A stretch of DNA of 64,000 nt, taken from NCBI GenBank assembly GCA_023665865.1, contig JAMPDC010000001.1:718360-782359 (forward strand), read 5' to 3'. Position numbers and translations under genes: made by a program. Under the pieces are notes generated by a model. It had not been told where the DNA came from. It was given only the letters and a program-made list of their open reading frames with translations, and did not search any database. The stretch comes from Staphylococcus sp. GTDB lineage: Bacteria; Bacteroidota; Bacteroidia; Bacteroidales; Muribaculaceae. Positions 1 through 64,000 of the stretch are shown piece by piece; the first letter of the stretch is position 1; each line of letters starts with the position of its first letter.

Positions 1-2865
1 CAGCTCATCGGCGGTATCGTGCTCCATCAGGGCAAGATCGCCGAGATGGCTACCGGTGAGGGTAAGACACTCGTGGCAACCCTCCCCACCTTCCTCCGCT
101 CGCTTTCCGGCCGCGGCGTCCACGTAGTGACCGTCAACGACTACCTCTCCAAGCGTGACTCCGAGTGGATGGGCCCGCTCTACATGTTCCACGGCTCGAC
201 CGTCGACTGTATCGACAAGCACCAGCCCAACACCGCCGCACGCCGTGCAGCCTACAACTGCGACATCACCTTCGGTACCAACAACGAATTCGGTTTCGAC
301 TATCTCCGCGACAACATGGCTATGTCGCCCGGCGATATGGTGCAGCGCAAGCACTACTATGCGATCGTCGACGAGGTCGACTCAGTGCTTATCGACGACG
401 CACGTACACCTCTCATCATCTCAGGCCCCGTGCCGCAGGGCGAAGATCAGCTCTTCGACCAGTATCGTGCCAATGTCGAGAAAGTCGTGGAGGCACAGCG
501 CCGTCTCGTCACCAAGATTCTCGCCGACGCCAAGACCAAAATCGCATCCGACGACAAGGAAGTGCGCAAGGAAGGCGCCCTCCTTCTCTTCCGCGCTTTC
601 AAGGGTCTCCCCAAAAACGGTGCACTCATCAAATTCCTCTCGCAGGAAGGCATGAAGAATCTTCTTCTCGAGACCGAAGCTTATTATCTTCAGGACAACA
701 AGCGCGAGATGCCGGTGGTCACCGATCCGCTCTACTTCGTCATCGACGAGAAGAACCGCAGTGTGGAACTCACCGACAAGGGTATCGACGAACTCACAGG
801 AAAGTCTGATGACCCGCAGTTCTTCGTGCTCCCCGACATCGCCTCGCAGCTCTCGGAAACCGAACACATCGCTGACGTCGCAGAGCGCCAGCAGCGCAAA
901 GACCAGCTCATGCAGGACTATGCAGTCAAGGCAGAGCGCGTCCACACCGTCACCCAGCTTCTCAAGGCCTATACTCTCTTTGAGAAAGATGTCGAATATG
1001 TCATCGACGAAGGCAAGATCAAGATTGTCGATGAGCAGACAGGCCGTATCATGGAGGGTCGCCGCTACAGCGACGGTCTCCACCAGGCAATCGAGGCCAA
1101 GGAACACGTGAAGGTCGAGGCTGCGACTCAGACATTCGCAACCATCACGCTCCAGAACTACTTCCGTATGTATCACCGTCTGGCCGGTATGACCGGTACG
1201 GCAGAAACAGAGGCCGGTGAGTTCTGGGATATCTACAAACTTGATGTGGTGACTATCCCGACCAATAAGCCGATTGCCCGCATCGACATGAACGACCGCG
1301 TCTACAAGACTAAGAAAGAGAAATATGCCGCCGTCATCGAGGAGATCCAGGAACTCGTGTCGCAGGGACGCCCGGTACTCGTTGGCACAACTTCGGTCGA
1401 AATCTCCGAACTTCTGAGCCGCATGCTCACGATGCGCCATATCCCCCACAATGTCCTCAATGCCAAGCTCCACCAGAAGGAGGCAGAGATTGTGGCCACC
1501 GCTGGCCGCAAGGGAATGGTGACAATCGCCACCAACATGGCAGGCCGTGGTACCGATATCAAGCTCACCCCCGAGGTGAAAGAAGCCGGCGGTCTCGCCA
1601 TCATCGGTACTGAGCGCCACGAATCGCGTCGCGTCGACCGTCAGCTCCGCGGACGTGCCGGACGTCAGGGCGACCCGGGCTCATCAGTCTTCTACGTCTC
1701 GTTTGAAGACCAACTCATGCGCCTCTTCGCTACCGACCGCGTCATGAAGATGCTTGACACTCTCGGTCTTGAAGAGGGAGAGCGCATTGAAAGCGGTATG
1801 GTGACCAATGCGATCGGCAACGCACAGAAGCGCGTGGAGGAAAATAACTTCGGCATCCGCAAACGCCTGCTCGAATATGACGATGTCATGAACAAGCAAC
1901 GTACCTATATCTACAGCCGCCGTCACCATGCCCTACTCGGCGAGCGCATCGGCATTGACATCGCCAACATGATGTGGGATCTCATCGAAAACATCGTCAA
2001 CAACTTCGGCCCCTCCGACTATCAGGATCTCTCGCTCGAACTCTTCCGCGTGCTCACCATCGAGGCTCCGTTTACCGAGGAGGAATACCGCAATCTCTCC
2101 AAAGAGGATGCCATCGAGAAGATCCACACCGCCGCTCAGGATGCTTTCCAACGCAAGAGCCAGCGCATCCTTGAGGTGGCACAGCCCGTCATCACCGACT
2201 GTGTTGAAAACCGCGGGTTCAAAGGCCGCATCGCTGTCCCGATGACCGATGGCAAGCGCTTCTTCAACCTCGTCGTGAATATCGAGGAGGCATATCGCAC
2301 CGGTTGCAAGTCGATTGTCAAGGAATGGCACAAAGCTGTCCTCCTCGTCACTATCGACGAGCTCTGGAAAGAGCATCTCCGCGAGCTCGATCAGCTGCGT
2401 CAGAGCGTGCAGAACGCATCCTACGAACAGAAAGACCCGCTCGTAATCTACAAGGTCGAGTCGTTCCACCTTTTCGAAGGTATGCTCAACAATCTTAACG
2501 TGAAGGCGATGTCGACACTCATGAGAGGTCAGATCTACGTCCAGCAGGCCCCGGTGCCCCCGCAGAGCGCGACTCCCTCGCCGGAAGGTGAGACAGCAAA
2601 CGAAGAGGCTCCCAAAGAAGAGGCTCCCAAACCTCAGCCCAAGGTGGAGCGTGCAATGCCTGAGCGTGCTAACGACTACTCAAAATACCGCACCTCGCGC
2701 GAAAATCTCCCGGGAGAGAACGCCCAGCGTGCAGCCGCACAGGGAGCCGGTCAGCAGAAAGCTGCGCCACAGCCCGTCAAGGCAGGTCCACGTATCAACC
2801 GCAATGATCCCTGCCCCTGCGGTTCAGGTAAAAAGTACAAGAATTGCCACGGCAAAGGACTCTAA
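1..2865 (+). CDS. secA: SecA preprotein translocase ATPase, 5' end outside window
   Basis: Motor ATPase that drives Sec-dependent export through SecYEG at the inner membrane. The reading frame is open from base 1, so the N-terminus is missing; 954 residues are visible. Seen: the nucleotide-binding loop MATGEGKT near bases 46-69, the DEVD box near base 370, the second motor domain with GTTSVEISE and the [12 protein letters not shown] motif near 1530-1565, and [13 protein letters not shown] near 1640-1680. An acidic/proline linker follows, then a C-terminal zinc-binding SEC-C motif ([16 protein letters not shown]). The long linker and SEC-C tail are usual for Bacteroidetes SecA. A hairpin follows 35 bases after the stop. 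Confidence 0.98.
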
Positions 2866-2896
2866 CCCAGTCCCCACCCGCTAACAAACACAACTC

Positions 2897-2942
2897 AACG
2901 CAACAGCTGCGGACTCACGAAGAGTCTGCGGCTGTTGATGTA
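2897..2942 (+). terminator. Terminator-like hairpin after secA, copy 1 of a 46-base direct repeat
   Basis: A 16-base-pair stem (2901-2916 with 2922-2937, two G-T wobbles) closes on a 5-base loop ACGAA. No T-run follows. The same 46 bases recur at 3835-3880 with three differences, and every difference keeps the stem paired through a wobble. The position just after secA suggests it ends or stabilises the secA transcript. Confidence 0.65.
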
Positions 2943-3041
2943 TATCAAACCTGGTTAATGTTGGCTGACGTTATCTCTATAAACAAGCGGACTGATTCAG
3001 ATGTTACACAGAGAAAGTATAAAACTTTCGTTCCTAAAAGC

Positions 3042-3072
3042 TTGCAACTGTAAAATGAAAGTCATAACTTTG
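3042..3072 (+). promoter_or_regulatory. Bacteroidetes promoter of the AT-rich cassette
   Basis: TTG at 3042-3044, a 20-base spacer and TAACTTTG at 3065-3072 match the Bacteroidetes -33/-7 consensus. It lies 21 bases before the ATG at 3094. Confidence 0.7.
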
Positions 3073-3093
3073 CGAAAATAAAAGGCTGAAAGT

Positions 3094-3255
3094 ATGAAGG
3101 CATCAATGAAGATACATATAGTCAGAGATTCTGCATCATCAAAAACATGCGGAACCGCTTCAAAAGTGTCTCAAAGCGTTATTAAGCTAAAAGCTGTAAC
3201 CACAGAAGACAGGTTGCGGTTGCGTATTCCTTCTTATCAGTATTTACTACCGTGA
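3094..3255 (+). CDS. Small basic protein, 53 aa, unknown function
   Basis: Starts with ATG at 3094, just downstream of a good promoter, and runs 53 codons to TGA at 3253-3255. The product is rich in Ser, Lys and Thr, with no signal peptide or membrane segment, and ends RLRIPSYQYLLP. I do not recognise it. Its stop overlaps the GTG start of the next gene by four bases, so the two are probably translated together. The alternative is that it is only a leader peptide for the downstream gene. Confidence 0.45.
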   Translation: MKASMKIHIVRDSASSKTCGTASKVSQSVIKLKAVTTEDRLRLRIPSYQYLLP

Positions 3256-3821
3256 GTCTAACAAACGGATTTTATACCCCATCATTTATAATGCGAAGTA
3301 AGGACCATGACTCACTTCGCATTATTGATTTATGGACTTTTAGATCTATCAAGAGCAATAAGCGTTACATAGTTGAGGTCGAGGGGTTTGAAAATGAATT
3401 TTACGGCATAAAATTTTACTGGAAAGGAGTTGAAAAAAGCAAGAATCGTTATTCGTTGCTCACTAACGATTATGAACCTCGTACGATCATTTACTCCTGC
3501 ATAGCAGTGATGTTAGAATATTATCGTAGAAATCCATTAGTCTCATTTGGATTTGTGGCCGCACGCGATTTGGAAGAGGATTTGAAAGGGAAAAATATTG
3601 ATATGGAATCCGGAAGCCGGAGATTTAAATTTTACCAACGGATGATGATTAACTTATTTGGTCCCAAAACATTTCTTCAAGCTTCGGATACTGCCAACAC
3701 GATATATCTCATGATAAATATGAAACAACTCTCCACAGGAGTGATTACAATAAAGGATATCGAGACACGGTTAAACCAGACATATAGTGGAGAGTATCTG
3801 ATTAATGTCAATTCGATATAA
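3252..3821 (+). CDS. Hypothetical protein, 189 aa, cassette gene
   Basis: GTG start overlapping the upstream stop (GTGA). It is a soluble, basic, aromatic-rich protein with no signal peptide. It shows an N-terminal part with RYIVEVEGF, a middle YYRRNPLVSFGFVAARDLEED and a C-terminal half with RRFKFYQRMM and a predicted helix-strand pattern. The family is not one I can name. Base composition is far more AT-rich than secA or the genes that follow, which suggests recent gain. A second copy of the secA hairpin follows its stop, so gene and promoter sit between two direct repeats. Confidence 0.7.
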   Translation: MSLTNGFYTPSFIMRSKDHDSLRIIDLWTFRSIKSNKRYIVEVEGFENEFYGIKFYWKGVEKSKNRYSLLTNDYEPRTIIYSCIAVMLEYYRRNPLVSFGFVAARDLEEDLKGKNIDMESGSRRFKFYQRMMINLFGPKTFLQASDTANTIYLMINMKQLSTGVITIKDIETRLNQTYSGEYLINVNSI

Positions 3822-3834
3822 AAGTATTTCTCCA

Positions 3835-3880
3835 AACGCAACAGCCGTAGACTCACGAAGAGTCTGCGGCTGTTGATGTA
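3835..3880 (+). terminator. Terminator-like hairpin, copy 2 of the 46-base direct repeat
   Basis: Stem 3839-3854 with 3860-3875 (16 pairs, one wobble), loop ACGAA. The right arm and the ten bases around it are identical to the copy at 2897-2942. It lies after the 189-aa cassette gene and before a convergent gene, again without a T-run. Confidence 0.65.
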
Positions 3881-3906
3881 AGGTCCGGTTCGGATTATTG
3901 GAGATA

Positions 3907-4575
3907 TCAGTCAATGAGTCCGCGCAGGCGGAGGTATGATTTGACAAACTCCACATTCTGTTCCATTGTCAGTATTGAGGAATCAAGTGTGAGATCGTAA
4001 CTCTTGGCATCGCCCCAGGTCTTGTCAGTGAAAAAATTATAGTAGTCGGCTCGCCACTTGTTGGTCTTGCGTGCTATCGCTTCGGCTTTCACCTCGTCAA
4101 TGGCATCGTGGCGCCCCATGATGCGCTTGACACACTCGCTCATCGGAGCATGGACGAAGATGTTGACGCAACGGGGATGGTCGCGGAGGATATAGTCAGA
4201 ACTGCGGCCGACGACCACAAACGACTTCTCGCGTGAGGTGTGGATCAGAAACTCACTGATGCTGCGATAGAGACCGTCGTCGGAAATCGACGATGAGCCT
4301 GTATAATAACACATCGGTGTGACTCCCATCGAGAAGCTGAAAAGTCCCTGCAGGAAGGTGGGGAAACGCTCGTCCTTCTTTTCGAAGAAGTCAGGGTTGA
4401 CACCGGCATGCTTTGCCGACTCAACGAGCAATTCTTTGTCGTAGTAAGCAATTCCGAGCGACTCGGCGAGGGCCTTGGCAAGAACACGACCACCGCTGCC
4501 AAACTGGCGGCCTACGGTGATGACAAAAGGCAAGCGCTGTGCTGCGGCGGGAAGTATCGGTTCGTCTGTTTTCAT
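3907..4575 (-). CDS. Cytidylate kinase-like family protein
   Basis: P-loop kinase of the cytidylate_kin2 type, 222 aa. The N-terminal nucleotide-binding loop is GRQFGSGGRVLAKALAE, followed by IAYYDKELL, FVVVGRSSDYILR and a lid-like segment with basic residues (KTNKWRADYYNFFT). Start chosen at ATG 4575 (MKTDEP...). The frame stays open upstream to 4770, but that part overlaps the preceding gene and carries no homology-like sequence. The gap to the upstream EEP gene is 25 bases, so the two are likely one transcript. The phosphate acceptor is not known for this subfamily. Confidence 0.85.
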   Translation of the reverse strand: MKTDEPILPAAAQRLPFVITVGRQFGSGGRVLAKALAESLGIAYYDKELLVESAKHAGVNPDFFEKKDERFPTFLQGLFSFSMGVTPMCYYTGSSSISDDGLYRSISEFLIHTSREKSFVVVGRSSDYILRDHPRCVNIFVHAPMSECVKRIMGRHDAIDEVKAEAIARKTNKWRADYYNFFTDKTWGDAKSYDLTLDSSILTMEQNVEFVKSYLRLRGLID

Positions 4576-4600
4576 AATGATTACAATACTGCTGATGGAT

Positions 4601-5647
4601 TTATCTGTCTTTGCGGAAATAGATGATGGTCGGGAAATGGTCTGAATAACCGTTGAGCCACTCCCCGCGGGAATGGGTGCGCAACGGTGTGCCCTTGGCT
4701 GGCCCCTCGGTAGCATAGAGGAAATCAAAGTCGTTGACCTTGCATGAGGCGTAGTTGAGCGACATGTCACGGTTGTGGGCGAGGAGCGTTCCGGAGACTA
4801 TGATCTGGTCGAAAAGATTCCATGAGCCTTTGTAGGCAAGCGTGCCGACACCGCCGTCGAGGACTGCCCAGAAGGGATTGAAGAACCCGTGAGGCCCGAC
4901 TGTGGCCTCATCGCGCTGCGCTCCGAGAGCGACGGCACACGACCTGTCCTGCGGATCATCGTTGAGGTCACCCATGATGATGACGCCCTGGCGTGGACGG
5001 ATGGCCCATAGAGAATCGGCTATATGCTTGCAAAGCTCTCCGGCAGCCTCGCGCAGATAGCTCGAACGCTCCTGCCCGCCAAGACGCGATGGCCAGTGGT
5101 TGACGATGACACTAAGGGTATCGCCTCCGAGCACTCCGGTGACACACATCTGGTCACGTGTGCGGAGATCGGGATTGTCGGGGACGACGAGAGTATGGTT
5201 GGTCACATCAATCACCGTGAAGAGGGCAGGATTGTAGAGCAAGCTGACATCAATCCCACGGCGGTCAGGAGAGTCGTGATGCACATAGCGCAGTCCCCAC
5301 TCCCGGAGCGCGGGCGCAGCAACAAGATCGGCAACCACACTGCTGTTCTCAACCTCTGCAATGCCAATGATCGCCGGCCCGCCAGGATTAGTCTCAGAGA
5401 CCATATTGGATATGCAACGGGCAAGATTGTCGATCTTGCTCCAATATTTCACACTGTCCCACCGGCGGGCGCCTGTGGGGGAGAATTCCTGGTCATATTT
5501 GCCGTTGGCATTGATGGTATCAAAAAGATTCTCAAGATTATAGAAAGCCACTCCGAACTCCAGGGGCGAACTCACGTCGGGAGTAGCGGCACAGCTGCCA
5601 AGCGCAGTCATAAGCGCGAGGAGCGGGAGGATGAAAAGTCTTTTCAT
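4601..5647 (-). CDS. Endonuclease/exonuclease/phosphatase-fold lipoprotein
   Basis: 348 aa. A lipoprotein signal peptide ends at LGSC (Cys19). The EEP fold is seen in FGVAFYNLENLFDT, GIAEVENSSVVADL, NHWPSR, IIMGDLNDDPQD and a C-terminal GEWLNGYSDHFPTIIYF; the Asn, Glu, Asp-Asn and Asp-His residues are those that bind metal and attack phosphate in this superfamily. The protein is expected to sit outside the cytoplasm and cleave a phosphodiester or phosphomonoester. The substrate (nucleic acid or lipid) cannot be read from sequence. A promoter lies 36 bases upstream. Confidence 0.88.
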   Translation of the reverse strand: MKRLFILPLLALMTALGSCAATPDVSSPLEFGVAFYNLENLFDTINANGKYDQEFSPTGARRWDSVKYWSKIDNLARCISNMVSETNPGGPAIIGIAEVENSSVVADLVAAPALREWGLRYVHHDSPDRRGIDVSLLYNPALFTVIDVTNHTLVVPDNPDLRTRDQMCVTGVLGGDTLSVIVNHWPSRLGGQERSSYLREAAGELCKHIADSLWAIRPRQGVIIMGDLNDDPQDRSCAVALGAQRDEATVGPHGFFNPFWAVLDGGVGTLAYKGSWNLFDQIIVSGTLLAHNRDMSLNYASCKVNDFDFLYATEGPAKGTPLRTHSRGEWLNGYSDHFPTIIYFRKDR

Positions 5648-5682
5648 GTGTGTAGCGAACGTTGGGATTTTGCTTTAGAGTG

Positions 5683-5714
5683 TAAATGTAGCAATTATTT
5701 TTTTATCGCACAAA
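5683..5714 (-). promoter_or_regulatory. Promoter of the EEP-cytidylate kinase operon
   Basis: On the minus strand: TTTG (5714-5711), 20 bases, TACATTTA (5690-5683). The final base differs from the TAnnTTTG consensus. Confidence 0.6.
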
Positions 5715-5823
5715 AATAATGTTGCAACTACGCTTCCGATATAAATCAATGAGGATTTTAAAGCGTAATTAATAGATTATTTAAAAATTCATAACTGTCA
5801 GTCTGCATCCGGTGGATTTTTGT

Positions 5824-5831
5824 TAACTTTG
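5824..5831 (+). promoter_or_regulatory. -7 element of the malic enzyme promoter
   Basis: TAACTTTG, 50 bases before the malic enzyme ATG. The -33 region is less clear (TCTG about 22 bases upstream). Confidence 0.5.
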
Positions 5832-5881
5832 CAGCTAAATTTATGTAAATTTGTCACCGGAAAACGATAAGAACAAAAAAT

Positions 5882-8155
5882 ATGGCAAAAGTTACCAAAG
5901 AAATGGCGCTTGACTATCACCGTTATCCGCGCCCCGGAAAAATCGAGGTCATCCCGACCAAACCCTACGCTACCCAGGCAGACCTCGCGCTGGCCTACTC
6001 GCCCGGCGTGGCCTATCCCTGTCTTGAAATCAAAGATAATCCTGAGGATGTCTACAAATATACCGACAAGGGCAACCTTGTGGCCGTGATCTCCAACGGC
6101 ACTGCGGTGCTCGGTCTCGGCAATATCGGTGCTCTCGCCGGCAAGCCTGTGATGGAAGGCAAAGGTCTTCTCTTCAAGATATTCGCAGGTCTTGACTGCT
6201 TCGACATCGAAGTCGATGAGACAGATCCCGATAAATTCATCCAGATTGTCAAGGCTCTCGGCCCGACATTCGGCGGCATCAACCTTGAGGACATCAAGGC
6301 TCCCGAGTGTTTCAAGATCGAGGAGCGTCTGAAAGCGGAGATGGATATTCCTGTCATGCACGATGATCAGCACGGCACAGCCATCATCTCGGCAGCCGCC
6401 CTGCTCAATGCCCTTGAGATCCAGGGTAAGAAGATCGAGGATATCCGCCTCGTGGTCAACGGTGCCGGCGCTGCCGCTGTTTCATGCACAAAACTCTACT
6501 GTGCCCTTGGCGTGAAGATGGAAAATGTAGTCATGTGTGACAGCAAGGGTGTCATCTCCCAAAAGCGCACCGACCTCAATCCGCAGAAGGCCCAGTTTGC
6601 CACCTCGCGCGACATCACCACTCTTGCCGAAGCGATGAAAGACGCCGACGTCTTCCTCGGCCTCTCGGTTAAAGACGTCGTCACTCCGGAGATGGTCAAG
6701 TCAATGGCTCCCAAGCCCATTGTCTTTGCTCTTGCCAATCCTGATCCCGAAATCGCCTACGAAAAGGCAATGGAGGCACGTCCCGACATCATCATGGGTA
6801 CAGGCCGCTCCGACTATCCCAACCAGATCAACAACGTGTTGGGCTTCCCCTACATCTTCCGCGGGGCTCTCGACTGCGGGGCTTCGGAGATCAACGAGAC
6901 TATGAAGATCTATGCCGTCCGTGCCATCGCCGAGCTTGCCAAAAAGCCTGTCCCCCCGGTGGTCAGCGCTGCCTACAACCGCTCGGACATCAAGTTTGGA
7001 CGTGAATACATCATCCCGACCCCCTTCGACCCCCGTCTGCTCACCTCTGTGTCGCCCGCCGTCGCCAAGGGAGCAATGGATAGCGGAGTCGCCCGCCGTC
7101 CCATCACCGACTGGGACGCATATGACGAAAAGCTCCGTCAGCTCAAGGGCAATGACCGCAAGTTTACCCGCCGCATCAACGAGGCCGCCCGCACCAACCC
7201 GAAGCGTGTGGTCTTCGGCGAAGCAAACACCGACAACATGCTCCGTGCTGCCGCCATCGCCGCCGCCGACGGTCTCTGCGTGCCAATCCTGCTCGGCAAC
7301 GAGGAGATGATCGAAAAGCGCGCACAGCGTCTTGGACTCAACATCGACGGCATCGAGATCGTCAACCTCCGTCACGACCGCGAGGCTTCGCGCCGCGAAC
7401 GCTATGCAGCTATGCTCGCCACCAAACATCAGCGTCAGGGTGAAAACTTCGAGACAGCCCTCGACAAAATGTTTGACCGCAACTATTTCGGCATGATGAT
7501 GGTGGAGACCGGCGATGCCGACGCCTTCATCGCAGGAACCCGCTCGGCCAACAATGCTGCCGCCAATATCGCCCGTGAAGTCATCGGCCTCCGCGACGGC
7601 TTCAAGCATTTCGCTGCAATGCACGTGCTCGAGACCACAAAGGGAACCTACTTCCTCGCCGACACCATGATCAACGGCAATGCCGACGAGGACGCACTCC
7701 TCGACATCTCGCGTCTTGCCAACGACGCCGTCAAGTTCTTCGCCCACGATCCTGTCATGGCGCTCGTGTCATACTCCAACTTCGGATCCAACAAGGAGGA
7801 TGAACCTTCGACTGTCCACAACGTCGTCGGTCGTCTCCACAAGGACTACCCCGACATGATTGTCGACGGTGAGATGCAGGTCAACTATGCCCTCAACAAG
7901 CCCGTCCGCGACAAGGTCTATCCCTTCACCCGTCTCTACGGCAAGGATGTCAACACCCTCGTCTTCCCCAACCTCAGCGCTGCCAATGCCGCATACCGCA
8001 TCATGCTTGAGATGGGAGTCGGCGAGTCGATCGGCCCGATCCAGATGGGTCTGAAGAAACCTGTCCACTTCATCAACGTCGATGCTGAAGTCCGCGACAT
8101 CATCAACCTCATCGCTGTCGCAGGCCTCGACGCCGCAACAATGGCCCACAAGTAA
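5882..8155 (+). CDS. maeB: NADP-dependent malic enzyme, malic-PTA fusion
   Basis: 757 aa, the size of the MaeB class. It makes pyruvate, CO2 and NADPH from malate in the cytoplasm. The N-terminal malic domain shows [12 protein letters not shown], the [22 protein letters not shown] segment near residues 75-95, [20 protein letters not shown] and the NAD(P) fold [12 protein letters not shown]. From about residue 430 the C-terminal half resembles phosphotransacetylase ([33 protein letters not shown]), which in this class acts as an acetyl-CoA-sensing regulatory domain. It stands alone between its own promoter and a strong terminator. Confidence 0.95.
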
Positions 8156-8180
8156 AACCAAAGGCCATCTTATAAACTCT

Positions 8181-8219
8181 CACGGGAGAGCATTGCGTTT
8201 TCAGCAGTGCTCTCCCGTG
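8181..8219 (+). terminator. Terminator after malic enzyme
   Basis: Twelve-pair perfect stem CACGGGAGAGCA / TGCTCTCCCGTG with a 15-base loop, 26 bases after the stop codon, followed by a short T-rich stretch. Confidence 0.75.
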
Positions 8220-8323
8220 TCGTTTGATTGTGTCGTGTATAGAAAAAGAATGGGGGGTAGACAGATATCGTTGTATGTGTGCTATGTGTAAGTTCTCAGC
8301 GAAGGATGAAGGTGTAACGCATG

Positions 8324-8572
8324 TCAGGTCGGGAAATCGAGGAAACCGTCCTCAAGCCAGACGCTGTCATCGTCGCGGTGTTTATGGCGTTTATGTTTCT
8401 TATATTTCTTCGGTTTATGCTTATGGTGGTGATGATGACTTTCTCCTGCGGGAATCTCATAGTCACTCTCAATGCCCCAGTGGCCATAGATACTGCCACA
8501 GCTTCCGAGCGAACAAAGAAGCCCGAGCGAAAGAATCAGTGTAAGTATAGTTGTGCTCTTTAAATTCATCAT
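8324..8572 (-). CDS. Small His/Lys-rich lipoprotein
   Basis: 82 aa from the ATG pair at 8572/8569. A hydrophobic signal peptide ends at LGSC (Cys25). The mature part is only about 58 residues: an aromatic/acidic segment, then GES followed by five His, then a run of Lys/His (KHKPKKYKKHKRHKHR), three Asp, and the tail VWLEDGFLDFPT. The composition suggests metal or polyanion binding at the outer membrane or periplasm, but no function is known. Upstream in-frame starts would add a segment with no signal-peptide character. Moderate confidence that it is real, because the signal peptide and lipobox are complete. Confidence 0.65.
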   Translation of the reverse strand: MMNLKSTTILTLILSLGLLCSLGSCGSIYGHWGIESDYEIPAGESHHHHHKHKPKKYKKHKRHKHRDDDSVWLEDGFLDFPT

Positions 8573-8700
8573 AACGCAAGTTGAACGAGTTGAAACATTT
8601 GTGTATTGGTGAAGAAGAAACATTCATACGCATGTAAACTCAAAACATTGGGAGGGGGAAAAATGTTTAGCATATACAGATAAATCTCATCTATTTTGCT

Positions 8701-8708
8701 TAATTTTG
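8701..8708 (+). promoter_or_regulatory. -7 element before the DUF1573-DUF1573-meaB operon
   Basis: TAATTTTG lies 38 bases before the ATG at 8746. No clear -33 TTTG is seen at the expected distance. Confidence 0.4.
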
Positions 8709-8745
8709 CGATAACCAACACCCCAATTTGAAAAAAAGACCACTT

Positions 8746-9135
8746 ATGAAGAAGCTACTCTTTCTGATGATTCTCGCCATTGCAGGCATCGTCGCCTCAG
8801 CTGAGGCCAAGGAGTCGAAGGCCGAGATAACATTTGAATCCACAACCCACGATTTCGGTACCATCAAGGCCGACGGCGGTACTGTAAGCGCCATCTATAA
8901 ATTCACCAACACGGGAGCCGCCCCATTGACAATCATCAATGTGACCAACGGAGGCTGCGGATGCACCAAACCCTCCTATCCGAAAGCACCTATCGCCCCC
9001 GGCAAGTCGGGCGAGATCAAGATCACCTTCCAGCCGCGCGGACGCTCCGGCGAGTTCAACCGCTCGGTAAAAGTCAAGACCAATGCCTCGGCCGGAAGGA
9101 AGACTTTGAAATTCAACGGTGTCATCATCCCCTGA
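8746..9135 (+). CDS. DUF1573 single-domain periplasmic protein
   Basis: 129 aa. Start taken at ATG 8746 (MKKLLFLMIL), because the upstream TTG adds only a basic tail. Signal peptide about 20 residues ending near AEA. The mature protein is one DUF1573 (ASH/HYDIN-like immunoglobulin fold): FESTTHDFGTIKADGG, YKFTNTGAAPLTIINV, GGCGCTKPSYPKAPIAPGKSG. The GCGCT Cys pair is typical. It is probably a secreted scaffold or adhesin-like domain. The next gene, 13 bases later, carries related domains. Confidence 0.85.
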   Translation: MKKLLFLMILAIAGIVASAEAKESKAEITFESTTHDFGTIKADGGTVSAIYKFTNTGAAPLTIINVTNGGCGCTKPSYPKAPIAPGKSGEIKITFQPRGRSGEFNRSVKVKTNASAGRKTLKFNGVIIP

Positions 9136-9148
9136 ACATAGACCTGAC

Positions 9149-10243
9149 ATGCGTTTCAACTCCACACTACTTACTGCTGCGACTGCCCTCGTGCTGACGG
9201 CAATGACATCATCGGCCGCAGGCAAAGCCGTATGGCTCGAACAGAAGCACGATTTCGGAGCCTTTGACGAAAGCGTCGGGATGGTCTACTGTGACTTCCG
9301 TCTTGTCAACACCGGCGATGAGCCTATAGCCATCATCAATGCCCGCGCCAACTGCGGATGCACCCGCCCGGAGTATTCACGCGAACCCATAGCCCCCGGC
9401 GATACCGCAACCGTCCGCGTAGGCTATGACCCGACAGGGCGTCCGGGCAGATTCATGAAATATGTCAACGTTGACCTCGACGCCACCCCAAACCGCTCGT
9501 CGCTCTCCATAGTCGGGACAGTAATCGGCACGTCAAACACTCTCAAGTCACGCTTCCCGGTCTCTGTCGGACCTATGAAACTGCGATCGTCAATCATAGC
9601 CTATGGCGAGGCTCTGAAGGGCCACACTTCCGGACAGTTTCTCGAAGGCTACAATGCCTCGGCCGACACGCTTCGCCCCATCGTGAGCGCTGTTCCTTCC
9701 TATATCAGTATTCTCGTCGAGCCGGCTGCCGTCCCCCCCGGCGACCGCTTTGTCATCTCGACCATTCTTGACACTGATAAGATTGACTCATGGGGGCTCG
9801 TAACCGACTCACTCCGCATCTCCCCCTCCCGTAATAGCGCTGAGAAAGCGACCGTTGAGACCGTGGCCATCATAGCCGAGGATTTCTCGGGCCTTTCCGC
9901 CAAGGAACGTGAGGAGGCCCCGGTGATCGACTGTGATCTGACAGCCATTGACTTGCAGCAGTTCTCACGCTCGGCCTCTCCCCTGCATCGTGAGCTGACC
10001 ATCACCAACAAGGGTAAATCGCCACTCGTCATCCGACGCATCAGCTGTCCCGACAAGGCCATAGGCATCTCGCTTAAGTCAGACCGCATCAAACCGGGCA
10101 AGAGCGTCAAGACTGAAGTGACGATCGATCCTTCGCTCATAGCCCCCGGTGCTGATTTGCTCAACGCACGCATCAACATCATTACCAATGACCCCGACCA
10201 TCCCTCGACTATGGTGAGAGTCGTAGGTGAAGTCAAACCATAG
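9149..10243 (+). CDS. DUF1573 repeat protein, exported
   Basis: 364 aa from ATG 9149. Signal peptide, then a first DUF1573 unit (EQKHDFGAFDES, NCGCTRPEYSREPIAPGDTA), a less conserved middle, and a C-terminal ASH-like unit (HRELTITNKGKSPLVIRRISC, GKSVKTEVTIDPS, ITNDPDHPSTMVRVVGEV). The order and the 13-base spacing suggest duplication of the upstream gene followed by growth. Role unknown; the fold is used for protein contacts. Confidence 0.85.
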   Translation: MRFNSTLLTAATALVLTAMTSSAAGKAVWLEQKHDFGAFDESVGMVYCDFRLVNTGDEPIAIINARANCGCTRPEYSREPIAPGDTATVRVGYDPTGRPGRFMKYVNVDLDATPNRSSLSIVGTVIGTSNTLKSRFPVSVGPMKLRSSIIAYGEALKGHTSGQFLEGYNASADTLRPIVSAVPSYISILVEPAAVPPGDRFVISTILDTDKIDSWGLVTDSLRISPSRNSAEKATVETVAIIAEDFSGLSAKEREEAPVIDCDLTAIDLQQFSRSASPLHRELTITNKGKSPLVIRRISCPDKAIGISLKSDRIKPGKSVKTEVTIDPSLIAPGADLLNARINIITNDPDHPSTMVRVVGEVKP

Positions 10244-10286
10244 AAACAATTCACCCCTCATATCCCCACCACACACCAATTCTGCC

Positions 10287-11384
10287 ATGGAACATATAGA
10301 GAATGATGACCGCTTCGGCGGACTGACTGTCAATCAAGGAGTCAAGCAACCCCCAGTCGTCAACCCCTACATCCGTCCGCGCCGACGCCGCGCTCTCCCA
10401 ACTTCCGGAGAACTTGTCGAGGGTATCCTCAAGGGCGACATCACCACACTGGCCCGCGCCGTGACCCTCGTCGAGAGCCTATCGCCCGACCATCAGGCCA
10501 TAGCCCAGGAAGTGATCGAGAAATGTCTGCCACATTCAGGGCGCTCACGCCGCATCGGTATCACCGGTGTGCCGGGAGCCGGCAAAAGCACATCAATAGA
10601 CGTTTTCGGTCTTCATGTGCTCAAACGCGGAGGCAAGCTCGCAGTCCTTGCCATCGACCCGTCGAGCGAGCGCACCAAAGGCAGCATCCTTGGCGACAAA
10701 ACCCGAATGGAAAAACTCTCAGTCCACCCCGATGCCTTCATCCGCCCCAGCCCGTCGGCAGGATCGCTCGGTGGTGTGGCCCGCAAGACCCGTGAGACCA
10801 TTGTGCTCTGCGAGGCGGCAGGATTTGACAATATCTTTGTCGAGACCGTCGGCGTAGGGCAGAGCGAGACTGCTGTCCACTCGATGGTCGACTTCTTCCT
10901 CCTCATCCAACTCGCAGGAACCGGCGATGAGCTTCAGGGCATCAAGCGCGGCATCATGGAGATGGCCGACGGTATTGTCATCAACAAGGCCGACGGCGAC
11001 AATATCCAGCGCGCTCAGCTTGCCCAGGCCCAGTTTCGCAGCGCACTCCATCTCTTTCCGCCTACGGCTTCGGGATGGAGTCCGGAGGTGTTGACCTATT
11101 CCGGCTATTTCGAGCTGGGCATACCGGAGGTGTGGGACATGATCGACCGCTACTTTGCCTTTGTCGATGCCAATGGCTATTTCGAGCGCAAACGCAGCGA
11201 ACAGGCACGCTACTGGATGTATGAGACCATCGACGAGCAGCTCCGCGCGCATTTCTACAACAATCCGGAGATAGCCCGGATGCTCGACGAGAGGGAAATC
11301 CGAGTGCTCAACAATCAGCAGTCGTCATTCACCGCAGCCCGCGACATTCTTGACCATTACTTTTCGAAGAATCGTGAATCGTAA
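10287..11384 (+). CDS. meaB: MeaB/ArgK-type G-protein chaperone of methylmalonyl-CoA mutase
   Basis: 365 aa. Start at ATG 10287; an earlier frame-open GTG lies inside the previous gene. Walker A GVPGAGKST, then AIDPSSERTKGSILGDKTRM, the Walker B-like FVETVGVGQSE, and the base-recognition NKADGD. MeaB loads and protects adenosylcobalamin-dependent methylmalonyl-CoA mutase, an enzyme of propionate formation in Bacteroidales. The mutase genes are not in this window. The last codons (KNRES) run into a GAGTC-type repeat that follows the stop. Confidence 0.93.
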   Translation: MEHIENDDRFGGLTVNQGVKQPPVVNPYIRPRRRRALPTSGELVEGILKGDITTLARAVTLVESLSPDHQAIAQEVIEKCLPHSGRSRRIGITGVPGAGKSTSIDVFGLHVLKRGGKLAVLAIDPSSERTKGSILGDKTRMEKLSVHPDAFIRPSPSAGSLGGVARKTRETIVLCEAAGFDNIFVETVGVGQSETAVHSMVDFFLLIQLAGTGDELQGIKRGIMEMADGIVINKADGDNIQRAQLAQAQFRSALHLFPPTASGWSPEVLTYSGYFELGIPEVWDMIDRYFAFVDANGYFERKRSEQARYWMYETIDEQLRAHFYNNPEIARMLDEREIRVLNNQQSSFTAARDILDHYFSKNRES

Positions 11385-11388
11385 GTCA

Positions 11389-11449
11389 AGAGTCGAGAGT
11401 CGAAAGATTGTAACGCGTAGCTAACTCTCGACTTTCGACTCTCGACTCT
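11389..11449. repeat. GAGTC-type inverted repeat at a convergent gene junction
   Basis: Perfect 18-base arms (11389-11406 and 11432-11449) made of AGAGTCG units flank a 25-base centre holding CGCGTAGCTA (11414-11423). The same centre occurs inside the larger array at 38281-38480. It fills the gap between meaB and the convergent SPOR gene, so it may also act as a two-way terminator. Confidence 0.8.
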
Positions 11450-11460
11450 CAATTCCAACT

Positions 11461-11976
11461 CTATCTCGCCATGTGGGCGGGACGGAGGATGAAAGGGAGT
11501 GGGGAGCGGAGCACTATTGACTTGTCGGACCGGACTCGCTTGAAAGCCTCGGCTGCCTCGGCAGGGGTCGAACAGGCTTGTGTGCAGACATAATAGAGCG
11601 GTTCGCGGGTGTGGACAATGAAGGCGCTGTCATATCCGCCTTTTTGCAGACGCTCGCGCATCTGACGGGCATTGAACACTTGCTTGAACTGACCGACCAC
11701 AACATTGTAGCGTCCTATCGTCTCGCGCGACGAGCCTCCATTCTCGGTATAGCCGATGTATTCAGTACGCATTGGCATTGTGTCGGAGCCCGCGGCGAGA
11801 TCGCTCATCTGCGCGCTGTTGCGGATACGGGCATAGATAGTGGAATCGACGCCGGCCGACTCACGGTTTTTGGCCACAGCCGTCTCATAGGCGGCGCGAT
11901 AATTGCTCTCTGTCGTCTTGCAGGAACAAAGAAAAACTACGGTGAGCGTCACCACCATCACTGGCAGAAGGCGCAT
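11461..11976 (-). CDS. SPOR-domain lipoprotein
   Basis: 171 aa from ATG 11976. Lipoprotein signal ending FLCSC. After a linker of about 75 residues, the C-terminal 75 residues form a SPOR fold (YNVVVGQFKQVFNARQMRERLQKGGYDSAFIVHT, YYVCTQACSTPAEAAEAFKRV). SPOR domains bind glycan strands lacking stem peptides at sites of cell-wall splitting, so a role at the septum or in envelope spacing is likely. An upstream in-frame ATG at 12021 would put 15 extra residues before the signal peptide. Confidence 0.87.
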   Translation of the reverse strand: MRLLPVMVVTLTVVFLCSCKTTESNYRAAYETAVAKNRESAGVDSTIYARIRNSAQMSDLAAGSDTMPMRTEYIGYTENGGSSRETIGRYNVVVGQFKQVFNARQMRERLQKGGYDSAFIVHTREPLYYVCTQACSTPAEAAEAFKRVRSDKSIVLRSPLPFILRPAHMAR

Positions 11977-12117
11977 CGACCGTAGAATATGTGTGTGTTT
12001 TAAGTAACCTAACATAAACAATATAATTCTGGATTTTTATTGTTACTTGCCTTTTGCTTATATTTACTCTATATGCTTTTTACTCTATAATATTCTTTTC
12101 GTGCTCCATCCGCATGG

Positions 12118-13323
12118 TCAGCCGACCACGTGGTAACCACGGTCATTTAGTGCCTGACGGAGGATGTCGATATGCTCGTTGTTGCGGGTCTCGACCTCGA
12201 CACGGATGATACATCCGTTGATCGAAGTGACGTGAGAGTTGCGCTCGTGGGTGACAGAGATGATATTGGCCCCCTTCTCGCCAAGCACTTGGCAGACACC
12301 TGAGAGCTGTCCGGGCTGGTCGGTGAGGTCGAGTGTGAGAGTGCAGTTGCGGCCGCTCTTGACGAGACCGCGGGTGATGACTCGGTTGAGGATGGTGACG
12401 TCAATATTTCCACCGGAGACTACACAGACTGTCTTCTTGCCCTTGATGGGAACCTTGTCAAACATGGCTGCGGCGACGGAGACGGCACCGGCTCCTTCGG
12501 CCACGAGCTTCTGCTGCTCGATGAGAGCGAGGATGGCGGCAGCAATCTCGTCTTCACTGACGGTGACAATCTCATCGACATATTTGGAGCAGAAATCAAA
12601 GGTGTTGACACCCGGCTCCTTCACGGCGATACCGTCGGCAATCGTGGCGACCTTCTCAAGACGTGTACGCTCGCCGTCGTGCACAGATTTGAACATCGAG
12701 GGTGCTCCCTCGGCCTGCACACCATAGACCTTGACATCAGGTTTGAGCTGCTTGAGGGTGAAGGCGATGCCGGCAATGAGACCTCCGCCTCCGATAGGGA
12801 CGATGACGGCCTCGACATCGGGCATCTCCTCGAGTATCTCAAGGGCGATAGTGCCTTGTCCGGCAATGACCTTGAGGTCATCGAAGGGATGGATGAAAGT
12901 ATAGCCATGTTCCTGCTGGAGCTCTATGGCTTTCTGATAGGCGTCGTCATAGACACCCGGCACGAGACAGACCTCAGCTCCCAGGCGCTTGGTGGCCTCG
13001 ATCTTTGAGATCGGAGCGCCGGCGGGGAGGCAGATGAGCGACTTGATGCCATTGCGCGTAGCTGCGAGAGCCACACCCTGGGCATGGTTGCCGGCTGAAC
13101 ATGCGATGACACCGTGGGCTTTCTCCTCGGGGGTCAGCTGCGAGATCTTATAGTAGGCACCGCGCAGCTTGAAGGCTCCGGTGTGTTGAAGATTCTCGGG
13201 TTTGATATAGATCTCAGCCTCGGGGTTAATCTTAGGGACCCCGATGAGGCGGGGATGACGCGCAACATCGCGCAGCACCTGGGCAGCGCGGTAGACTTCT
13301 GAGATTTCCAATGTCTCTGCCAT
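12118..13323 (-). CDS. ilvA: Threonine ammonia-lyase (threonine dehydratase) with ACT domain
   Basis: 401 aa. A PLP enzyme that turns threonine into 2-oxobutyrate and ammonia. PLP lysine in HTGAFKLRGAYYK, substrate loop CSAGNHAQGVAL, phosphate-binding PIGGGGLIAGIAF. The C-terminal ACT domain (LTLDLTDQPGQLSGVCQVLGEKGANIISVTHER) is the short, single form usual for the TdcB/IlvA-short class. Start set at ATG 13323; upstream codons overlap the promoter. In this order it can feed isoleucine synthesis or, through 2-oxobutyrate, propionate formation. Confidence 0.92.
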   Translation of the reverse strand: MAETLEISEVYRAAQVLRDVARHPRLIGVPKINPEAEIYIKPENLQHTGAFKLRGAYYKISQLTPEEKAHGVIACSAGNHAQGVALAATRNGIKSLICLPAGAPISKIEATKRLGAEVCLVPGVYDDAYQKAIELQQEHGYTFIHPFDDLKVIAGQGTIALEILEEMPDVEAVIVPIGGGGLIAGIAFTLKQLKPDVKVYGVQAEGAPSMFKSVHDGERTRLEKVATIADGIAVKEPGVNTFDFCSKYVDEIVTVSEDEIAAAILALIEQQKLVAEGAGAVSVAAAMFDKVPIKGKKTVCVVSGGNIDVTILNRVITRGLVKSGRNCTLTLDLTDQPGQLSGVCQVLGEKGANIISVTHERNSHVTSINGCIIRVEVETRNNEHIDILRQALNDRGYHVVG

Positions 13324-13395
13324 GGTAGTTGATTTTTCCGTTCTTTTACTGTTAGGGGGAAGTTGAAGAATTTGGGGGAGGAAAGCACTCCGAGA

Positions 13396-13427
13396 CAAAG
13401 TTAAGAAATCCGGCGTTCACTTCCAAA
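13396..13427 (-). promoter_or_regulatory. Promoter of threonine ammonia-lyase
   Basis: Minus strand TTTG (13427-13424), 20 bases, TAACTTTG (13403-13396). The -33 end overlaps the T-tract of the thioredoxin terminator. Confidence 0.7.
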
Positions 13428-13456
13428 AAAAAATCCGCCCCCCGGCACCGAGCCGG
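13425..13456 (-). terminator. Terminator of the tsaE-birA-trx transcript
   Basis: Minus strand: a CCGGC/GCCGG stem with a 5-base loop, then a run of nine T (plus-strand A run 13425-13433). Confidence 0.75.
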
Positions 13457-13543
13457 AGAGCGAGACCGATATAAGTGTTATCGTAGCTAAAAAAATCGCC
13501 TTATTCAATCAAAAAGATATGCCTGTCCGGCGGGAGTAGGCTA

Positions 13544-13852
13544 TCACTTGCCGGGTTGTTCCTGGATGCGGAGCTTATCCTCAAGGACTTCGAGCTGCTG
13601 CAGACCGGAGGCACGCCACTGGGGTTCACCATTCTTGAAAATGATGAGGGTCGGGACACTTCTGATCTGATATTTGGCAGCGATGTCGGGGTTGCGGTCC
13701 ACGTCGACCTTGACAATATTGGCGGCGTCGCCCACCTTGTTTTTAAGTTCTTCAAGAATAGGACCCTGCATCTTGCATGGGCCACACCAGGTAGCAAAGA
13801 AGTCTACAAGGGTAGGCTTCGAAGCATTAATTATTTCGTTGAAATCATTCAT
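13544..13852 (-). CDS. trxA: Thioredoxin
   Basis: 102 aa, full length for a cytoplasmic thioredoxin. Active site WCGPC at residues 22-26 ([15 protein letters not shown]), the buried Asp near residue 50 and the cis-proline loop [11 protein letters not shown] at residues 65-75. It reduces protein disulfides. Start at MNDFNE; a longer in-frame start overlaps the biotin ligase gene. It lies 67 bases after birA and before a strong terminator. Confidence 0.93.
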
Positions 13853-13919
13853 AGTGCGTAGTGATTTTGGGTTTTCCCCTTTATAACACCCGCACGGTGG
13901 CAAATGTTCGCGTCGATAT

Positions 13920-14687
13920 TCAGAGAATAGCCTCTCCAACGATTGCCTTGACCTCCTTGAAGGCATAGCTTCTGAGCGAACCATCGGTGAGAGCAAGAGT
14001 GATGATGCCGTCGGGAGCGACTGAGACTATACGCGCCATGATGCGCTCTCCTCCTGCAAGGTTGTCAACATAGGGGTGAAAACCATCCCTGCGCCACAGC
14101 GCTTCGGCATAGCGCCCGGCAAGTCCACGAGAATCTCCGGCGAGTTCGGCGGCAACGGCCGCGTCAACCTCCCTGATAATGGCCCGGGCAAAGTCAAGTG
14201 TGAGCGCTTCGAGGTCAAAACGACAGCCTGCAAGCTGCACCATCGACACCGGGTTTGGAGCATCGGAGAGAAACATCGTCTGATTGACGTTGATGCCAGT
14301 GCCGATGATGGAATGGTTGATGCCGCGCGAGGTGATGGAGTGCTCGATGAGTATGCCACAGATCTTACGGTCACTGACGTAGATGTCATTGGGCCATTTC
14401 ACTCTCACGTCGCACTCCTGAGGGAGATATTTACAGAGCACATCGACGATTGCAAGCGAGACGGCCTGCGAGATGACGAACTGGCGCGCGGGATGGAGCC
14501 CCACGGGCCGGAGCAGCAGCGACATGGTGATGTTTTCGCCGGGAGCCGACTCCCATGAGTTGCCCCGTTGTCCCCGTCCGGCAGTCTGCACGCGGGCAGT
14601 CACCACAGTCCCATGAGAGAGCGCGGTGGCATTAGCGGCAAGATAGCTGTTGGTCGACGGGCTTTCGTCAAGCCGGATGACATCCAT
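13920..14687 (-). CDS. birA: Biotin-[acetyl-CoA-carboxylase] ligase, no HTH domain
   Basis: 255 aa. Attaches biotin to carboxylase carrier proteins through biotinyl-AMP. Seen: STNSYL, the [13 protein letters not shown] adenylate loop, [14 protein letters not shown] and GTGINVNQ. The N-terminal DNA-binding domain of E. coli BirA is absent, so it is the monofunctional form. ATG 14687 was chosen because AAGGAGG lies 6 bases ahead; a second ATG at 14702 reads through that site. The gap to tsaE is 15 bases. Confidence 0.92.
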
Positions 14688-14702
14688 AGTCGCCTCCTTC
14701 AC

Positions 14703-15146
14703 TCAGCCTTTGATTTCCTCCTGGGAACCTACCGAGAGACGGCGCGAACCGTCGGACAGCTCCTCGATCTTGACCCAGACAGTGTCGTCGGGAAGAATAT
14801 CGGCAATGCGGTCGGGCCACTCGATGAGACAGAGGGCTCCGGAGTCGAGATAATCCTCGATGCCTATGTCGAAAGCCTGCTCGAGATCCTCGATGCGGTA
14901 GAGGTCGAAGTGGTAGATGAGTTCGGCGGTCGTGTCGGAACGATATTCGTTGACGATCGAGAATGTCGGCGAGCCTGTGGGATCATCCTCAACTCCGAGT
15001 TCCCGGCAGAGGGCGTTGATGAAAGTGGTCTTGCCGGCACCCATGCTTCCGTCGAAAGCATAGACTGTCGCATCGTCCATCAGTCCGAGAAACTCCCGCG
15101 CGGCCGCGGGAAGCGCCTCAAGGTTGGCTACGGTTATCTGTTTCAT
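14703..15146 (-). CDS. tsaE: tRNA threonylcarbamoyladenosine synthesis ATPase TsaE
   Basis: 147 aa. P-loop [21 protein letters not shown] at residues 32-52, [15 protein letters not shown] and IYHFDLYRI. Helps TsaB/TsaD to install t6A at position 37 of ANN-decoding tRNAs. First gene of a tsaE-birA-trx run with its own promoter. Confidence 0.94.
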
Positions 15147-15197
15147 TATGCTTGTTTTTTACTTATGTGATAGTTCGCAGTTAGAAAATTTTCACCA

Positions 15198-15228
15198 CAA
15201 AGATACGCATAAATTACATCTTTAACAA
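15198..15228 (-). promoter_or_regulatory. Promoter of tsaE-birA-trx
   Basis: Minus strand TTG (15228-15226), 20 bases, TATCTTTG (15205-15198); 52 bases before the tsaE start. It separates this run from porX. Confidence 0.7.
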
Positions 15229-15330
15229 CGATGAACCATTGTCGGCATTGTTGAGCGAACGGCGCGATGAACGGAAGATCGAACCGAAGTCGGCATAGTA
15301 GCTGACCGGGTGGATAAGCTCTACCCAACC
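15214..15330 (-). pseudogene. Coding-like remnant between porX and tsaE
   Basis: Just after the porX stop, a shifted frame reads 37 codons (WVELIHPVSYYADFGS, then IFRSSRRSLNNADNG, then SSLLKM and a stop) with C/G-rich third positions like nearby genes. It has no start codon and no room for one outside porX. It may be the end of a lost gene or chance. Confidence 0.3.
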
Positions 15331-15332
15331 TC

Positions 15333-16880
15333 CTATTTTGCCGTCATTGTGATGAGCGGGACAAGCATCTCCTCGGGCGAGATGCCGCCATGCTGGAAGG
15401 TGCCGTCGTAATACTGGACGTAGTAGTTATAGTTGTTGGGATAAGCGAAGAAATCGCGTCCGGTGGCGAAAATATAGGTCGAAGACACGTTTGGCGCAGG
15501 CAATCCAAGCCGCGACGGGGTCTTCACCTCATAGACCTGCTTGGGATTATAGGCGAGGTTCTTGCCGATTTTGTAGCGCAGATTTGTGTTGGTGTTCTTG
15601 TCGCCTACAACCTTGATAGGATTGTCGACACGGACAGTGCCGTGGTCAGTGGTGAGGATGATCTTGTAACCCTTGGCCGCTATGCGTCTGAAAATCTCTA
15701 TGGCGGAGGAGTGGCGGAACCACGACTCCGAGAGTGAACGGTAGGCAGCATTGGTCGAGGCGAGCTCCCGTATCATCTTGGACTCCGTGCGGGCATGGGA
15801 GAGCATATCGATGAAGTTGAACACGATGACGTTCAAATCGTTGGAGAGAAGATTGGAAAACTCGCGCAACAGCTTCTCACCGGCTGCAGAATCGTTGATC
15901 TTCGTATAGGAGAATTTACACTGGCGGCGATAGCGCTCAAACTGGGTGGAGATCAGCGGGGACTCGTTGAGATTCTTACCTTCGGGAGAGTCCTCGTCGA
16001 CCCACAGTTCAGGAAACATCGACGCAATATCCTTGGGCATGAGGCCGGAGAAGATGGCATTGCGTGCATATTGGGTTGCCGTAGGCAGAATTGAGCAGTA
16101 GAGCTCCTCGCGGAAGTTGAAAGTGTCGGCAAGCAAGGGCTTGACAGCCGCCCACTGGTCGAGGCGGAAGTTGTCAATAAGGATAAAGAACACCTTCTCA
16201 CCCTGGTCGAGCAAGGGAAACACACGGCTTTTGAAAATCTCAGGCGACATCAGTGGGCGTCCTTCACGCTGAGGATCCGTCATCCAGCCCTCATAGTTGT
16301 TTTTTATAAACTTTGCGAAAGCAGCTCCCGCCTCCTTGCGCTGCATGTCGAGAAGCTCGTCCATCTGCGTCTCTGTCGACGACAACTGCATCTCCCAGTA
16401 GACCAACAGACGATATAGCTCCATCCAGTCTGCCACAGTGGAGGCCGACCCTATCATCGAGGATATGCGGGTGAATTCCTGGCGGTAGTCGCTGCCGGTC
16501 TGCTCAGACACCAACTCGTCGCTGTGGAGATTTTTCTTGATCGAAAGGAGAATCTGCTTGGGGTTGACGGGCTTGATGAGATAGTCAGCGATCTTGTTGC
16601 CGACAGCCTGGTCCATGATGTTTTCCTCCTCGCTCTTGGTGATCATTATGACAGGGATGTGAGGAGCCACAAGCTTGATGCGCTGCAGAGTCTCAAGACC
16701 GGTCAGACCGGGCATGTTCTCATCAAGGATGATCAGATCGAAATCCTGTTCGTCGACAAGCGCGAGCGCGTCAGCGCCGCTGCAAGCGGTCACGACATCG
16801 TAGCCTTTGCCTTTGAGAAAAAGAATATGTGGTTTCAGCAGGTCGATTTCATCGTCGGCCCAGAGTATTGTGGAGGCCAT
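15333..16880 (-). CDS. porX: PorX: response regulator fused to PglZ/alkaline phosphatase-fold domain
   Basis: 515 aa, the size of the family. Residues 1-120 are a receiver domain: acidic pair DDE at 9-11, phosphoacceptor Asp53 in LIILDENMPG, the switch Thr/Ser in ITKS, and Lys in YLIKPVNP. A helical linker follows, then a PglZ-type domain with metal ligands (LIDNFRLDQW near 240, FNFIDMLSHAR near 350, ILTTDHGTVRV near 410, and HGGISPEEMLVP). In Porphyromonas gingivalis PorX works with the PorY kinase to control T9SS genes, and the PglZ domain cleaves cyclic oligonucleotides. Here it follows the porW homologue by 31 bases. Confidence 0.93.
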   Translation of the reverse strand: MASTILWADDEIDLLKPHILFLKGKGYDVVTACSGADALALVDEQDFDLIILDENMPGLTGLETLQRIKLVAPHIPVIMITKSEEENIMDQAVGNKIADYLIKPVNPKQILLSIKKNLHSDELVSEQTGSDYRQEFTRISSMIGSASTVADWMELYRLLVYWEMQLSSTETQMDELLDMQRKEAGAAFAKFIKNNYEGWMTDPQREGRPLMSPEIFKSRVFPLLDQGEKVFFILIDNFRLDQWAAVKPLLADTFNFREELYCSILPTATQYARNAIFSGLMPKDIASMFPELWVDEDSPEGKNLNESPLISTQFERYRRQCKFSYTKINDSAAGEKLLREFSNLLSNDLNVIVFNFIDMLSHARTESKMIRELASTNAAYRSLSESWFRHSSAIEIFRRIAAKGYKIILTTDHGTVRVDNPIKVVGDKNTNTNLRYKIGKNLAYNPKQVYEVKTPSRLGLPAPNVSSTYIFATGRDFFAYPNNYNYYVQYYDGTFQHGGISPEEMLVPLITMTAK

Positions 16881-16911
16881 TTTAGCGGGGAGAATATTAA
16901 GAGGTTATGGA

Positions 16912-19900
16912 TTAGTCATCATCGTCGCCTTCGGTGCCTATAGGATAGTCGGGAAGGGTCGGGGTCTGGGGTTTAGGCTGAGGTTTGGGGACTGCGGGTT
17001 TCTTAGTCTCTGCCGGTTTTGGCTGAGGCTTGGGCACGTCAGATTTCTTTACCGGAGCCACTGGCGCCGCAGGCTTCTCTACGGTTTTAACACTGTCGGC
17101 AGGCGTTGGTTCAGCCTTCGGGACGGTGACAGCCGGTGTTGCCGGTACCGTGTCGGGGACAAGCACAGGCTTTGGTTGCGCCGGTACTGTGTCGGCCGGT
17201 ACTGTGTCGGCCGGTACTGTATCTGCGGGGAGTGCAGCCGGAACCGTGTCAATCTGCACAGGGGTTTCGGACTCATCGGCTGTCTCAGGAGTTTCCGGAG
17301 CAGTATCATACATTTCCTCTGCCGTGGGATACTCTTCGGGCGGAAGCACGGATTCGTGGGTCGCCTTGACGCTCTCCTCGCCGATGAAACGGAAGTAGTC
17401 GTCAAACGATCCGGCTCCCTGCAGCAGTTTCTCGAAGTTACTCTTGCTGATCTGCACCGGACGCACCCCTTCGGGTATGATGACACCATTGTCCTGCGCC
17501 AGGAGCGAGCGGTAGTGGTTGAGCTCAGCCTCATTCTGGAAACCTTTGACGAGAAGGAGACCGAGACGCCCGAAGTTCATCACCTCAAGGTCAAAGTCGC
17601 GGACGACGTAGGTGGTGAAGTTGTGGCGGGCCACATCGTAGAGCAGTCTGTTGGGCGAGATATTCTCGGTCGAGAAGAGGAGCACAAGATAGTGGGGCTC
17701 TTCAGGCGCAAGCACAAACTCAATATTGGCATCTGAGCCGAGAGCCGTGGAGTCGTTTGTCAGACGTATGTCCCAAAGCATACTCCTCATGTTGGAACCG
17801 CCCCCCTTGCGCAGCTCACGTCCCTGAGCCATGCCTTTGAGGTAGGCCGAGGCCATAGGTGTCATGTCAGTGTTAGGATAGCGCTCAAGCATCTCCTTAA
17901 GGGTTGCGTTGAACTCCTCAGGCTTCTCGTCGGTGACAAAGGCGAGAGCGTGGAGGAACATAAATTTCGGCATCAGCGGCGACAGAGGGAAGTCGGCGGT
18001 CATCTGCTCGTAAGCCTTGTGGACACTTGCATTGTCGTCAGACAGATAGGCTTCATAGGCTTTCTCGTAGAGAGCCTCCTGACGGGCGAACATCGTGCGC
18101 AGATTCTCTATGTAGTTGGGATCGGCCATGGCCTTGCCGTAGTCCGACTCCGGAAACTCCGTCAGGATGAGCTGACGGTAGCGTTCGGCCTCGACAGGGC
18201 GGTCACGGCGGACGTTCATGAGATATTCATTGTAGTAGATGTCGAGACGGTAGATATTGTCAGGGTAGCGCCCCATGAGACGCTGCCATTCGCTGTCGGC
18301 AGCATCAAAATCCTCCATCTTGTCTTTCAGAATAAGGCCTGAGTTGAAGAGGCCTTCCCTTATGACATCCTCGGCTGTGGTCTTCTCGACATCGGTCATC
18401 GGGATCTGCCTGAGATAGTATTCACGATAGTGCGGATCGCTGGCCTTGGCGGCTTCCTCAGCCTGCGCTTTGGCCTCCGCACGCTCCTCGTCGGTCATAT
18501 TGTCGGTCTCAGAGCCTTCACCTTCAGCCTCACCCTCGTCCGGCAGATCGTCGGCCGATGAAGATCCGAAGTCACTCATATTGAACGACGACTTGTTGCG
18601 CCGGCGCCAGTCATCCTCCAGCTTTCTCGACCCCCAACGCTTCTGGAAATCAGTTTTACCGGCATTGCGGGTAGCCGTGTTGTAGAAATACCACGAATTG
18701 TCAGTATTGAGCGTGAAAGTGCTGGGCGCGGCAGCATTGTTCTGCACCAGATTGGATCCGGCAGCTTCCTGCTCGGCAAGATACTCAGCGCGCCGTGCTT
18801 CATCTGCCTCTTCCTTCTCTTTCTTTTTGAGATCGTCGATGATCTTGTCAATCACGGCCAGGCGCTCCTCTTCGGGCATTGCGGCCAGACGCAGGAGCGA
18901 GTCGTTGAGGACCACGTTCTGCGTATAGACGGCAAGCTCGTCAAGCACATCGGAACGCCGCTTGAGCATAGCAATCTCCGGATAGGAATCGGGAAGCTGG
19001 GGGACAGCCTCCGCATAGCAAGGCTGAGCCATGTCGTAGCGGGCCTGCTCGTAGTAGAGGCCGCCGAGCGTCACCTGAGAGATCGCTTTCTCAATACCGT
19101 TGCGTGTCGACTTCTCGGCGGCAAGGACATAGTTGGCGATGGCATTGGCTGTGTCGCGGCGCGAGAGATAGAGATTGCCGATGGCGTAGTAGATCTGATC
19201 GAGATACTCCTTGTTGCGGTCATAGCGCGTCATGCGGCGCAGTGAGTTGACCTCAGGAGTGATGTCGGCGCCCTGAAACACCTCGCTCTGCTTGATACGG
19301 GCGTTGAATTTGGTGCGGTATGATGCCGAGTTGGATCCGGCAGCTTTCTTGTAGGCGGTATATGCGGCTGCGTTGTCGCCCTCCGCACTGTATAGCTGTC
19401 CGAGCAGGAAGTTGAGGCGTGTTTTCTGTGCGCCATGCGCATAGCCGAGCGCCTCCTTCAGCATCGGGATGGCCTTTGCATTGTCGTGGGAGCGGACATA
19501 GAAGTCTGCGTAAGTGAAATAGTACAATTCCTTGAGCGTCGACGAGGTCAATTCATCCTCCGTGATGCGTGTCAGGATTGTCTCTGCCTCAAAAAGCCAG
19601 TCGAGACCACAATAGCTGCGTGCCTGCCAGAGCTTAGCCTCAGTGACTGTCGCCGGAAGCCAGGAAAAGTGCTTTGAGATATAGTAGAATGTCGATGCCG
19701 CTCCGAGAAAATCGCCGTTGAAATACTGGCTGCGCCCCATCATCATCCACGCATTGTGAAGGAAGGGGTTATACTCCTCTCTTTTAAGCCATTTCTTGTA
19801 TTCGGGATCGTTGCCCTTGCCGGCCTTGCGTTTGGGGCGCTTCTTGATGCTATGGAGCTGGATTGCTTTCTGGGCCTTCTCGATCGAGCGGGTGAACGAT

Positions 19901-20193
19901 CCGGAGGGCTGCGGAGCCTTGGGATTGGAATATGCCTCGACGGGATGCATCAACACCTGCGATGAATAGTCATCCTCATAGGCCCTTTCCATCTCCTTGA
20001 GAGTCTCCTTATAGTGCTCATCGCCATTGAAATAGACATTGTAACGTGTCAGGAAAGCCTGATAGTTGCGGGTTGCGGCTGTGTTTTTCTTAGGCGAACA
20101 TGCAGGCAAAGCCATGACCGCAATGGTCACAGCTATCAACAGCAAAATCCGCCGGGAAAATGCTTCGGAGAGGCCGACAATCCGTTTTTTCAT
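16912..20193 (-). CDS. porW: PorW/SprE-like TPR lipoprotein of the type IX secretion system
   Basis: 1093 aa from ATG 20193. Lipoprotein signal ending LPACS, then the RYNVYFNGDEHYKETLKEME segment typical of PorW/SprE, and TPR-like helical pairs through about residue 450 (WMMMGRSQYFNGDFLGAASTFYYI, AIGNLYLSRRDTANAIANYV). Acidic and Glu/Ala-rich stretches and a second TPR block to about residue 850 follow. The last 130 residues are Pro/Val/Thr-rich with three ADTVP units. PorW links the outer-membrane translocon to the PorKN ring. An upstream start at 20307 adds no signal and is rejected. Likely transcribed with porX. Confidence 0.87.
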   Translation of the reverse strand: MKKRIVGLSEAFSRRILLLIAVTIAVMALPACSPKKNTAATRNYQAFLTRYNVYFNGDEHYKETLKEMERAYEDDYSSQVLMHPVEAYSNPKAPQPSGSFTRSIEKAQKAIQLHSIKKRPKRKAGKGNDPEYKKWLKREEYNPFLHNAWMMMGRSQYFNGDFLGAASTFYYISKHFSWLPATVTEAKLWQARSYCGLDWLFEAETILTRITEDELTSSTLKELYYFTYADFYVRSHDNAKAIPMLKEALGYAHGAQKTRLNFLLGQLYSAEGDNAAAYTAYKKAAGSNSASYRTKFNARIKQSEVFQGADITPEVNSLRRMTRYDRNKEYLDQIYYAIGNLYLSRRDTANAIANYVLAAEKSTRNGIEKAISQVTLGGLYYEQARYDMAQPCYAEAVPQLPDSYPEIAMLKRRSDVLDELAVYTQNVVLNDSLLRLAAMPEEERLAVIDKIIDDLKKKEKEEADEARRAEYLAEQEAAGSNLVQNNAAAPSTFTLNTDNSWYFYNTATRNAGKTDFQKRWGSRKLEDDWRRRNKSSFNMSDFGSSSADDLPDEGEAEGEGSETDNMTDEERAEAKAQAEEAAKASDPHYREYYLRQIPMTDVEKTTAEDVIREGLFNSGLILKDKMEDFDAADSEWQRLMGRYPDNIYRLDIYYNEYLMNVRRDRPVEAERYRQLILTEFPESDYGKAMADPNYIENLRTMFARQEALYEKAYEAYLSDDNASVHKAYEQMTADFPLSPLMPKFMFLHALAFVTDEKPEEFNATLKEMLERYPNTDMTPMASAYLKGMAQGRELRKGGGSNMRSMLWDIRLTNDSTALGSDANIEFVLAPEEPHYLVLLFSTENISPNRLLYDVARHNFTTYVVRDFDLEVMNFGRLGLLLVKGFQNEAELNHYRSLLAQDNGVIIPEGVRPVQISKSNFEKLLQGAGSFDDYFRFIGEESVKATHESVLPPEEYPTAEEMYDTAPETPETADESETPVQIDTVPAALPADTVPADTVPADTVPAQPKPVLVPDTVPATPAVTVPKAEPTPADSVKTVEKPAAPVAPVKKSDVPKPQPKPAETKKPAVPKPQPKPQTPTLPDYPIGTEGDDDD

Positions 20194-20465
20194 CACTAAT
20201 ATAACGCGCGCATCACACCACTTATTGCGCACTTGACCCATAGTTATTGTCCGCTCGCCACCTATCTGACCGAAAGGCTGTCGCCATTTGCGCGACAGGT
20301 TGTGCAAATTCTCGTTACCGACAGAAAATTAACACTTTAAATTAAGCTTTTTTAGAAAAACATTATTCCGTGGCGGATGTTTTAGATATGTATGACAAGG
20401 GCGCCAAACACACCCCTCACTACAAACCTTCAACAATTACTTACTCATAAACCACACAAACTATT

Positions 20466-21611
20466 ATGGCTGACAAGAAGTATTCACCTGTCGTACAGGA
20501 ACTCGCTGACCTTATTAAAGAAAACAACTGGGAAGACAAATTCAACCAGGCTATCGCAAAGGTAGTTTCCTACAAAATCCCCGGACTCTCAGACATGACC
20601 TCTATCGAGGATTATCTCAACTACCTCGAAGCATACATCCATTGGGTCCCGGCTGAAAACAAGGAAGGTTCCCATGTCTATCAACACCTTTTCCGCTCTT
20701 TCTTCCTTCTCGATCAGGAGCCTGTGAAGTCACTCCAGACCCCTTGTGCCCCGGCTGACCAGATGCCGCCTCTCTCTCCGCTGTCAAAGTGGATGGTAGA
20801 CTATTGCTACGCTATCGGAGACTGGCTCGACAGCCCCGAATCAATCACTGACGACAGCGTGAAATCGTTCTACGAAAGCGCCGTGTACAACATGGATGAA
20901 TACCTCGAACCGCGCGGCGGCTGGAAGACATTCAACCAGATGTTTGCCCGCCACGTGAAACCCGGCTACCGTCCTATCGCAGCCATTGACGACGATAAGA
21001 TCATCGTACACCCGGCCGACGCTTGCTTCGGTGGCCAGTGGGAAATCCGCCCCGACACCCACGTCCGTATCAAGGGCCTTGACTGGAGTATCGACGAGCT
21101 TCTCGAAGGCAGCCCTTACAAGGATAAATTCAAGGGCGGCATGTGGTGTCACTCATTCCTCAGCTGGACCGACTATCATCGTCAGCATGCGCCTCTGTCA
21201 GGTATCGTCCGCGAGGCACGTGTCATCCAGGGAGCCTGCTATGTAGACCTCGTCGCAGTCCCCGACAAAGTCAACCCTGCTACCAACCAGGTAGAGGCAT
21301 GGCGCGCCACCGCTCCTGACCAGGCCGGCTATGAATTCATGCAGACCCGTGGTCTTATCGTCCTCGAGACAAAATATGGCTATGTGGCCATCCTCCCGAT
21401 CGCAATGCCTCAGGTATCTTCAGTCGTCATCACTGCCGAGGAAGGCGTAGCCCTCAAGAAAGGCGATGAGATTTCTTACTTCCAGTTTGGCGGTTCAGAC
21501 ATCGTCTACCTCTTCTCAGCCAATATGAACGTATCAATGTCAGCCCACTTAGGCACACACTACAAAGTCGGCACCAAGATCGGTGAAATCTATCCTGTAG
21601 TGGAGCTCTAA
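20466..21611 (+). CDS. PsiD-like pyruvoyl decarboxylase of the phosphatidylserine decarboxylase superfamily
   Basis: 381 aa. No signal peptide or membrane anchor. Residues 1-150 match the extra N-terminal domain found in PsiD-type members, not in membrane PSD. The catalytic part shows WKTFNQMFARHVKPGYRP (153-170), HPAD with Asp185, YHRQHAPLSG with His238 and His241, and YFQFGGSD where Ser344 would form the pyruvoyl group by cleavage after Gly343. Classical PSD has LGST at this place. Fungal PsiD of this superfamily decarboxylates tryptophan. With a GadC-like antiporter next door, I infer a soluble amino acid decarboxylase; the substrate is unknown. Phosphatidylserine remains possible but less likely. 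Confidence 0.82.
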   Translation: MADKKYSPVVQELADLIKENNWEDKFNQAIAKVVSYKIPGLSDMTSIEDYLNYLEAYIHWVPAENKEGSHVYQHLFRSFFLLDQEPVKSLQTPCAPADQMPPLSPLSKWMVDYCYAIGDWLDSPESITDDSVKSFYESAVYNMDEYLEPRGGWKTFNQMFARHVKPGYRPIAAIDDDKIIVHPADACFGGQWEIRPDTHVRIKGLDWSIDELLEGSPYKDKFKGGMWCHSFLSWTDYHRQHAPLSGIVREARVIQGACYVDLVAVPDKVNPATNQVEAWRATAPDQAGYEFMQTRGLIVLETKYGYVAILPIAMPQVSSVVITAEEGVALKKGDEISYFQFGGSDIVYLFSANMNVSMSAHLGTHYKVGTKIGEIYPVVEL

Positions 21612-21692
21612 GACAACAACTGACTTACCAAATCCCGACTCAAGCGCAGCTTGATCCAGACATTCAACCGTCCCGCGACGGGACGCGACTCT

Positions 21693-21729
21693 AACGGGAG
21701 GCCGGCATCTCCGCCCGCCTCCCGTTTTT
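21693..21729 (+). terminator. Terminator or attenuator between decarboxylase and antiporter
   Basis: AACGGGAGGC (21693-21702) pairs with GCCTCCCGTT (21717-21726), followed by TTT. It lies 81 bases after the decarboxylase stop and 50 bases before the antiporter ATG, so some transcripts may stop here. Confidence 0.7.
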
Positions 21730-21778
21730 CCATACCTTTACACACATATACTTTAACATCTTTCATATCTTAGGCATT

Positions 21779-23509
21779 ATGGCTACCACCCCATCACCAC
21801 AGCCGTCGAAAAAACCTAAGGGAAATACACCTTCGAAGACTCTGATCTCAACCGGAGCGATGACCGTCATGATCATCACCACCGTGGTCAGTCTCCGAGG
21901 TCTTCCTTCGCAGGCTGAATTCGGCATTCAGTCCATTTTCTACTATCTCTTTGCAGCGATCGTCTTTCTGGTACCCTTCTCGCTCGTCTGCGCGGAGCTC
22001 GCTTCAACCTACACTCATTCAGGCGGCCTATACCGCTGGGTATCCGAAGCCTTCGGCCCGCGCTGGGGCTGGTCGGCAATGTATCTCGAATGGCAGACTC
22101 TCGTCATCTGGTTTCCGGCGGTGCTGATGTTTGCAGCCGTCTCGCTGGCCTATATATTCTGGCCTGAATCGTTTGACGCAAAACTGTCGGCCAACAAGAT
22201 ATATACTCTTATTGTCGTACTTGCGATCTACTGGATCACCAATTTCATCGCCTTCAGAGGCATGAAATCGTCCAAAATCCTCAGCACGCTCGGAGGTCTT
22301 TTCGGCACGATCGTCCCCGGAGCCATCCTTATCATCCTCGGTGTCGCCTATCTATGCATGGGCAAGCCGATCATGCTCACCCACGAGTCATTTTTCCCTG
22401 ACTTCTCGAAAATCGGCACCATAGTCCTCGCCGCCTCCGTCTTTCTCTTCTATGGCGGCATGGAGATGAATGCCGTCCATGTCCAGAACATGAAGAACCC
22501 CGCACGCCAGTTCCCGCGCGCCATCTTTCTCGCTGTGGCTGTCATCGTGCTCCTCTTCGTCTTCGCCACGCTTGCCATCGGCTTCGTGGTCCCGGTCAAA
22601 GATATCAACCTCCTCGCATCGCTCCTCGTGGCCTACAATGACCTCTGGGCAGCGGTCGGTGTGCCCTGGCTCGGCAATGTCATGGCCCTCCTCATCACTT
22701 TCGGTGTCATCGGTCAGGTCAGCGTCATCATAGCCGGCCCGTCGACAGGTCTTGTCGCTGTAGGCGAGAGCGGCTATCTGCCACGCAGTCTCCAAAAGAC
22801 CAACAAGCAGGGTGTCAACAAACCGATCCTCTACGTGCAGGCCTGCTTCGTGACCCTGCTCGCCTTCGTGCTCGTCGTTCTCCCCTCGGTTGAGTCAGCC
22901 TATCAGGTGATGTCGCAGATGGCCACCGTCATCTACCTCATCCTCGTGCTCATGATCTACTTCGCCTTTATCCGTCTGCGCCACACCCAGCCTCAGAAGC
23001 AGCGTGGATTCCGCATCCCGGGTGGGAAATTAGGTGAAGTGGTCGTCGCCGGCATAGGTATCCTCGGTGCCCTCGTCGCTATGATCCTCAGTTTCTTCCC
23101 GCCGTCACAGATCAACACCGGCAGTCCTGCCGTCTATGTCCTCATAATCCTCGTGGGTGCGGTCGTCTTCTTCTGTGTACCGCTGATCGTGTTTGCAAAG
23201 CGCAAACCGTCATGGCGAAATCCGGATGCCGACTTCTATCCCTTCGACTGGCAGATTGAAAACCGTAAACCGTCAGAGATCTCCAAATGGAGTCCCGACT
23301 ATGTCCCTACTGAAGCCGATGTCGCCGCCACCGACGCACGAATAATCGCTGAAGAGAACGGCGCGACTCCTCAGGAAGCGGCCAAGATTGCCGCACAGGC
23401 TGCCAAAGCCTACAATGGATCAGAAGATCCGGAGGCTACAGCCTATACGGTCATCAACGATGACAACCAACAGGCTCCACCGGCTGCCGACAAATCAGAT
23501 GGTGTCTAA
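21779..23509 (+). CDS. GadC-like amino acid antiporter, APC superfamily
   Basis: 576 aa with about 12 membrane segments from residue 20 to 480. Family marks: STGAMTVMIITTVVSLRGLP in helix 1, CAELASTYTHSGGLYRWV and FGPRWGWSAMYLEWQ, which closely parallel the glutamate/GABA antiporter GadC. The last 90 residues are polar and acidic (DFYPFDWQIEN, then an Ala/Glu-rich tail); GadC also has a C-terminal plug that closes at neutral pH. It probably exchanges the decarboxylase substrate for its amine product. The gap to the decarboxylase is 167 bases with a hairpin. Confidence 0.87.
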   Translation: MATTPSPQPSKKPKGNTPSKTLISTGAMTVMIITTVVSLRGLPSQAEFGIQSIFYYLFAAIVFLVPFSLVCAELASTYTHSGGLYRWVSEAFGPRWGWSAMYLEWQTLVIWFPAVLMFAAVSLAYIFWPESFDAKLSANKIYTLIVVLAIYWITNFIAFRGMKSSKILSTLGGLFGTIVPGAILIILGVAYLCMGKPIMLTHESFFPDFSKIGTIVLAASVFLFYGGMEMNAVHVQNMKNPARQFPRAIFLAVAVIVLLFVFATLAIGFVVPVKDINLLASLLVAYNDLWAAVGVPWLGNVMALLITFGVIGQVSVIIAGPSTGLVAVGESGYLPRSLQKTNKQGVNKPILYVQACFVTLLAFVLVVLPSVESAYQVMSQMATVIYLILVLMIYFAFIRLRHTQPQKQRGFRIPGGKLGEVVVAGIGILGALVAMILSFFPPSQINTGSPAVYVLIILVGAVVFFCVPLIVFAKRKPSWRNPDADFYPFDWQIENRKPSEISKWSPDYVPTEADVAATDARIIAEENGATPQEAAKIAAQAAKAYNGSEDPEATAYTVINDDNQQAPPAADKSDGV

Positions 23510-23546
23510 AACCACACTCTAAAACTTATCTGTGGGGTAAGGTGTG

Positions 23547-23603
23547 ATCCCGCGTTTGGGGGAGGAGACACGGCCCTCTGGGCCCTCTCCCCCAAACCGG
23601 GAT
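23547..23603 (+). terminator. Long terminator/attenuator hairpin before the MFS gene
   Basis: ATCCCGCGTTTGGGGGAG pairs with CTCCCCCAAACCGGGAT with one bulge; an inner GGCCCTCTGGGCC hairpin sits at the tip. It lies in the 166-base gap between the antiporter and the MFS carrier, followed by TTATCTTT. Confidence 0.7.
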
Positions 23604-23675
23604 TATCTTTCAGCGCCATCCTTCTTTCCCCTCATCTCCTCTTTTTCCAACCTTACCTTCAAAAGCATCCGCCAA

Positions 23676-25007
23676 ATGAAAATCAATACGGGCAAAGGAT
23701 CCATCCCCTTGATGACTCTGATCGCCATCTGGTCGATCTCACTCGTCGTCAACCTGCCCGGACTCGCAATCACCCCGATGATGGGAAGTCTTGACAAGAT
23801 TTTTCCACACACTTCCGAGCTTGAGATACAGCTCCTGACCGTGTTGCCAAACCTTTTCATCATCCCCTTCGTGTTGCTTTCGGGCAAACTGTCGCTCTCA
23901 AAGAGTAAAATCTCTATCGTAGTCGTGGCGCTGATCATCTATCTGGCAAGCGGCATACTCTATCTCTTTGCCCGGAGCATGGTGGCATTGATTGTCATCA
24001 GCTGTCTGCTCGGCATCGGTTGCGGACTCCTCATCCCTCTCGCCGCCGGGCTCCTCACCGACACCTTTGTCGGTAAATACCGCATGAAACAACTCGGCAT
24101 CAAGTCGGGCATATCCAACATCGCTCTCGTCATCGCCACCTTTGTCGTCGGCTGGCTCAACCACGGCAACTGGCATCTGCCATTTCTCGTCTATCTCATC
24201 CCGGCCATCCCGCTGGCGCTCTCCGTCTTCCTCAAAGGGATCCCGGCAGCCGACCTCAATCCGGCGACAGTGACTCCGCCTCCGGGGGTCAAGGCCACGG
24301 TCAAGACAGCCCAGCGCGTAGCCATCGCAGGCTCACCCGCCAAGTCGGTCAAGGCCGCTCCACCTACAGCAGCGACCATCGCCGCGGCCTCGGCAGGGCG
24401 CCACGTAAGAGACGGTTTCATCCTCCCGCGCATGTGGTCACTGATAGCAGTCTATTTCTTCGTATGCTATGCCTCTGTGATCGTATCGTACTATGCACCG
24501 TTTCTCATGGAGAGCTACGGCATGGGCGACTCGAAAGTCGGCACCATCTCGGCGATCTTCTTCCTCGCCGTCTTCCTGCCCGGCTTCATTCTTCCGGTCA
24601 TCATCAGGATCTTCAAGCAGACCACTTTGCTCTTCTCGTCGCTCGTCATGGCGGTCGGTATCATCCTGATGGTCGCCACACGCAGTTTCGCGGTCATCTG
24701 CATCGCCTCAGTCCTCGTTGGGCTCGGCTACGGAATATTCCAGCCTCTGATCTACGACAAGGCAACGCAGATCGTGACCACTCCTGTCAAGTCGACGCTC
24801 GCTCTCGCCTTCGTGCTTGCCGCAAACTATATCTCGATCAGTCTGACTCCGTTTATCGTCGACTTCTTCCGCGATATTTTCGACCCGCACCATCTCAACA
24901 ATGCGTTTCCCTTCGTCCTCAACTCTATTCTGCTCGTCATATTCACAATAATTGTGGTGATATTCCGCAAATCATTCGTGTTCAGTATCGACCGCTCCTA
25001 CTATTAA
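23676..25007 (+). CDS. MFS transporter
   Basis: 443 aa from ATG 23676. Twelve hydrophobic segments; IGCGLLIPLAAGLLTDTFVGKYRMKQLGIKSG between helices 4 and 5 is MFS-like. The loop between the two six-helix halves (about residues 190-250) is unusually long and built of Ala, Pro, Thr and Lys (VTPPPGVKATVKTAQR, AAPPTAATIAAASAG). The second half opens with RMWSLIAVYFFVCYASVIVSYY. Substrate not recognisable. Location suggests import of the decarboxylase substrate or export of the amine. The outer-membrane barrel gene follows after 31 bases. Confidence 0.82.
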   Translation: MKINTGKGSIPLMTLIAIWSISLVVNLPGLAITPMMGSLDKIFPHTSELEIQLLTVLPNLFIIPFVLLSGKLSLSKSKISIVVVALIIYLASGILYLFARSMVALIVISCLLGIGCGLLIPLAAGLLTDTFVGKYRMKQLGIKSGISNIALVIATFVVGWLNHGNWHLPFLVYLIPAIPLALSVFLKGIPAADLNPATVTPPPGVKATVKTAQRVAIAGSPAKSVKAAPPTAATIAAASAGRHVRDGFILPRMWSLIAVYFFVCYASVIVSYYAPFLMESYGMGDSKVGTISAIFFLAVFLPGFILPVIIRIFKQTTLLFSSLVMAVGIILMVATRSFAVICIASVLVGLGYGIFQPLIYDKATQIVTTPVKSTLALAFVLAANYISISLTPFIVDFFRDIFDPHHLNNAFPFVLNSILLVIFTIIVVIFRKSFVFSIDRSYY

Positions 25008-25038
25008 CTTCCTCTAACTTCCAACCCACAGCCAGACT

Positions 25039-26340
25039 ATGAACCCAACGTTTCGCTACATGGCATTGCTTCCCGCACTCTGTGCGCTCCCTCTGTTGGG
25101 ACAGAACCATCCGACCACACCTGAATACCAGGAGGTGACCATCATCAATCCGGGCTCCCGGGGAGCAGACACGACGACCGTCGATGTCTACAACGTCTTT
25201 CTCGACAATGCCCCGAAGAGCTACAGGATCCCCGGCGCTCCGCGCTTTGCCATCGAGGGCAAGGATAAGAAATTCTATCTCGGAATCGGCGGCACCGGTA
25301 AGGTGACCCTCTCTTACGACTGGGGGAATCCTATCGACAACGCCTATGATTTCACCACCTCTGCCATCCCGATGCAGCAGCGCAAGGGTGACGGCGGACT
25401 CGTGCAGGCAAGCGCTGCCACGAGCGGACTTTTCGTTAACTTCGTGGCTCTCCCCGCGACCAAAAATCAAATCGGCTTCTATTTCAACTTCAATCTCACC
25501 GGCAACGGCAACAACTATGGATTCAACCTGTTTTATGCCTACGTGAAATATCGCGGATTCACCGCCGGCTACGATTTCAGTCTCTTCTCCGACATGGCTG
25601 CCGCTCCCCCGAGCATCGACAACGAAGGCCCGTGTGGATTCACGGCAATTCCCAATACCGTCATTGACTACCGTCATTCGTTCAACTCCCACTGGAGCAT
25701 CGGCGTCGGGGCCGAGATGCCGATGGCTTCAGCCACGACAGGCGACAAGACCTACATGGTCCGCCAACGTGTCCCCGACATACCGGCCTACGTGCAATAT
25801 TCATGGGGAGGGGGCAAGAGCTGGCTCCGCGTCTCGGGCATTGTCCGCAACATGCTCTATCGTGACGTCGTAGCCGACAAAAACCGCGACGTCGCAGGCT
25901 GGGGTGTCAAGATGAGCGGCAGCGCTTCGCTCTCGCCCTTCATCACGGCCTACTATCAGGCCGCCTACGGAAAGGGAATCACGAGCTACTTCCAGGATCT
26001 CTATGAGGGCGGACTCGACATGGTTCCCGACGGCACAGGGCGTCTCGAGGCTGTCAAGGCCTGGGGTGGATACTTAGGCCTCCAATACAATATCTCACCG
26101 AAAGTATATGCAACCACCACCTATAGCCACCTGCGCAACTATGCCCACCGCTATGACGATGGTTCCACTCCGTGGTCCTCACAGTATAAATATGCCCAGT
26201 ATGCTCTCGCCAATGTCATCTGGCAGATCACACCTCAGATTTCCACAGGTCTTGAGTATATCTACGGACGGCGTGTCGACATGGACGGTATCTCGCGCCA
26301 CGACAACCGCATCCAGACCATGCTTCAGGTCACATTCTGA
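25039..26340 (+). CDS. DcaP-like outer-membrane porin
   Basis: 433 aa with a signal peptide ending at LLGQ. The N-terminal part has YRIPGAPRFAIEGKDKKFYLGIGGTGKVTLSYDWG, then alternating strands rich in Tyr/Trp/Phe with Gly turns, ending in VTF with a terminal Phe as usual for barrels. This fits the DcaP trimeric porin family, whose members pass small charged solutes. Being last in the run decarboxylase, antiporter, MFS, porin, it may let the substrate cross the outer membrane. Confidence 0.78.
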   Translation: MNPTFRYMALLPALCALPLLGQNHPTTPEYQEVTIINPGSRGADTTTVDVYNVFLDNAPKSYRIPGAPRFAIEGKDKKFYLGIGGTGKVTLSYDWGNPIDNAYDFTTSAIPMQQRKGDGGLVQASAATSGLFVNFVALPATKNQIGFYFNFNLTGNGNNYGFNLFYAYVKYRGFTAGYDFSLFSDMAAAPPSIDNEGPCGFTAIPNTVIDYRHSFNSHWSIGVGAEMPMASATTGDKTYMVRQRVPDIPAYVQYSWGGGKSWLRVSGIVRNMLYRDVVADKNRDVAGWGVKMSGSASLSPFITAYYQAAYGKGITSYFQDLYEGGLDMVPDGTGRLEAVKAWGGYLGLQYNISPKVYATTTYSHLRNYAHRYDDGSTPWSSQYKYAQYALANVIWQITPQISTGLEYIYGRRVDMDGISRHDNRIQTMLQVTF

Positions 26341-26420
26341 AAGCCACAATATCAAGCAAGCAGGCCGTTCCTCCGGCAAGACACGAAAATACCTTGCATG
26401 GATTAGAGAAAGAGGTACAG

Positions 26421-26498
26421 AAATTCAAAATTGACACAAATAACAAATGATTATATTCAAAAAAATATACATCTGTTATTTGTGTCAATTTTGAATTT
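26421..26498 (+). repeat. 25-base perfect inverted repeat after the porin gene
   Basis: Arms 26421-26445 and 26474-26498 are perfect complements, entirely AT-rich (AAATTCAAAATTGACACAAA... and its complement), around a 28-base loop and followed by TT. The position fits a terminator, but the length and lack of GC fit better with a small mobile-element remnant. The bases between 26341 and 26421 show no gene. Confidence 0.7.
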
Positions 26499-26533
26499 TT
26501 CGTATTGTAACCTCAAACCTACCACCCCCCTAT

Positions 26534-26579
26534 AAAAAAAAATTGTCCGCTGCCCCTTTCAATCAAGGAGCAACAGGAC
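26534..26579 (-). terminator. Intrinsic terminator of the small RNA
   Basis: Minus strand: GTCC-T-GTTGCTCCTT, loop GATTGA, AAGGGGCAGC-GGAC, then AA and nine T (plus-strand A run 26534-26542). Confidence 0.85.
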
Positions 26580-26797
26580 CAAAGCCAAAAAGGCGTCAAA
26601 AATAGTTGTCTAAACTATTCCTTTCCAATAATGTAGAGATTATATCATACTTACACTACACCATCGTTGCCTTGAGAAAGCGTCGTCTCGACGCGCTTCA
26701 AGCCAAAGTTGCCTTTTTTCCTTAGTCCAAAAAATATGAATTTAATGCGTAAAATTTTATCAGCCCAAGGACTGCAACTATTGTGGTGTTTTCTTTT
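26534..26797 (-). ncRNA. Candidate 6S-like small RNA
   Basis: A transcript unit with no ORF. A consensus promoter ends at 26804 and a strong terminator ends at 26534, giving about 264 bases. The core 26782-26601 is 182 bases: its ends AATAGTTG and CAACTATT pair; inside, TCCTT pairs with AAGGA and TTTACGC with GTGTAAG. Exactly in the middle is a hairpin CTTGA...GCGTCG-AGA-CGACGC...TCAAG. This long symmetric rod of about 180 bases is the plan of 6S RNA, which binds sigma-A RNA polymerase. The 3' AACTATT can also pair locally with AATAGTT, a switch seen in 6S release. Covariance-model support is lacking here. Confidence 0.6.
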
Positions 26798-26803
26798 CAC
26801 TTG

Positions 26804-26834
26804 CAAAGGTAACAACTATTTCCAAATGCGACAA
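26804..26834 (-). promoter_or_regulatory. Promoter of the small RNA
   Basis: Minus strand TTG (26834-26832), 20-base spacer, TACCTTTG (26811-26804). Confidence 0.75.
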
Positions 26835-26906
26835 TCTTTTAACATAGCGATTAATATTTTTTAATACTTCCCCGTGAACAATTTCCGGTCTGCCCCTACT
26901 AAACAC

Positions 26907-26936
26907 AGAAGTGCCGGGACTATGCCCGGCACTTCT
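26907..26936 (-). terminator. Terminator after the serpin gene
   Basis: Twelve-pair perfect stem AGAAGTGCCGGG / CCCGGCACTTCT with a 6-base loop, 24 bases past the serpin stop. No long T-run. Confidence 0.7.
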
Positions 26937-26959
26937 ATATAAGGGAGTTGTTAAAAAAA

Positions 26960-28165
26960 TCAATAACCCAATCTAACCACTTTACCGACAAAAAGGATAG
27001 CATTGGTGCTGTATTCCTCGATAATAAATATAAACGGACGGTTGATATGGATTCTATTCTCGTTTGGACCGGGACTCCCATATCCACCACTTATATTTGA
27101 AACCGTCGCTACCTCCGCTCCCGATTCATCAATCTTAACCGAAGTATATTGCTTGATCTCAAGACCGGTTGCACTCTTGTCATCCGTCATATTTTCTATC
27201 TCTACCGTCCTATTACAATCCAGCCCCATATTACTCATTACCTCTTTTAGGTCCGGATTATAATTTATATTAAATTTCGGGATTAAAATATCAACATCTC
27301 TTATATATAGTGACTCCTTGAGTTCCATCCACTTATCCAGATCCAGACCGGATATCACATCATTTATGTCATGTCCTTCTTCGGCCATCACTACATACAT
27401 TGAAATGGCGCGGTTGCCGTATGGCAACTGAACGACCGTTGTTCTCTCATCGCCTCCTATGTTGACCGCTAATCTTTGGTTCATGGTTGCCACCTTGACT
27501 TCGGAATTGCCATAATTGAAAAATGACTCATCTTGGGTCGACACGAACTTCACGGGCCATGCTGCTTTGAAGTGCACCGCATCGAGAAGCATGAATTTTG
27601 TAGTCGGATCTATAAAATTATATGGAAATATATTCTTGATGACTCCGTCTGTCGCTTCCTTGCACCAGCCATTGATTTTCCCGACGGTAGAATTATCCAA
27701 GAAATCCACCTGTTCCACCGCTGCATTGTAATGGGTCCTTATCATATCCATATAGGATTCCTTGACGGGAAACTTATCAGAATACCAGAATGAGTTTGCC
27801 ACATTGAGAGCAACATCGCTGTCGGCATCCAGCAGTGCCTGGAGCAGAATACTGTTGAGTTCGTTAAGCTCCGCCACCGATTCTCCCTCGCCCATGTGGA
27901 GCATCCGCATGACTGCATCGAGAGTCTCCCCCGAAGCTCCGTTGGCAAACATCGAGAGATCTCTCGCCATACTGAGTGGCGAGATTGCAAAATTTATGTT
28001 ATTGCCTGCAATTTCCTCTTGGTTAACAGCCTTGAGAAAATCGAAAGCGAAACGCGATTCATTATCTACATAAGTCTGCTGGGAGCGGGATAGCGGGATT
28101 TCGGTCCGGGGCTTCTTGCTGACCGCAGGCTCGTCATCTGACGACGTGCAGCTGAAAAAAGCCAT
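26960..28165 (-). CDS. Serpin, lipoprotein form with interrupted signal peptide
   Basis: 401 aa from ATG 28165. Serpin marks: NINFAISPLSMARDLSMFANGASGETLDAVMRML near the N-terminus, NSFWYSDKFPVKESY, INGWCKEATDGVI, FMLLDAVHFKAAWPVKF, and the C-terminal INRPFIFIIEEYSTNAILFVGKV. The reactive-loop hinge reads DESGAEVATVSNIS, partly matching the EEGTEAAAAT form of inhibitory serpins. Serpins trap proteases by cleavage of this loop. Translation from 28165 leaves only five residues before the lipidation Cys; the rest of the signal lies upstream behind an in-frame TGA. It sits 34 bases after a C10 protease gene in the same direction. Confidence 0.85.
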   Translation of the reverse strand: MAFFSCTSSDDEPAVSKKPRTEIPLSRSQQTYVDNESRFAFDFLKAVNQEEIAGNNINFAISPLSMARDLSMFANGASGETLDAVMRMLHMGEGESVAELNELNSILLQALLDADSDVALNVANSFWYSDKFPVKESYMDMIRTHYNAAVEQVDFLDNSTVGKINGWCKEATDGVIKNIFPYNFIDPTTKFMLLDAVHFKAAWPVKFVSTQDESFFNYGNSEVKVATMNQRLAVNIGGDERTTVVQLPYGNRAISMYVVMAEEGHDINDVISGLDLDKWMELKESLYIRDVDILIPKFNINYNPDLKEVMSNMGLDCNRTVEIENMTDDKSATGLEIKQYTSVKIDESGAEVATVSNISGGYGSPGPNENRIHINRPFIFIIEEYSTNAILFVGKVVRLGY

Positions 28166-28210
28166 ACATACAGTTAATCAAATCAAACTGCAAAGTGTTT
28201 TCTTTTTCAT
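28166..28210 (-). pseudogene. Severed serpin signal-peptide start with in-frame TGA
   Basis: An ATG at 28210 opens the serpin frame as MKKKTLCSLI, then TGA (28180-28178), then LTVCMAFFSC directly continuing into the annotated protein. Without the stop this is a normal lipoprotein signal with its lipobox Cys. So the gene seems to carry a single nonsense change in its export signal. Confidence 0.8.
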
Positions 28211-28244
28211 GTCAATGAGGTTTAAAAATTATTATTAAAGGTTT

Positions 28245-29648
28245 TTATTTTATATAATACATTTGAGTAGATCTACGGTCAAACTTATTTCCGCCTGCTT
28301 CCCATTCGGTACACCATGCGTCAAAATAAGTATCATTCTGAGAACCTCCCCAACCCCAGTTCATCTTAAAATAAGTCTTGGATGAGAATTCCCGTTCAAT
28401 TATGATTTCGCCAAAAAGAGCTTCCAATTCAGCCAACGTAATTTCCGGATAAAGATCCGGCCATTCCGCATCTGGGGGCAATGGAGAAGTTGTATAATAA
28501 TTGTAGTATTCTGTCCATTCTGACTCATAGTAATCAATTAAATATGCATGACCAATATTACTGCCATTTATACTGCTTCTTACCACTACAGGATAACCTT
28601 TTTCTAAAACAGAGGCAACATTTCCTGAATCAGCTGACTTTATATCCAGATCAAGGCCTGTTTGATTTTTAAAAAAATTCACACTTATATCAGAGATTGT
28701 CTGTGCCGTCGAACCGTCAGGCCTATGAATTCCTTTATCATCGAATCTATTGTATATCTTTCCATAATCGGTATTTATTGATTTCCCTATATACCCAAGA
28801 AAAATCGCAGTAGGTTTCATATATTCAGGCATGTACCACTTATCAGGATTAGAATTGAACGAATCCCAAACAGAGGAACTTGATCCGGAATATGAGTAAG
28901 TATTGTTTGTGCTATTATATTGCGCATCAGTGACAGTCGCTACAGGACGGCCAAAGTTGTAATGTGAATGATAGAAAAATTGCCCCAAAGCCACTGCCAC
29001 ACACCCCACAGGTGCATGAATAGATGTTTCATCTCTATAAAATGGAGTGTATAGATTGTAATAGCTATCTTGGTCCCACTTGGTTATCAATCGGCCCCCT
29101 TTAGGCATTAAAATCTTAGTGGTAACTTTCGGTTCAGAAGATATTAGAAATTGTTTCTCATCATTTGCATCGGAATATAATTGAAATTCATTGTTAAACA
29201 GTTTCCATTCGCTGCAAATCGTGTCATTCACGATATCCTTTGAATTCCTTATTCCGGCAATGGCATTTGCTGTTTGGTCAAATATTTCCCTCGCAGGATG
29301 TGAATTATCGATAGAATCCAGGTCAAAATGACCGTATGGCGACTTCATCAAAAGCATGGGGACAGACACTTCGTTTGAGAAGACTTCCCAACCTCCGTTA
29401 TCGCCATAATTCACAATATACATAACGGTGTCACCATTAAGAAGATATGGAGTCATCGACATCTCCCCTGAACGGGACTGCTTCGGATGATTCTTCTTAA
29501 CGTAGTTACTGATTGCAACCATTTCAGGTGTTATCTCATCAGAATCCACTGACTTCTGCATCGGCATGTCTGGCGACATGGTGTTTTCGGCACACGAAAT
29601 CAACAAAATCAGGCAAGACAAGGTAAATAAATAAGGTTTTGTTTTCAT
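28245..29648 (-). CDS. C10 family (streptopain-like) cysteine protease, lipoprotein
   Basis: 467 aa. Lipoprotein signal ending LISC (Cys19). A propeptide of about 165 residues precedes the protease. Catalytic Cys216 in APVGCVAVALGQ, His367 in IGHAYLIDYYE, and a KMNWGWGGSQND loop near residue 425, as in SpeB. C10 proteases are secreted and activated by propeptide cleavage; Bacteroides fragilis has several next to inhibitor genes. Here the downstream neighbour is a serpin. AT-rich codon use sets the pair apart from the GC-rich genes around it. Confidence 0.9.
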   Translation of the reverse strand: MKTKPYLFTLSCLILLISCAENTMSPDMPMQKSVDSDEITPEMVAISNYVKKNHPKQSRSGEMSMTPYLLNGDTVMYIVNYGDNGGWEVFSNEVSVPMLLMKSPYGHFDLDSIDNSHPAREIFDQTANAIAGIRNSKDIVNDTICSEWKLFNNEFQLYSDANDEKQFLISSEPKVTTKILMPKGGRLITKWDQDSYYNLYTPFYRDETSIHAPVGCVAVALGQFFYHSHYNFGRPVATVTDAQYNSTNNTYSYSGSSSSVWDSFNSNPDKWYMPEYMKPTAIFLGYIGKSINTDYGKIYNRFDDKGIHRPDGSTAQTISDISVNFFKNQTGLDLDIKSADSGNVASVLEKGYPVVVRSSINGSNIGHAYLIDYYESEWTEYYNYYTTSPLPPDAEWPDLYPEITLAELEALFGEIIIEREFSSKTYFKMNWGWGGSQNDTYFDAWCTEWEAGGNKFDRRSTQMYYIK

Positions 29649-29665
29649 AGCAAAAATATTTTTGG

Positions 29666-29696
29666 TAAAGATACAGAATTTTTGGTTAAAAATCAA
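29666..29696 (-). promoter_or_regulatory. Promoter of the C10 protease-serpin pair
   Basis: Minus strand TTG (29696-29694), 20 bases, TATCTTTA (29673-29666); 17 bases before the protease ATG, so the untranslated leader is very short. Confidence 0.65.
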
Positions 29697-29783
29697 GAAT
29701 CTTTACTATTTTTAACTAAAATTACATTTTCGGGGATTGTACAGATAAAAAACATAGTGACAGCTTATAACACAAAACTTATC

Positions 29784-29814
29784 TTGGCTTATTACGATAA
29801 TTTTTATAATTTTG
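29784..29814 (+). promoter_or_regulatory. Promoter of the GlmU-like gene
   Basis: TTG 29784-29786, 20 bases, TAATTTTG 29807-29814; ATG at 29835. Confidence 0.75.
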
Positions 29815-29834
29815 TAAACTAAATAAATTCATTT

Positions 29835-30998
29835 ATGAAGAATATCATACTTTTTGACCCGGTTGAAGCCCGGGCAGCTCTCCTTCCGCTGACACTCACC
29901 CGTCCCGTAGCGCTCATACGCCATGGCATCACCACTCTCTCCGAGAAGTGGCAGAAAGCCATCCCCGGAACTTACTCATATTCTACCCAGGACTATCTGT
30001 CGATGAAATATCCCATGATTGAAGCCGCCGACGGCGACAATCTCTTCATCGCAGGCAATCTTCATCCCGACAGCTCTCTTGTCGAAGCCATCCTCGCTCT
30101 TCAGCCCGGTCAGGCCCTCGTGGATGGCGAGACCATCCTTGCCCGACGCGGCAACGGCACTCCCACTGACCATATCGCATATTCCGGCCCCGCACCCTTG
30201 GCCGTCAACCATATCTGGGACATCTTCATGACCAACGGTGAAGCCGTGGAGCGCGACTTCGCCGCCTTGACCGAGGGCCGGGAGTCGCAGCCCCTCAGCC
30301 CGACCTGCCGCCTCATCGGCGACCCCTCTCAGCTCTTCATCGAGGAGGGTGCCACGGTCGAAGGCGCTATCATCAACGTCAGCAAAGGCCCGGTCTACGT
30401 CGGGCGTGACGCCGAAATCATGGAAGGCGCCTGCCTCCGCGGCCCGATAGCCCTCTGCGAGCATGCCGTGGTCAACATGGGTGGCAAGATCTATGGCGCC
30501 ACCACTCTCGGCCCCTACTGCAAGGTGGGCGGCGAGCTCAACAATGTCGTGATGACCGGCTTCTCCAACAAAGCCCACGACGGTTTCCTCGGCAACGCCG
30601 TCATCGGCGAATGGTGTAACCTCGGAGCCGGCTGCACTGCCTCAAATCTCAAAAACACCTACGCTCCGGTCAAAATATGGTCAATGGCTGAGGGACGCTT
30701 CGTCAAAACCGACCTCCAGTTCTGCGGACTCATCATGGGCGACCACTCGAAGGCCGGCATCAACACGATGTTCAACACGGCGACAGTCGTCGGCGTCGGC
30801 GTCAACTTCTATGGCGCAGGCTTCCCGCGCACCTTCCTTCAGTCGTTTACCGAAGGCTCTCCCCTCGGGATGAAGCCCGTGATCCTCGACCGCTTCTTCG
30901 ACACCGCCTCACGCATGATGGCACGCCGCCACAAGGAGCTGACCGCGGTCGACAAAGAGATCTTCGTCACCATCCTGCAGCAGACGACGGGAGACTGA
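29835..30998 (+). CDS. Bacteroidetes GlmU-like sugar nucleotidyltransferase/acetyltransferase
   Basis: 387 aa. N-terminal part opens IILFDPVEARAALLPLTLTRPVALIRHGI, a changed nucleotidyltransferase start with an Arg-rich LTRPVA loop. The C-terminal half is a left-handed beta helix of hexapeptides (GATVEGAIINVSKGPVYVGRDAEI, CKVGGELNNVVMTGFSNKAHDGFLGNAVIGEWCNLGAG). This arrangement matches the alternative bacterial GlmU family (TIGR03991 type), proposed to make UDP-GlcNAc where classical GlmU is missing. The aminotransferase gene follows after 57 bases. Confidence 0.88.
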   Translation: MKNIILFDPVEARAALLPLTLTRPVALIRHGITTLSEKWQKAIPGTYSYSTQDYLSMKYPMIEAADGDNLFIAGNLHPDSSLVEAILALQPGQALVDGETILARRGNGTPTDHIAYSGPAPLAVNHIWDIFMTNGEAVERDFAALTEGRESQPLSPTCRLIGDPSQLFIEEGATVEGAIINVSKGPVYVGRDAEIMEGACLRGPIALCEHAVVNMGGKIYGATTLGPYCKVGGELNNVVMTGFSNKAHDGFLGNAVIGEWCNLGAGCTASNLKNTYAPVKIWSMAEGRFVKTDLQFCGLIMGDHSKAGINTMFNTATVVGVGVNFYGAGFPRTFLQSFTEGSPLGMKPVILDRFFDTASRMMARRHKELTAVDKEIFVTILQQTTGD

Positions 30999-31055
30999 GC
31001 AGCCGCGCGAGCCACAGCAAAAACGTAATCACCAAACCTACACACCCAACCAACA

Positions 31056-32255
31056 ATGCCAAACGTATCAGAACGCGGCACCATCATGCCCGCCTCCCCT
31101 ATCCGCCGCCTGGCACCTCTCGCAGGCGAAGCCAAGGCCCGCGGCATCAAAGTCTATCACCTCAACATCGGACAGCCGGATGTCCCCACCCCCAACGAGG
31201 GCCTGGAGGCACTGAAACATATCGACCGCAAGGTGCTTGAATACAGCCCTTCGGCCGGTCTCCCCTCGCTCCGCAGCAAACTCAAGGAGTATTACCACCG
31301 CTTCAATATCGAGGTTGATGTCGACGATATCATCGTCACCACCGGTGGCTCCGAAGCCGTGCTCTTCGCGTTCATGGCCTGCCTCGATCCGGGCGACGAG
31401 ATCATAGTCCCCGAACCGGCCTATGCCAACTACATGGCCTTTGCCATCTCAGCCGGTGCGAAGATCATCACCGTCCCCTCAAACATCGACCAGGGCTTCG
31501 CGCTTCCGCCGGTTGAGAAATTCGAGGAGCTCATCACCCCCCGCACCAAGGGCATCCTCATCTGCAACCCCAACAATCCGACGGGCTATCTCTACACGAT
31601 GAAGGAGATGCTCCAGATACGCGACCTGGTGAAGAAATATGATCTTTTCCTCTTCTCCGACGAGGTCTACCGCGAGTTTTGCTACACGGGGGCTCCCTAC
31701 ATCTCCGCCTTCCATCTCCCCGGCATCGAGGAGCAGGTGGTGCTGATCGACTCCGTGTCGAAGCGCTACAACGAATGTGGCATACGCATCGGCGCCCTCA
31801 TCACCAAGCATCCGCAGCTCAAGACCAACGTCATGAAATTCTGCCAGGCCCGTCTCAGCCCGCCATTGCTCGGCCAGATAGTAGCCGAGGCCTCGATCGA
31901 CACTCCGAGCGAATATATGCTCGCCACCTACAACGAGTATGTCGAGCGCCGCAAATTCCTCATCGACGAGCTCAACAAGATCCCCGGCTGCTATACGCCG
32001 ATCCCGATGGGAGCCTTCTATACTGTCGTGAAACTGCCTGTGGACGATGCCGACAAATTCTGCCAATGGTGTCTGCGCGACTTCAATCTTGACGGCGAGA
32101 CCATCTTCATGGCCCCTGCCTCGGGCTTCTACACCACTCCCGGAATGGGCAAGGATGAAGTCCGTATGGCCTATGTCCTGAAAAAAGAAGACCTCGCACG
32201 CGCTATGAAGGTTCTCGCCGCCGCGCTTAAGGAATATCCCGGACGCACAATCTGA
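31056..32255 (+). CDS. PLP-dependent class I/II aminotransferase
   Basis: 399 aa, fold type I. YHLNIGQPDVPTP at the N-terminus, VTTGGSEAVLFAF for cofactor phosphate, CNPNNPTGYLYT, DEVYREFCY, PLP lysine in SVSKRYNECGIRIG, and VRMAYV near the end with the carboxylate-binding Arg. The normal aspartate aminotransferase motif SKxxxxxGxRxG is kept. Likely makes aspartate or aromatic/branched amino acids; exact substrate not readable. Confidence 0.9.
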   Translation: MPNVSERGTIMPASPIRRLAPLAGEAKARGIKVYHLNIGQPDVPTPNEGLEALKHIDRKVLEYSPSAGLPSLRSKLKEYYHRFNIEVDVDDIIVTTGGSEAVLFAFMACLDPGDEIIVPEPAYANYMAFAISAGAKIITVPSNIDQGFALPPVEKFEELITPRTKGILICNPNNPTGYLYTMKEMLQIRDLVKKYDLFLFSDEVYREFCYTGAPYISAFHLPGIEEQVVLIDSVSKRYNECGIRIGALITKHPQLKTNVMKFCQARLSPPLLGQIVAEASIDTPSEYMLATYNEYVERRKFLIDELNKIPGCYTPIPMGAFYTVVKLPVDDADKFCQWCLRDFNLDGETIFMAPASGFYTTPGMGKDEVRMAYVLKKEDLARAMKVLAAALKEYPGRTI

Positions 32256-32303
32256 GCTGAACGGGACCGGCCCCGCTCCGGCACAAATTAAAAAATTATT
32301 GTT

Positions 32304-32363
32304 AAATCCTGACTGAAATTTCACGTTTTACGTCGATATTTCAGTCAGGATTTCGTATCTTTG
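32304..32363 (+). promoter_or_regulatory. 16-base inverted repeat abutting the ROK kinase promoter
   Basis: Arms 32304-32319 and 32338-32353 (AAATCCTGACTGAAAT and its exact complement) surround an 18-base loop. A -7 element TAT-CTTTG follows at 32356-32363. The repeat covers the place of the -33 element, so it could be an operator for the ROK gene as well as a terminator of the aminotransferase. Confidence 0.65.
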
Positions 32364-32414
32364 ACAACCTCTAATAATCAAATCCTTAAAAACAATCTCA
32401 AAAGTTTCTTTCCA

Positions 32415-33428
32415 ATGAGCAAACCTTACGTTTTAGGTATCGACATAGGCGGTACTAACACCGTTTTCGGCATTGTTGACGCCCGTGGCGTCGTACTCGC
32501 AAGTTCTTCCATCAAGACTTTGAAGCATACCGACTTCAACCTCTATCTTGATGAACTTTATACAGAAGTCAACCGCCTCCTTGAGGCAAACGACGCTGTC
32601 GACAAGATTCTCGGCATCGGCATCGGCGCTCCCAACGCCAACTACTATACCGGCATGATCGAAGGCAAAGTCAATCTTCCCTGGCCCTCACCCCTGCCCC
32701 TCGCACAACTCGTGAGCGAGAAATTCGGCATCCCCGTCTCCATCACCAACGACGCCAATGCCGCAGCTATCGGCGAGATGACCTACGGTGCAGCCAAAGG
32801 TCTACACGACTTCATCATGATCACACTCGGCACAGGTGTCGGCAGCGGCATCGTGATCAACGGACAGCTCGTCTACGGCCATGACGGTTTCGCCGGTGAG
32901 CTCGGCCACTCGATCATCCGCCGCAACAACGGCCGTCTCTGCGGCTGTGGCCGCACGGGCTGTCTCGAAGCCTATTGCTCAGCTACCGGTGTCGCCCGCA
33001 CTGCCCGCGAATTTCTTGAGATCCGCGACGACAAGTCGCTCCTGCGCGATCTCCCCATCGACGCCATCACTTCAAAGGATGTCTATGACGCCGCCATCAA
33101 GGGCGACAAACTTGCCAACGAAATCTTTGAATATACCGGCAATATCCTCGGTGAGGCATTTGCCGACTTCACAGTCTTCTCATCCCCTGAGGCCATCATC
33201 CTCTTCGGCGGTCTTGCCAAGTCGGGTGATCTCCTCCTGCGCCCTATCCGCGAATCTATGGAAAAACACATGCTCCATATCTTCAAGGGCAAGGTGAAAG
33301 TCATTCTTTCGGAGCTCAAGGAAGCCGACGCTGCTGTCCTCGGCGCAAGCGCACTCGGTTGGGAAGCCGGCAAGGCAAACGTAGCCCCCAATCCCGTTGC
33401 TCTCCCCCCTGCAGCGACCCAAGAATAA
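32415..33428 (+). CDS. ROK family sugar kinase (glucokinase-like)
   Basis: 337 aa from ATG 32415. ATP site GIDIGGTNTVFGIVD at residues 8-22, DANAAAIGEMTYGAA, TLGTGVGSGIVINGQLVYG, the substrate Glu-His GELGHSII, and the zinc motif CGCGRTGCLEAYCS. No DNA-binding domain, so a kinase rather than a repressor. Phosphorylates glucose or a related hexose in the cytoplasm. Own promoter with an inverted repeat; strong terminator after it. Confidence 0.9.
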   Translation: MSKPYVLGIDIGGTNTVFGIVDARGVVLASSSIKTLKHTDFNLYLDELYTEVNRLLEANDAVDKILGIGIGAPNANYYTGMIEGKVNLPWPSPLPLAQLVSEKFGIPVSITNDANAAAIGEMTYGAAKGLHDFIMITLGTGVGSGIVINGQLVYGHDGFAGELGHSIIRRNNGRLCGCGRTGCLEAYCSATGVARTAREFLEIRDDKSLLRDLPIDAITSKDVYDAAIKGDKLANEIFEYTGNILGEAFADFTVFSSPEAIILFGGLAKSGDLLLRPIRESMEKHMLHIFKGKVKVILSELKEADAAVLGASALGWEAGKANVAPNPVALPPAATQE

Positions 33429-33460
33429 AAAAACAGATATATCAAACGTAGAATATACGT

Positions 33461-33512
33461 TCAGCCCCTGGAAGAATCTTTGCGACTCACCTCCGGGGGC
33501 TGATGTTTTTTT
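33461..33512 (+). terminator. Terminator of the ROK kinase gene
   Basis: TCAGCCCCTGGA pairs with TCCGGGGGCTGA (12 pairs, one wobble), followed after three bases by seven T. Confidence 0.85.
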
Positions 33513-33544
33513 CTTTTGCACTTGATGCTCCGTCACCGATATGG

Positions 33545-34054
33545 CTATGCTCCAATCTGTCGGTTTATAGCCTCCACAATCTTGTCGTGATTATTGCAAC
33601 TGATGACATATTTGCGCCCTGATTTCAACTCAACGAGAAAACTCTCGTTCCAGTTGCCCACATAGGCAAAATAGCGGCCGATAGCGGGGCTCGTGAACCA
33701 TCCCCAATAGCCTATGAATCCACCACCGCCCAACAGTCGGCGACGCACGTCGGTCATCGTCCGCGAGTGAGGCAACACACGCGCGATCTCATCAACAGAT
33801 ATCTTGCGTGCAGGCGAGCATATACGTGAAATCTTCAGCCAACCATCGCCAACGCTTACGTAGCAGGGACTGTAGCAGAGACTGGCCACTACGATGATTA
33901 TAAACGCTGCGATCACAGCCCACCGGATCCATCCGATATTTTCATCCCAATGCCGGAAGCATATAATGGAGAAGAACGCGAGAAGCATTATTGATACGAC
34001 AGCGACCGAGGGACTATAGTTTACTCTCTCTTTAATAACAGGCATAGAGTTCAT
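33545..34054 (-). CDS. Membrane protein with PH-like domain, unknown function
   Basis: 169 aa from ATG 34054. Two hydrophobic segments near residues 15-35 and 43-63 form a hairpin, followed by a cytoplasmic or periplasmic domain of about 100 residues: SVGDGWLKISRICSPARKISVDEIARVLPHS, FIGYWGWFTSPAIGRYFAYVGNWNESFLVELKSGRKYVISCNN. The strand order and KYVISC(N)N ending resemble bacterial PH domains. Other genes with this plan are of unknown role. Confidence 0.72.
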   Translation of the reverse strand: MNSMPVIKERVNYSPSVAVVSIMLLAFFSIICFRHWDENIGWIRWAVIAAFIIIVVASLCYSPCYVSVGDGWLKISRICSPARKISVDEIARVLPHSRTMTDVRRRLLGGGGFIGYWGWFTSPAIGRYFAYVGNWNESFLVELKSGRKYVISCNNHDKIVEAINRQIGA

Positions 34055-34114
34055 GGTTTTTATTAGTTTACGGCAAAGATAGTCATTTACAAGCATATAA
34101 TAATCATCCTGCTA

Positions 34115-34168
34115 CAAAAAAGATCACAGTCATCGGACCTTCTCCTTTCGGGGAAACGATCCGATGAC
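34115..34168 (-). terminator. Terminator of the MBL-fold gene
   Basis: Minus strand: GTCATCGGA/TCCGATGAC nine-pair stem followed within ten bases by six T (plus-strand 34115-34120). Confidence 0.75.
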
Positions 34169-34209
34169 CGTGAGCTGTATTTTCTATGCGTGACGCAGAT
34201 ACGTCAGGA

Positions 34210-34938
34210 CTATTTTATCTCCACGCTGAAACCAGGTTTGTCGAGACAATAGCATTTTGTGGCGGCTCCCTCAGGGACATACGAGCTGAAATCACATGCC
34301 TTCTGCGGCTCACCCCAGAAGTGCATCGGGAAGAAATTGTCGACCTTGACTTTCTTGAGAAAGATTTCGGCGCCCTTGGCGAAGCCGGCACCCATGCGGG
34401 CATCGACAGGAAACATCGCCACCTTTATCTCGGGGATTTCCTCGGCGATACGGTTGACGATAGTGGTGAACTTCGCCTCAGCCTTGGCGATCTCGCGGTC
34501 GGTCGACTCCTCGCTCCAATGCCAGTCGTTGAGGTCTCCGGCATGGAAGACCACCTCTCCATCGGGGAGAGTGATGGCATAGCTGACACCGGCGTCGGTA
34601 GAGCCGTAGGCCTTGACCTGCTTGGTGCCCGGGATCTGGTCAATGACATCGCCGGCCGACATCCACGCGACAGAGATTCCTGTCTTCGGGACTAATTTCG
34701 AGAATATATCATTGGCGAGCACATAGACACGCTTGCGGTCCTGTGCAAGTTCAAAAATCGACGTATTGAAATGGTCGGGATGATGATGGGACACAAAAAA
34801 GACCACATCTTTCGAAGGATTGTCTTTCAAAACTTTCTCAAGTTTTTTGTCCGGATCCTTGTAGTAGTCAAACACCATGACGGCCTGCGGAGTGGTTAGT
34901 GCAAATCCGCTGTGGTCAAGATATGTAACAGTAATCAT
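34210..34938 (-). CDS. MBL-fold metallohydrolase, UlaG/RomA-like
   Basis: 242 aa, no signal peptide. Metal site SHHHPDHF near residues 50-57, later HAGDLNDWHW and PMHFWGE supplying the remaining His/Asp ligands. The opening TVTYLDHSGFAL is typical of UlaG-like lactonase-fold hydrolases. Likely hydrolyses a lactone or phosphodiester; substrate unknown. Alone on its transcript. Confidence 0.87.
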   Translation of the reverse strand: MITVTYLDHSGFALTTPQAVMVFDYYKDPDKKLEKVLKDNPSKDVVFFVSHHHPDHFNTSIFELAQDRKRVYVLANDIFSKLVPKTGISVAWMSAGDVIDQIPGTKQVKAYGSTDAGVSYAITLPDGEVVFHAGDLNDWHWSEESTDREIAKAEAKFTTIVNRIAEEIPEIKVAMFPVDARMGAGFAKGAEIFLKKVKVDNFFPMHFWGEPQKACDFSSYVPEGAATKCYCLDKPGFSVEIK

Positions 34939-35076
34939 AGCTCTATAATTTTTTTTATTTATTAGTTTTAGATATCATTGCCGATGGGTGCTGCAAAGAA
35001 GATGCCGTCTTCGCCACACTCACTATATATCTAACGTAGAGCTACGGTCGGGTGTTCAGTCTCCGCTACACTTATA

Positions 35077-36006
35077 TCAATGTCTGTAGCGCTTGAGGAT
35101 GCCGTCTTCAAAGACGAGATAGATACCGTTTTCATAAAGCCACACTTCCCGGATGTAGGAATTGTCAGCGCCGCGGTCGACCTCTCTCGGCGCTCCGAGA
35201 GCGAGACGACACTCATCGCGGGTCATCTCGAGAGCTACACGACCGTTGACGATGCGCTCCCAGTTTTCATCAGTGACCGAGGGATATTTCAAACGCGGAT
35301 TGGTAAACGAAAACAGAACAGGGAAGGAGCGTGGAGTGTAGCCACGCGGTCCCGGGTGAAGGAAGATCCTTGCGGAAGTCCCGCGCTCGTCGGTAAACGA
35401 GACTTTGACGGGATAGATATCATTGCCCGGCGTCACAGAGTCGATGGTGACAGGTACAAACTGGCGTCCGCTAACCGAATTGTCGGCATCGTCGCGCCAT
35501 GTGCGGGTCAACACATAGAGTCTGAGTCCCTGGAGGAGCCCGCGGGCTTCATCCACAAGACTCTCCTGGATGGTGAAAGGGATGTTGAGTGTCTCCTGAT
35601 CCATCACTCTCGCCAACGGACGGTTGATACGATAGACAAAGGTGCGTCCCCCCTCTCCGGCAAAGCTCAGGTCGGTCACGGACGTACCGGTGATCGACGG
35701 CGATTCCTTCGCACCGGTAAAAATCAGCGTGGAGCCACCGAGCGAATCAAAAGGCGAAGCTGTCGCACCGAATATGAGGCGGATCTTGTCGTCGGTAACA
35801 CGAAACCTCTTCCCCGGCCTCCACTCCGCGAGGCTTTCGTTGGTGACATTTGCCAGAAACGTATCCTCGGGAGTGGTTGTGATGTTTTCCTTGCGCACGT
35901 CGCGGACGCTGACAGTGGGAGTGTACTCCACGCCTGTGAAACAACCGCTCAGAAGCGCCATCAATGATAATATCGGAAGAAGGTTAAGCCGGGTCAGGGA
36001 TTTCAT
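35077..36006 (-). CDS. Lipoprotein with BamE/SmpA-like C-terminus
   Basis: 309 aa. Lipoprotein signal ending LLSGC (Cys22). Residues 30-230 are strand-rich and unassigned. The last 60 residues read MTRDECRLALGAPREVDRGAD...REVWLYENGIYLVFEDGILKRYR, the pattern of the BamE/SmpA small domain (MTxxEVxxxLGxP...W.Y..G..L.F.dG). In Proteobacteria that domain belongs to the BAM outer-membrane assembly complex; fusion to a long N-terminal region is unusual. 38 bases after the prolyl oligopeptidase gene in the same direction. Confidence 0.75.
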   Translation of the reverse strand: MKSLTRLNLLPILSLMALLSGCFTGVEYTPTVSVRDVRKENITTTPEDTFLANVTNESLAEWRPGKRFRVTDDKIRLIFGATASPFDSLGGSTLIFTGAKESPSITGTSVTDLSFAGEGGRTFVYRINRPLARVMDQETLNIPFTIQESLVDEARGLLQGLRLYVLTRTWRDDADNSVSGRQFVPVTIDSVTPGNDIYPVKVSFTDERGTSARIFLHPGPRGYTPRSFPVLFSFTNPRLKYPSVTDENWERIVNGRVALEMTRDECRLALGAPREVDRGADNSYIREVWLYENGIYLVFEDGILKRYRH

Positions 36007-36044
36007 TTCAGATTTCGATCTGTATATGGGGATATATAGATGAG

Positions 36045-38174
36045 TTATTTCGGTTCGATGCCGAGGTTTTCAAACATGAACGAATACATGTCGGTATATT
36101 CCTCAAGCTGCTTGGCAATGGGCTTGCCGGCGCCGTGTCCGGCCTTTGAGTCGATACGGATGAGCTTGGGAGCATCGCCGGTATCTGAAGCCTGGAGAGT
36201 TGCTGCATACTTGAATGAGTGTGCGGGGACTACGCGGTCATCATGATCGGCAGTGGTCACGAGGATCGCCGGATAGGGAGTGCCATCGTTCTTGATATTG
36301 TGGATGGGAGAGTAGTCGAGAAGATACTTGGCCATCTCAGGCGAATCGGCGCTTGTGCCGTAGTCCGAAGCCCAGTTCCAACCGATGGTGAAAAGATGAT
36401 AGCGCATCATGTCCATCACACCTACGCGGGGGATAGCCACCTTGAAGAGGTCGGGACGCAGGTTGACCGTAGCACCGACGAGGAGACCGCCGTTGCTGCC
36501 ACCCTCGATAGTGAGGTAGTCAGGTGAGGTCCATCCCTCTTTGATGAGATATTCGGCCGCACCGATGAAGTCGTTGAATACGTTGAGCTTATTCATCTTA
36601 GTGCCGCCCTGGTGCCACTCCTCGCCATATTCGGAACCGCCGCGGAGATTTGCCTGGGCATAGATCACACCGTTCTCAAGAAGGAACATGCGGTTGGCTG
36701 AGAAGCCGGGAGTGAGCGACACGTTAAAACCGCCGTAGCCATAAAGATAGACGGGATTCTTTCCGTTGCGCTCAAGCCCTTTCTTGTAGGTGAGGAACAT
36801 GGGGACTTTTGTACCGTCGGCCGAGGGATAGAACACCTGCTCGGTGACATATTCATCGAGGTTCACACCCTTGATCTCGGGCTGGAAGAGGCGCTTGCTC
36901 TCACCGGTCTTCACATCATAGGCATACTGGGTAGAGGGAGATGTGAATGAAGAGAAGGTATAGTAAACATCCTCGGGATATTTGCGCTCGGTGTAGAGAC
37001 CGACCGAACCGAAACCGGGGAGCTTGACATCGCTCTCTTTCTTGCCGTCCATATTATAAACGGCAATCTGGTCAGCGGCATCTTTCTCATAGGTCAGGAA
37101 GAGTTTGTCGCCGGCAAACTGAGCGTTTGTAAGCACGCCGTCGGCTTCAGGCACGAGCTCTTTCCAGTTTTCAATCTGCGGATTGGCGAGATCGGCCACC
37201 ATCAGGCGATTTTTAGATGCTCCGTAGGATGTGAGCAGATAGATCTTTCCGTCGATGACATCAATGACACCGACATTGTAGTCCTGGGTCGGAGCCATGG
37301 TCACCCATGCGCCGTTCTTGCGCACTTTAAGCTCGTTGCCGACACCTGCACCACCGACCGAGACAAACACTACCGGCTCAGACTCGGCTACAAAGGCAGA
37401 GTGGAAATGGAATGGATGGGCCGGGTCGCTGAACACGACAGTGTCCTCGCTCTGGGGTGTACCGATCTTATGATAGTAGACGAGGTGGTTCTGGTTTGCG
37501 TTGGAATACTCCTTGCCCTGCTCGGGTGCGGGATAAGCGCTGTAGTAGAAACCGTCGCCATCCCAGGCTGCACCGGTAAACTTGGCCCACTCGATGTGGT
37601 CGGGGAGCAGCTCTTTGGTCTTGGTATCCATCACATAGATTTCAGTCCAGTCCGAACCGCTGCGGCTGATGGTATAGGCTGTATATTTTCCATCCTTCGA
37701 CTGGCTGACTCCTGTGAGAGCCACAGTGCCGTCGTCGCTGAGGGTATTGGGATCGAGGAAGACTTCGCGCTCGGTGGAGTCGAGAGTCGGCTTGCGATAG
37801 AGCACCGACTGGTTGCGGAGTCCGTCGTTCTCATAGAAATAGAACATTCCGTCGTTCTCACGATAGGTGAGACCGCGCTTCACAAAATCGTTGAGCTCGT
37901 TGAGTCGCTTATTGATCTTCGAGCGGAAAGGTATCTTCGAGAGATAGGCATCGGTAACTGCATTTTCGGCCTCTACCCATTTGAGGGTTTCAGCGGCAGT
38001 GTCGTTTTCGAGAGGACGATAGTTGTCATTGACAGCCATGCCGAAGATAGTGTCGACGGTGCCGTCAGACGGAGCTGTCGGATAGCTGAGCTGCTTCTGC
38101 TGCGAGCATCCGACCATAGAGCCAAGGACTGTAGCAGCCATAAGCGCAGAGGTTAGATTTCGTGATAATGACAT
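36045..38174 (-). CDS. Prolyl oligopeptidase, S9A family, lipoprotein
   Basis: 709 aa from ATG 38174. Lipoprotein signal ending MVGC (Cys23). N-terminal YRPLENDTAAETLKWVEAENAVTDAYL, a seven-bladed propeller middle, and an alpha/beta hydrolase C-terminus: GYGGFNVSLTPGF, the nucleophile GGSNGGLL near residue 553, DHDDRVVP near 640 and SKAGHGAGKP near 675. Cleaves short peptides after proline, here outside the cytoplasm. Confidence 0.93.
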   Translation of the reverse strand: MSLSRNLTSALMAATVLGSMVGCSQQKQLSYPTAPSDGTVDTIFGMAVNDNYRPLENDTAAETLKWVEAENAVTDAYLSKIPFRSKINKRLNELNDFVKRGLTYRENDGMFYFYENDGLRNQSVLYRKPTLDSTEREVFLDPNTLSDDGTVALTGVSQSKDGKYTAYTISRSGSDWTEIYVMDTKTKELLPDHIEWAKFTGAAWDGDGFYYSAYPAPEQGKEYSNANQNHLVYYHKIGTPQSEDTVVFSDPAHPFHFHSAFVAESEPVVFVSVGGAGVGNELKVRKNGAWVTMAPTQDYNVGVIDVIDGKIYLLTSYGASKNRLMVADLANPQIENWKELVPEADGVLTNAQFAGDKLFLTYEKDAADQIAVYNMDGKKESDVKLPGFGSVGLYTERKYPEDVYYTFSSFTSPSTQYAYDVKTGESKRLFQPEIKGVNLDEYVTEQVFYPSADGTKVPMFLTYKKGLERNGKNPVYLYGYGGFNVSLTPGFSANRMFLLENGVIYAQANLRGGSEYGEEWHQGGTKMNKLNVFNDFIGAAEYLIKEGWTSPDYLTIEGGSNGGLLVGATVNLRPDLFKVAIPRVGVMDMMRYHLFTIGWNWASDYGTSADSPEMAKYLLDYSPIHNIKNDGTPYPAILVTTADHDDRVVPAHSFKYAATLQASDTGDAPKLIRIDSKAGHGAGKPIAKQLEEYTDMYSFMFENLGIEPK

Positions 38175-38280
38175 AAGTGATGGTTTAACTCTAAAAAAAT
38201 TGAGACATATTACCACAAAAGTAGGCATTTATTTCCAATCACCGTCAATAGTATGTGTTTAAAATCTATAATGGGACGGG

Positions 38281-38480
38281 AGAGTCGAGAATCGAGAGTC
38301 GAGAGTTGAGAATTGAGAATTGAGAATGGAGAATGGAGAATTGTGAATTGTGAGTCGAGAATGGAGCGCGTAGCTATCTTTCGACTCTCGACTGACGACT
38401 GACTCTCGATTCCCAACTCTCGATTCCCAACTCTCGACTCCCGACTCTCGACTCCCGACTCCCGACTCCCGACTCCCGAC
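38281..38480. repeat. 200-base array of GAGTC/GACTC units
   Basis: The left half is made of GAGTCGA, GAGAATTGA and GAATGGA units, the right half of complementary TCGACTC and CCCGACT units, with the centre CGCGTAGCTA at 38367-38376. The last five right-hand units are near-exact CGACTCC repeats. Same centre and same arms as 11389-11449. The whole can fold as one long imperfect hairpin. Confidence 0.8.
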
Positions 38481-38481
38481 T

Positions 38482-38520
38482 AAAAAAAGCTACAGCTCTC
38501 ACAACGGAGACCTGTAGCTT
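38482..38520 (-). terminator. Terminator of the tiny-ORF transcript
   Basis: Minus strand: AAGCTACAG, 16-base loop, CTGTAGCTT, then a T run (plus-strand A run 38482-38488). Confidence 0.8.
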
Positions 38521-38698
38521 GTTGATTTCATTATATCAATGCTATTGAATGATCTAAAAAGAGGGACGGGTCTGAACGCCGCGGACTTTTGACGGCACGA
38601 TTGCCGCTTTTCAATCCTGATAGTTTTGTCTGTTTCAGACGTTCCTTGTCCCCTGAGGGAGAATTCGGGCGTACCGTTGTGGCGCGCTCCGTCGATTA

Positions 38699-38800
38699 TC
38701 AGAGTTCGTGATAATGTTCGGAGTCATTCACACGATACATGAGGGCTGCTGATTCGCAATACCACTCGATGGCTTTTTTTACCATTTTTGTTACTTTCAT
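38699..38800 (-). CDS. Tiny protein, 33 aa
   Basis: Starts at ATG 38800: a basic helix-like start (MKVTKMVKKAIEWYCESAAL) and an acidic tail ending HYHEL. It lies inside a transcript bounded by a strong terminator at 38482-38520. Not recognised. The region from 38521 to 38698 holds no other gene and is probably the 3' untranslated part. Confidence 0.45.
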   Translation of the reverse strand: MKVTKMVKKAIEWYCESAALMYRVNDSEHYHEL

Positions 38801-38898
38801 AATGCGTTCATTTTAAAAGTTAAACATACATGGGAGAATTAATTGATTTTGCTTTCCGGCGACGTGAGGAGACGCTACGGCAGCTTTGGATGTCGGCC

Positions 38899-39021
38899 TC
38901 ATTCCATCTCTTCATGCGAGCGGTAGACGCAGTCTCCGGTCGTACGGAAACAGTCTCGCTCGCCGAGAGTGCGGAAGAATGAGTGAACGTCTGCTTTGAG
39001 AACCTTAAACATGTTGGTCAT
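38899..39021 (-). CDS. Tiny protein, 40 aa
   Basis: Starts at ATG 39021 after an A/T-rich leader: MTNMFKVLKADVHSFFRTLG followed by a Cys-containing tail (CFRTTGDCVYRSHEEME). The layout basic-amphipathic then acidic is like the 33-aa ORF downstream. Not recognised; no signal peptide. Confidence 0.45.
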   Translation of the reverse strand: MTNMFKVLKADVHSFFRTLGERDCFRTTGDCVYRSHEEME

Positions 39022-39082
39022 AGTTGCAGAATTTTTAATTAAACCTTAAATAAAACAATCTTTTTTTTCTCTCTTATGAAAT

Positions 39083-39182
39083 CCGATAGCGCTCTGCTGA
39101 CGTTATTAGGACGAACCCTATTCATCAGCATCGCTATCGGCTTCGTTCACTAATACTAACATTCAAATACGCTGCAAAGTTA
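39083..39182 (-). promoter_or_regulatory. Structured leader and -7 element of the tiny-ORF transcript
   Basis: Minus strand -7 TAACTTTG at 39182-39175, with no good -33. The RNA then folds CCGATAGCG (39140-39132) with CGCTATCGG (39091-39083), plus an inner CTGATG/CGTCAG pairing. It ends about 60 bases before the 40-aa ORF. Confidence 0.5.
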
Positions 39183-39436
39183 GATGTATTTTCTCAAATT
39201 ATGCTATAAAAATATGTTCTTTAACATAAATCCCACCCGAAACCCCTCTGTATCCACGCATTTAACATTGTTAATTTCAAATGTTAAAATCGCAAATTAT
39301 TGAGAAGATAAAACTATTGTGAAGATAATATATTACTTTAGACATAATAGGACATCGTAGTTTTTAATGCTACCATGCCCTATTATATTCAAATATTATG
39401 ATTTCAGTTTAAATATTCGACCTATTAGTCAATACT
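39183..39436. other. AT-rich intergenic region without a gene
   Basis: No ORF of note. An imperfect hairpin (about 39346-39386, CCTATTAT-type arms) could end the minus-strand gene that stops at 39437. Otherwise nothing is seen. Confidence 0.5.
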
Positions 39437-42331
39437 TCAACGAATAAACTTAAGAGAGCGATCTTTGATTCGCATTATATATATGCCATGCGGTAACTGT
39501 GGGCAATTTCCTAATTTCCCATTAAAAACCATATTCCCATTTAAGTCAATTATAATACATGTATCGTCAAATTGAAAATCAATATTATCTACTTTACTGC
39601 TACCTTTACCCACAACTTTAATCCTTATCTTTTTATCAATAATATAATTTGACATTCGAATTGTAATATTTATATCACATTCTCCAATGCTCTTAGCATG
39701 AAGAATTCCATCATTTATTATATCAGCAATTTCATCGTTAGACGATTCCCATTCGATATTATCAAATGTTCCATCTAATGGTTCTGTCTGTATCGGAATA
39801 ATGAACTTACTATCTTCACAAACTTCTAGTTCCTCAGGCACTATTAGATCCTTGAGATCCGGATTTCTCTTGGATTTTAAAAACATATTCGGATATATAA
39901 ATAGGACACTGGATCCCACTGGATTAGTCGAATAATCTATAATTTCGCTATGGCAAAATTCTTTATCTACAGATTGATTTCCCCATCCATATATATCACC
40001 ATCTGTTGACAATGCAATAGCATAATCTTCAGAAACCGATATTGTTTCATATCTTACATTTCCTGAAGGACTTTCTTTAATTCTGACTGCTCCTTCAGAA
40101 TTTATAAATCTATTATTACTCTTAAAATAATCATCTCCTTCATAAGAAAAGTAATCACCGAGTCTAAAATTTGAGTTTGTACCCCAGCCAAATAGTTCTC
40201 CGTTGTTTGTTATATAGTATCCTCTATTAGAATTGCCTTCTAACATTTTTACATTTTCTGCGAACTTTCTCACTTTCATCAAATTAGTTGTTTCTGTCAC
40301 TTGCCACGCTGTACCATCTTCTTTTAAATATATTGGGAGAGAGCGCGCGATACCCCCTAAAATAGAAGCGGATTTAACACCATAATCGATCGGTTTAGGA
40401 GTTTTATACTGTTCATTGGAATTTCCACTAAATGTTCCCCAACCGCCTAATTGACCTGTATTCATTAGCGCTAGAACAAAATTATCCCCAGCAAACACAG
40501 ACTTAACATTATATGCAAGTAATATTGGAGTGTCTGAATATTTTTCGCCATATCTATTTGATTTAGTGCCCTTACCCATTAGCTCATAACTCGTATCTCT
40601 TCCTACTCCATACAGACATTCATCATCTGTAACATAAAACAATGCTCCATTAAGCGCTATATCTGAAACATTTTTTGCATACAATCTTGGAATAGAGCCA
40701 AAATTATCTAGGAGATATTGTGTGCCAGCCACCCATAAATTGTGATCAGTATCTATATACGCAATCAAAGAACCAGTACAGACCCCCTTGATTGCATTAG
40801 GATACTCATGCATACTATTAACCCCAGATGACGATAATGCACCCCAATAATGCAATACTTTATCCGATGTTATATAAAGAGAGCCTTTTTCCCCTGCATG
40901 TATTGAAATAGGATGACAAATATCCACTTCGTCATGAGGAACAGTCTCCCATGCATATTCTAATGCTATATTAGTATCACCCGAACTTGATAATAAACTA
41001 TATTCCGGTATTAATATTTTACATACATGTTTTCCTTTGGAATCCAAGCCTTCCGGAAACAGATATAGTTTTTTATCATAAATCGTACACTCTATGTTTG
41101 CTTGCTTCCCATCTACAGTAAACTTTAAATTAGATTTATTTACATCCTTTAGTATTGAATTAAATTCGATAAATGGACGATTGAAATCACTCACATTTTT
41201 ATCACTATTATCCGGAAACTTCTTTATAACTTTTAAAGATGTTATTTCTATATCAAGATTTATGATTTCACTTGATATGTAATCATTATGAATTGCAACA
41301 GCACGTAATTGTGTAGAATTTTGCAATTTGATAGGTTCTACATACTTATTACTCCTTTCGGTTGGATTTGATCCATCTGTCGTATAATATATAGTTGCAT
41401 TAGAATTATCACTTCTAAGCTCAACTACCGTCCCTTTCTCGTAAAGACCAGACTGCAATGAGGAAAATATTTTTAGTTTCGATTTATTTACAGTAACTTG
41501 ACAAGAAGAGGATAGACCATTAGAAGTCCTCACAGTAACAATAGAATTACCATAACGTAGTGCCTTTATTGTTCCTGAAGCAACCGTAATAACTGACGGA
41601 TTTGATGTTGACCATGTATATGATGTTTGCGCATTTGAAGGGCTCAACGTTGGCGTAATTGATCTTGACTCACCTGAAGTCATTGTAATAGCTGATGGGA
41701 TGTACACAGATATAGGATCTATTTTTTCTATGATGATCTTTACAGATGCAACATTTCCTCCTAAATTTGATGATGCAGTAATTGTTGCTTCACCTGCCCG
41801 CAAAGCTGTTACCATACCAAATTGATCTACTATAGCAGTACTTGACCCGCAATTCCATTTTATATTGGGGGTTACATTATATGAGGAACTAGCGAATCTA
41901 TAATTTAGTTGCATCGTTTCTCCGACAGCCATTTTAGGTCGTGGCGCAGATATTATAATATCATTACCCTCACACCTAAGCGTATGGTATTCTCTTGAAG
42001 TTCCAGCATGCATATTGCCGTTACTATATACAATAGTATAACTTAAAAAACATTCAATCGTAACAGAACCTTCAAAATAAGATGTTATCGTAACTTCTCC
42101 TAAACCATCTGTATTTTTAATATTAACTTTTGAACTTGAGCACGAATATGACCATGAATTTAAGTAACTATTTTTTACTGGAGCCTGCGGAATAGGCAAA
42201 ATAAACACCTCGCCTACTTTCTTAGTATAAGATTCAGCATTTACTGAAACGGGAGTAATACAGCATAACAAAATAGTCATTACTAATACTTGTAACCAAT
42301 TAAACTGATTTTTTTGCTTCTTATCGAACAT
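39437..42331 (-). CDS. Large exported Big_2 / RCC1-like protein with T9SS-type C-terminus
   Basis: 964 aa from ATG 42331. Signal peptide ends near VNAES. Then Ig-like Big_2 units (PKMAVGETMQLNYRF, SAITMTSGESRSITPTLSPSNAQTSYTWSTSNPSVITV), a chitobiase-C-like unit (ATIYYTTDGSNPTERS), and about 330 residues of RCC1-like blades (LHYWGALSS, LYGVGRDTSYELMGKGTKSN, LGGWGTFSGNSNEQ, LFGWGTNSNFRLGDYF, IYGWGNQS). One more Big_2 unit (NIEWESSNDEIADI) leads to the end GIYIMRIKDRSLKFIR, which resembles a T9SS sorting signal. Much more AT-rich than its neighbours. Confidence 0.8.
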   Translation of the reverse strand: MFDKKQKNQFNWLQVLVMTILLCCITPVSVNAESYTKKVGEVFILPIPQAPVKNSYLNSWSYSCSSSKVNIKNTDGLGEVTITSYFEGSVTIECFLSYTIVYSNGNMHAGTSREYHTLRCEGNDIIISAPRPKMAVGETMQLNYRFASSSYNVTPNIKWNCGSSTAIVDQFGMVTALRAGEATITASSNLGGNVASVKIIIEKIDPISVYIPSAITMTSGESRSITPTLSPSNAQTSYTWSTSNPSVITVASGTIKALRYGNSIVTVRTSNGLSSSCQVTVNKSKLKIFSSLQSGLYEKGTVVELRSDNSNATIYYTTDGSNPTERSNKYVEPIKLQNSTQLRAVAIHNDYISSEIINLDIEITSLKVIKKFPDNSDKNVSDFNRPFIEFNSILKDVNKSNLKFTVDGKQANIECTIYDKKLYLFPEGLDSKGKHVCKILIPEYSLLSSSGDTNIALEYAWETVPHDEVDICHPISIHAGEKGSLYITSDKVLHYWGALSSSGVNSMHEYPNAIKGVCTGSLIAYIDTDHNLWVAGTQYLLDNFGSIPRLYAKNVSDIALNGALFYVTDDECLYGVGRDTSYELMGKGTKSNRYGEKYSDTPILLAYNVKSVFAGDNFVLALMNTGQLGGWGTFSGNSNEQYKTPKPIDYGVKSASILGGIARSLPIYLKEDGTAWQVTETTNLMKVRKFAENVKMLEGNSNRGYYITNNGELFGWGTNSNFRLGDYFSYEGDDYFKSNNRFINSEGAVRIKESPSGNVRYETISVSEDYAIALSTDGDIYGWGNQSVDKEFCHSEIIDYSTNPVGSSVLFIYPNMFLKSKRNPDLKDLIVPEELEVCEDSKFIIPIQTEPLDGTFDNIEWESSNDEIADIINDGILHAKSIGECDINITIRMSNYIIDKKIRIKVVGKGSSKVDNIDFQFDDTCIIIDLNGNMVFNGKLGNCPQLPHGIYIMRIKDRSLKFIR

Positions 42332-42390
42332 AACAATATCTGAATTATAGTACACTCTTATATAAAATTTTAATCTAATGAACTCCTTAT

Positions 42391-43407
42391 TTATTTCAAA
42401 ATCTCCGGGAAAGTAGCGGTAGTGATGATTGAATAGGTTGAGTCGGAGGGATTGAGGGTGACAAAGAGGGCGTCGACACCATCTACATCATCGAGCATCA
42501 CACGGGCGCTGTCGGCGCTCATGGCCATGCAGGCTGTAGCGTAGGCATCGGCAAGCATAGCCGACGGAGCCACGACGGTGGCCGAGAGCAGATCGGTGTG
42601 GGCCGGCCGTCCGTCACGGGTGCTTATGGTGTGCCAGATGCGTCCGGATGCTGTCTGCTTATAGTTCCGGTAGTTGCCGGAGGTAGCAATTCCTCCCGAC
42701 GAGCGGGTGATCACACCCATGCGCTCATGGACGATGGACGTATCATTGTCGACGGGTGCATCAACCATGATATGCCACTCATCGCCACGCTGATTATGGC
42801 CACTGAGAGCGATTTCACCTCCGATCTCCACCATATAGTTATCGCAACCGTTGCGGCGGAGCATCTCCCCGACAAGATCGCAGCCATAGCCCTTGGTAAT
42901 GGCTGAGAAATTAAATTCGGTCTCTGGCGAGAGCCTGACGATATGGCCGGCACTGTCGATGGAGCAGTTGAGGATGCCGACGGTAGGCATGACGCTGTCG
43001 ATCATCTCTTGCGTCGGCTCTACTCCGGAATTGCGGTAACCGAATCCCCAGAGATTGACAAGCGGGGCGACCGTCGGGTCGAAAGCCCCCCCGCTGCGGC
43101 GGCACACATCCTGCGAGGCAGCGAAGATGCGGCGCAGCAAGGTATCGGCCACCGGATCGTCACCCCGGTTGATGCGCGAGATGAGCGAACTGTCGTTGAA
43201 CGGCGACAGCGACATCTCCACCTGCTTCATCACCGCGAGCACTGAGTCGCTAAGATCGACGGCTGACTCATAGCGTATATTATAGGTGGTGTTCCACACC
43301 CCACCCTGCATGACATAGTATTGCTTCCGTGGGCCACATGATCCCGCCAAAACGAGGAGGGTCACAAGCACGAAGATGGCCGGAAACAGACGACGGCTTA
43401 TTTTCAT
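42391..43407 (-). CDS. apbE: FAD:protein FMN transferase, lipoprotein
   Basis: 338 aa. Lipoprotein signal ending AGSC. ApbE marks: MQGGVWNTTYNIRY, FNDSSLISRINRG, FDPTVAPLVNLWGFG, FNFSAITKGYGCDLVGE, YMVEIGGEIALSG, TSGNYRNYK, and WHTISTRDGRPAHTDLLSATVVAPSAMLADAYATA, which holds the Mg/FAD ligands. It covalently loads FMN on RnfG/NqrC-type subunits in the periplasm, important for the Na+-pumping chain of Bacteroidales. Confidence 0.93.
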   Translation of the reverse strand: MKISRRLFPAIFVLVTLLVLAGSCGPRKQYYVMQGGVWNTTYNIRYESAVDLSDSVLAVMKQVEMSLSPFNDSSLISRINRGDDPVADTLLRRIFAASQDVCRRSGGAFDPTVAPLVNLWGFGYRNSGVEPTQEMIDSVMPTVGILNCSIDSAGHIVRLSPETEFNFSAITKGYGCDLVGEMLRRNGCDNYMVEIGGEIALSGHNQRGDEWHIMVDAPVDNDTSIVHERMGVITRSSGGIATSGNYRNYKQTASGRIWHTISTRDGRPAHTDLLSATVVAPSAMLADAYATACMAMSADSARVMLDDVDGVDALFVTLNPSDSTYSIITTATFPEILK

Positions 43408-43444
43408 TATTCGGTCTGAGATTGTTTTATACGTGATTTTTCCT

Positions 43445-43476
43445 CAAAATTACTAAAAGAATCCGAATTAATTCAA
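43445..43476 (-). promoter_or_regulatory. Promoter of apbE, back-to-back with the DJ-1 promoter
   Basis: Minus strand TTG (43476-43474), 21 bases, TAATTTTG (43452-43445). On the plus strand TAAATTTG at 43477-43484 is a -7 for the DJ-1 gene and touches the apbE -33. Confidence 0.6.
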
Positions 43477-43560
43477 TAAATTTGCCATTGACAAGTGTTG
43501 ATAGTCTGTAAGCCTGACAGCAATCATCAATTCAAACCCTCAAATACATTTATATCATTT

Positions 43561-44112
43561 ATGGAAAAATCCTATCTCTTTCTTGCCGACGGTTTCGAGG
43601 AGACAGAGGCACTCGCCACTGTAGACCTTCTCCGTCGTGCCGGCATTGACGTAGACACAGTGTCGATCAACGAAACCCTTGCCGTCAAGGGTGCTCACAA
43701 TATAGAAGTGGCTGCCGACATCCTCCTCGCCGACTGCCCCGACAAGGCACATATCTTCATCGCTCCCGGTGGCATGCCCGGTGCCTCAAACCTCGCAGCC
43801 AACACAAGAGTGTGTCAACTCTTCACCGACCAGCATGCAGCCGGAGGCCGCGTGGCCGCCATCTGCGCCGCTCCGGCAGTGTTGCTCGCTCCGCTCGGGA
43901 TCCTCGACGGTTATGACTCGACATGCTATCCCGGCTTTGAAGAGGCTCTGACCGCCGGCGGCTCGCACCACAAGAACCAGCGTGTGGTTGTCGACCGTAA
44001 TGTCATCACAGCCAACGGCCCCTCGTCGGCAATTCCTTTCGCGCTCTCGATCATTGAAGCGCTGAAGGGCCAGGACAAGGCCGACGAAGTCGCAGCCGGA
44101 CTCCTCTGCTGA
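43561..44112 (+). CDS. DJ-1/PfpI family protein
   Basis: 183 aa. Class I amidotransferase-like fold with nucleophile Cys in AAICAAPAVLLAP (about residue 104), the Glu in FEETEALATVDLLRRAGI, and the His in GGSHHKNQRVV. Family members act as chaperones, glyoxalase/deglycase-like enzymes or oxidative stress proteins; which applies here cannot be told. Start at ATG 43561; upstream open frame lies over the promoter. Confidence 0.9.
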   Translation: MEKSYLFLADGFEETEALATVDLLRRAGIDVDTVSINETLAVKGAHNIEVAADILLADCPDKAHIFIAPGGMPGASNLAANTRVCQLFTDQHAAGGRVAAICAAPAVLLAPLGILDGYDSTCYPGFEEALTAGGSHHKNQRVVVDRNVITANGPSSAIPFALSIIEALKGQDKADEVAAGLLC

Positions 44113-44136
44113 TTCTTGCCTGCATAAAAAAATATT

Positions 44137-44171
44137 CGCGCCGGAAGATGACACAATCATCTTCCGGCGCG
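44137..44171. terminator. Bidirectional terminator between DJ-1 and the lipid kinase
   Basis: Perfect 15-pair stem CGCGCCGGAAGATGA / TCATCTTCCGGCGCG, loop CACAA. On the minus strand a T-run follows. Confidence 0.85.
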
Positions 44172-44193
44172 TTGCCTTTATCTATGCCGTCTG

Positions 44194-45156
44194 TCAGGCT
44201 TTCTGAAAGAGGTTGGTCACCGCCAGACGGAAATCATTGAACATCGCGGTCACCGGCGTCACAATCGGTTTGAACGGGTGGACCACCTTGGGCGTGAAAA
44301 CCTTCAGTCCGTTGTGGTGACAGCGGATGTCGAGCCGCTCGTCGAAGTCAAGAGGCTCACCGTCGAGATGGAAAGGGCCGCGGCGTTCGCGCTCGATGAT
44401 GATATTGTCGGTACGGAAAGTGTTGATAAGCATGTTGCGCTCAATCATACCGGTCATCATATCTACCCCGACGAGAGCTGTCGAAAGTGTGTTGCCGGCA
44501 TGGATGATGGTGACATCGAGCAGACCGTCGTTGATCGACGCGCTCGGGGCAATATAGGCGTTATTACCATATTGCGAGGCATTGCACACAGCTACGAGAA
44601 AAGCTTTTTCAGTCAGCTTCTGACCGTTGGCACTGATGGTATAGTATTCCGGTTCATAGCTGGCATAGGTCTCGAAAGTGCTCTGTATATATGTCAGTTT
44701 GCCGCGTGTTTTCTTGCGGGCGAAAGCCGCGCTGACAGCTGCGTCAAACCCCACACCGCAGGTGCAGAAAAACTTGCGGTCGTTGACCGTGGCATAGTCT
44801 ATTGTCTCCGGATGGTTTTCAAGAATCACCTTCAGTCCCTCACGCAGATCAATCGGTATGCCGAGATGTCTTGCCAGGCCATTTCCTGAGCCACAAGGGA
44901 GGATGCCGAGTACCACTCCGGTACCACATAGGGCGGCAGCGGTTTCATTAATGGTACCGTCGCCACCGGCAGCGATGACGGTGTCACAATTCTTTTCTAT
45001 AGCGGAGTGTGCGAGGCGGGTCGCATCGCCATGGCCTTTGGTGAAGACCACTTCTACTTCCCAGCCGAGCGGAGAGAGCGAATCGATTACCAGACGGTCA
45101 AGTCCGGCTTTATTCTTCGTGCCGGAGATGGGGTTGATGATCAGACGTGCTTTCAT
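44194..45156 (-). CDS. Diacylglycerol kinase-like lipid kinase (YegS/BmrU family)
   Basis: 320 aa. INPISGTKNK at the start, the ATP motif AAGGDGTINETAAAL, LPCGSGNGLARHLGI, FFCTCGVGFDAAVS, and FHLDGEPLDFDERLDIRCHHNGLKVFTP at the end. Phosphorylates a lipid such as diacylglycerol, or a sphingoid base in Bacteroidetes, at the inner membrane. Which lipid is used is not visible. Confidence 0.9.
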   Translation of the reverse strand: MKARLIINPISGTKNKAGLDRLVIDSLSPLGWEVEVVFTKGHGDATRLAHSAIEKNCDTVIAAGGDGTINETAAALCGTGVVLGILPCGSGNGLARHLGIPIDLREGLKVILENHPETIDYATVNDRKFFCTCGVGFDAAVSAAFARKKTRGKLTYIQSTFETYASYEPEYYTISANGQKLTEKAFLVAVCNASQYGNNAYIAPSASINDGLLDVTIIHAGNTLSTALVGVDMMTGMIERNMLINTFRTDNIIIERERRGPFHLDGEPLDFDERLDIRCHHNGLKVFTPKVVHPFKPIVTPVTAMFNDFRLAVTNLFQKA

Positions 45157-45218
45157 TTATACAGAAGATAGATCTATGGTAGCTCTGTGATGATTTAGGC
45201 TTGCCGGAGGCTTGGCTA

Positions 45219-45536
45219 TCAGATGGTCACACGACGGGTGGCTGTGCCTATTTTCAGGATATAGATACCTTTGGCGCTCATCTGAAGCCGGTGTACACCT
45301 GACGGAAGGGTTTCCTGGCAGATGAGCTGCCCGAGGATGGTGAATACCTTCACGTTGACCGAGCGGGGACACATCACATAGATGCTGCTGTCGCGCACGG
45401 TCACGACATCGTCCGTGTCGCTGCGCAACTCCGTCAGCCCACGGTCAGGCGCATTGACCTGCTCCCACCGCGGCGCGGCTCCCGAGGAGAGCAACGCTGA
45501 GAGTATGAGTAAGGTTATGATTGCAAGTCGACGCAT
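45219..45536 (-). CDS. Stand-alone T9SS sorting-signal protein, 105 aa
   Basis: Signal peptide (MRRLAIITLLILSALLSSGA) followed at once by a short linker and an 80-residue domain ending VFTILGQLICQETLPSGVHRLQMSAKGIYILKIGTATRRVTI-like. The strand pattern and GIYILKIG close match type A T9SS C-terminal domains, yet no passenger precedes it. It could be the end of a lost larger gene or a tiny secreted protein. It has a consensus promoter 32 bases upstream, which favours a functional gene. Confidence 0.72.
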   Translation of the reverse strand: MRRLAIITLLILSALLSSGAAPRWEQVNAPDRGLTELRSDTDDVVTVRDSSIYVMCPRSVNVKVFTILGQLICQETLPSGVHRLQMSAKGIYILKIGTATRRVTI

Positions 45537-45567
45537 CTGACTGAGATTTATAATGGTGTATCTGTGG

Positions 45568-45599
45568 CAAAATTACATAAAATTTCTACGAATTCCAAA
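45568..45599 (-). promoter_or_regulatory. Promoter of the stand-alone T9SS-signal gene
   Basis: Minus strand TTTG (45599-45596), 20 bases, TAATTTTG (45575-45568), an exact match to the consensus. Confidence 0.8.
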
Positions 45600-45620
45600 C
45601 CTGACTCTGAAGCTCATACA

Positions 45621-45665
45621 AAAAAAATCTTCCGTCGGGAGGCGGGATAGACCATCCGGACGGAA
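45621..45665 (-). terminator. Terminator of the choloylglycine hydrolase gene
   Basis: Minus strand: TTCCGTC and GACGGAA arms around a 22-base tip, then a run of about eight T. It lies 104 bases after the gene stop. Confidence 0.7.
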
Positions 45666-45768
45666 AATTTCATAAAGTTGTATGTTTGCTTGACAGTAGG
45701 ACGGGTAATTACAAATGTATGTATATCTGGGTCGACATGTTGCGGAGGCTGCTTCACCTCCCGTCAAC

Positions 45769-46806
45769 TCAATACATCGGGGTAAACGGTTCGGTCTTAA
45801 AAAGATGGGAGGTCGCGTCGCCTACATAATCCTTGCTCTTGGATGTATCGATCTTCATGACAGGCGCACCCGAACGCAGGTCACACTTCCTGAGATCGAT
45901 ATAGAAAAGACCGGGATTGGTCACGAGATCGAAGTAGTAGCGGCCGTCGCGGATATTGGCAAATGTGCGCCACTGGGTCGAGCTGACATTTGCATCGCCG
46001 ACTGTATAGGTGTAGGGAACAGATACGTTATAGAGAATCGACCGGGTGATAGCTACTCCGAGATCGGCATCGCCAGTCTTCTCCACATGTCCGTCAAAGA
46101 AATATGCCCTGACGAAGCGGTCGGGACTTGAGACGGTGCCCGGAAGGGTGTTGGTGCCACCCTTTTTCACCCAGTAATCGTTGATGGCATTCATCTGGGG
46201 GAAGTTAGGGTCATTGGTAAGCACCGGGATATCCTGACCCTCATAAATTCTGATGGTACCGTGGTCAAACTCCAGGATAGCGCTCTTGCCGGTGTGGTCG
46301 GTTATGCCCCAGTGCAGCGCCGAGACCGTTCCACCGTCAAAGGTAGCGCCGGAAATATTGAAATTGTGCTCGCGGAGCATCGCCACAGCCTCGTCTGTAG
46401 TCTCGCAGAGGTCAAGAAGCCATGCCGGAAACATGGCAAGCGACATCGGCGGCCGGTTCATTGTCGAATCATTGACATATACGGTGCCTTTGCAGAAAAG
46501 ACCGCTGACGACGAGGCCCTTCTCGTTCATACCCTCGGTCACACCGCCATCATAGCCAACGGCATAGACAGCTCCATATTTAGAAGTCCACTCCACGGAG
46601 CCGGGAAGATTGTTTCCCTGCTTGTGCATGCCACGTGGATAGACATAGAGATTTGTGGGGATAGGAGTTTTCCAGTCAAGGGAGCGCCCGATTATGCGCA
46701 GGCTATCATTGCCGACATAGAGAACACGTGAACACCCCTCTGCATTATTGGTCATACCGGCGACAGCGGCCACTGCCATTGCCGCAGCAATAAGTTTTGC
46801 CTTCAT
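45769..46806 (-). CDS. Choloylglycine hydrolase-family Ntn hydrolase (bile salt hydrolase or penicillin V acylase)
   Basis: 345 aa. Signal peptide ends right before the nucleophile: Cys25 in AEGCSRVLY, which becomes the N-terminus. Arg41 and Asp44 (IIGRSLDW), Asn94 (EGMNEKGL), Asn198 (TNDPNFPQMN) and Arg230 (SSPDRFVRA) are at the conserved places (Cys2, Arg18, Asp21, Asn82, Asn175, Arg228 of BSH numbering). Exported to the periplasm. In gut Bacteroidales such enzymes release taurine or glycine from bile acids, or cleave other acyl amides. Substrate loops cannot be judged by eye. Confidence 0.9.
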   Translation of the reverse strand: MKAKLIAAAMAVAAVAGMTNNAEGCSRVLYVGNDSLRIIGRSLDWKTPIPTNLYVYPRGMHKQGNNLPGSVEWTSKYGAVYAVGYDGGVTEGMNEKGLVVSGLFCKGTVYVNDSTMNRPPMSLAMFPAWLLDLCETTDEAVAMLREHNFNISGATFDGGTVSALHWGITDHTGKSAILEFDHGTIRIYEGQDIPVLTNDPNFPQMNAINDYWVKKGGTNTLPGTVSSPDRFVRAYFFDGHVEKTGDADLGVAITRSILYNVSVPYTYTVGDANVSSTQWRTFANIRDGRYYFDLVTNPGLFYIDLRKCDLRSGAPVMKIDTSKSKDYVGDATSHLFKTEPFTPMY

Positions 46807-46862
46807 AACAGTCGAAATTGTGTGTGTATTTATATATTGAGTATTATTTCATTCCATACACA

Positions 46863-46882
46863 CCCGGCCTCATATAGCCGGG
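46863..46882 (-). terminator. Weak hairpin after the NUDIX gene
   Basis: CCCGGC/GCCGGG stem with an 8-base loop, 55 bases past the NUDIX stop on the minus strand; no T-run. Confidence 0.4.
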
Positions 46883-46937
46883 GGATATAGAATGTTAACA
46901 CACAGAAAGGCTGCTATGTTCGCCTGAAAAGCGGTAG

Positions 46938-47510
46938 TTATTTGCAGCGTCCGCTGAGCGCGAAGTATTTCCAGAGCGGAGCGGCCATGAGCGACTGTTT
47001 CATCTCATCATTGACAAGCATATCCCAGACCTCATCCTCAGTCAGGATCTCCACTTTGATATCCTCGGTCTCATCAAGATGCTGATCAGATATTTTCTCG
47101 ACTCCGCGGGCGATGAAACTGTAGCTTAGATTATTCTGACTTCCGGGATTGGCCGAGAGCACAGTGTTGAGTTCCCATTCGCCACCGCCGAAGCCGGTCT
47201 CCTCGAGCAGTTCACGCCGCGCGGCCTCGATCGGTTCCTCTCCTTCCTCGGCGACACCGGCACAAAGCTCTGTGGCCACGATGCCGAGCCCATGGCGATA
47301 TTGCTTGACCATGACAAAGTTTCCCTCAGGGGTAAGCGCGATGACATTGATCCACGTCGGGTATTCAAGCACATAGTATTCATCGTGGACTTTACCGTTG
47401 GGCAGACGCACCTCATCGCGGCGCACAGTGAGCCACGGACGACGGTGGAGATATTCGCTCTTGACGAGGTTCCACTTCATTTTCTCATCTTCAGCCTTGT
47501 TGTCTTTCAT
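46938..47510 (-). CDS. NUDIX hydrolase, ADP-ribose pyrophosphatase type
   Basis: 190 aa from ATG 47510. NUDIX box GVAEEGEEPIEAARRELLEETGF in full, preceded by VKQYRHGLGIVATELCAG as in ADP-ribose/nucleoside diphosphate-sugar hydrolases. A start at 47546 would overlap the recQ stop as ATGA and is possible; another at 47480 (MKWNLVKSEYLHRRPW) is closer to where homologues begin. Last gene of a transferase-recQ-nudix run. Confidence 0.9.
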   Translation of the reverse strand: MKDNKAEDEKMKWNLVKSEYLHRRPWLTVRRDEVRLPNGKVHDEYYVLEYPTWINVIALTPEGNFVMVKQYRHGLGIVATELCAGVAEEGEEPIEAARRELLEETGFGGGEWELNTVLSANPGSQNNLSYSFIARGVEKISDQHLDETEDIKVEILTEDEVWDMLVNDEMKQSLMAAPLWKYFALSGRCK

Positions 47511-47542
47511 AATTCTTATATTTATCTTGTTGATTCGATGTC

Positions 47543-49675
47543 TCATTTCTGTTTTGCCCGCAGGAGGAAGTCGCTGATGGCAAGCGCTACGGAAGGCAAC
47601 CCGTCAGGCATCTCCGCCGAGAGGATGTCCCACATGCCTTCAGGATTCTCACGGGCGAGGGTCATGACCCTATTGTATTGCTCACGGGTGATGATTGCTG
47701 AAAACTCCGTCAGTTTATCCTGGCGTATGAGCGAGACCACATGAGAATAGACCGTGCGCTCCTTTATACCCTTTGTGGCTGCAATCCCTCTGACATCGTA
47801 GCCTGCGTTGAGCAGCAGCAATGTCTCGTCATGCGACAGACCTGCGCCGAGTGGCTCGGCTATGCCCTTGAATTTGCGGATAGCGGTGACAAACGGCTTC
47901 CAATACTTCACGGTCTTCTTCTCGCCTACACCCTCTACCTTCGAGAAGGCCTCCATGTCGGTCGGCTCGACACGCACCATCTCGAGGAGAGCCTTGTCGG
48001 AAAAGACAATGTAGGGGGGCACCTGTTCTTTTCTCGCAAGTTTCAGGCGTACCTCCTTGAGCTCGGCAAGCAGACGCTCTGCCGGCTTGAGTTCCGGCTC
48101 GGCGGGAGTCTCCTTAGCCTTGCGTCCACCCTTGCGTCGCTCCGGCTCCTTATATTGAGCCAATGTCACCGGCGTTCGCTCACGCAAGACAGTGACACCA
48201 TAGGGTGTGACCTTGAGATGATTGTTTTCATTGTATGCAATATCTATCAGTCCGAGCTGGATCAGCTGCGACAGATAGCTGTTCCACTCCGGATAGCTGA
48301 GGTCACGCCCGGCGCCGTAGGTTTTTATCTGGTGGTAGCCTCTCGCTATCAGATCTTGCTTAGCTGCACCGCGCAGTATGTCGATCAGCATCGAGAAACC
48401 GACTTTCCCCTCGGTTCTCACTATCGCGCTTAGAGCTTTCAGCGCTATTATGGTTCCGTCCATGCGTTGCGGCGGGTTGAGACAGATGTCACAGTTGCCG
48501 CAGTCATGATCCATCACTTCGTTGAAATAGCTCAGGAGTATGCGCCGGCGGCAGAGAGATGACTCGGCATACTCCTGCATGCGCTTCAGTTTCTCGGCAT
48601 TGATGGCCTGCTGCCCGCTTTCGTCGACAAAGCCCTGAAGGGTGATGATGTCGGCATAGGAATAGAACATGACTGCCTCCGCACTGACTCCGTCGCGTCC
48701 GGCTCGGCCGATCTCCTGATAGTAGCTCTCGATGTTGCGCGGCATATTGTTGTGGACCACCCATCGGATATTGCTTTTGTCGATACCCATGCCAAAGGCT
48801 ACGGTGGCACAGACGACCTGGACATCGCCGTTGATGAAACGATCCTGAGCCGCGTTGCGCTCGGTGACCGAAAGACCTGCATGATAGACCACCGACCGGT
48901 AGCCGCGCGCAAGCAGTTCGGAATTCATCGACTCCGCGCTCTTGCGGCTGATGCAGTAGACGATTCCGGAGTCGTAGCGGTAACGCTCGATAAGAGTGCT
49001 GATATATTGAAGCCGCTGTGATTTGCCCGGATTGCCGAGCACTTTAAGTGAGATATTAGGACGGTCGAAGGACCCGAGGAAGAGCGCCGGGTTGTCAAGA
49101 CGCAACTGCTTGGCTATGTCATCGCGCGTCAGCCTGTCGGCAGTGGCGGTCAGGGCCATGACAGGCACGTGGGGGTAGAGTTCTTTTATCCGCGACAGCC
49201 TCGTGTAGTCCGGACGGAAATCATGTCCCCACTGCGAGATGCAATGCGCCTCGTCGATGGCGATGAGACTCAGCGGGAGGTCGCGCGACCAACGCTCGAT
49301 CTCCATCAGCAGGCGCTCGGGCGAGATGTAGAGGATTTTGATGCGTCCGGTGAAAAGCTGCTGGAGTATATGGTGATTCTCCTCCTCAGTCTGCATTGAG
49401 TTGACAGCCGCAGCCGGAATACCGTTGGCCGTAAGAGCCGTCACCTGATCCTTCATCAGTGCGATAAGCGGCGACACCACTACCGCCACACCACCCTCGG
49501 CAAGGAGCGCGGGGATCTGATAGCAAAGAGACTTGCCCCCACCCGTAGGCATCAGCACCACACTGTCGCGCCCCTCGACAGCACTCGTAATGATATCGAG
49601 CTGAAGGGGGCGAAACTGGCTGTAGCCGTAAAACCTGCGCAGCAAGGCGAGCGCACGATCCTTTATATCAAGCAT
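47543..49675 (-). CDS. recQ: ATP-dependent DNA helicase RecQ
   Basis: 710 aa. Walker A MPTGGGKS at residues 42-49, AIDEAHCISQWGHDFRPDY, SFDRPNISL, HAGLSVTERNAAQDRF, GRAGRDG, zinc-binding Cys in SSLCRRRILLSYFNE...CGNCDIC, winged-helix RQC domain, HRDC near residues 520-600 (DKALLEMVRVEPTDMEAFSKV) and a C-terminal HTH-like segment. It unwinds recombination and stalled fork structures. 21 bases after the upstream transferase gene. Confidence 0.96.
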   Translation of the reverse strand: MLDIKDRALALLRRFYGYSQFRPLQLDIITSAVEGRDSVVLMPTGGGKSLCYQIPALLAEGGVAVVVSPLIALMKDQVTALTANGIPAAAVNSMQTEEENHHILQQLFTGRIKILYISPERLLMEIERWSRDLPLSLIAIDEAHCISQWGHDFRPDYTRLSRIKELYPHVPVMALTATADRLTRDDIAKQLRLDNPALFLGSFDRPNISLKVLGNPGKSQRLQYISTLIERYRYDSGIVYCISRKSAESMNSELLARGYRSVVYHAGLSVTERNAAQDRFINGDVQVVCATVAFGMGIDKSNIRWVVHNNMPRNIESYYQEIGRAGRDGVSAEAVMFYSYADIITLQGFVDESGQQAINAEKLKRMQEYAESSLCRRRILLSYFNEVMDHDCGNCDICLNPPQRMDGTIIALKALSAIVRTEGKVGFSMLIDILRGAAKQDLIARGYHQIKTYGAGRDLSYPEWNSYLSQLIQLGLIDIAYNENNHLKVTPYGVTVLRERTPVTLAQYKEPERRKGGRKAKETPAEPELKPAERLLAELKEVRLKLARKEQVPPYIVFSDKALLEMVRVEPTDMEAFSKVEGVGEKKTVKYWKPFVTAIRKFKGIAEPLGAGLSHDETLLLLNAGYDVRGIAATKGIKERTVYSHVVSLIRQDKLTEFSAIITREQYNRVMTLARENPEGMWDILSAEMPDGLPSVALAISDFLLRAKQK

Positions 49676-49696
49676 AGATGTAATAGTAGAGTTAGA

Positions 49697-51082
49697 TCAA
49701 TACGCCTGCTCTTCGTTGGAGAAGGCGTTCATGACGGTTCTGAATATGATCTTCAGATCAAGAAGGAAAGTCCAATGTTCGATATACCAGATGTCGTGTT
49801 CGACACGGCGCTCCATCTGCCATAGCTCCTCAGTCTGCCCGCGATAGCCGCGGACTTGCGCCCAACCTGTGATGCCGGGCTTGATAAGGTGGCGCACCAT
49901 ATATTGACCGATGAGGCGGCGATAATCCTCAGTGTGTTTGAGCATGTGTGGCCGAGGACCGACGACCGACATATCACCCTTGAATACGTTGATGAACTGC
50001 GGGAGTTCGTCGAGGCTCGTGCGCCGCAGGAAGTCTCCGACTCTGGTCTTCCGCGGGTCATCTTTGGTCGCCTGGAGGGTATCAGCCTCGGCATTGACCT
50101 TCATTGTCCTGAATTTCCAGCACAGGAAATCGCGCCCCATGTAGCCGGTGCGCATCTGCTTGAAAAACACAGGTCCCGGAGAGGAGAGCTTGATAGCGAT
50201 GGCGACCGGGATGAAGATGATCGGAGAGAAAAGCAGGAAGGTTCCGGAGAAAGCCACGTCAAACGTGCGTTTGAGCAGTCGGTTGGCATTTCCCTCAAGC
50301 GGATTTGTCCTGACCTCGAGTACAGGCATCTCCCCGATGGAATCAAGACGGAATTTTCGGGTGAGATAAGGAGAGATCTGCGGGACGAAGTGGAATTTGA
50401 TCATGTGTTTCTCACACAATCCCAATATGAGCTGTACGGCCTCACGGTTTTCACCGGAAATTGTATAGAAAATCTCATCCGTATGGTTGGCTACGACAAA
50501 GTCTTCAAGGTCCGAGAGATTTCCGGCATAGAGTGACTTATGTTTGAACGACGGCGGACAATAGATATCGAAAAATCCCTGACAGCGGTAGCCGAAACCA
50601 CTGTCCGACTCCATCTCTGAAAGCAGACGCTCGGCCGTGGCGCTACAGCCGACTATGACGATACGCGTGTAGCTTCGTCCGCGACGCCGGTAGGCCTTCA
50701 GCAGATAGTGTGAACCGAGCCACCAGAGCATGAGAAGCACGGTCGCCACTCCGTAAAATTCCCCGAAGACATACCAGGGGATGGCATCGAGGTCAAGGAA
50801 ATAGAGCAGGAATATGAAACACAACGCATGATACCCGACGGCATGGAGCGTCGACAGACTCAGACGGTCCATCTGCATGGCCCTGACCTTGTGGATCTTG
50901 CCGATACTGCGCGCGGCGGGTATATAGGCTATGTTTAGAAGCACCCACACCAGTTTGCCATGCAGTTCCGGAATATCAGGGTTGAGCATGCTCACGACGA
51001 AGAAGACTCCGTTGAGAATCAAGAAGTCAACAAGGGTCAACGCCCGGTGGAAATAACGTCCGTGTCTGGTGGTTCTGCCCAT
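49697..51082 (-). CDS. Undecaprenyl-phosphate sugar-1-phosphate transferase (WcaJ/WbaP-like)
   Basis: 461 aa. Four N-terminal membrane segments, a CoA-binding-like Rossmann core ([28 protein letters not shown]), one more membrane segment near residue 285 ([21 protein letters not shown]), then the catalytic C-terminal domain with [50 protein letters not shown] and [15 protein letters not shown]. It starts lipid-linked glycan synthesis for capsule or exopolysaccharide by placing glucose-1-P or a related sugar on undecaprenyl phosphate. No other capsule genes lie nearby. Confidence 0.93.
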
Positions 51083-51197
51083 AAAAAGCCGTGGAAGGTT
51101 GCCTGTGTCTATATTGATATCGTGGTTACAAATCTGAGGATCGTGAAATCAAATGCAAATTTGTGAAAAAATATTCATCCGTGCAAACACAAAGCAA

Positions 51198-51251
51198 ATA
51201 CCGGCATCTGACGGAGGTCTCGCCGCGGAGAGCCCGCCATGATGCCGGTAT
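51198..51251 (-). terminator. Hairpin after the DUF349 gene
   Basis: ATACCGGCAT / ATGCCGGTAT ten-pair stem with a 34-base tip, followed on the minus strand by TTTGCTTTG. Confidence 0.6.
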
Positions 51252-51314
51252 GATGGCTGCTGTTTGTTATCTGTTTATATACTTGTCACTTATGTGTGCA
51301 TAGGGCAGCTCCTA

Positions 51315-53231
51315 TCAGAGCTTGCTGTCGATGACAGCGATTTTCTTTTCGAGATCAGCGATGTCGTCCTTCAGGCGCTGCACACGGCGCTCCATGTCGC
51401 GGAGCATAGAGTCGGCATTCTTCGACTTGGCCGAGAGGAATCCCATGTTATTCTCATAGGTCTGAAGCTCGTTGCGGCGCTGCTCGTAGGCACGCATCAG
51501 TCGCTCGCGCTCGCGGTAGAGACGGTTCTCGTCATTGCCGATTTCATTGATTGTGCTTTCAAAAGAAGCCATGCGCGATCCGCGCTGCGAGATGTCGAGT
51601 TTCTGATAGAGAGCGTTGACAACCGCACGATAAGCCTCATAGATATTGTCTTTCTCGCTGAAAGGCACGTGGCCTACGCTCTGCCACTCAGCCTGGAGAT
51701 CCTTGACAGCCTTGATGGCCTCCTCGCGGCCGAGGGCTTCGGTATCGAGAGCCTTGAGCTTGTCTATGATCTCATTTTTCTGCTCAAGATTGGCACGCTC
51801 GGTGCGGCGGGTGCCGGAATTGTTTTTCTTCTTCTGCTCGAAGAAGTAGTCACAGGCGGCAAGGAAACGGTGCCACACCTGGTCGGAGTGCTTCTTGGCC
51901 ACAGCTCCGATCGTCTTCCATTCTTTCTGGAGAGCGGCCAGCTCGTCGGCAGTCTTGCGCCATTCGGTGCTGTCTTTCAACGCTTCGGCACGCTCGCAGA
52001 GAGCGATTTTCTTTTCGAGGTTACCGGCGAGGGTGTCCTTCATGCTACGGAAGAACTCAGCCTTGGCTGCAAAGAACTTATCGCAGGTGGCACGGAAACG
52101 GGCGAAGAGTGCATTGTTTGACTTGCGCGAGGCATAGCCGATCTTCTTCCAGTCTTCCTGAGCGGCGATAATGAGTTTTGTCATCTCGTCCCAGGCGGCA
52201 TAAGTCGAAAGTTTATCAAATTCATAGGCCTCGATACGCTCGCAGATAGCTTCCTTGGCGGCCTCATTCTGCTGCTCGCGGGCCTTGCGCTCCTCAAAAA
52301 ACGCCTGATAGCGCTTGTTGATATCGGCGGAGATGTCCTTGAAACGTCCCCAGATCTCCTCGCGGACATCTTTGGGCACCGGTCCGATTGAGCGCCACTG
52401 CTCGTGGAGCTCCTGGAGACGGCGGAAAGCTGCTATGACATCATCCTCTCCGCGTAGTTTCTCCGCTTCGGCGACAATGAGTTCCTTCTCCGACAGATTT
52501 TTCTTGAAATCATAGTCACGGAGCTCTTTGTTAATCTTGAGTTGGTCATAGAATTTCTCGACCGCATCCTGATAGCTCTTCCAGATCTCGGCTGCGACGG
52601 GTGCGGGGACTTCGCCGATTTCCTTGAACTCAGTCTGGAGATCTCTCACCTGCTGGAAGAAGCGGTTGGCATTGTCGACATCGCCGCTCATCTCAAGGAT
52701 AGAAGCGATGATGGCTTTCTTGCGGTCACAGTTGGCCTGCTGCTCAGCCTCGATGGCTGCACGCTGCTCGGCTTTCTTCTCCTTGACGGTGGCAAGAAGG
52801 GCCTTGAAAGTCTCCTCGGTCTCGTCGGTGACAGGCTCGAATGCTTCGGGCTGATTACCGGCTTCCACAAAGGCCTCACGCTCACGCCGCTGCTCGTCGT
52901 TGCGGATGGCATAGAACTGTTGTTTCAGGCGCGACACTTCCTCATTGGTGATTTCGGCCGGTTCTTTTTCCGACAGAAGTCTGAGAGCGGCGAGCACACT
53001 GTCTTTGCTGACAGGCTCACGCGACGGAGCTTCAGCGGTTTGGGCTTCAGGCTGAGGCTCAGCCTCGGCTGTTGTCTCCCCGGCCGACGGGGTTTCCTCG
53101 ACAGGCGCAGCGGCCACCTCGGGTGTTGTTGACTGGAGAGTGTTTTCATTACCGGCAACCTGTTCAGGTGTGCCTTCGTTCAGAGTCTTATCCAATGCGT
53201 CAGGTTGCATTGAAACGTCACGCGGTTCCAT
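51315..53231 (-). CDS. DUF349 repeat coiled-coil protein
   Basis: 638 aa, no signal peptide. N-terminal 110 residues are low complexity (Glu, Ala, Pro, Thr). After that come about five three-helix DUF349 repeats, each with W(xx)IGxVP or WKxIG (LQTEFKEIGEVPAPVAAEIW, LHEQWRSIGPVPKDVREEIW, AAQEDWKKIGYASRKSN, LQKEWKTIGAVAKKHSDQVW, LQAEWQSVGHVPFSEKDNIY), and a C-terminal coiled coil. Cytoplasmic. The family has no firm biochemical role. Confidence 0.9.
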   Translation of the reverse strand: MEPRDVSMQPDALDKTLNEGTPEQVAGNENTLQSTTPEVAAAPVEETPSAGETTAEAEPQPEAQTAEAPSREPVSKDSVLAALRLLSEKEPAEITNEEVSRLKQQFYAIRNDEQRREREAFVEAGNQPEAFEPVTDETEETFKALLATVKEKKAEQRAAIEAEQQANCDRKKAIIASILEMSGDVDNANRFFQQVRDLQTEFKEIGEVPAPVAAEIWKSYQDAVEKFYDQLKINKELRDYDFKKNLSEKELIVAEAEKLRGEDDVIAAFRRLQELHEQWRSIGPVPKDVREEIWGRFKDISADINKRYQAFFEERKAREQQNEAAKEAICERIEAYEFDKLSTYAAWDEMTKLIIAAQEDWKKIGYASRKSNNALFARFRATCDKFFAAKAEFFRSMKDTLAGNLEKKIALCERAEALKDSTEWRKTADELAALQKEWKTIGAVAKKHSDQVWHRFLAACDYFFEQKKKNNSGTRRTERANLEQKNEIIDKLKALDTEALGREEAIKAVKDLQAEWQSVGHVPFSEKDNIYEAYRAVVNALYQKLDISQRGSRMASFESTINEIGNDENRLYRERERLMRAYEQRRNELQTYENNMGFLSAKSKNADSMLRDMERRVQRLKDDIADLEKKIAVIDSKL

Positions 53232-53505
53232 AACAGTTATTTAAAGTGATATATTCCCCACGGTGTTTTTTCAGAGGGCCGCGGCCACTCTCACCGATGG
53301 GGAGAAAAGGGGGTAAATAGATTTTTATCGTGCTAATTTACTGATTATTTTTATAAAAAGCCATATTTTAACGAAAAAATTCAAATATTAACATTCTTAG
53401 GCTAATTTTAACGGTCAAAACGGGCCTTATTGTACATTTTCCGCACCCAAGTGCCTGATTTTAAGCGTGTATATTATACACTCATTTTATCCTGCCAACG
53501 AGGCG

Positions 53506-55161
53506 TCAATCCTCCGATGAAGAGGCATAGACCCCGACCATCGTTCCGGTAAAATTACCAGCAGTCGCAGTGCTGAGGAGCGATGCGCTGACGGTACGTC
53601 CGAGAGTCACCCCCTCTCCGTCTCCGACGGAATATGCAAAGGAGTAATTGCCATTACCGTCCGCCGTGATTTTCAGATTGAGCGGGAGAGCCGGATCGAT
53701 GGGTTGCGAGTCAAACTCCTCCCGGTGCTTACCCTTGCTCCGGGCGATCACACGGACTACGGTATTTCCCATCGAATCGAGAGTCTTGCCGAAAACCACG
53801 TTGCAGTCATCATCCTGAAACAGGAGCAGGCCCGCGAAATCGGCCGACGACGCAGGTGTAAACTCATCAAGACACACCGTCACCTCAAATGCGCTTTCAG
53901 TTGCCCACATTCCGATGGCCGAGGGTGACTTCCGGTCAGCCAAGGCGATCTCTGATGCCTGAAGGCTGAGAGTGCCATCCTCACCGAGGCCATAGAACGC
54001 ACTCTGAGGATTGCGCACGAAGAAAGCATAGGGCGACAATCCGGCGTCAGACCACAATGAACTTTCAGCCTCCCGCTGGGGACGTCCGACAAGGACTTCG
54101 TCACTACGGGTGATCACCGGCTGCCCCTTGATCCAGCTGACGGGATGGATGAAAGTCTCACGCCCCATGATGTCGTGTCCGGCAGATGAATAGGGTCTCA
54201 CTCCGAGAAACACTGCCCACCACTTGCCGTCCTTATCCTCGACAAGATCGGCATGACCGGTAGATGTAACAGCATATTGACGCCCGGGGTCAAGACCTCG
54301 CTGCGAGAGGATGGGGTTGATGCGGCAAGGCACAAACGGCCCCTTGGGACTCTTCGACTCGAAGATGACTTCACGATGATCGGCCCCGGTGCCACCTTCG
54401 GCACACATCAGGAAATACTTATCCTTTATATGATATAGATGCGGGCCTTCGATCCACACGGGATGTTGCGCAATGTCGACACCACCGTCGACAAGCACGT
54501 CATTTCCACCTGTGACTCGTCCGGTCTGCCAGTCGAAATCATGGATGCGGATGGTCCGGTGGCCGTCATAGAGCGGCTGCCCCTCAGGGCCGTCGTTGTT
54601 GACAATATAGGCTCTGCCGTCGGTATCGAAAAGGAAGCTCGGATCAATGCCCCCGACTTCCGGAAGCCACACCGGGTCACTCCACACTCCTTTCTGCGGA
54701 TCGTCGGTCGTGACATAAAACGTACCTCCATTGTCGACAAGAGTGCTTATCATATAGAAAGTCTCATTGTGTGGATTGTAGGAGATGTCAGGAGCGTATA
54801 TTCCACCCGAAATGCGCAGGCTGTCAGGAAGATCGAGCTGCTCACGGCGGTTGAGCACATAGCCCAGTCTCTCCCAGTTGCGCAGATCGGTGCTATGCCA
54901 GATCGGGACTCCCGGATAGAACGCGAACGAAGAATTGACCATATAGTAGTCACCGCCGACACGGACTATCGACGGGTCGGGGTAGCATCCGGGAAGCAAA
55001 GGCGTCCAGTCGGGGCTGGCGACCTCATCGTTGTCCGACAAGACCGTCCGATAACTGAAATCGGAGAAGACGGCAAATTGCTCTTCATCGGTTTCGGCGC
55101 ATGAGAATGTCCCGGCACAAAAAGCAGCAATGCCGACGATATGCAAAAGGTAGTTTTTCAT
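53506..55161 (-). CDS. Glycoside hydrolase family 43 lipoprotein
   Basis: 551 aa. Lipoprotein signal ending TFSC (Cys21). Five-bladed propeller with the three catalytic acids: Asp in GCYPDPSIVR (base), Asp in VGGIDPSFLF, and Glu in WIEGPHLYHI (acid). After residue 360 a beta-sandwich follows (GTLSLQASEIALADRKSPSAIG, AGLLLFQDDDCNVVFGKTLD), as in beta-xylosidase/alpha-L-arabinofuranosidase members. It trims xylan or arabinan side chains at the cell envelope. No SusC/SusD pair lies nearby, so it is an orphan of the usual PUL layout. Confidence 0.92.
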   Translation of the reverse strand: MKNYLLHIVGIAAFCAGTFSCAETDEEQFAVFSDFSYRTVLSDNDEVASPDWTPLLPGCYPDPSIVRVGGDYYMVNSSFAFYPGVPIWHSTDLRNWERLGYVLNRREQLDLPDSLRISGGIYAPDISYNPHNETFYMISTLVDNGGTFYVTTDDPQKGVWSDPVWLPEVGGIDPSFLFDTDGRAYIVNNDGPEGQPLYDGHRTIRIHDFDWQTGRVTGGNDVLVDGGVDIAQHPVWIEGPHLYHIKDKYFLMCAEGGTGADHREVIFESKSPKGPFVPCRINPILSQRGLDPGRQYAVTSTGHADLVEDKDGKWWAVFLGVRPYSSAGHDIMGRETFIHPVSWIKGQPVITRSDEVLVGRPQREAESSLWSDAGLSPYAFFVRNPQSAFYGLGEDGTLSLQASEIALADRKSPSAIGMWATESAFEVTVCLDEFTPASSADFAGLLLFQDDDCNVVFGKTLDSMGNTVVRVIARSKGKHREEFDSQPIDPALPLNLKITADGNGNYSFAYSVGDGEGVTLGRTVSASLLSTATAGNFTGTMVGVYASSSED

Positions 55162-55325
55162 GAATTATATACCTATTTTTATATAAGATGGTGATTAACG
55201 ATATATCGGGCGAAACGAAGTGATGTGATGGCCAACGTATGAACGCCCTTTCACAAAGTTACTTTTTAACACATTCAACTCCAAATTTTAGAAGATTATT
55301 TTACAATCCGTACACTATTTTTCTC

Positions 55326-55333
55326 TAACTTTG
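55326..55333 (+). promoter_or_regulatory. -7 element very close to the M6 protease start
   Basis: TAACTTTG ends 5 bases before ATG 55339. At the usual distance transcription would begin at the start codon, giving a leaderless or near-leaderless mRNA. The -33 match (TTTTAC) is weak. Confidence 0.4.
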
Positions 55334-55338
55334 CATAT

Positions 55339-57144
55339 ATGAAACCAATACGACTACACATTCTTGCCGCTTTGACATCAGTTGTCACTGCATTTTCAGC
55401 CATGGGCGCACCCGCCCGTCCGGCTCTGCATAAAACTGTCTTCTCCGATGGCTCGACAGTCACATATCGTGTCGTCGGCGATGAATTCTTCCACTATACT
55501 CTCAGCGAGGACGGCTATCCTCTTGTGAAGGACGGCGACAACTTCTACTTCGCCACCAACGACGCCACAGGCAAACTCGTCAGCAGCGGAGTCCGTGCCC
55601 TCGACCCCGACCAGCGGTCACTTGCCACCAACACATTTCTGGCCGATCTTGACAGCGAGAGCATCATCAACCGCGCGGCCAAAGCATCGGAGGCGTCAAC
55701 CTCGCGCGCCAATGCTCCCTCCCGCGTACCGGCCAACATGAAAGACGGAGCATTTCCCGCCATCGGCTCCCCGCGCTGCCTCGTGGTCCTCGTCAACTAC
55801 TATGATGTAAAGTTCACGATCGACGAACCGAAAACATATTTCACCAATCTGCTCTCGAGAGACAATTTCTCGGACTATGGCGCCACAGGTTCGGTGCGTG
55901 ACTACTTCAAGACCGCGTCCAACGGAGCCTTCACCCCGACTTTCGATGTCTATGGCCCGATTGATCTCCCCCGCCGACAGGCTTACTATGGAGGTGACAC
56001 CACCACAAGCCAGGACCCCTACGCTCACGAGATGGCTATCGATGCCTGCAACATTCTCTCAGAGCAGGGTGTGGATCTGTCGGTATATGACACCGACGAC
56101 GACGGATATATCGACAATATCTATATTTTCTACGCCGGAATGGGGCAGTCGTATGACACAAATAAGTATAAAGACACCGTGTGGCCTCACTCCTGGGATA
56201 TCGAATATGCCGTGACGGACACAAGCTATACCTACAACGGCAAGATCCTCAACCACTATGCCTGTTCGCCCGAATTTGACCGTCCCGGCTATCCCGACGG
56301 ACTCGGTACATTCTGCCATGAGTTCTCCCATGTGCTCGGTCTGCCGGACCTCTACACCACCGACTACTCCACAGCCATCACACCCGACACATGGAGCGTC
56401 CTCGATGTCGGCTGCTACCTCAACGACTCGCGCACACCTCCCACCTACTCGACTTTTGAGCGCATGAGCCTCGGCTGGATGGACCCGCTTGAGCTTACCT
56501 CTGCCGGCGACTATATTCTCGACCCGCTTGAGGCCTCAGGCCAGAGCTACATCATAGCCACCGATAAGGAGAATGAGTTTTTCGTGCTTGAAAACCGTCA
56601 GAAGGAGGGTTGGGATTCATATCTCGCAGGTCATGGCATGCTCATCTGGCACATTGACTATAACGAGACCTATTGGCACAACAACACTGTCAACAACAAC
56701 CGCATGCACCAGCATGTGGATGTCGTCGAGGCTGTCAACAAACTCCTGTCCAACCGCTATGCGGCATCGACCGATCCCTTCCCCGGCACGCGCAACATCA
56801 CCGAGTTCAATGCCACCTCGCGCCCCTCATTTCTTGCCTGGTCAGGCTATGATCCAGGGCTCCCGCTCTCAAATATCCGTGAGGAAAATGGCCGCATCTA
56901 TTTCCGGGCCGGCGATAACGGCGGTGACGACAATACCGGCATCGACGATATCATCAATGATGACTCGGCGATCACTATAAGCGGTGGGAATTCAATCGTC
57001 ATCTCAGGAACCGACGAGCCGGCCAGAGTATACAACGTCCAGGGTTCACAGGTCTACTTCGGCCACTCCCGCTCGATCGAGCTCAATCCCGGGCTCTATA
57101 TCGTGAAAGTAGGCGACCGGACTACAAAAGTAGTGCTCCACTGA
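55339..57144 (+). CDS. M6 family secreted metalloprotease with T9SS sorting signal
   Basis: 601 aa. Signal peptide (to about AMGAPA), a propeptide-like region with FHYTLSEDGYPLVKDGDNFYFA, and the M6 catalytic domain (VRDYFKTASNGAFTPTFDVYGP, DTDDDGYIDNIYIFYAGMGQS) with zinc motif HEFSHVLGLPD at 327-337. Then NEFFVLENRQKEGWDSYLAGHGMLIWHID. The last 65 residues end VYNVQGSQVYFGHSRSIELNPGLYIVKVGDRTTKVV, a type A T9SS signal. Expected to be exported by T9SS and to digest proteins outside the cell. Confidence 0.93.
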   Translation: MKPIRLHILAALTSVVTAFSAMGAPARPALHKTVFSDGSTVTYRVVGDEFFHYTLSEDGYPLVKDGDNFYFATNDATGKLVSSGVRALDPDQRSLATNTFLADLDSESIINRAAKASEASTSRANAPSRVPANMKDGAFPAIGSPRCLVVLVNYYDVKFTIDEPKTYFTNLLSRDNFSDYGATGSVRDYFKTASNGAFTPTFDVYGPIDLPRRQAYYGGDTTTSQDPYAHEMAIDACNILSEQGVDLSVYDTDDDGYIDNIYIFYAGMGQSYDTNKYKDTVWPHSWDIEYAVTDTSYTYNGKILNHYACSPEFDRPGYPDGLGTFCHEFSHVLGLPDLYTTDYSTAITPDTWSVLDVGCYLNDSRTPPTYSTFERMSLGWMDPLELTSAGDYILDPLEASGQSYIIATDKENEFFVLENRQKEGWDSYLAGHGMLIWHIDYNETYWHNNTVNNNRMHQHVDVVEAVNKLLSNRYAASTDPFPGTRNITEFNATSRPSFLAWSGYDPGLPLSNIREENGRIYFRAGDNGGDDNTGIDDIINDDSAITISGGNSIVISGTDEPARVYNVQGSQVYFGHSRSIELNPGLYIVKVGDRTTKVVLH

Positions 57145-57157
57145 TACTGTCATGCGC

Positions 57158-57217
57158 ATAAACATTGCAACCCGGCCCCGGATCTTATGAGATCAGGGGC
57201 CGGGTTGCAATGTTTAT
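57158..57217. terminator. Bidirectional terminator, 22-pair perfect stem
   Basis: 57158-57179 is the exact complement of 57196-57217 (ATAAACATTGCAACCCGGCC-type arms), 16-base loop. It sits between the convergent M6 protease and FAH-like genes. Confidence 0.88.
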
Positions 57218-57235
57218 ATCCTTTATAAATATCTG

Positions 57236-57769
57236 TCAGACCACTTTGAGAGTAAGCACCTCAGCGCTGTTGACCGAGAGAGCGAGATGTGACTGCTCAC
57301 GAAGAGCCAACTGTAGGCCTACCACCGGAAGCATGATGACATCGCCCATCTTCAGAGTCATATATTGACTGACGCGAGAGATTGCATCTTCAATTTCTCC
57401 GTCGAGAGCCGGACACTCCACCCGGTCAGCCCCGCTATCCACAGTCATCGCTCCGGCAACCGTCTCGGCAGGAAGCCACTCACCGTAGACAAGGGTCGAG
57501 TCCATGCCGGAAAGCACTCCACTGTCGACATCCGTAGCGGGGAGGTTGACATGTAGCGCAAGGGAGATGCCATCATAGTAGCGTGAGGCAAACTTGCGCC
57601 CGACATTCTTTCCGAGACGTCCGATCCTGACAGCGACATACACGTCCCCGACCCAACCTTCGCCCCATTCAGGCATGAAAAGAGGCCGGCCCGGCAAGAT
57701 CATGGCCGAGTCGGGATGGATGTCGAGACTTAATTCGGGAGAAAGGCTCTTTAGACGGATGAATTTCAT
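57236..57769 (-). CDS. Degenerate fumarylacetoacetate hydrolase-like protein
   Basis: 177 aa, short for the family (about 200). It keeps FAH-like segments PDSAMILPGRPLFMPEW, AVRIGRLGKNVGRKFASRYYDGISLALHV and GMDSTLVYGEW, and the C-terminal barrel strands. But the opening RNYxxH motif is absent, the metal-binding ExE strand reads VGDVYVAV, and DFTARD is replaced by HVNLPATD. So the metal site and probably the usual hydrolase activity are lost. Its ATG overlaps the Rex stop (ATGA), so both are made together. Confidence 0.7.
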   Translation of the reverse strand: MKFIRLKSLSPELSLDIHPDSAMILPGRPLFMPEWGEGWVGDVYVAVRIGRLGKNVGRKFASRYYDGISLALHVNLPATDVDSGVLSGMDSTLVYGEWLPAETVAGAMTVDSGADRVECPALDGEIEDAISRVSQYMTLKMGDVIMLPVVGLQLALREQSHLALSVNSAEVLTLKVV

Positions 57770-58395
57770 TTTGGCATGCGGTTATACATCACGGCGAGGT
57801 GAGCATAGATAGAAGTATTCTGGATCACCACGTCGGGAGAAGTCTTGATATGGAAAGGTGTGAAATTCCAGAGCGCCTTGATGCCTGCCTGCACACAGAG
57901 CTCCGCGACCTCGGCAGCGCTCTCGACCGGAACCGCAATCACAGCGATCTCAGCCTCGAGTTCCGCTATGCGTTCCGGGAGTTCTGAAAGATGATAGATC
58001 GGCTTCCCACCGTGCGATGTACCGACGACATCGGGGTTCACGTCAAAACCGGCCACGATATGAAGTCCGTAGTGCGACAAACCGGAATCCGCCATGAGCG
58101 CGGCGCCGAGACTGCCGACACCCATCATCACCGCATTGTGTTCACGATGAAAGCCGAGGAAGTCCAACAAGCCTTGTTCCAGCTCCTTGACCTCGTAGCC
58201 GATGCGGGTCTTGCCTTTAATGTTGAGATACGACAAATCCTTGGCTATCTGCGAGGCGTCAACATTAAGCTGGTGGGAAATGGCCGTCGATGAGACATAT
58301 TCCACTCCTTGAGCTCTGAGATTTGACACACAGGCCAGATACCACGGCAAGCGGCTGATGGCCGGCTCCGGGACGTAGGGATGCGGGTTCTCCAT
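57766..58395 (-). CDS. rex: Redox-sensing transcriptional repressor Rex
   Basis: 209 aa. Winged-helix N-terminus (SRLPWYLACVSNLRAQGVEYVSSTAISHQLNVDASQIAKDLSYL), then a Rossmann domain with GVGSLGAALM, FDVNPDVVGT and IAVPVESAAEVAELCVQAGIKALWNFTP, and the C-terminal swap helix. It binds NADH/NAD+ and represses fermentation and respiration genes when NADH is low. It carries its own promoter and is coupled to the FAH-like gene. Confidence 0.95.
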   Translation of the reverse strand: MENPHPYVPEPAISRLPWYLACVSNLRAQGVEYVSSTAISHQLNVDASQIAKDLSYLNIKGKTRIGYEVKELEQGLLDFLGFHREHNAVMMGVGSLGAALMADSGLSHYGLHIVAGFDVNPDVVGTSHGGKPIYHLSELPERIAELEAEIAVIAVPVESAAEVAELCVQAGIKALWNFTPFHIKTSPDVVIQNTSIYAHLAVMYNRMPK

Positions 58396-58421
58396 GGAAG
58401 GTTTATCTTATCTTTCGAGGA

Positions 58422-58452
58422 CAAATTTACAACTTTTCCCCATATTATCAAA
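58422..58452 (-). promoter_or_regulatory. rex promoter
   Basis: Minus strand TTTG (58452-58449), 19 bases, TAAATTTG (58429-58422). Confidence 0.7.
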
Positions 58453-58470
58453 GAACTCCCCCCTTTGGCT

Positions 58471-58502
58471 TTTTGCATCTCGCAAAAAATTTCATAATTT
58501 TG
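58471..58502 (+). promoter_or_regulatory. gltX promoter
   Basis: TTTG 58472-58475, 19 bases, TAATTTTG 58495-58502; ATG at 58594, leaving an untranslated leader of about 85 bases. Confidence 0.7.
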
Positions 58503-58593
58503 TCGTCAGATAATGATTAACTCGCAGGTGGATAGCGGCCGGTAAGAGAAATCATGACCGCAAATCCTCCCGTAAAACACAGTTTTTTTGACA

Positions 58594-60129
58594 ATGGATC
58601 GTAAAGTCAGAGTACGTTTTGCCCCCTCTCCCACAGGGCCTCTCCATATCGGCGGCGTCCGCACTGCCCTCTTCAACTATCTTTTCGCCCGTCGCCACGG
58701 TGGCGAGATGATCCTCCGCATCGAGGACACAGATTCAAACCGCTTCGTCCCCGGCGCTGAGGACTATATCAACGAGTCGCTCGCATGGCTCGGCATCAAG
58801 ATTGACGAAGGTGTCCGCGAAGGTGGTGCCTACGGCCCCTACAAGCAGAGCGAACGTCGTGACATCTACCGCCAATATGTCAAGCAGCTCCTTGACAACG
58901 GCAAGGCTTATCTCGCGTTCGATACTCCTGCCGAACTTGAGGCCGCCCGCGCCGCAACCCCCAACTTCCAGTATGACGCCTCAACCCGCATGGGCATGCG
59001 CAACTCCCTCGCCCTTCCCGCCGAAGAGGTGAAGGCGCTGCTCGATGCCGGCACTCCCTACGTGGTCCGCTTCCTCATCGAACCCGGACGTGATGTCGAG
59101 GTCAACGACCTGCTCCGCGGCAAAGTCACCATCAATTCTTCGATTCTCGACGACAAGGTGCTCTACAAGAGTGCCGATGATCTCCCTACCTACCACCTGG
59201 CCAACATTGTCGACGACCATCTGATGGAAGTGACCCACGTCATCCGCGGCGAGGAATGGCTTCCCTCCGCACCCCTCCACTTCCTCCTCTATGAGGCTTT
59301 CGGCTGGAGCGATACACGTCCTGAATTTGTCCATCTCCCCCTCCTGCTCAAACCCGACGGCAAAGGCAAGCTCTCTAAGCGCGACGGTGACCGTCTCGGC
59401 TTCCCCGTCTTCCCTCTCGAATGGACCGACCCCAAGACCGGTGCCATCTCATCGGGCTACCGCGAGTCAGGCTATCTGCCCGAAGCCGTCATCAACTTCC
59501 TCGCCCTTCTCGGCTGGAATCCCGGCGACGACACCGAAATCATGTCGATGGACGAACTCATCGCCAAATTCTCCTTTGACCACTGCTCACGTTCAGGTGC
59601 CAAATTTGCCTTCGACAAGGGCCGTTGGTTCAACCACGAATATCTCCAGATGGCGCCCGACAGCGAGCTCGCCACCCTCTTCCGCCCCATCCTCGAAGCT
59701 CATGGCGTCAAAGCCGATGACTTCTCTGACGAATATATAGCCCGCGTGGTATCGCTCGTGAAAGGACGCATCAACTTCGTGGCCGACCTCTGGGACCAGG
59801 CCCGCTTCTTCTTCACAGCTCCCGAGACCTACGCCGAGAAGGATATCAAGAAACGCTGGAAAGAGGACACCCCACAAATCCTCACCGAACTCATCGAGGT
59901 GCTCGAAGCGCTTCCTGATTTCGGCTCAAAGGCTGCCGAGCCCATAGTCCTTGACTGGGTTGCCGCCAAGGGCTATCATCTCGGCAACGTCATGAATGCC
60001 TTCCGCCTGACCCTCGTCGGCGAGTGCAAAGGCCCCCACATCTTCGACATCACCGAGCTCATCGGCCGCGAGGAGACCATCAGTCGTATCCGCAAGGGTA
60101 TCGAGACGATCAAACCGGTCGAAGCTTAA
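58594..60129 (+). CDS. gltX: Glutamyl-tRNA synthetase
   Basis: 511 aa. HIGH-type motif PLHIGGVRT at residues 16-24 and KMSKS-type motif KLSKRDGDR near residue 260. Discriminating form with the C-terminal anticodon domain (KPVEA end). Charges tRNA-Glu. ATG 58594 is used; the TTG two codons upstream is less likely. Confidence 0.97.
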
Positions 60130-60162
60130 CTATCAACAACACACCTTAACACTATCCAGACC

Positions 60163-61134
60163 ATGATAAAAGTTGGAATCATCGGAGGTTCAGGCTATGC
60201 CGCCGGCGAACTCATCCGCATCCTCATCAACCACCCCGACGTCGAGCTGAAGTGGGTACACTCCCGCACCGTGGGTGGACAGCGAATCGTCGACGTACAC
60301 CAAGGACTCCACGGAGAGACTGACATGAACTTTTCCAGCAACTTCGACTTGAAAAACATCGACGTCCTCTTCTGCTGCCGTCCGGCGGGTAAAACCCGTG
60401 AGTTCATCGAGACCCACACTATCCCCGAAGACCTCAAGATCATCGATCTCGCACGCGACCACCGCATCGAAGACGGCACCCACGACTTCGTCTACGGCCT
60501 TTCGGAGCTCAACCGCAAGCCGATGGTACGCGGCGCAAAACATGTCGCCAACCCCGGCTGTGTCGCTATGGCCGTCGAACTCTCGCTGATTCCACTCGCC
60601 AAGAATCTGCTCCTCAACTCCGACATCCACACTACAGTCATCACCGGTGCGACGAGCGAAGGGGCCGAGCATCGCCCCACCACCCACTATGCGTGGCGCA
60701 ACGACAACATGGTCGTCTACCGTCCCTTCGCCCACACCCAGATGCCTGAAATCATCCAGGCGCTCAAAGCCATGCAACAGAGCTTCGACTCAAAGATCCA
60801 CATGCTCCCCATGCGCGGATGCTTCTCGCGCGGCATCATGGCCGTGTCATACCTCGACTGCGCCCTCGAACTGCCGGAGATCATCAAGCTCTACAGCGAC
60901 TATTTCGCCGACCATAACTTCACCTTCATCACCTCGAAGATTCCCGATCTGAAAGATGTGGTCAACACCAACAAGTGTATCATCCACCTTGACAAAATCG
61001 ACGGCAAGCTCCTCATCACCGCCGTCATCGACAATCTGCTCAAAGGTGGCGCCGGCAACGCTGTCCACACCATGAATCTGCTCTTCGGTCTTCAGGAAAC
61101 AACCGGCCTCACCATGAAGCCGGCCGCATTCTAA
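60163..61134 (+). CDS. argC: N-acetyl-gamma-glutamyl-phosphate reductase
   Basis: 323 aa. NADP fold IGGSGYAAGELIRILINHP, active Cys in HVANPGCVAMAVEL (about residue 132), His in MLPMRGCFSRGIMA. Third step of arginine synthesis. The other arg genes are not in the window. 33 bases after gltX, so possibly co-transcribed. Confidence 0.95.
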   Translation: MIKVGIIGGSGYAAGELIRILINHPDVELKWVHSRTVGGQRIVDVHQGLHGETDMNFSSNFDLKNIDVLFCCRPAGKTREFIETHTIPEDLKIIDLARDHRIEDGTHDFVYGLSELNRKPMVRGAKHVANPGCVAMAVELSLIPLAKNLLLNSDIHTTVITGATSEGAEHRPTTHYAWRNDNMVVYRPFAHTQMPEIIQALKAMQQSFDSKIHMLPMRGCFSRGIMAVSYLDCALELPEIIKLYSDYFADHNFTFITSKIPDLKDVVNTNKCIIHLDKIDGKLLITAVIDNLLKGGAGNAVHTMNLLFGLQETTGLTMKPAAF

Positions 61135-61230
61135 GACCAACCCCCACACCTCTCTCCTCACCACTCTCCACCCTCGCGTCAGCACACTTCGTTATACTTC
61201 CGTTAACCTTAACTCATCACATTCTATATC

Positions 61231-62274
61231 ATGAAACCATTGCTATGCACAGCCATCGCAGGCTTCTGCACGCTGATGTCATTGGCCCAATCATCGGGTG
61301 TGGAAATCGAACGCTCAGAAATCGCACGTCTCGAAGTCGAGGCCCGTCTCGATTATCAGCTCAACCGCATCGACGGAAACACTGTCGACAGCAACAGCGG
61401 TTTTGAAGGCAAGTATCTCGTCATCCGCCTTGATGGCAACATCACCGACAACCTCTCCTACTCCTGGCGCCAACGCCTCAACAAAAATCACAACGACGGA
61501 TCCTTTTTCGACGCCACTGACTGGGTGTGGATCAACTATGACATTGACTCCCGGTGGTCAGTAGCCGGAGGCAAGCAGGTAGTGGCTATAGGCGGATGGG
61601 AATATGACCGCGCACCGATAGATCTCTACGGCTGCTCCGTGTTCTGGAACAACATCCCCTGCTATCAGATAGGAGCCTCAGCCTCTCTCAACCTTTCGGC
61701 GACCGACAAGCTCACATTGCAGGCATGCCAGAGCCCCTTCTTCACCTCATCCAACCGCAATCTCTATGCCTACAATCTTCTTTGGTCCGGCACACATGGC
61801 TGCTTCAGTGCCCTTTGGTCGGCCAACATGATCGAATATACTTCCGGCCGCTATATCAGCTACATTTCACTCGGCAACCGTTTCTCAGCCGGCAAAGTCG
61901 CTCTTGAGCTTGACTTCATGAACCGCGCATCCTCCCATCAGCAATATTTCTTCAAGGATTGCTCCGTAATGGGCGAGATCTCCTACCGTCCGGCCCTGAA
62001 ATGGAATGTCTATGCCAAAATGACCTATGACGTCAACCACTCAGGCACCAACGCCGACTACTGCGTGCTCGACGGCACCGAACTGACCATGGCTGGTGGC
62101 GGCCTCGAGTTCTACCCCCTCTCCAACCACCGCTCCTCTCTCCGTCTCCATGCCAACTGTTTCTATTCATGGGGCAACAACGCCAATACCGGCAATGTGA
62201 TGCAGGACAAGACCCTGCTGCTGGACGTCGGCGTGAAATGGGACATGAATCTCTTCTCAATCAAACGTAGATAA
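61231..62274 (+). CDS. Outer-membrane porin, OprP/phosphate-selective-like
   Basis: 347 aa. Signal peptide to about MSLAQ. Amphipathic strands throughout: EVEARLDYQLNRIDGN, YLVIRLDGNITDNLSYSWRQRLNK, WVWINYDIDSRWSVAGGKQVVAIGGWEYDR. The W/Y strand ends and overall length fit PF07396-like barrels. C-terminal strand region ends NLFSIKRR rather than Phe. Substrate unknown. 96 bases after argC and 20 bases before the gate-domain gene. Confidence 0.82.
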   Translation: MKPLLCTAIAGFCTLMSLAQSSGVEIERSEIARLEVEARLDYQLNRIDGNTVDSNSGFEGKYLVIRLDGNITDNLSYSWRQRLNKNHNDGSFFDATDWVWINYDIDSRWSVAGGKQVVAIGGWEYDRAPIDLYGCSVFWNNIPCYQIGASASLNLSATDKLTLQACQSPFFTSSNRNLYAYNLLWSGTHGCFSALWSANMIEYTSGRYISYISLGNRFSAGKVALELDFMNRASSHQQYFFKDCSVMGEISYRPALKWNVYAKMTYDVNHSGTNADYCVLDGTELTMAGGGLEFYPLSNHRSSLRLHANCFYSWGNNANTGNVMQDKTLLLDVGVKWDMNLFSIKRR

Positions 62275-62294
62275 ACCCACCCAACTGACACTCC

Positions 62295-63473
62295 ATGGAA
62301 TCACAGACCAACGAAAAGGAGATCCAACGACAGACCCGCTCGATCTCATCCTACATCCCGACAGGTATCCCTTGCCTTCTGATAGTCACAGGCCTGTTCT
62401 ACTACCTCGGCTCGGTCATGGGACTACCCAACATGCTCAACACCATCATGCACACTGCCCACGACCTGCTCATCAACACAGTGTTCTATCTCATGGGCAT
62501 CTGCGTAGTGACCGGTGCCATCGGACGCCTATTCGTAGAGTTTGGAGTAGTCAGCCTTCTCGAGAAGCTACTCCGTCCGCTCATGGGGCCACTGTTCCGT
62601 CTGCCGGGAGTCGCATCGCTCGGCGCAGTCATGACCTTTCTCAGCGACAACCCGGCCATCATCTCCCTCTCGCAGGACAAACGCTTCAGCCGCTACTTCA
62701 AGAAGTTTCAATACATCTCACTGACCAACTTCGGCACCGCATTCGGCATGGGTCTGTTGGTCATGGTCTTCATGATCGGCCAGGGCTTCTATCTCGCGCC
62801 ATTCATCGGACTTGTCGGAGCCACCTTCGGATGTATTGTCTCCACCCGTCTCATGCAGCACTTCGTCATCAAAGCCTATCCCCATTTCGCGGAGGAGAAC
62901 GTGGTTGACGAAGAGATCACTGACGAGGAGAAAACACAGACCGACAACAAATCGCTGCCGATCCGAATCCTCAACGCCCTTCTCGACGGCGGACGCACCG
63001 GCGTCGACGTAGGCATCGCCATCATCCCCGGTGTACTCATCATCTCCACCTTCGTTATGATCCTGACCTTCGGCACCTCGGCCACAGGCGAATATACCGG
63101 CGGGGCATACGAGGGTGTCGAGCTCCTCCCCTGGCTCGCACAGAAGATCAATATCGTCTTCGAATGGCTCTTCGGATTCACCGATCCACACCTCGTGGCC
63201 TTCCCCATCACGGCACTCGGTGCAGTCGGTGCGGCGCTGAGCCTCGTCCCCAATTTCATCTCCCAGGGCTGGATCGACGGCAACGCAATCGCAGTCTTCA
63301 CAGCCATAGGCATGTGTTGGAGCGGCTATCTCAGCACTCATACAGCCATGCTCGACTCGCTCGGTTACAGAGAACTCACACCCAAAGCAATACTCGCCCA
63401 TACGATCGGCGGTATCTTTGCCGCTATCGTCGCCCACGGGCTATATACAATCATCACATTATTTATATTATGA
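62295..63473 (+). CDS. Nucleoside-recognition (Gate) domain membrane protein, YjiH-like
   Basis: 392 aa, about ten membrane segments in two halves. LLEKLLRPLMGPLFRLPGVASLGAVMTFLSDNPAIISLSQDKRFSRYF and VGIAIIPGVLIISTFVMILTFG are Gate-domain features, and the middle acidic loop (ENVVDEEITDEEKTQ) faces the cytoplasm. The family includes nucleoside transporters and spore maturation-like proteins; the solute is unknown. Its last codons overlap the carbonic anhydrase start (ATGA). Confidence 0.87.
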   Translation: MESQTNEKEIQRQTRSISSYIPTGIPCLLIVTGLFYYLGSVMGLPNMLNTIMHTAHDLLINTVFYLMGICVVTGAIGRLFVEFGVVSLLEKLLRPLMGPLFRLPGVASLGAVMTFLSDNPAIISLSQDKRFSRYFKKFQYISLTNFGTAFGMGLLVMVFMIGQGFYLAPFIGLVGATFGCIVSTRLMQHFVIKAYPHFAEENVVDEEITDEEKTQTDNKSLPIRILNALLDGGRTGVDVGIAIIPGVLIISTFVMILTFGTSATGEYTGGAYEGVELLPWLAQKINIVFEWLFGFTDPHLVAFPITALGAVGAALSLVPNFISQGWIDGNAIAVFTAIGMCWSGYLSTHTAMLDSLGYRELTPKAILAHTIGGIFAAIVAHGLYTIITLFIL

Positions 63474-64000
63474 TTGACGAAATCCTACGCTACAACCGCG
63501 AATTCGTGGCCTCCGAAGGCTACCGCAGCTTCCAGACCTCAAAGTATCCCGACAAACGCATAGCCATCGTGACCTGCATGGACACACGCCTCGTCCAGCT
63601 GCTTCCGGCCGCCCTCGGCATCAAAAACGGAGATGTCAAGATGATCAAAAACGCCGGTGGCACCATCACCAACCCCTTTGACTCGACCATGCGCTCACTG
63701 CTCGTGGCGGTCTATGAGCTCGGTGTCAACGAAGTCATGGTCATCGGTCACACAGGTTGCGGAGTCCAGGGCATGGATGCCGAGGAGATGCTCGACCTGA
63801 TGCGCAAACGGGGAATAGACGAGGAACACATATCGCTCATGCGCCACTGCGGCATAGATCTCAACAGTTGGCTCCACGGCTTCACCGACACCGCCGACGC
63901 CGTAACCGAAACCGTAGACCTCATACGCAACCATCCGTTGATGGCAAAAGACGTGCGTGTCGCCGGCTACATCATGGACTCAATCACCGGGCGCCTCGAC
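63470..64000 (+). CDS. Beta-class carbonic anhydrase, 3' end outside window
   Basis: ATG 63470 overlaps the upstream stop by four bases. 177 residues are visible and the frame is open to the end of the window. Zinc site Cys36-x-Asp38-x-Arg40 in VTCMDTRLV and His94-x-x-Cys97 in VIGHTGCGVQG, the layout of small beta carbonic anhydrases. Interconverts CO2 and bicarbonate, needed by carboxylases. It may supply bicarbonate with the adjacent membrane protein, but that is only suggested by coupling. Confidence 0.92.
   Translation, partial: MIDEILRYNREFVASEGYRSFQTSKYPDKRIAIVTCMDTRLVQLLPAALGIKNGDVKMIKNAGGTITNPFDSTMRSLLVAVYELGVNEVMVIGHTGCGVQGMDAEEMLDLMRKRGIDEEHISLMRHCGIDLNSWLHGFTDTADAVTETVDLIRNHPLMAKDVRVAGYIMDSITGRLD

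Follow-up and report, generated by a model that had tools for sequence, protein, structure and literature searches.

A PSD-family enzyme and a GadC-family antiporter in a four-gene cluster

The window analysed here, a stretch of 64 kb from a gut bacterium of the family Muribaculaceae, carries a cluster of four genes on its + strand, encoding a PSD-family enzyme, a GadC-family antiporter, an MFS carrier and a porin, and we confirmed all four as they stand in the initial annotation. The features of the locus are:

20466..21611, + strand: predicted pyruvoyl decarboxylase of the PSD superfamily, 381 aa, with a PsiD/arginine-decarboxylase-like architecture; probably soluble
20466..20849, + strand: N-terminal PsiD-type domain, about residues 1-128 (model alignment to PsiD; hhalign)
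21018..21020, + strand: Asp185, aligned with Asp90 of E. coli PSD
21177..21188, + strand: HRQH motif, whose His238 and His241 align with His144 and His147 of E. coli PSD
21486..21497, + strand: FGG/S self-cleavage site, aligned to the PsiD chain end; Ser344 is the expected pyruvoyl residue
21779..23509, + strand: clade I member of the GadC family of APC antiporters (TIGR03813 score; clade assignment)
22715..22717, + strand: antiporter Gln313, corresponding to Glu304 of E. coli GadC
22946..22948, + strand: antiporter Val390, corresponding to Tyr382 of E. coli GadC
23673..25007, + strand: MFS carrier, optional accessory (MFS_1, E 8e-33)
25039..26340, + strand: outer-membrane porin, optional accessory (Porin_2, E 2e-12; DcaP-like score below the cut-off)

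Duncaniella muris DSM 103720, a cultured type strain, has the four-gene cluster with an enzyme 95% identical to that of the window. Between positions 19800 and 27000 no riboswitch or leader RNA matched above the gathering score. The Bacteroidales-type promoter pattern occurs seven times in exact form in the window, where 0.56 would be expected, but not at the cluster, and generic promoter and terminator scans performed no better than on shuffled sequences.

The enzyme has a PsiD-like predicted fold and conserved key residues

PS_Dcarbxylase (PF02666) is the only Pfam family that the enzyme matches (149.8 bits, cut-off 22), and it scores below the NCBI equivalog cut-offs for lipid PSDs (98.6 bits against 371; 82.5 against 111.75 for TIGR00163). 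Two other PSDs of the genome, one of which adjoins a CDP-alcohol phosphatidyltransferase gene, pass the NCBI short-PSD model (251 and 258 bits, cut-off 225); these are ordinary lipid PSDs.

The predicted model of the enzyme has the overall fold of PsiD, the tryptophan decarboxylase, including its N-terminal domain. PsiD is the nearest structure, followed by the arginine decarboxylase of Aspergillus oryzae, in a VIA-align listing, which does not exclude other folds. The match to both amino acid decarboxylases starts at residue 4-6 of the enzyme (residue 6 for PsiD); E. coli lipid PSD fits the model only from about residue 76. The PsiD-type N-terminal domain described in the initial annotation is borne out by fold alignment and by hhalign, but not by the PF12588 HMM, a search with which gave no match to the enzyme at E 10. 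When N-termini alone were compared with PF12588-type proteins, hhalign returned E 3.4e-5 and a probability of 72%, with the alignment ending at residue 128. Over the whole length, the profile comparison with a protein carrying both PF12588 and PF02666 reached a probability of 99.9%, against 0.9% for a lipid PSD from the same genome.

In the alignment, Gly343/Ser344 falls where the PsiD chain of the PDB entry ends at its C-terminus. The FGG/S site and His238 are each kept in 96/96 members of the enzyme family and His241 in 95/96, while position 185 is Asp in 88 members and Glu in 8 (one PF12588-type neighbour in locus L128 was excluded from these counts). The E. coli PSD counterparts of these residues, Asp90, His144 and His147, we take to be catalytic. 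The initial annotation had noted that its proposal would fail if homologues with the FGGS site were lipid decarboxylases; checked in part, the nearest characterised fold relatives with GG/S use amino acids.

Within the close enzyme group dN/dS is about 0.02, a sign of selection. A recent horizontal spread of this 92-96% identical group was rejected, synonymous sites being near saturation, and slow protein change is the better account. Nor did a plasmid search find close relatives: all 55 matched records were below 60% identity, the 20 listed ones at 26-35%.

Conserved pairing of enzyme and antiporter in Bacteroidales

In Bacteroidales-type loci the antiporter is the gene next to the enzyme in 53 of 61 cases and lies within the locus in 57, whereas in enzyme loci of other lineages, searched in the same respect, it was found in 0 of 18 (lineage labels were assigned from record titles). 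The expectation that the antiporter is conserved beside the decarboxylase therefore holds in Bacteroidales, though not in the 18 loci of other lineages. The Bacteroidales-type loci show the conserved adjacency of a decarboxylase and an APC antiporter that is expected of an amino acid decarboxylase/antiporter system. Of 198 family genomes surveyed, 40 bear the enzyme, and a clade I antiporter is present in 38 of these; two have the enzyme alone and three the antiporter alone (Fisher p 1e-34; weak matches in G060 and G030 and a second G108 fragment were excluded from the antiporter count). The enzyme matches behind both the locus and the genome counts include two distant members, G041 and G140.

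Some loci hold two or three copies of the enzyme, with three in tandem in L122. Of 51 clade I antiporter copies, five have a PLP decarboxylase beside them in addition to the enzyme and three have one in its place. Plasmids of Photobacterium damselae and Enterobacter cancerogenus show an independent pairing, in which a basic amino acid/polyamine antiporter is immediately followed by a PSD protein of PsiD type.

Other neighbours are sporadic. In L109 and L110 the enzyme has a PanB gene upstream (the L110 copy alone was scanned), which brought aspartate into consideration as a substrate; this proximity looks like synteny, since a similar block with PanB-like starts was seen by eye in L097 and L098. 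In L153 only, the upstream neighbour encodes a W/Y-type tRNA synthetase; tryptophan as a substrate, suggested by this neighbour, was dropped as resting on a single case.

The antiporter belongs to a clade distinct from that of glutamate decarboxylase partners

The best NCBI family of the antiporter is the Gln/GABA antiporter (TIGR03813), but at 623 bits it misses the equivalog cut-off of 650, as it does that for Glu/GABA (456 of 640 bits). All clade I proteins scanned (n=11, two from the same locus) score 570-632 bits on TIGR03813, whereas the clade II proteins scanned (n=3) all exceed the cut-off at 782-794 bits. Clade II antiporters have a strong PF00282 decarboxylase no more than 6 kb away in 24 of 26 cases, in a count that excludes second gene pieces and sub-cut-off matches and in which 150 bits splits glutamate decarboxylase (GAD) from a weak PLP family. 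In a tree of 78 antiporters of more than 380 residues together with those of the window and of E. coli (the own genome's second copy was excluded), six GAD-paired clade II antiporters group as one clade, separate from clade I. Where E. coli GadC has Glu304, Gln is present in 73/73 clade I rows. At the position of Tyr382, clade I has replaced Tyr in 72/73 rows, with Val in 62 of the 73, and clade II has Tyr in 6/6.

The MFS carrier and porin are optional

A same-strand MFS gene follows downstream in 25, and a porin in 22, of the 61 Bacteroidales-type loci. MFS genes also flank a PLP glutamate decarboxylase system in two relatives, in one of them together with a porin, and for this reason the two look like general accessories of decarboxylation loci. 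Where present, they probably help the amino acid or the amine to pass. The initial annotation had envisaged an amine-forming module of four genes; its core, the amino acid decarboxylase/antiporter pair, stands on fold, residues, neighbourhood and antiporter clade, while the four genes as a unit do not.

Discussion

In our view the cluster is likely to encode a decarboxylase/antiporter system for an amino acid, with a predicted soluble pyruvoyl enzyme of PSD fold. The enzyme looks like a relative of lipid enzymes that was rebuilt as an amino acid decarboxylase and coupled to a dedicated exchanger. Going by its conserved residues, the 381-residue proenzyme would cleave itself at Gly343/Ser344, turning Ser344 into the pyruvoyl group. 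As in other systems of this type, an amino acid would enter through the clade I GadC-type exchanger and form a Schiff base with the pyruvoyl group, CO2 would be released and a proton consumed, and the amine would leave through the same exchanger. Overall, protons would be consumed, a proton motive force would arise and the gut would receive an amine. The tandem enzyme copies of some relatives probably broaden the substrate range on one common exchanger.

Judged from the class of the antiporter, the substrate is probably not a basic amino acid, and it is probably not glutamate either, because the antiporter clade differs from that of the glutamate decarboxylase partner. Large neutral or aromatic amino acids are a weak first guess, to which we would give somewhat less than an even chance.

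In the main alternative substrate assignment, the pyruvoyl enzyme would take over glutamate (or glutamine-route) decarboxylation from PLP-dependent GadB and yield GABA. The Gln/GABA family as the antiporter's best match is in its favour, as are the own genome (88.75% complete), which has two glutaminase genes elsewhere and lacks a PF00282 decarboxylase, and the co-occurrence of enzyme and GAD in 2/198 genomes, rarer than expected (Fisher p 0.03). Its weight is raised slightly by one genome in which a glutaminase-like gene (35% identical) follows enzyme, antiporter and MFS (L111, the same as L053). However, such a gene is found in just 1 of 79 enzyme loci and is absent from the window, compared with 4 of 6 GAD loci; genomes G167 and G194 hold both complete systems; and the antiporter evidence, both the separate GAD-side clade, which in the proteins scanned exceeds the Gln/GABA cut-off where clade I falls short, and the replaced Glu304 and Tyr382 positions, points away from glutamate. 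We regard this assignment as unlikely.

Distinctly unlikely, in our view, is a biosynthetic role for the decarboxylase, with the amine consumed intracellularly and the antiporter only importing the amino acid or serving another substrate. Environmental homologues, to which intracellular amine use may apply, provide its model: the other-lineage loci lack the antiporter in 18/18 cases, and some of their enzymes have an aminotransferase and an S51 peptidase as neighbours. In the 40 loci of the family survey, however, no further gene cluster recurs in more than three loci beyond the known partners (enzyme, antiporter, MFS, porin and PLP decarboxylase). Aspartate decarboxylation to beta-alanine for coenzyme A was rejected as a candidate role, PanD already being present in the own genome and in 181/198. 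Finally, a soluble decarboxylase of phosphatidylserine or a related phospholipid or lipid headgroup beside an unrelated transporter would suit the sole Pfam match and a highest 19-residue hydropathy mean of 1.64, slightly above the limit of 1.6 commonly applied for a membrane span though located on predicted strands 306-324, but is highly improbable given the failure of every NCBI lipid PSD model, the two lipid PSDs elsewhere in the genome, the PsiD-type fold with its N-terminal domain and the conserved antiporter.

Returning to the decarboxylase/antiporter system, we tentatively suggest a joint reading that we hold possible rather than probable: many gut Muribaculaceae would possess pyruvoyl amino acid decarboxylase/antiporter systems of another class, based on the PSD fold, in which one to three PSD-type decarboxylases of differing specificity, exchangeable for an unrelated PLP enzyme, serve one dedicated exchanger, and neutral or aromatic (trace) amines are released into the gut. 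A 2025 survey of human gut decarboxylases lists three pyruvoyl groups, for histidine, aspartate and arginine, and phosphatidylserine, PsiD and PF02666 are absent from its main text (PMC12484125). Proteins with PS_Dcarbxylase as their sole Pfam match would escape surveys of this kind, and such gut bacteria may make and export an amine by a route that these surveys would miss. Muribaculaceae have been called dominant in the mouse gut (PMC6381624). If our interpretation is right, they have an amine route hidden behind a lipid annotation, which is testable in Duncaniella muris DSM 103720, and bacteria, like fungi, have put the PSD fold to use on amino acids.

Comparison with known systems

The GadB-glutaminase-GadC system of Bacteroidales likewise combines a decarboxylase with an APC antiporter and may also be flanked by MFS and porin genes; it differs in its PLP enzyme and in its antiporter, which comes from the other clade, with scores above the Gln/GABA cut-off in the members scanned. 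The pyruvoyl histidine decarboxylase HdcA of gut bacteria also occurs with gadC/aaxC-type antiporters, including loci with two decarboxylases and one transporter, but HdcA belongs to PF02329 (PMC8465708) and the window's enzyme to PF02666. The PLP decarboxylase found beside clade I antiporters has its best PDB matches, at 61 bits, in 620-residue decarboxylases, presumably tyrosine decarboxylases. Compared with the tyrosine decarboxylase that accompanies TyrP in Enterococcus and Lactobacillus, it reaches only 69.7 bits on the TyrDC model (cut-off 905), and its score against the model for diaminobutyrate decarboxylase is higher, though still below the cut-off (81.5 bits, cut-off 900).

The top fold match, the fungal L-tryptophan decarboxylase PsiD (PDB 8x4q, 8zia), shares with the enzyme the PSD fold, the extra N-terminal domain and FGG/S, although the two are only 15-18% identical and the bacterial protein has no PF12588 profile match. 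The bacterial PsiD-type proteins on plasmids adjoin a basic amino acid antiporter, whereas the enzyme of the window type adjoins one of the GadC family. The Aspergillus oryzae arginine decarboxylase (PDB 9jer, 9jf5), the second best fold match at 18% identity, also has the PSD fold and shows that this fold has been adapted to more than one amino acid.

Genomic setting of the cluster

The window lies at positions 718360-782359 of contig 1 of its source genome (2.69 Mb, 88.75% complete), and contains four consecutive genes:

20466-21611, plus strand, PSD-family protein (first)
21779-23509, plus strand, APC antiporter (second)
23673-25007, plus strand, MFS protein (third)
25039-26340, plus strand, porin (fourth)

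Several sub-threshold microRNA-type Rfam matches fall on both strands at one spot 3' of the porin gene (26396-26529), perhaps reflecting a strong hairpin, e.g. a terminator or inverted repeat. Just 3' of the cluster, a serpin adjoins a C10-type peptidase (26960-28165 and 28245-29654, both minus strand). At a Duncaniella sp. NALB_7823_3 locus (L102, 2980-8931), a lone enzyme 57% identical to that of the window sits between homologues of the window flanks (matched by eye from sequence starts to 16912-20307 and 29835-30998), so different versions occupy the same chromosomal site.

Pairing of the enzyme with an antiporter

Scanning a one-genome-per-species collection yielded 367 relatives of the enzyme, the best 80 of which correspond to 79 loci. 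Sorted by record title, 61 are Bacteroidales-type, including three (L093, L095 and L104) that bear Bacillota-named titles but probably correspond to genomes (G010, G094 and G170) assigned to the window's family or genus; the other 18 come from environmental Bacteroidota, Caulobacter, Andreprevotia, Acidobacteriota, Chloroflexota, Verrucomicrobiota and others. Among these best 80 of 367 relatives, the antiporter is the next same-strand gene in 53 of the 61 Bacteroidales-type loci and is present anywhere in the locus in 57. An MFS gene lies downstream in 25 of the 61 and a porin in 22; in five, a gene of an unrelated decarboxylase family (weak PF00282 match; hereafter PLP decarboxylase) lies upstream on the same strand. 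The enzyme gene is repeated in tandem, as two or three copies, in 11/61 loci, and in L103 an antiporter breaks the series of three.

No antiporter was found in the examined flanks of the 18 other-lineage loci. Common neighbours, of which one example per type was scanned, occur in eight of these (L123, L134, L138, L146, L147, L148, L154 and L156): an S51 peptidase and an unnamed membrane-like protein of ~160 aa (five loci each), a DUF155-type protein (three), and a catalase and a class I/II aminotransferase (two each).

Enzyme dN/dS was 0.016-0.061 in eight comparisons, synonymous sites being saturated in a ninth, and antiporter dN/dS was 0.043-0.066 in seven. In the tree, the group that includes the window enzyme sits on a long stem, and the branches inside it are short. 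We rejected a recent sweep because synonymous sites are near saturation, which points to slow change instead.

Two antiporter clades with different partners

GadC-family proteins of the surveyed genomes fall into two clades, at least 54% (clade I) and 43-49% (clade II) identical to the window antiporter. In agreement with the locus counts, across 198 genomes of the family the enzyme occurs in 40, a clade I antiporter in 41 and both in 38. Only G041 and G140 have the enzyme without the antiporter, and both enzymes are distant relatives (33 and 36% identical); the G041 protein (L075, 9534-10796) has, by eye, a lipoprotein-signal-like start and may thus be periplasmic. Conversely, three genomes (G076, G096 and G106) carry the antiporter without the enzyme, all with a PLP decarboxylase directly upstream.

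Of 51 clade I copies, 33 lie within 6 kb of the enzyme, five within 6 kb of both enzyme and PLP decarboxylase, three near the PLP decarboxylase alone and ten near neither. Among 26 clade II copies, 24 have a strong PF00282 decarboxylase no more than 6 kb away and two have such a gene on another contig; the one partner scanned is a glutamate decarboxylase (GAD) by TIGR01788 (545.6 bits, cut-off 380.4). The Gln/GABA antiporter cut-off (650 bits) is exceeded by 3/3 clade II proteins scanned (782-794 bits) and by none of 11 clade I proteins, two from the same locus (570-632 bits). The six GAD-paired antiporters form one clade (99% SH-aLRT), with the root unsure and a very long E. coli GadC branch. 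Three positions that matter in E. coli GadC were compared: clade I has Gln instead of Glu304 in 73/73 rows and clade II keeps the Glu in 2/6, Tyr382 is kept in 1/73 versus 6/6, and Tyr30 is Arg in both clades.

Glutaminase genes occur in four of six GAD loci examined, an arrangement described from Bacteroides (PMC8082179). Two GAD-glutaminase-GadC loci (L221 of G194 and L222 of G167) also hold window-type MFS genes, and L221 the window-type porin as well.

Seven of the ten solitary clade I copies occur in genomes, the window's own included, that also encode an enzyme of the close group (the window enzyme's 92-96% identical relatives), and the nine placed in the tree are nested among paired copies. 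This co-occurrence and nesting suggest that solitary antiporters may be remnants of an older pair. The own genome's solitary copy, its second clade I antiporter (L076, 9357-11084; C1:2550498), has no decarboxylase neighbour; the gene 3' of it resembles, by eye, a class A beta-lactamase.

PsiD-type proteins beside basic antiporters

On a Photobacterium damselae plasmid, the gene immediately before that of a full PF12588+PF02666 protein encodes a basic amino acid/polyamine antiporter (489.9 bits on TIGR00905, cut-off 409). An Enterobacter cancerogenus plasmid protein, 47% identical to the P. damselae PF12588+PF02666 protein and putatively of the same architecture, also follows such an antiporter. 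These pairings indicate that the PSD fold probably joined antiporters at least twice, independently, once with a class that would fit arginine. No such neighbour is listed in five other PsiD-type loci (Lactobacillus intestinalis, Mycetohabitans, two Plesiomonas and Burkholderia multivorans), whose gene tables may be incomplete, and an antiporter query had no match in them or in the Aeromonas locus L245, which lacks annotation. In a Pyrinomonadaceae MAG (L128, 352-3166), a window-type enzyme stands in tandem with a PF12588+PF02666 gene.

Candidate substrates

Weak hints, none decisive, point to a neutral or aromatic amino acid: the similarity to PsiD, the PLP decarboxylase that can take the enzyme's place, and secondary matches to the L-type (LAT) transporter model, found in 4/11 clade I versus 0/3 clade II proteins scanned. 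The best solved relatives of the PLP decarboxylase (61 bits) are 620-residue decarboxylases, presumably tyrosine decarboxylases; models for diaminobutyrate and aspartate decarboxylases match it too, each at a score far under cut-off, and the two members scanned are far under every NCBI cut-off. Members beside clade I antiporters (L050:7589-9346 and L223:3765-5516) have 582-587 aa, and at the presumed PLP lysine the L050 sequence reads DFHK.

A glutamate/glutamine reading is kept alive by a glutaminase-like gene (L111, 10272-11198; same genome as L053) 3' of enzyme, antiporter and MFS genes, 35% identical to a GAD-locus glutaminase, and by two glutaminases in the own genome, both away from the cluster. 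Weak histidine/histamine and arginine/agmatine model matches also occur in clade I, and by the logic of the basic-antiporter pairings the GadC-type exchanger would argue against a basic substrate. Enzyme copies within multi-copy loci are 57-77% identical to each other; differing substrates of tandem copies on one exchanger would be compatible with their sequences.

Comparison with known systems

Fungal PSD-fold enzymes acting on amino acids are already known, as PDB titles attest. PsiD, which has a GGSS motif, is reported to have converted tryptophan and not Phe, Tyr or 5-hydroxytryptophan (PMC6121855), and the A. oryzae arginine decarboxylase is another such enzyme (PMC11107147, as cited in PMC12283126). 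Pyruvoyl HdcA with gadC-like antiporters is reported from gut bacteria (PMC8465708). The open-access literature, a scope outside which most subscription journals fall, yielded no account of an antiporter paired with a PSD-type decarboxylase. We class the cluster as a variant of decarboxylase/antiporter systems, distinct from both PsiD and GadBC.
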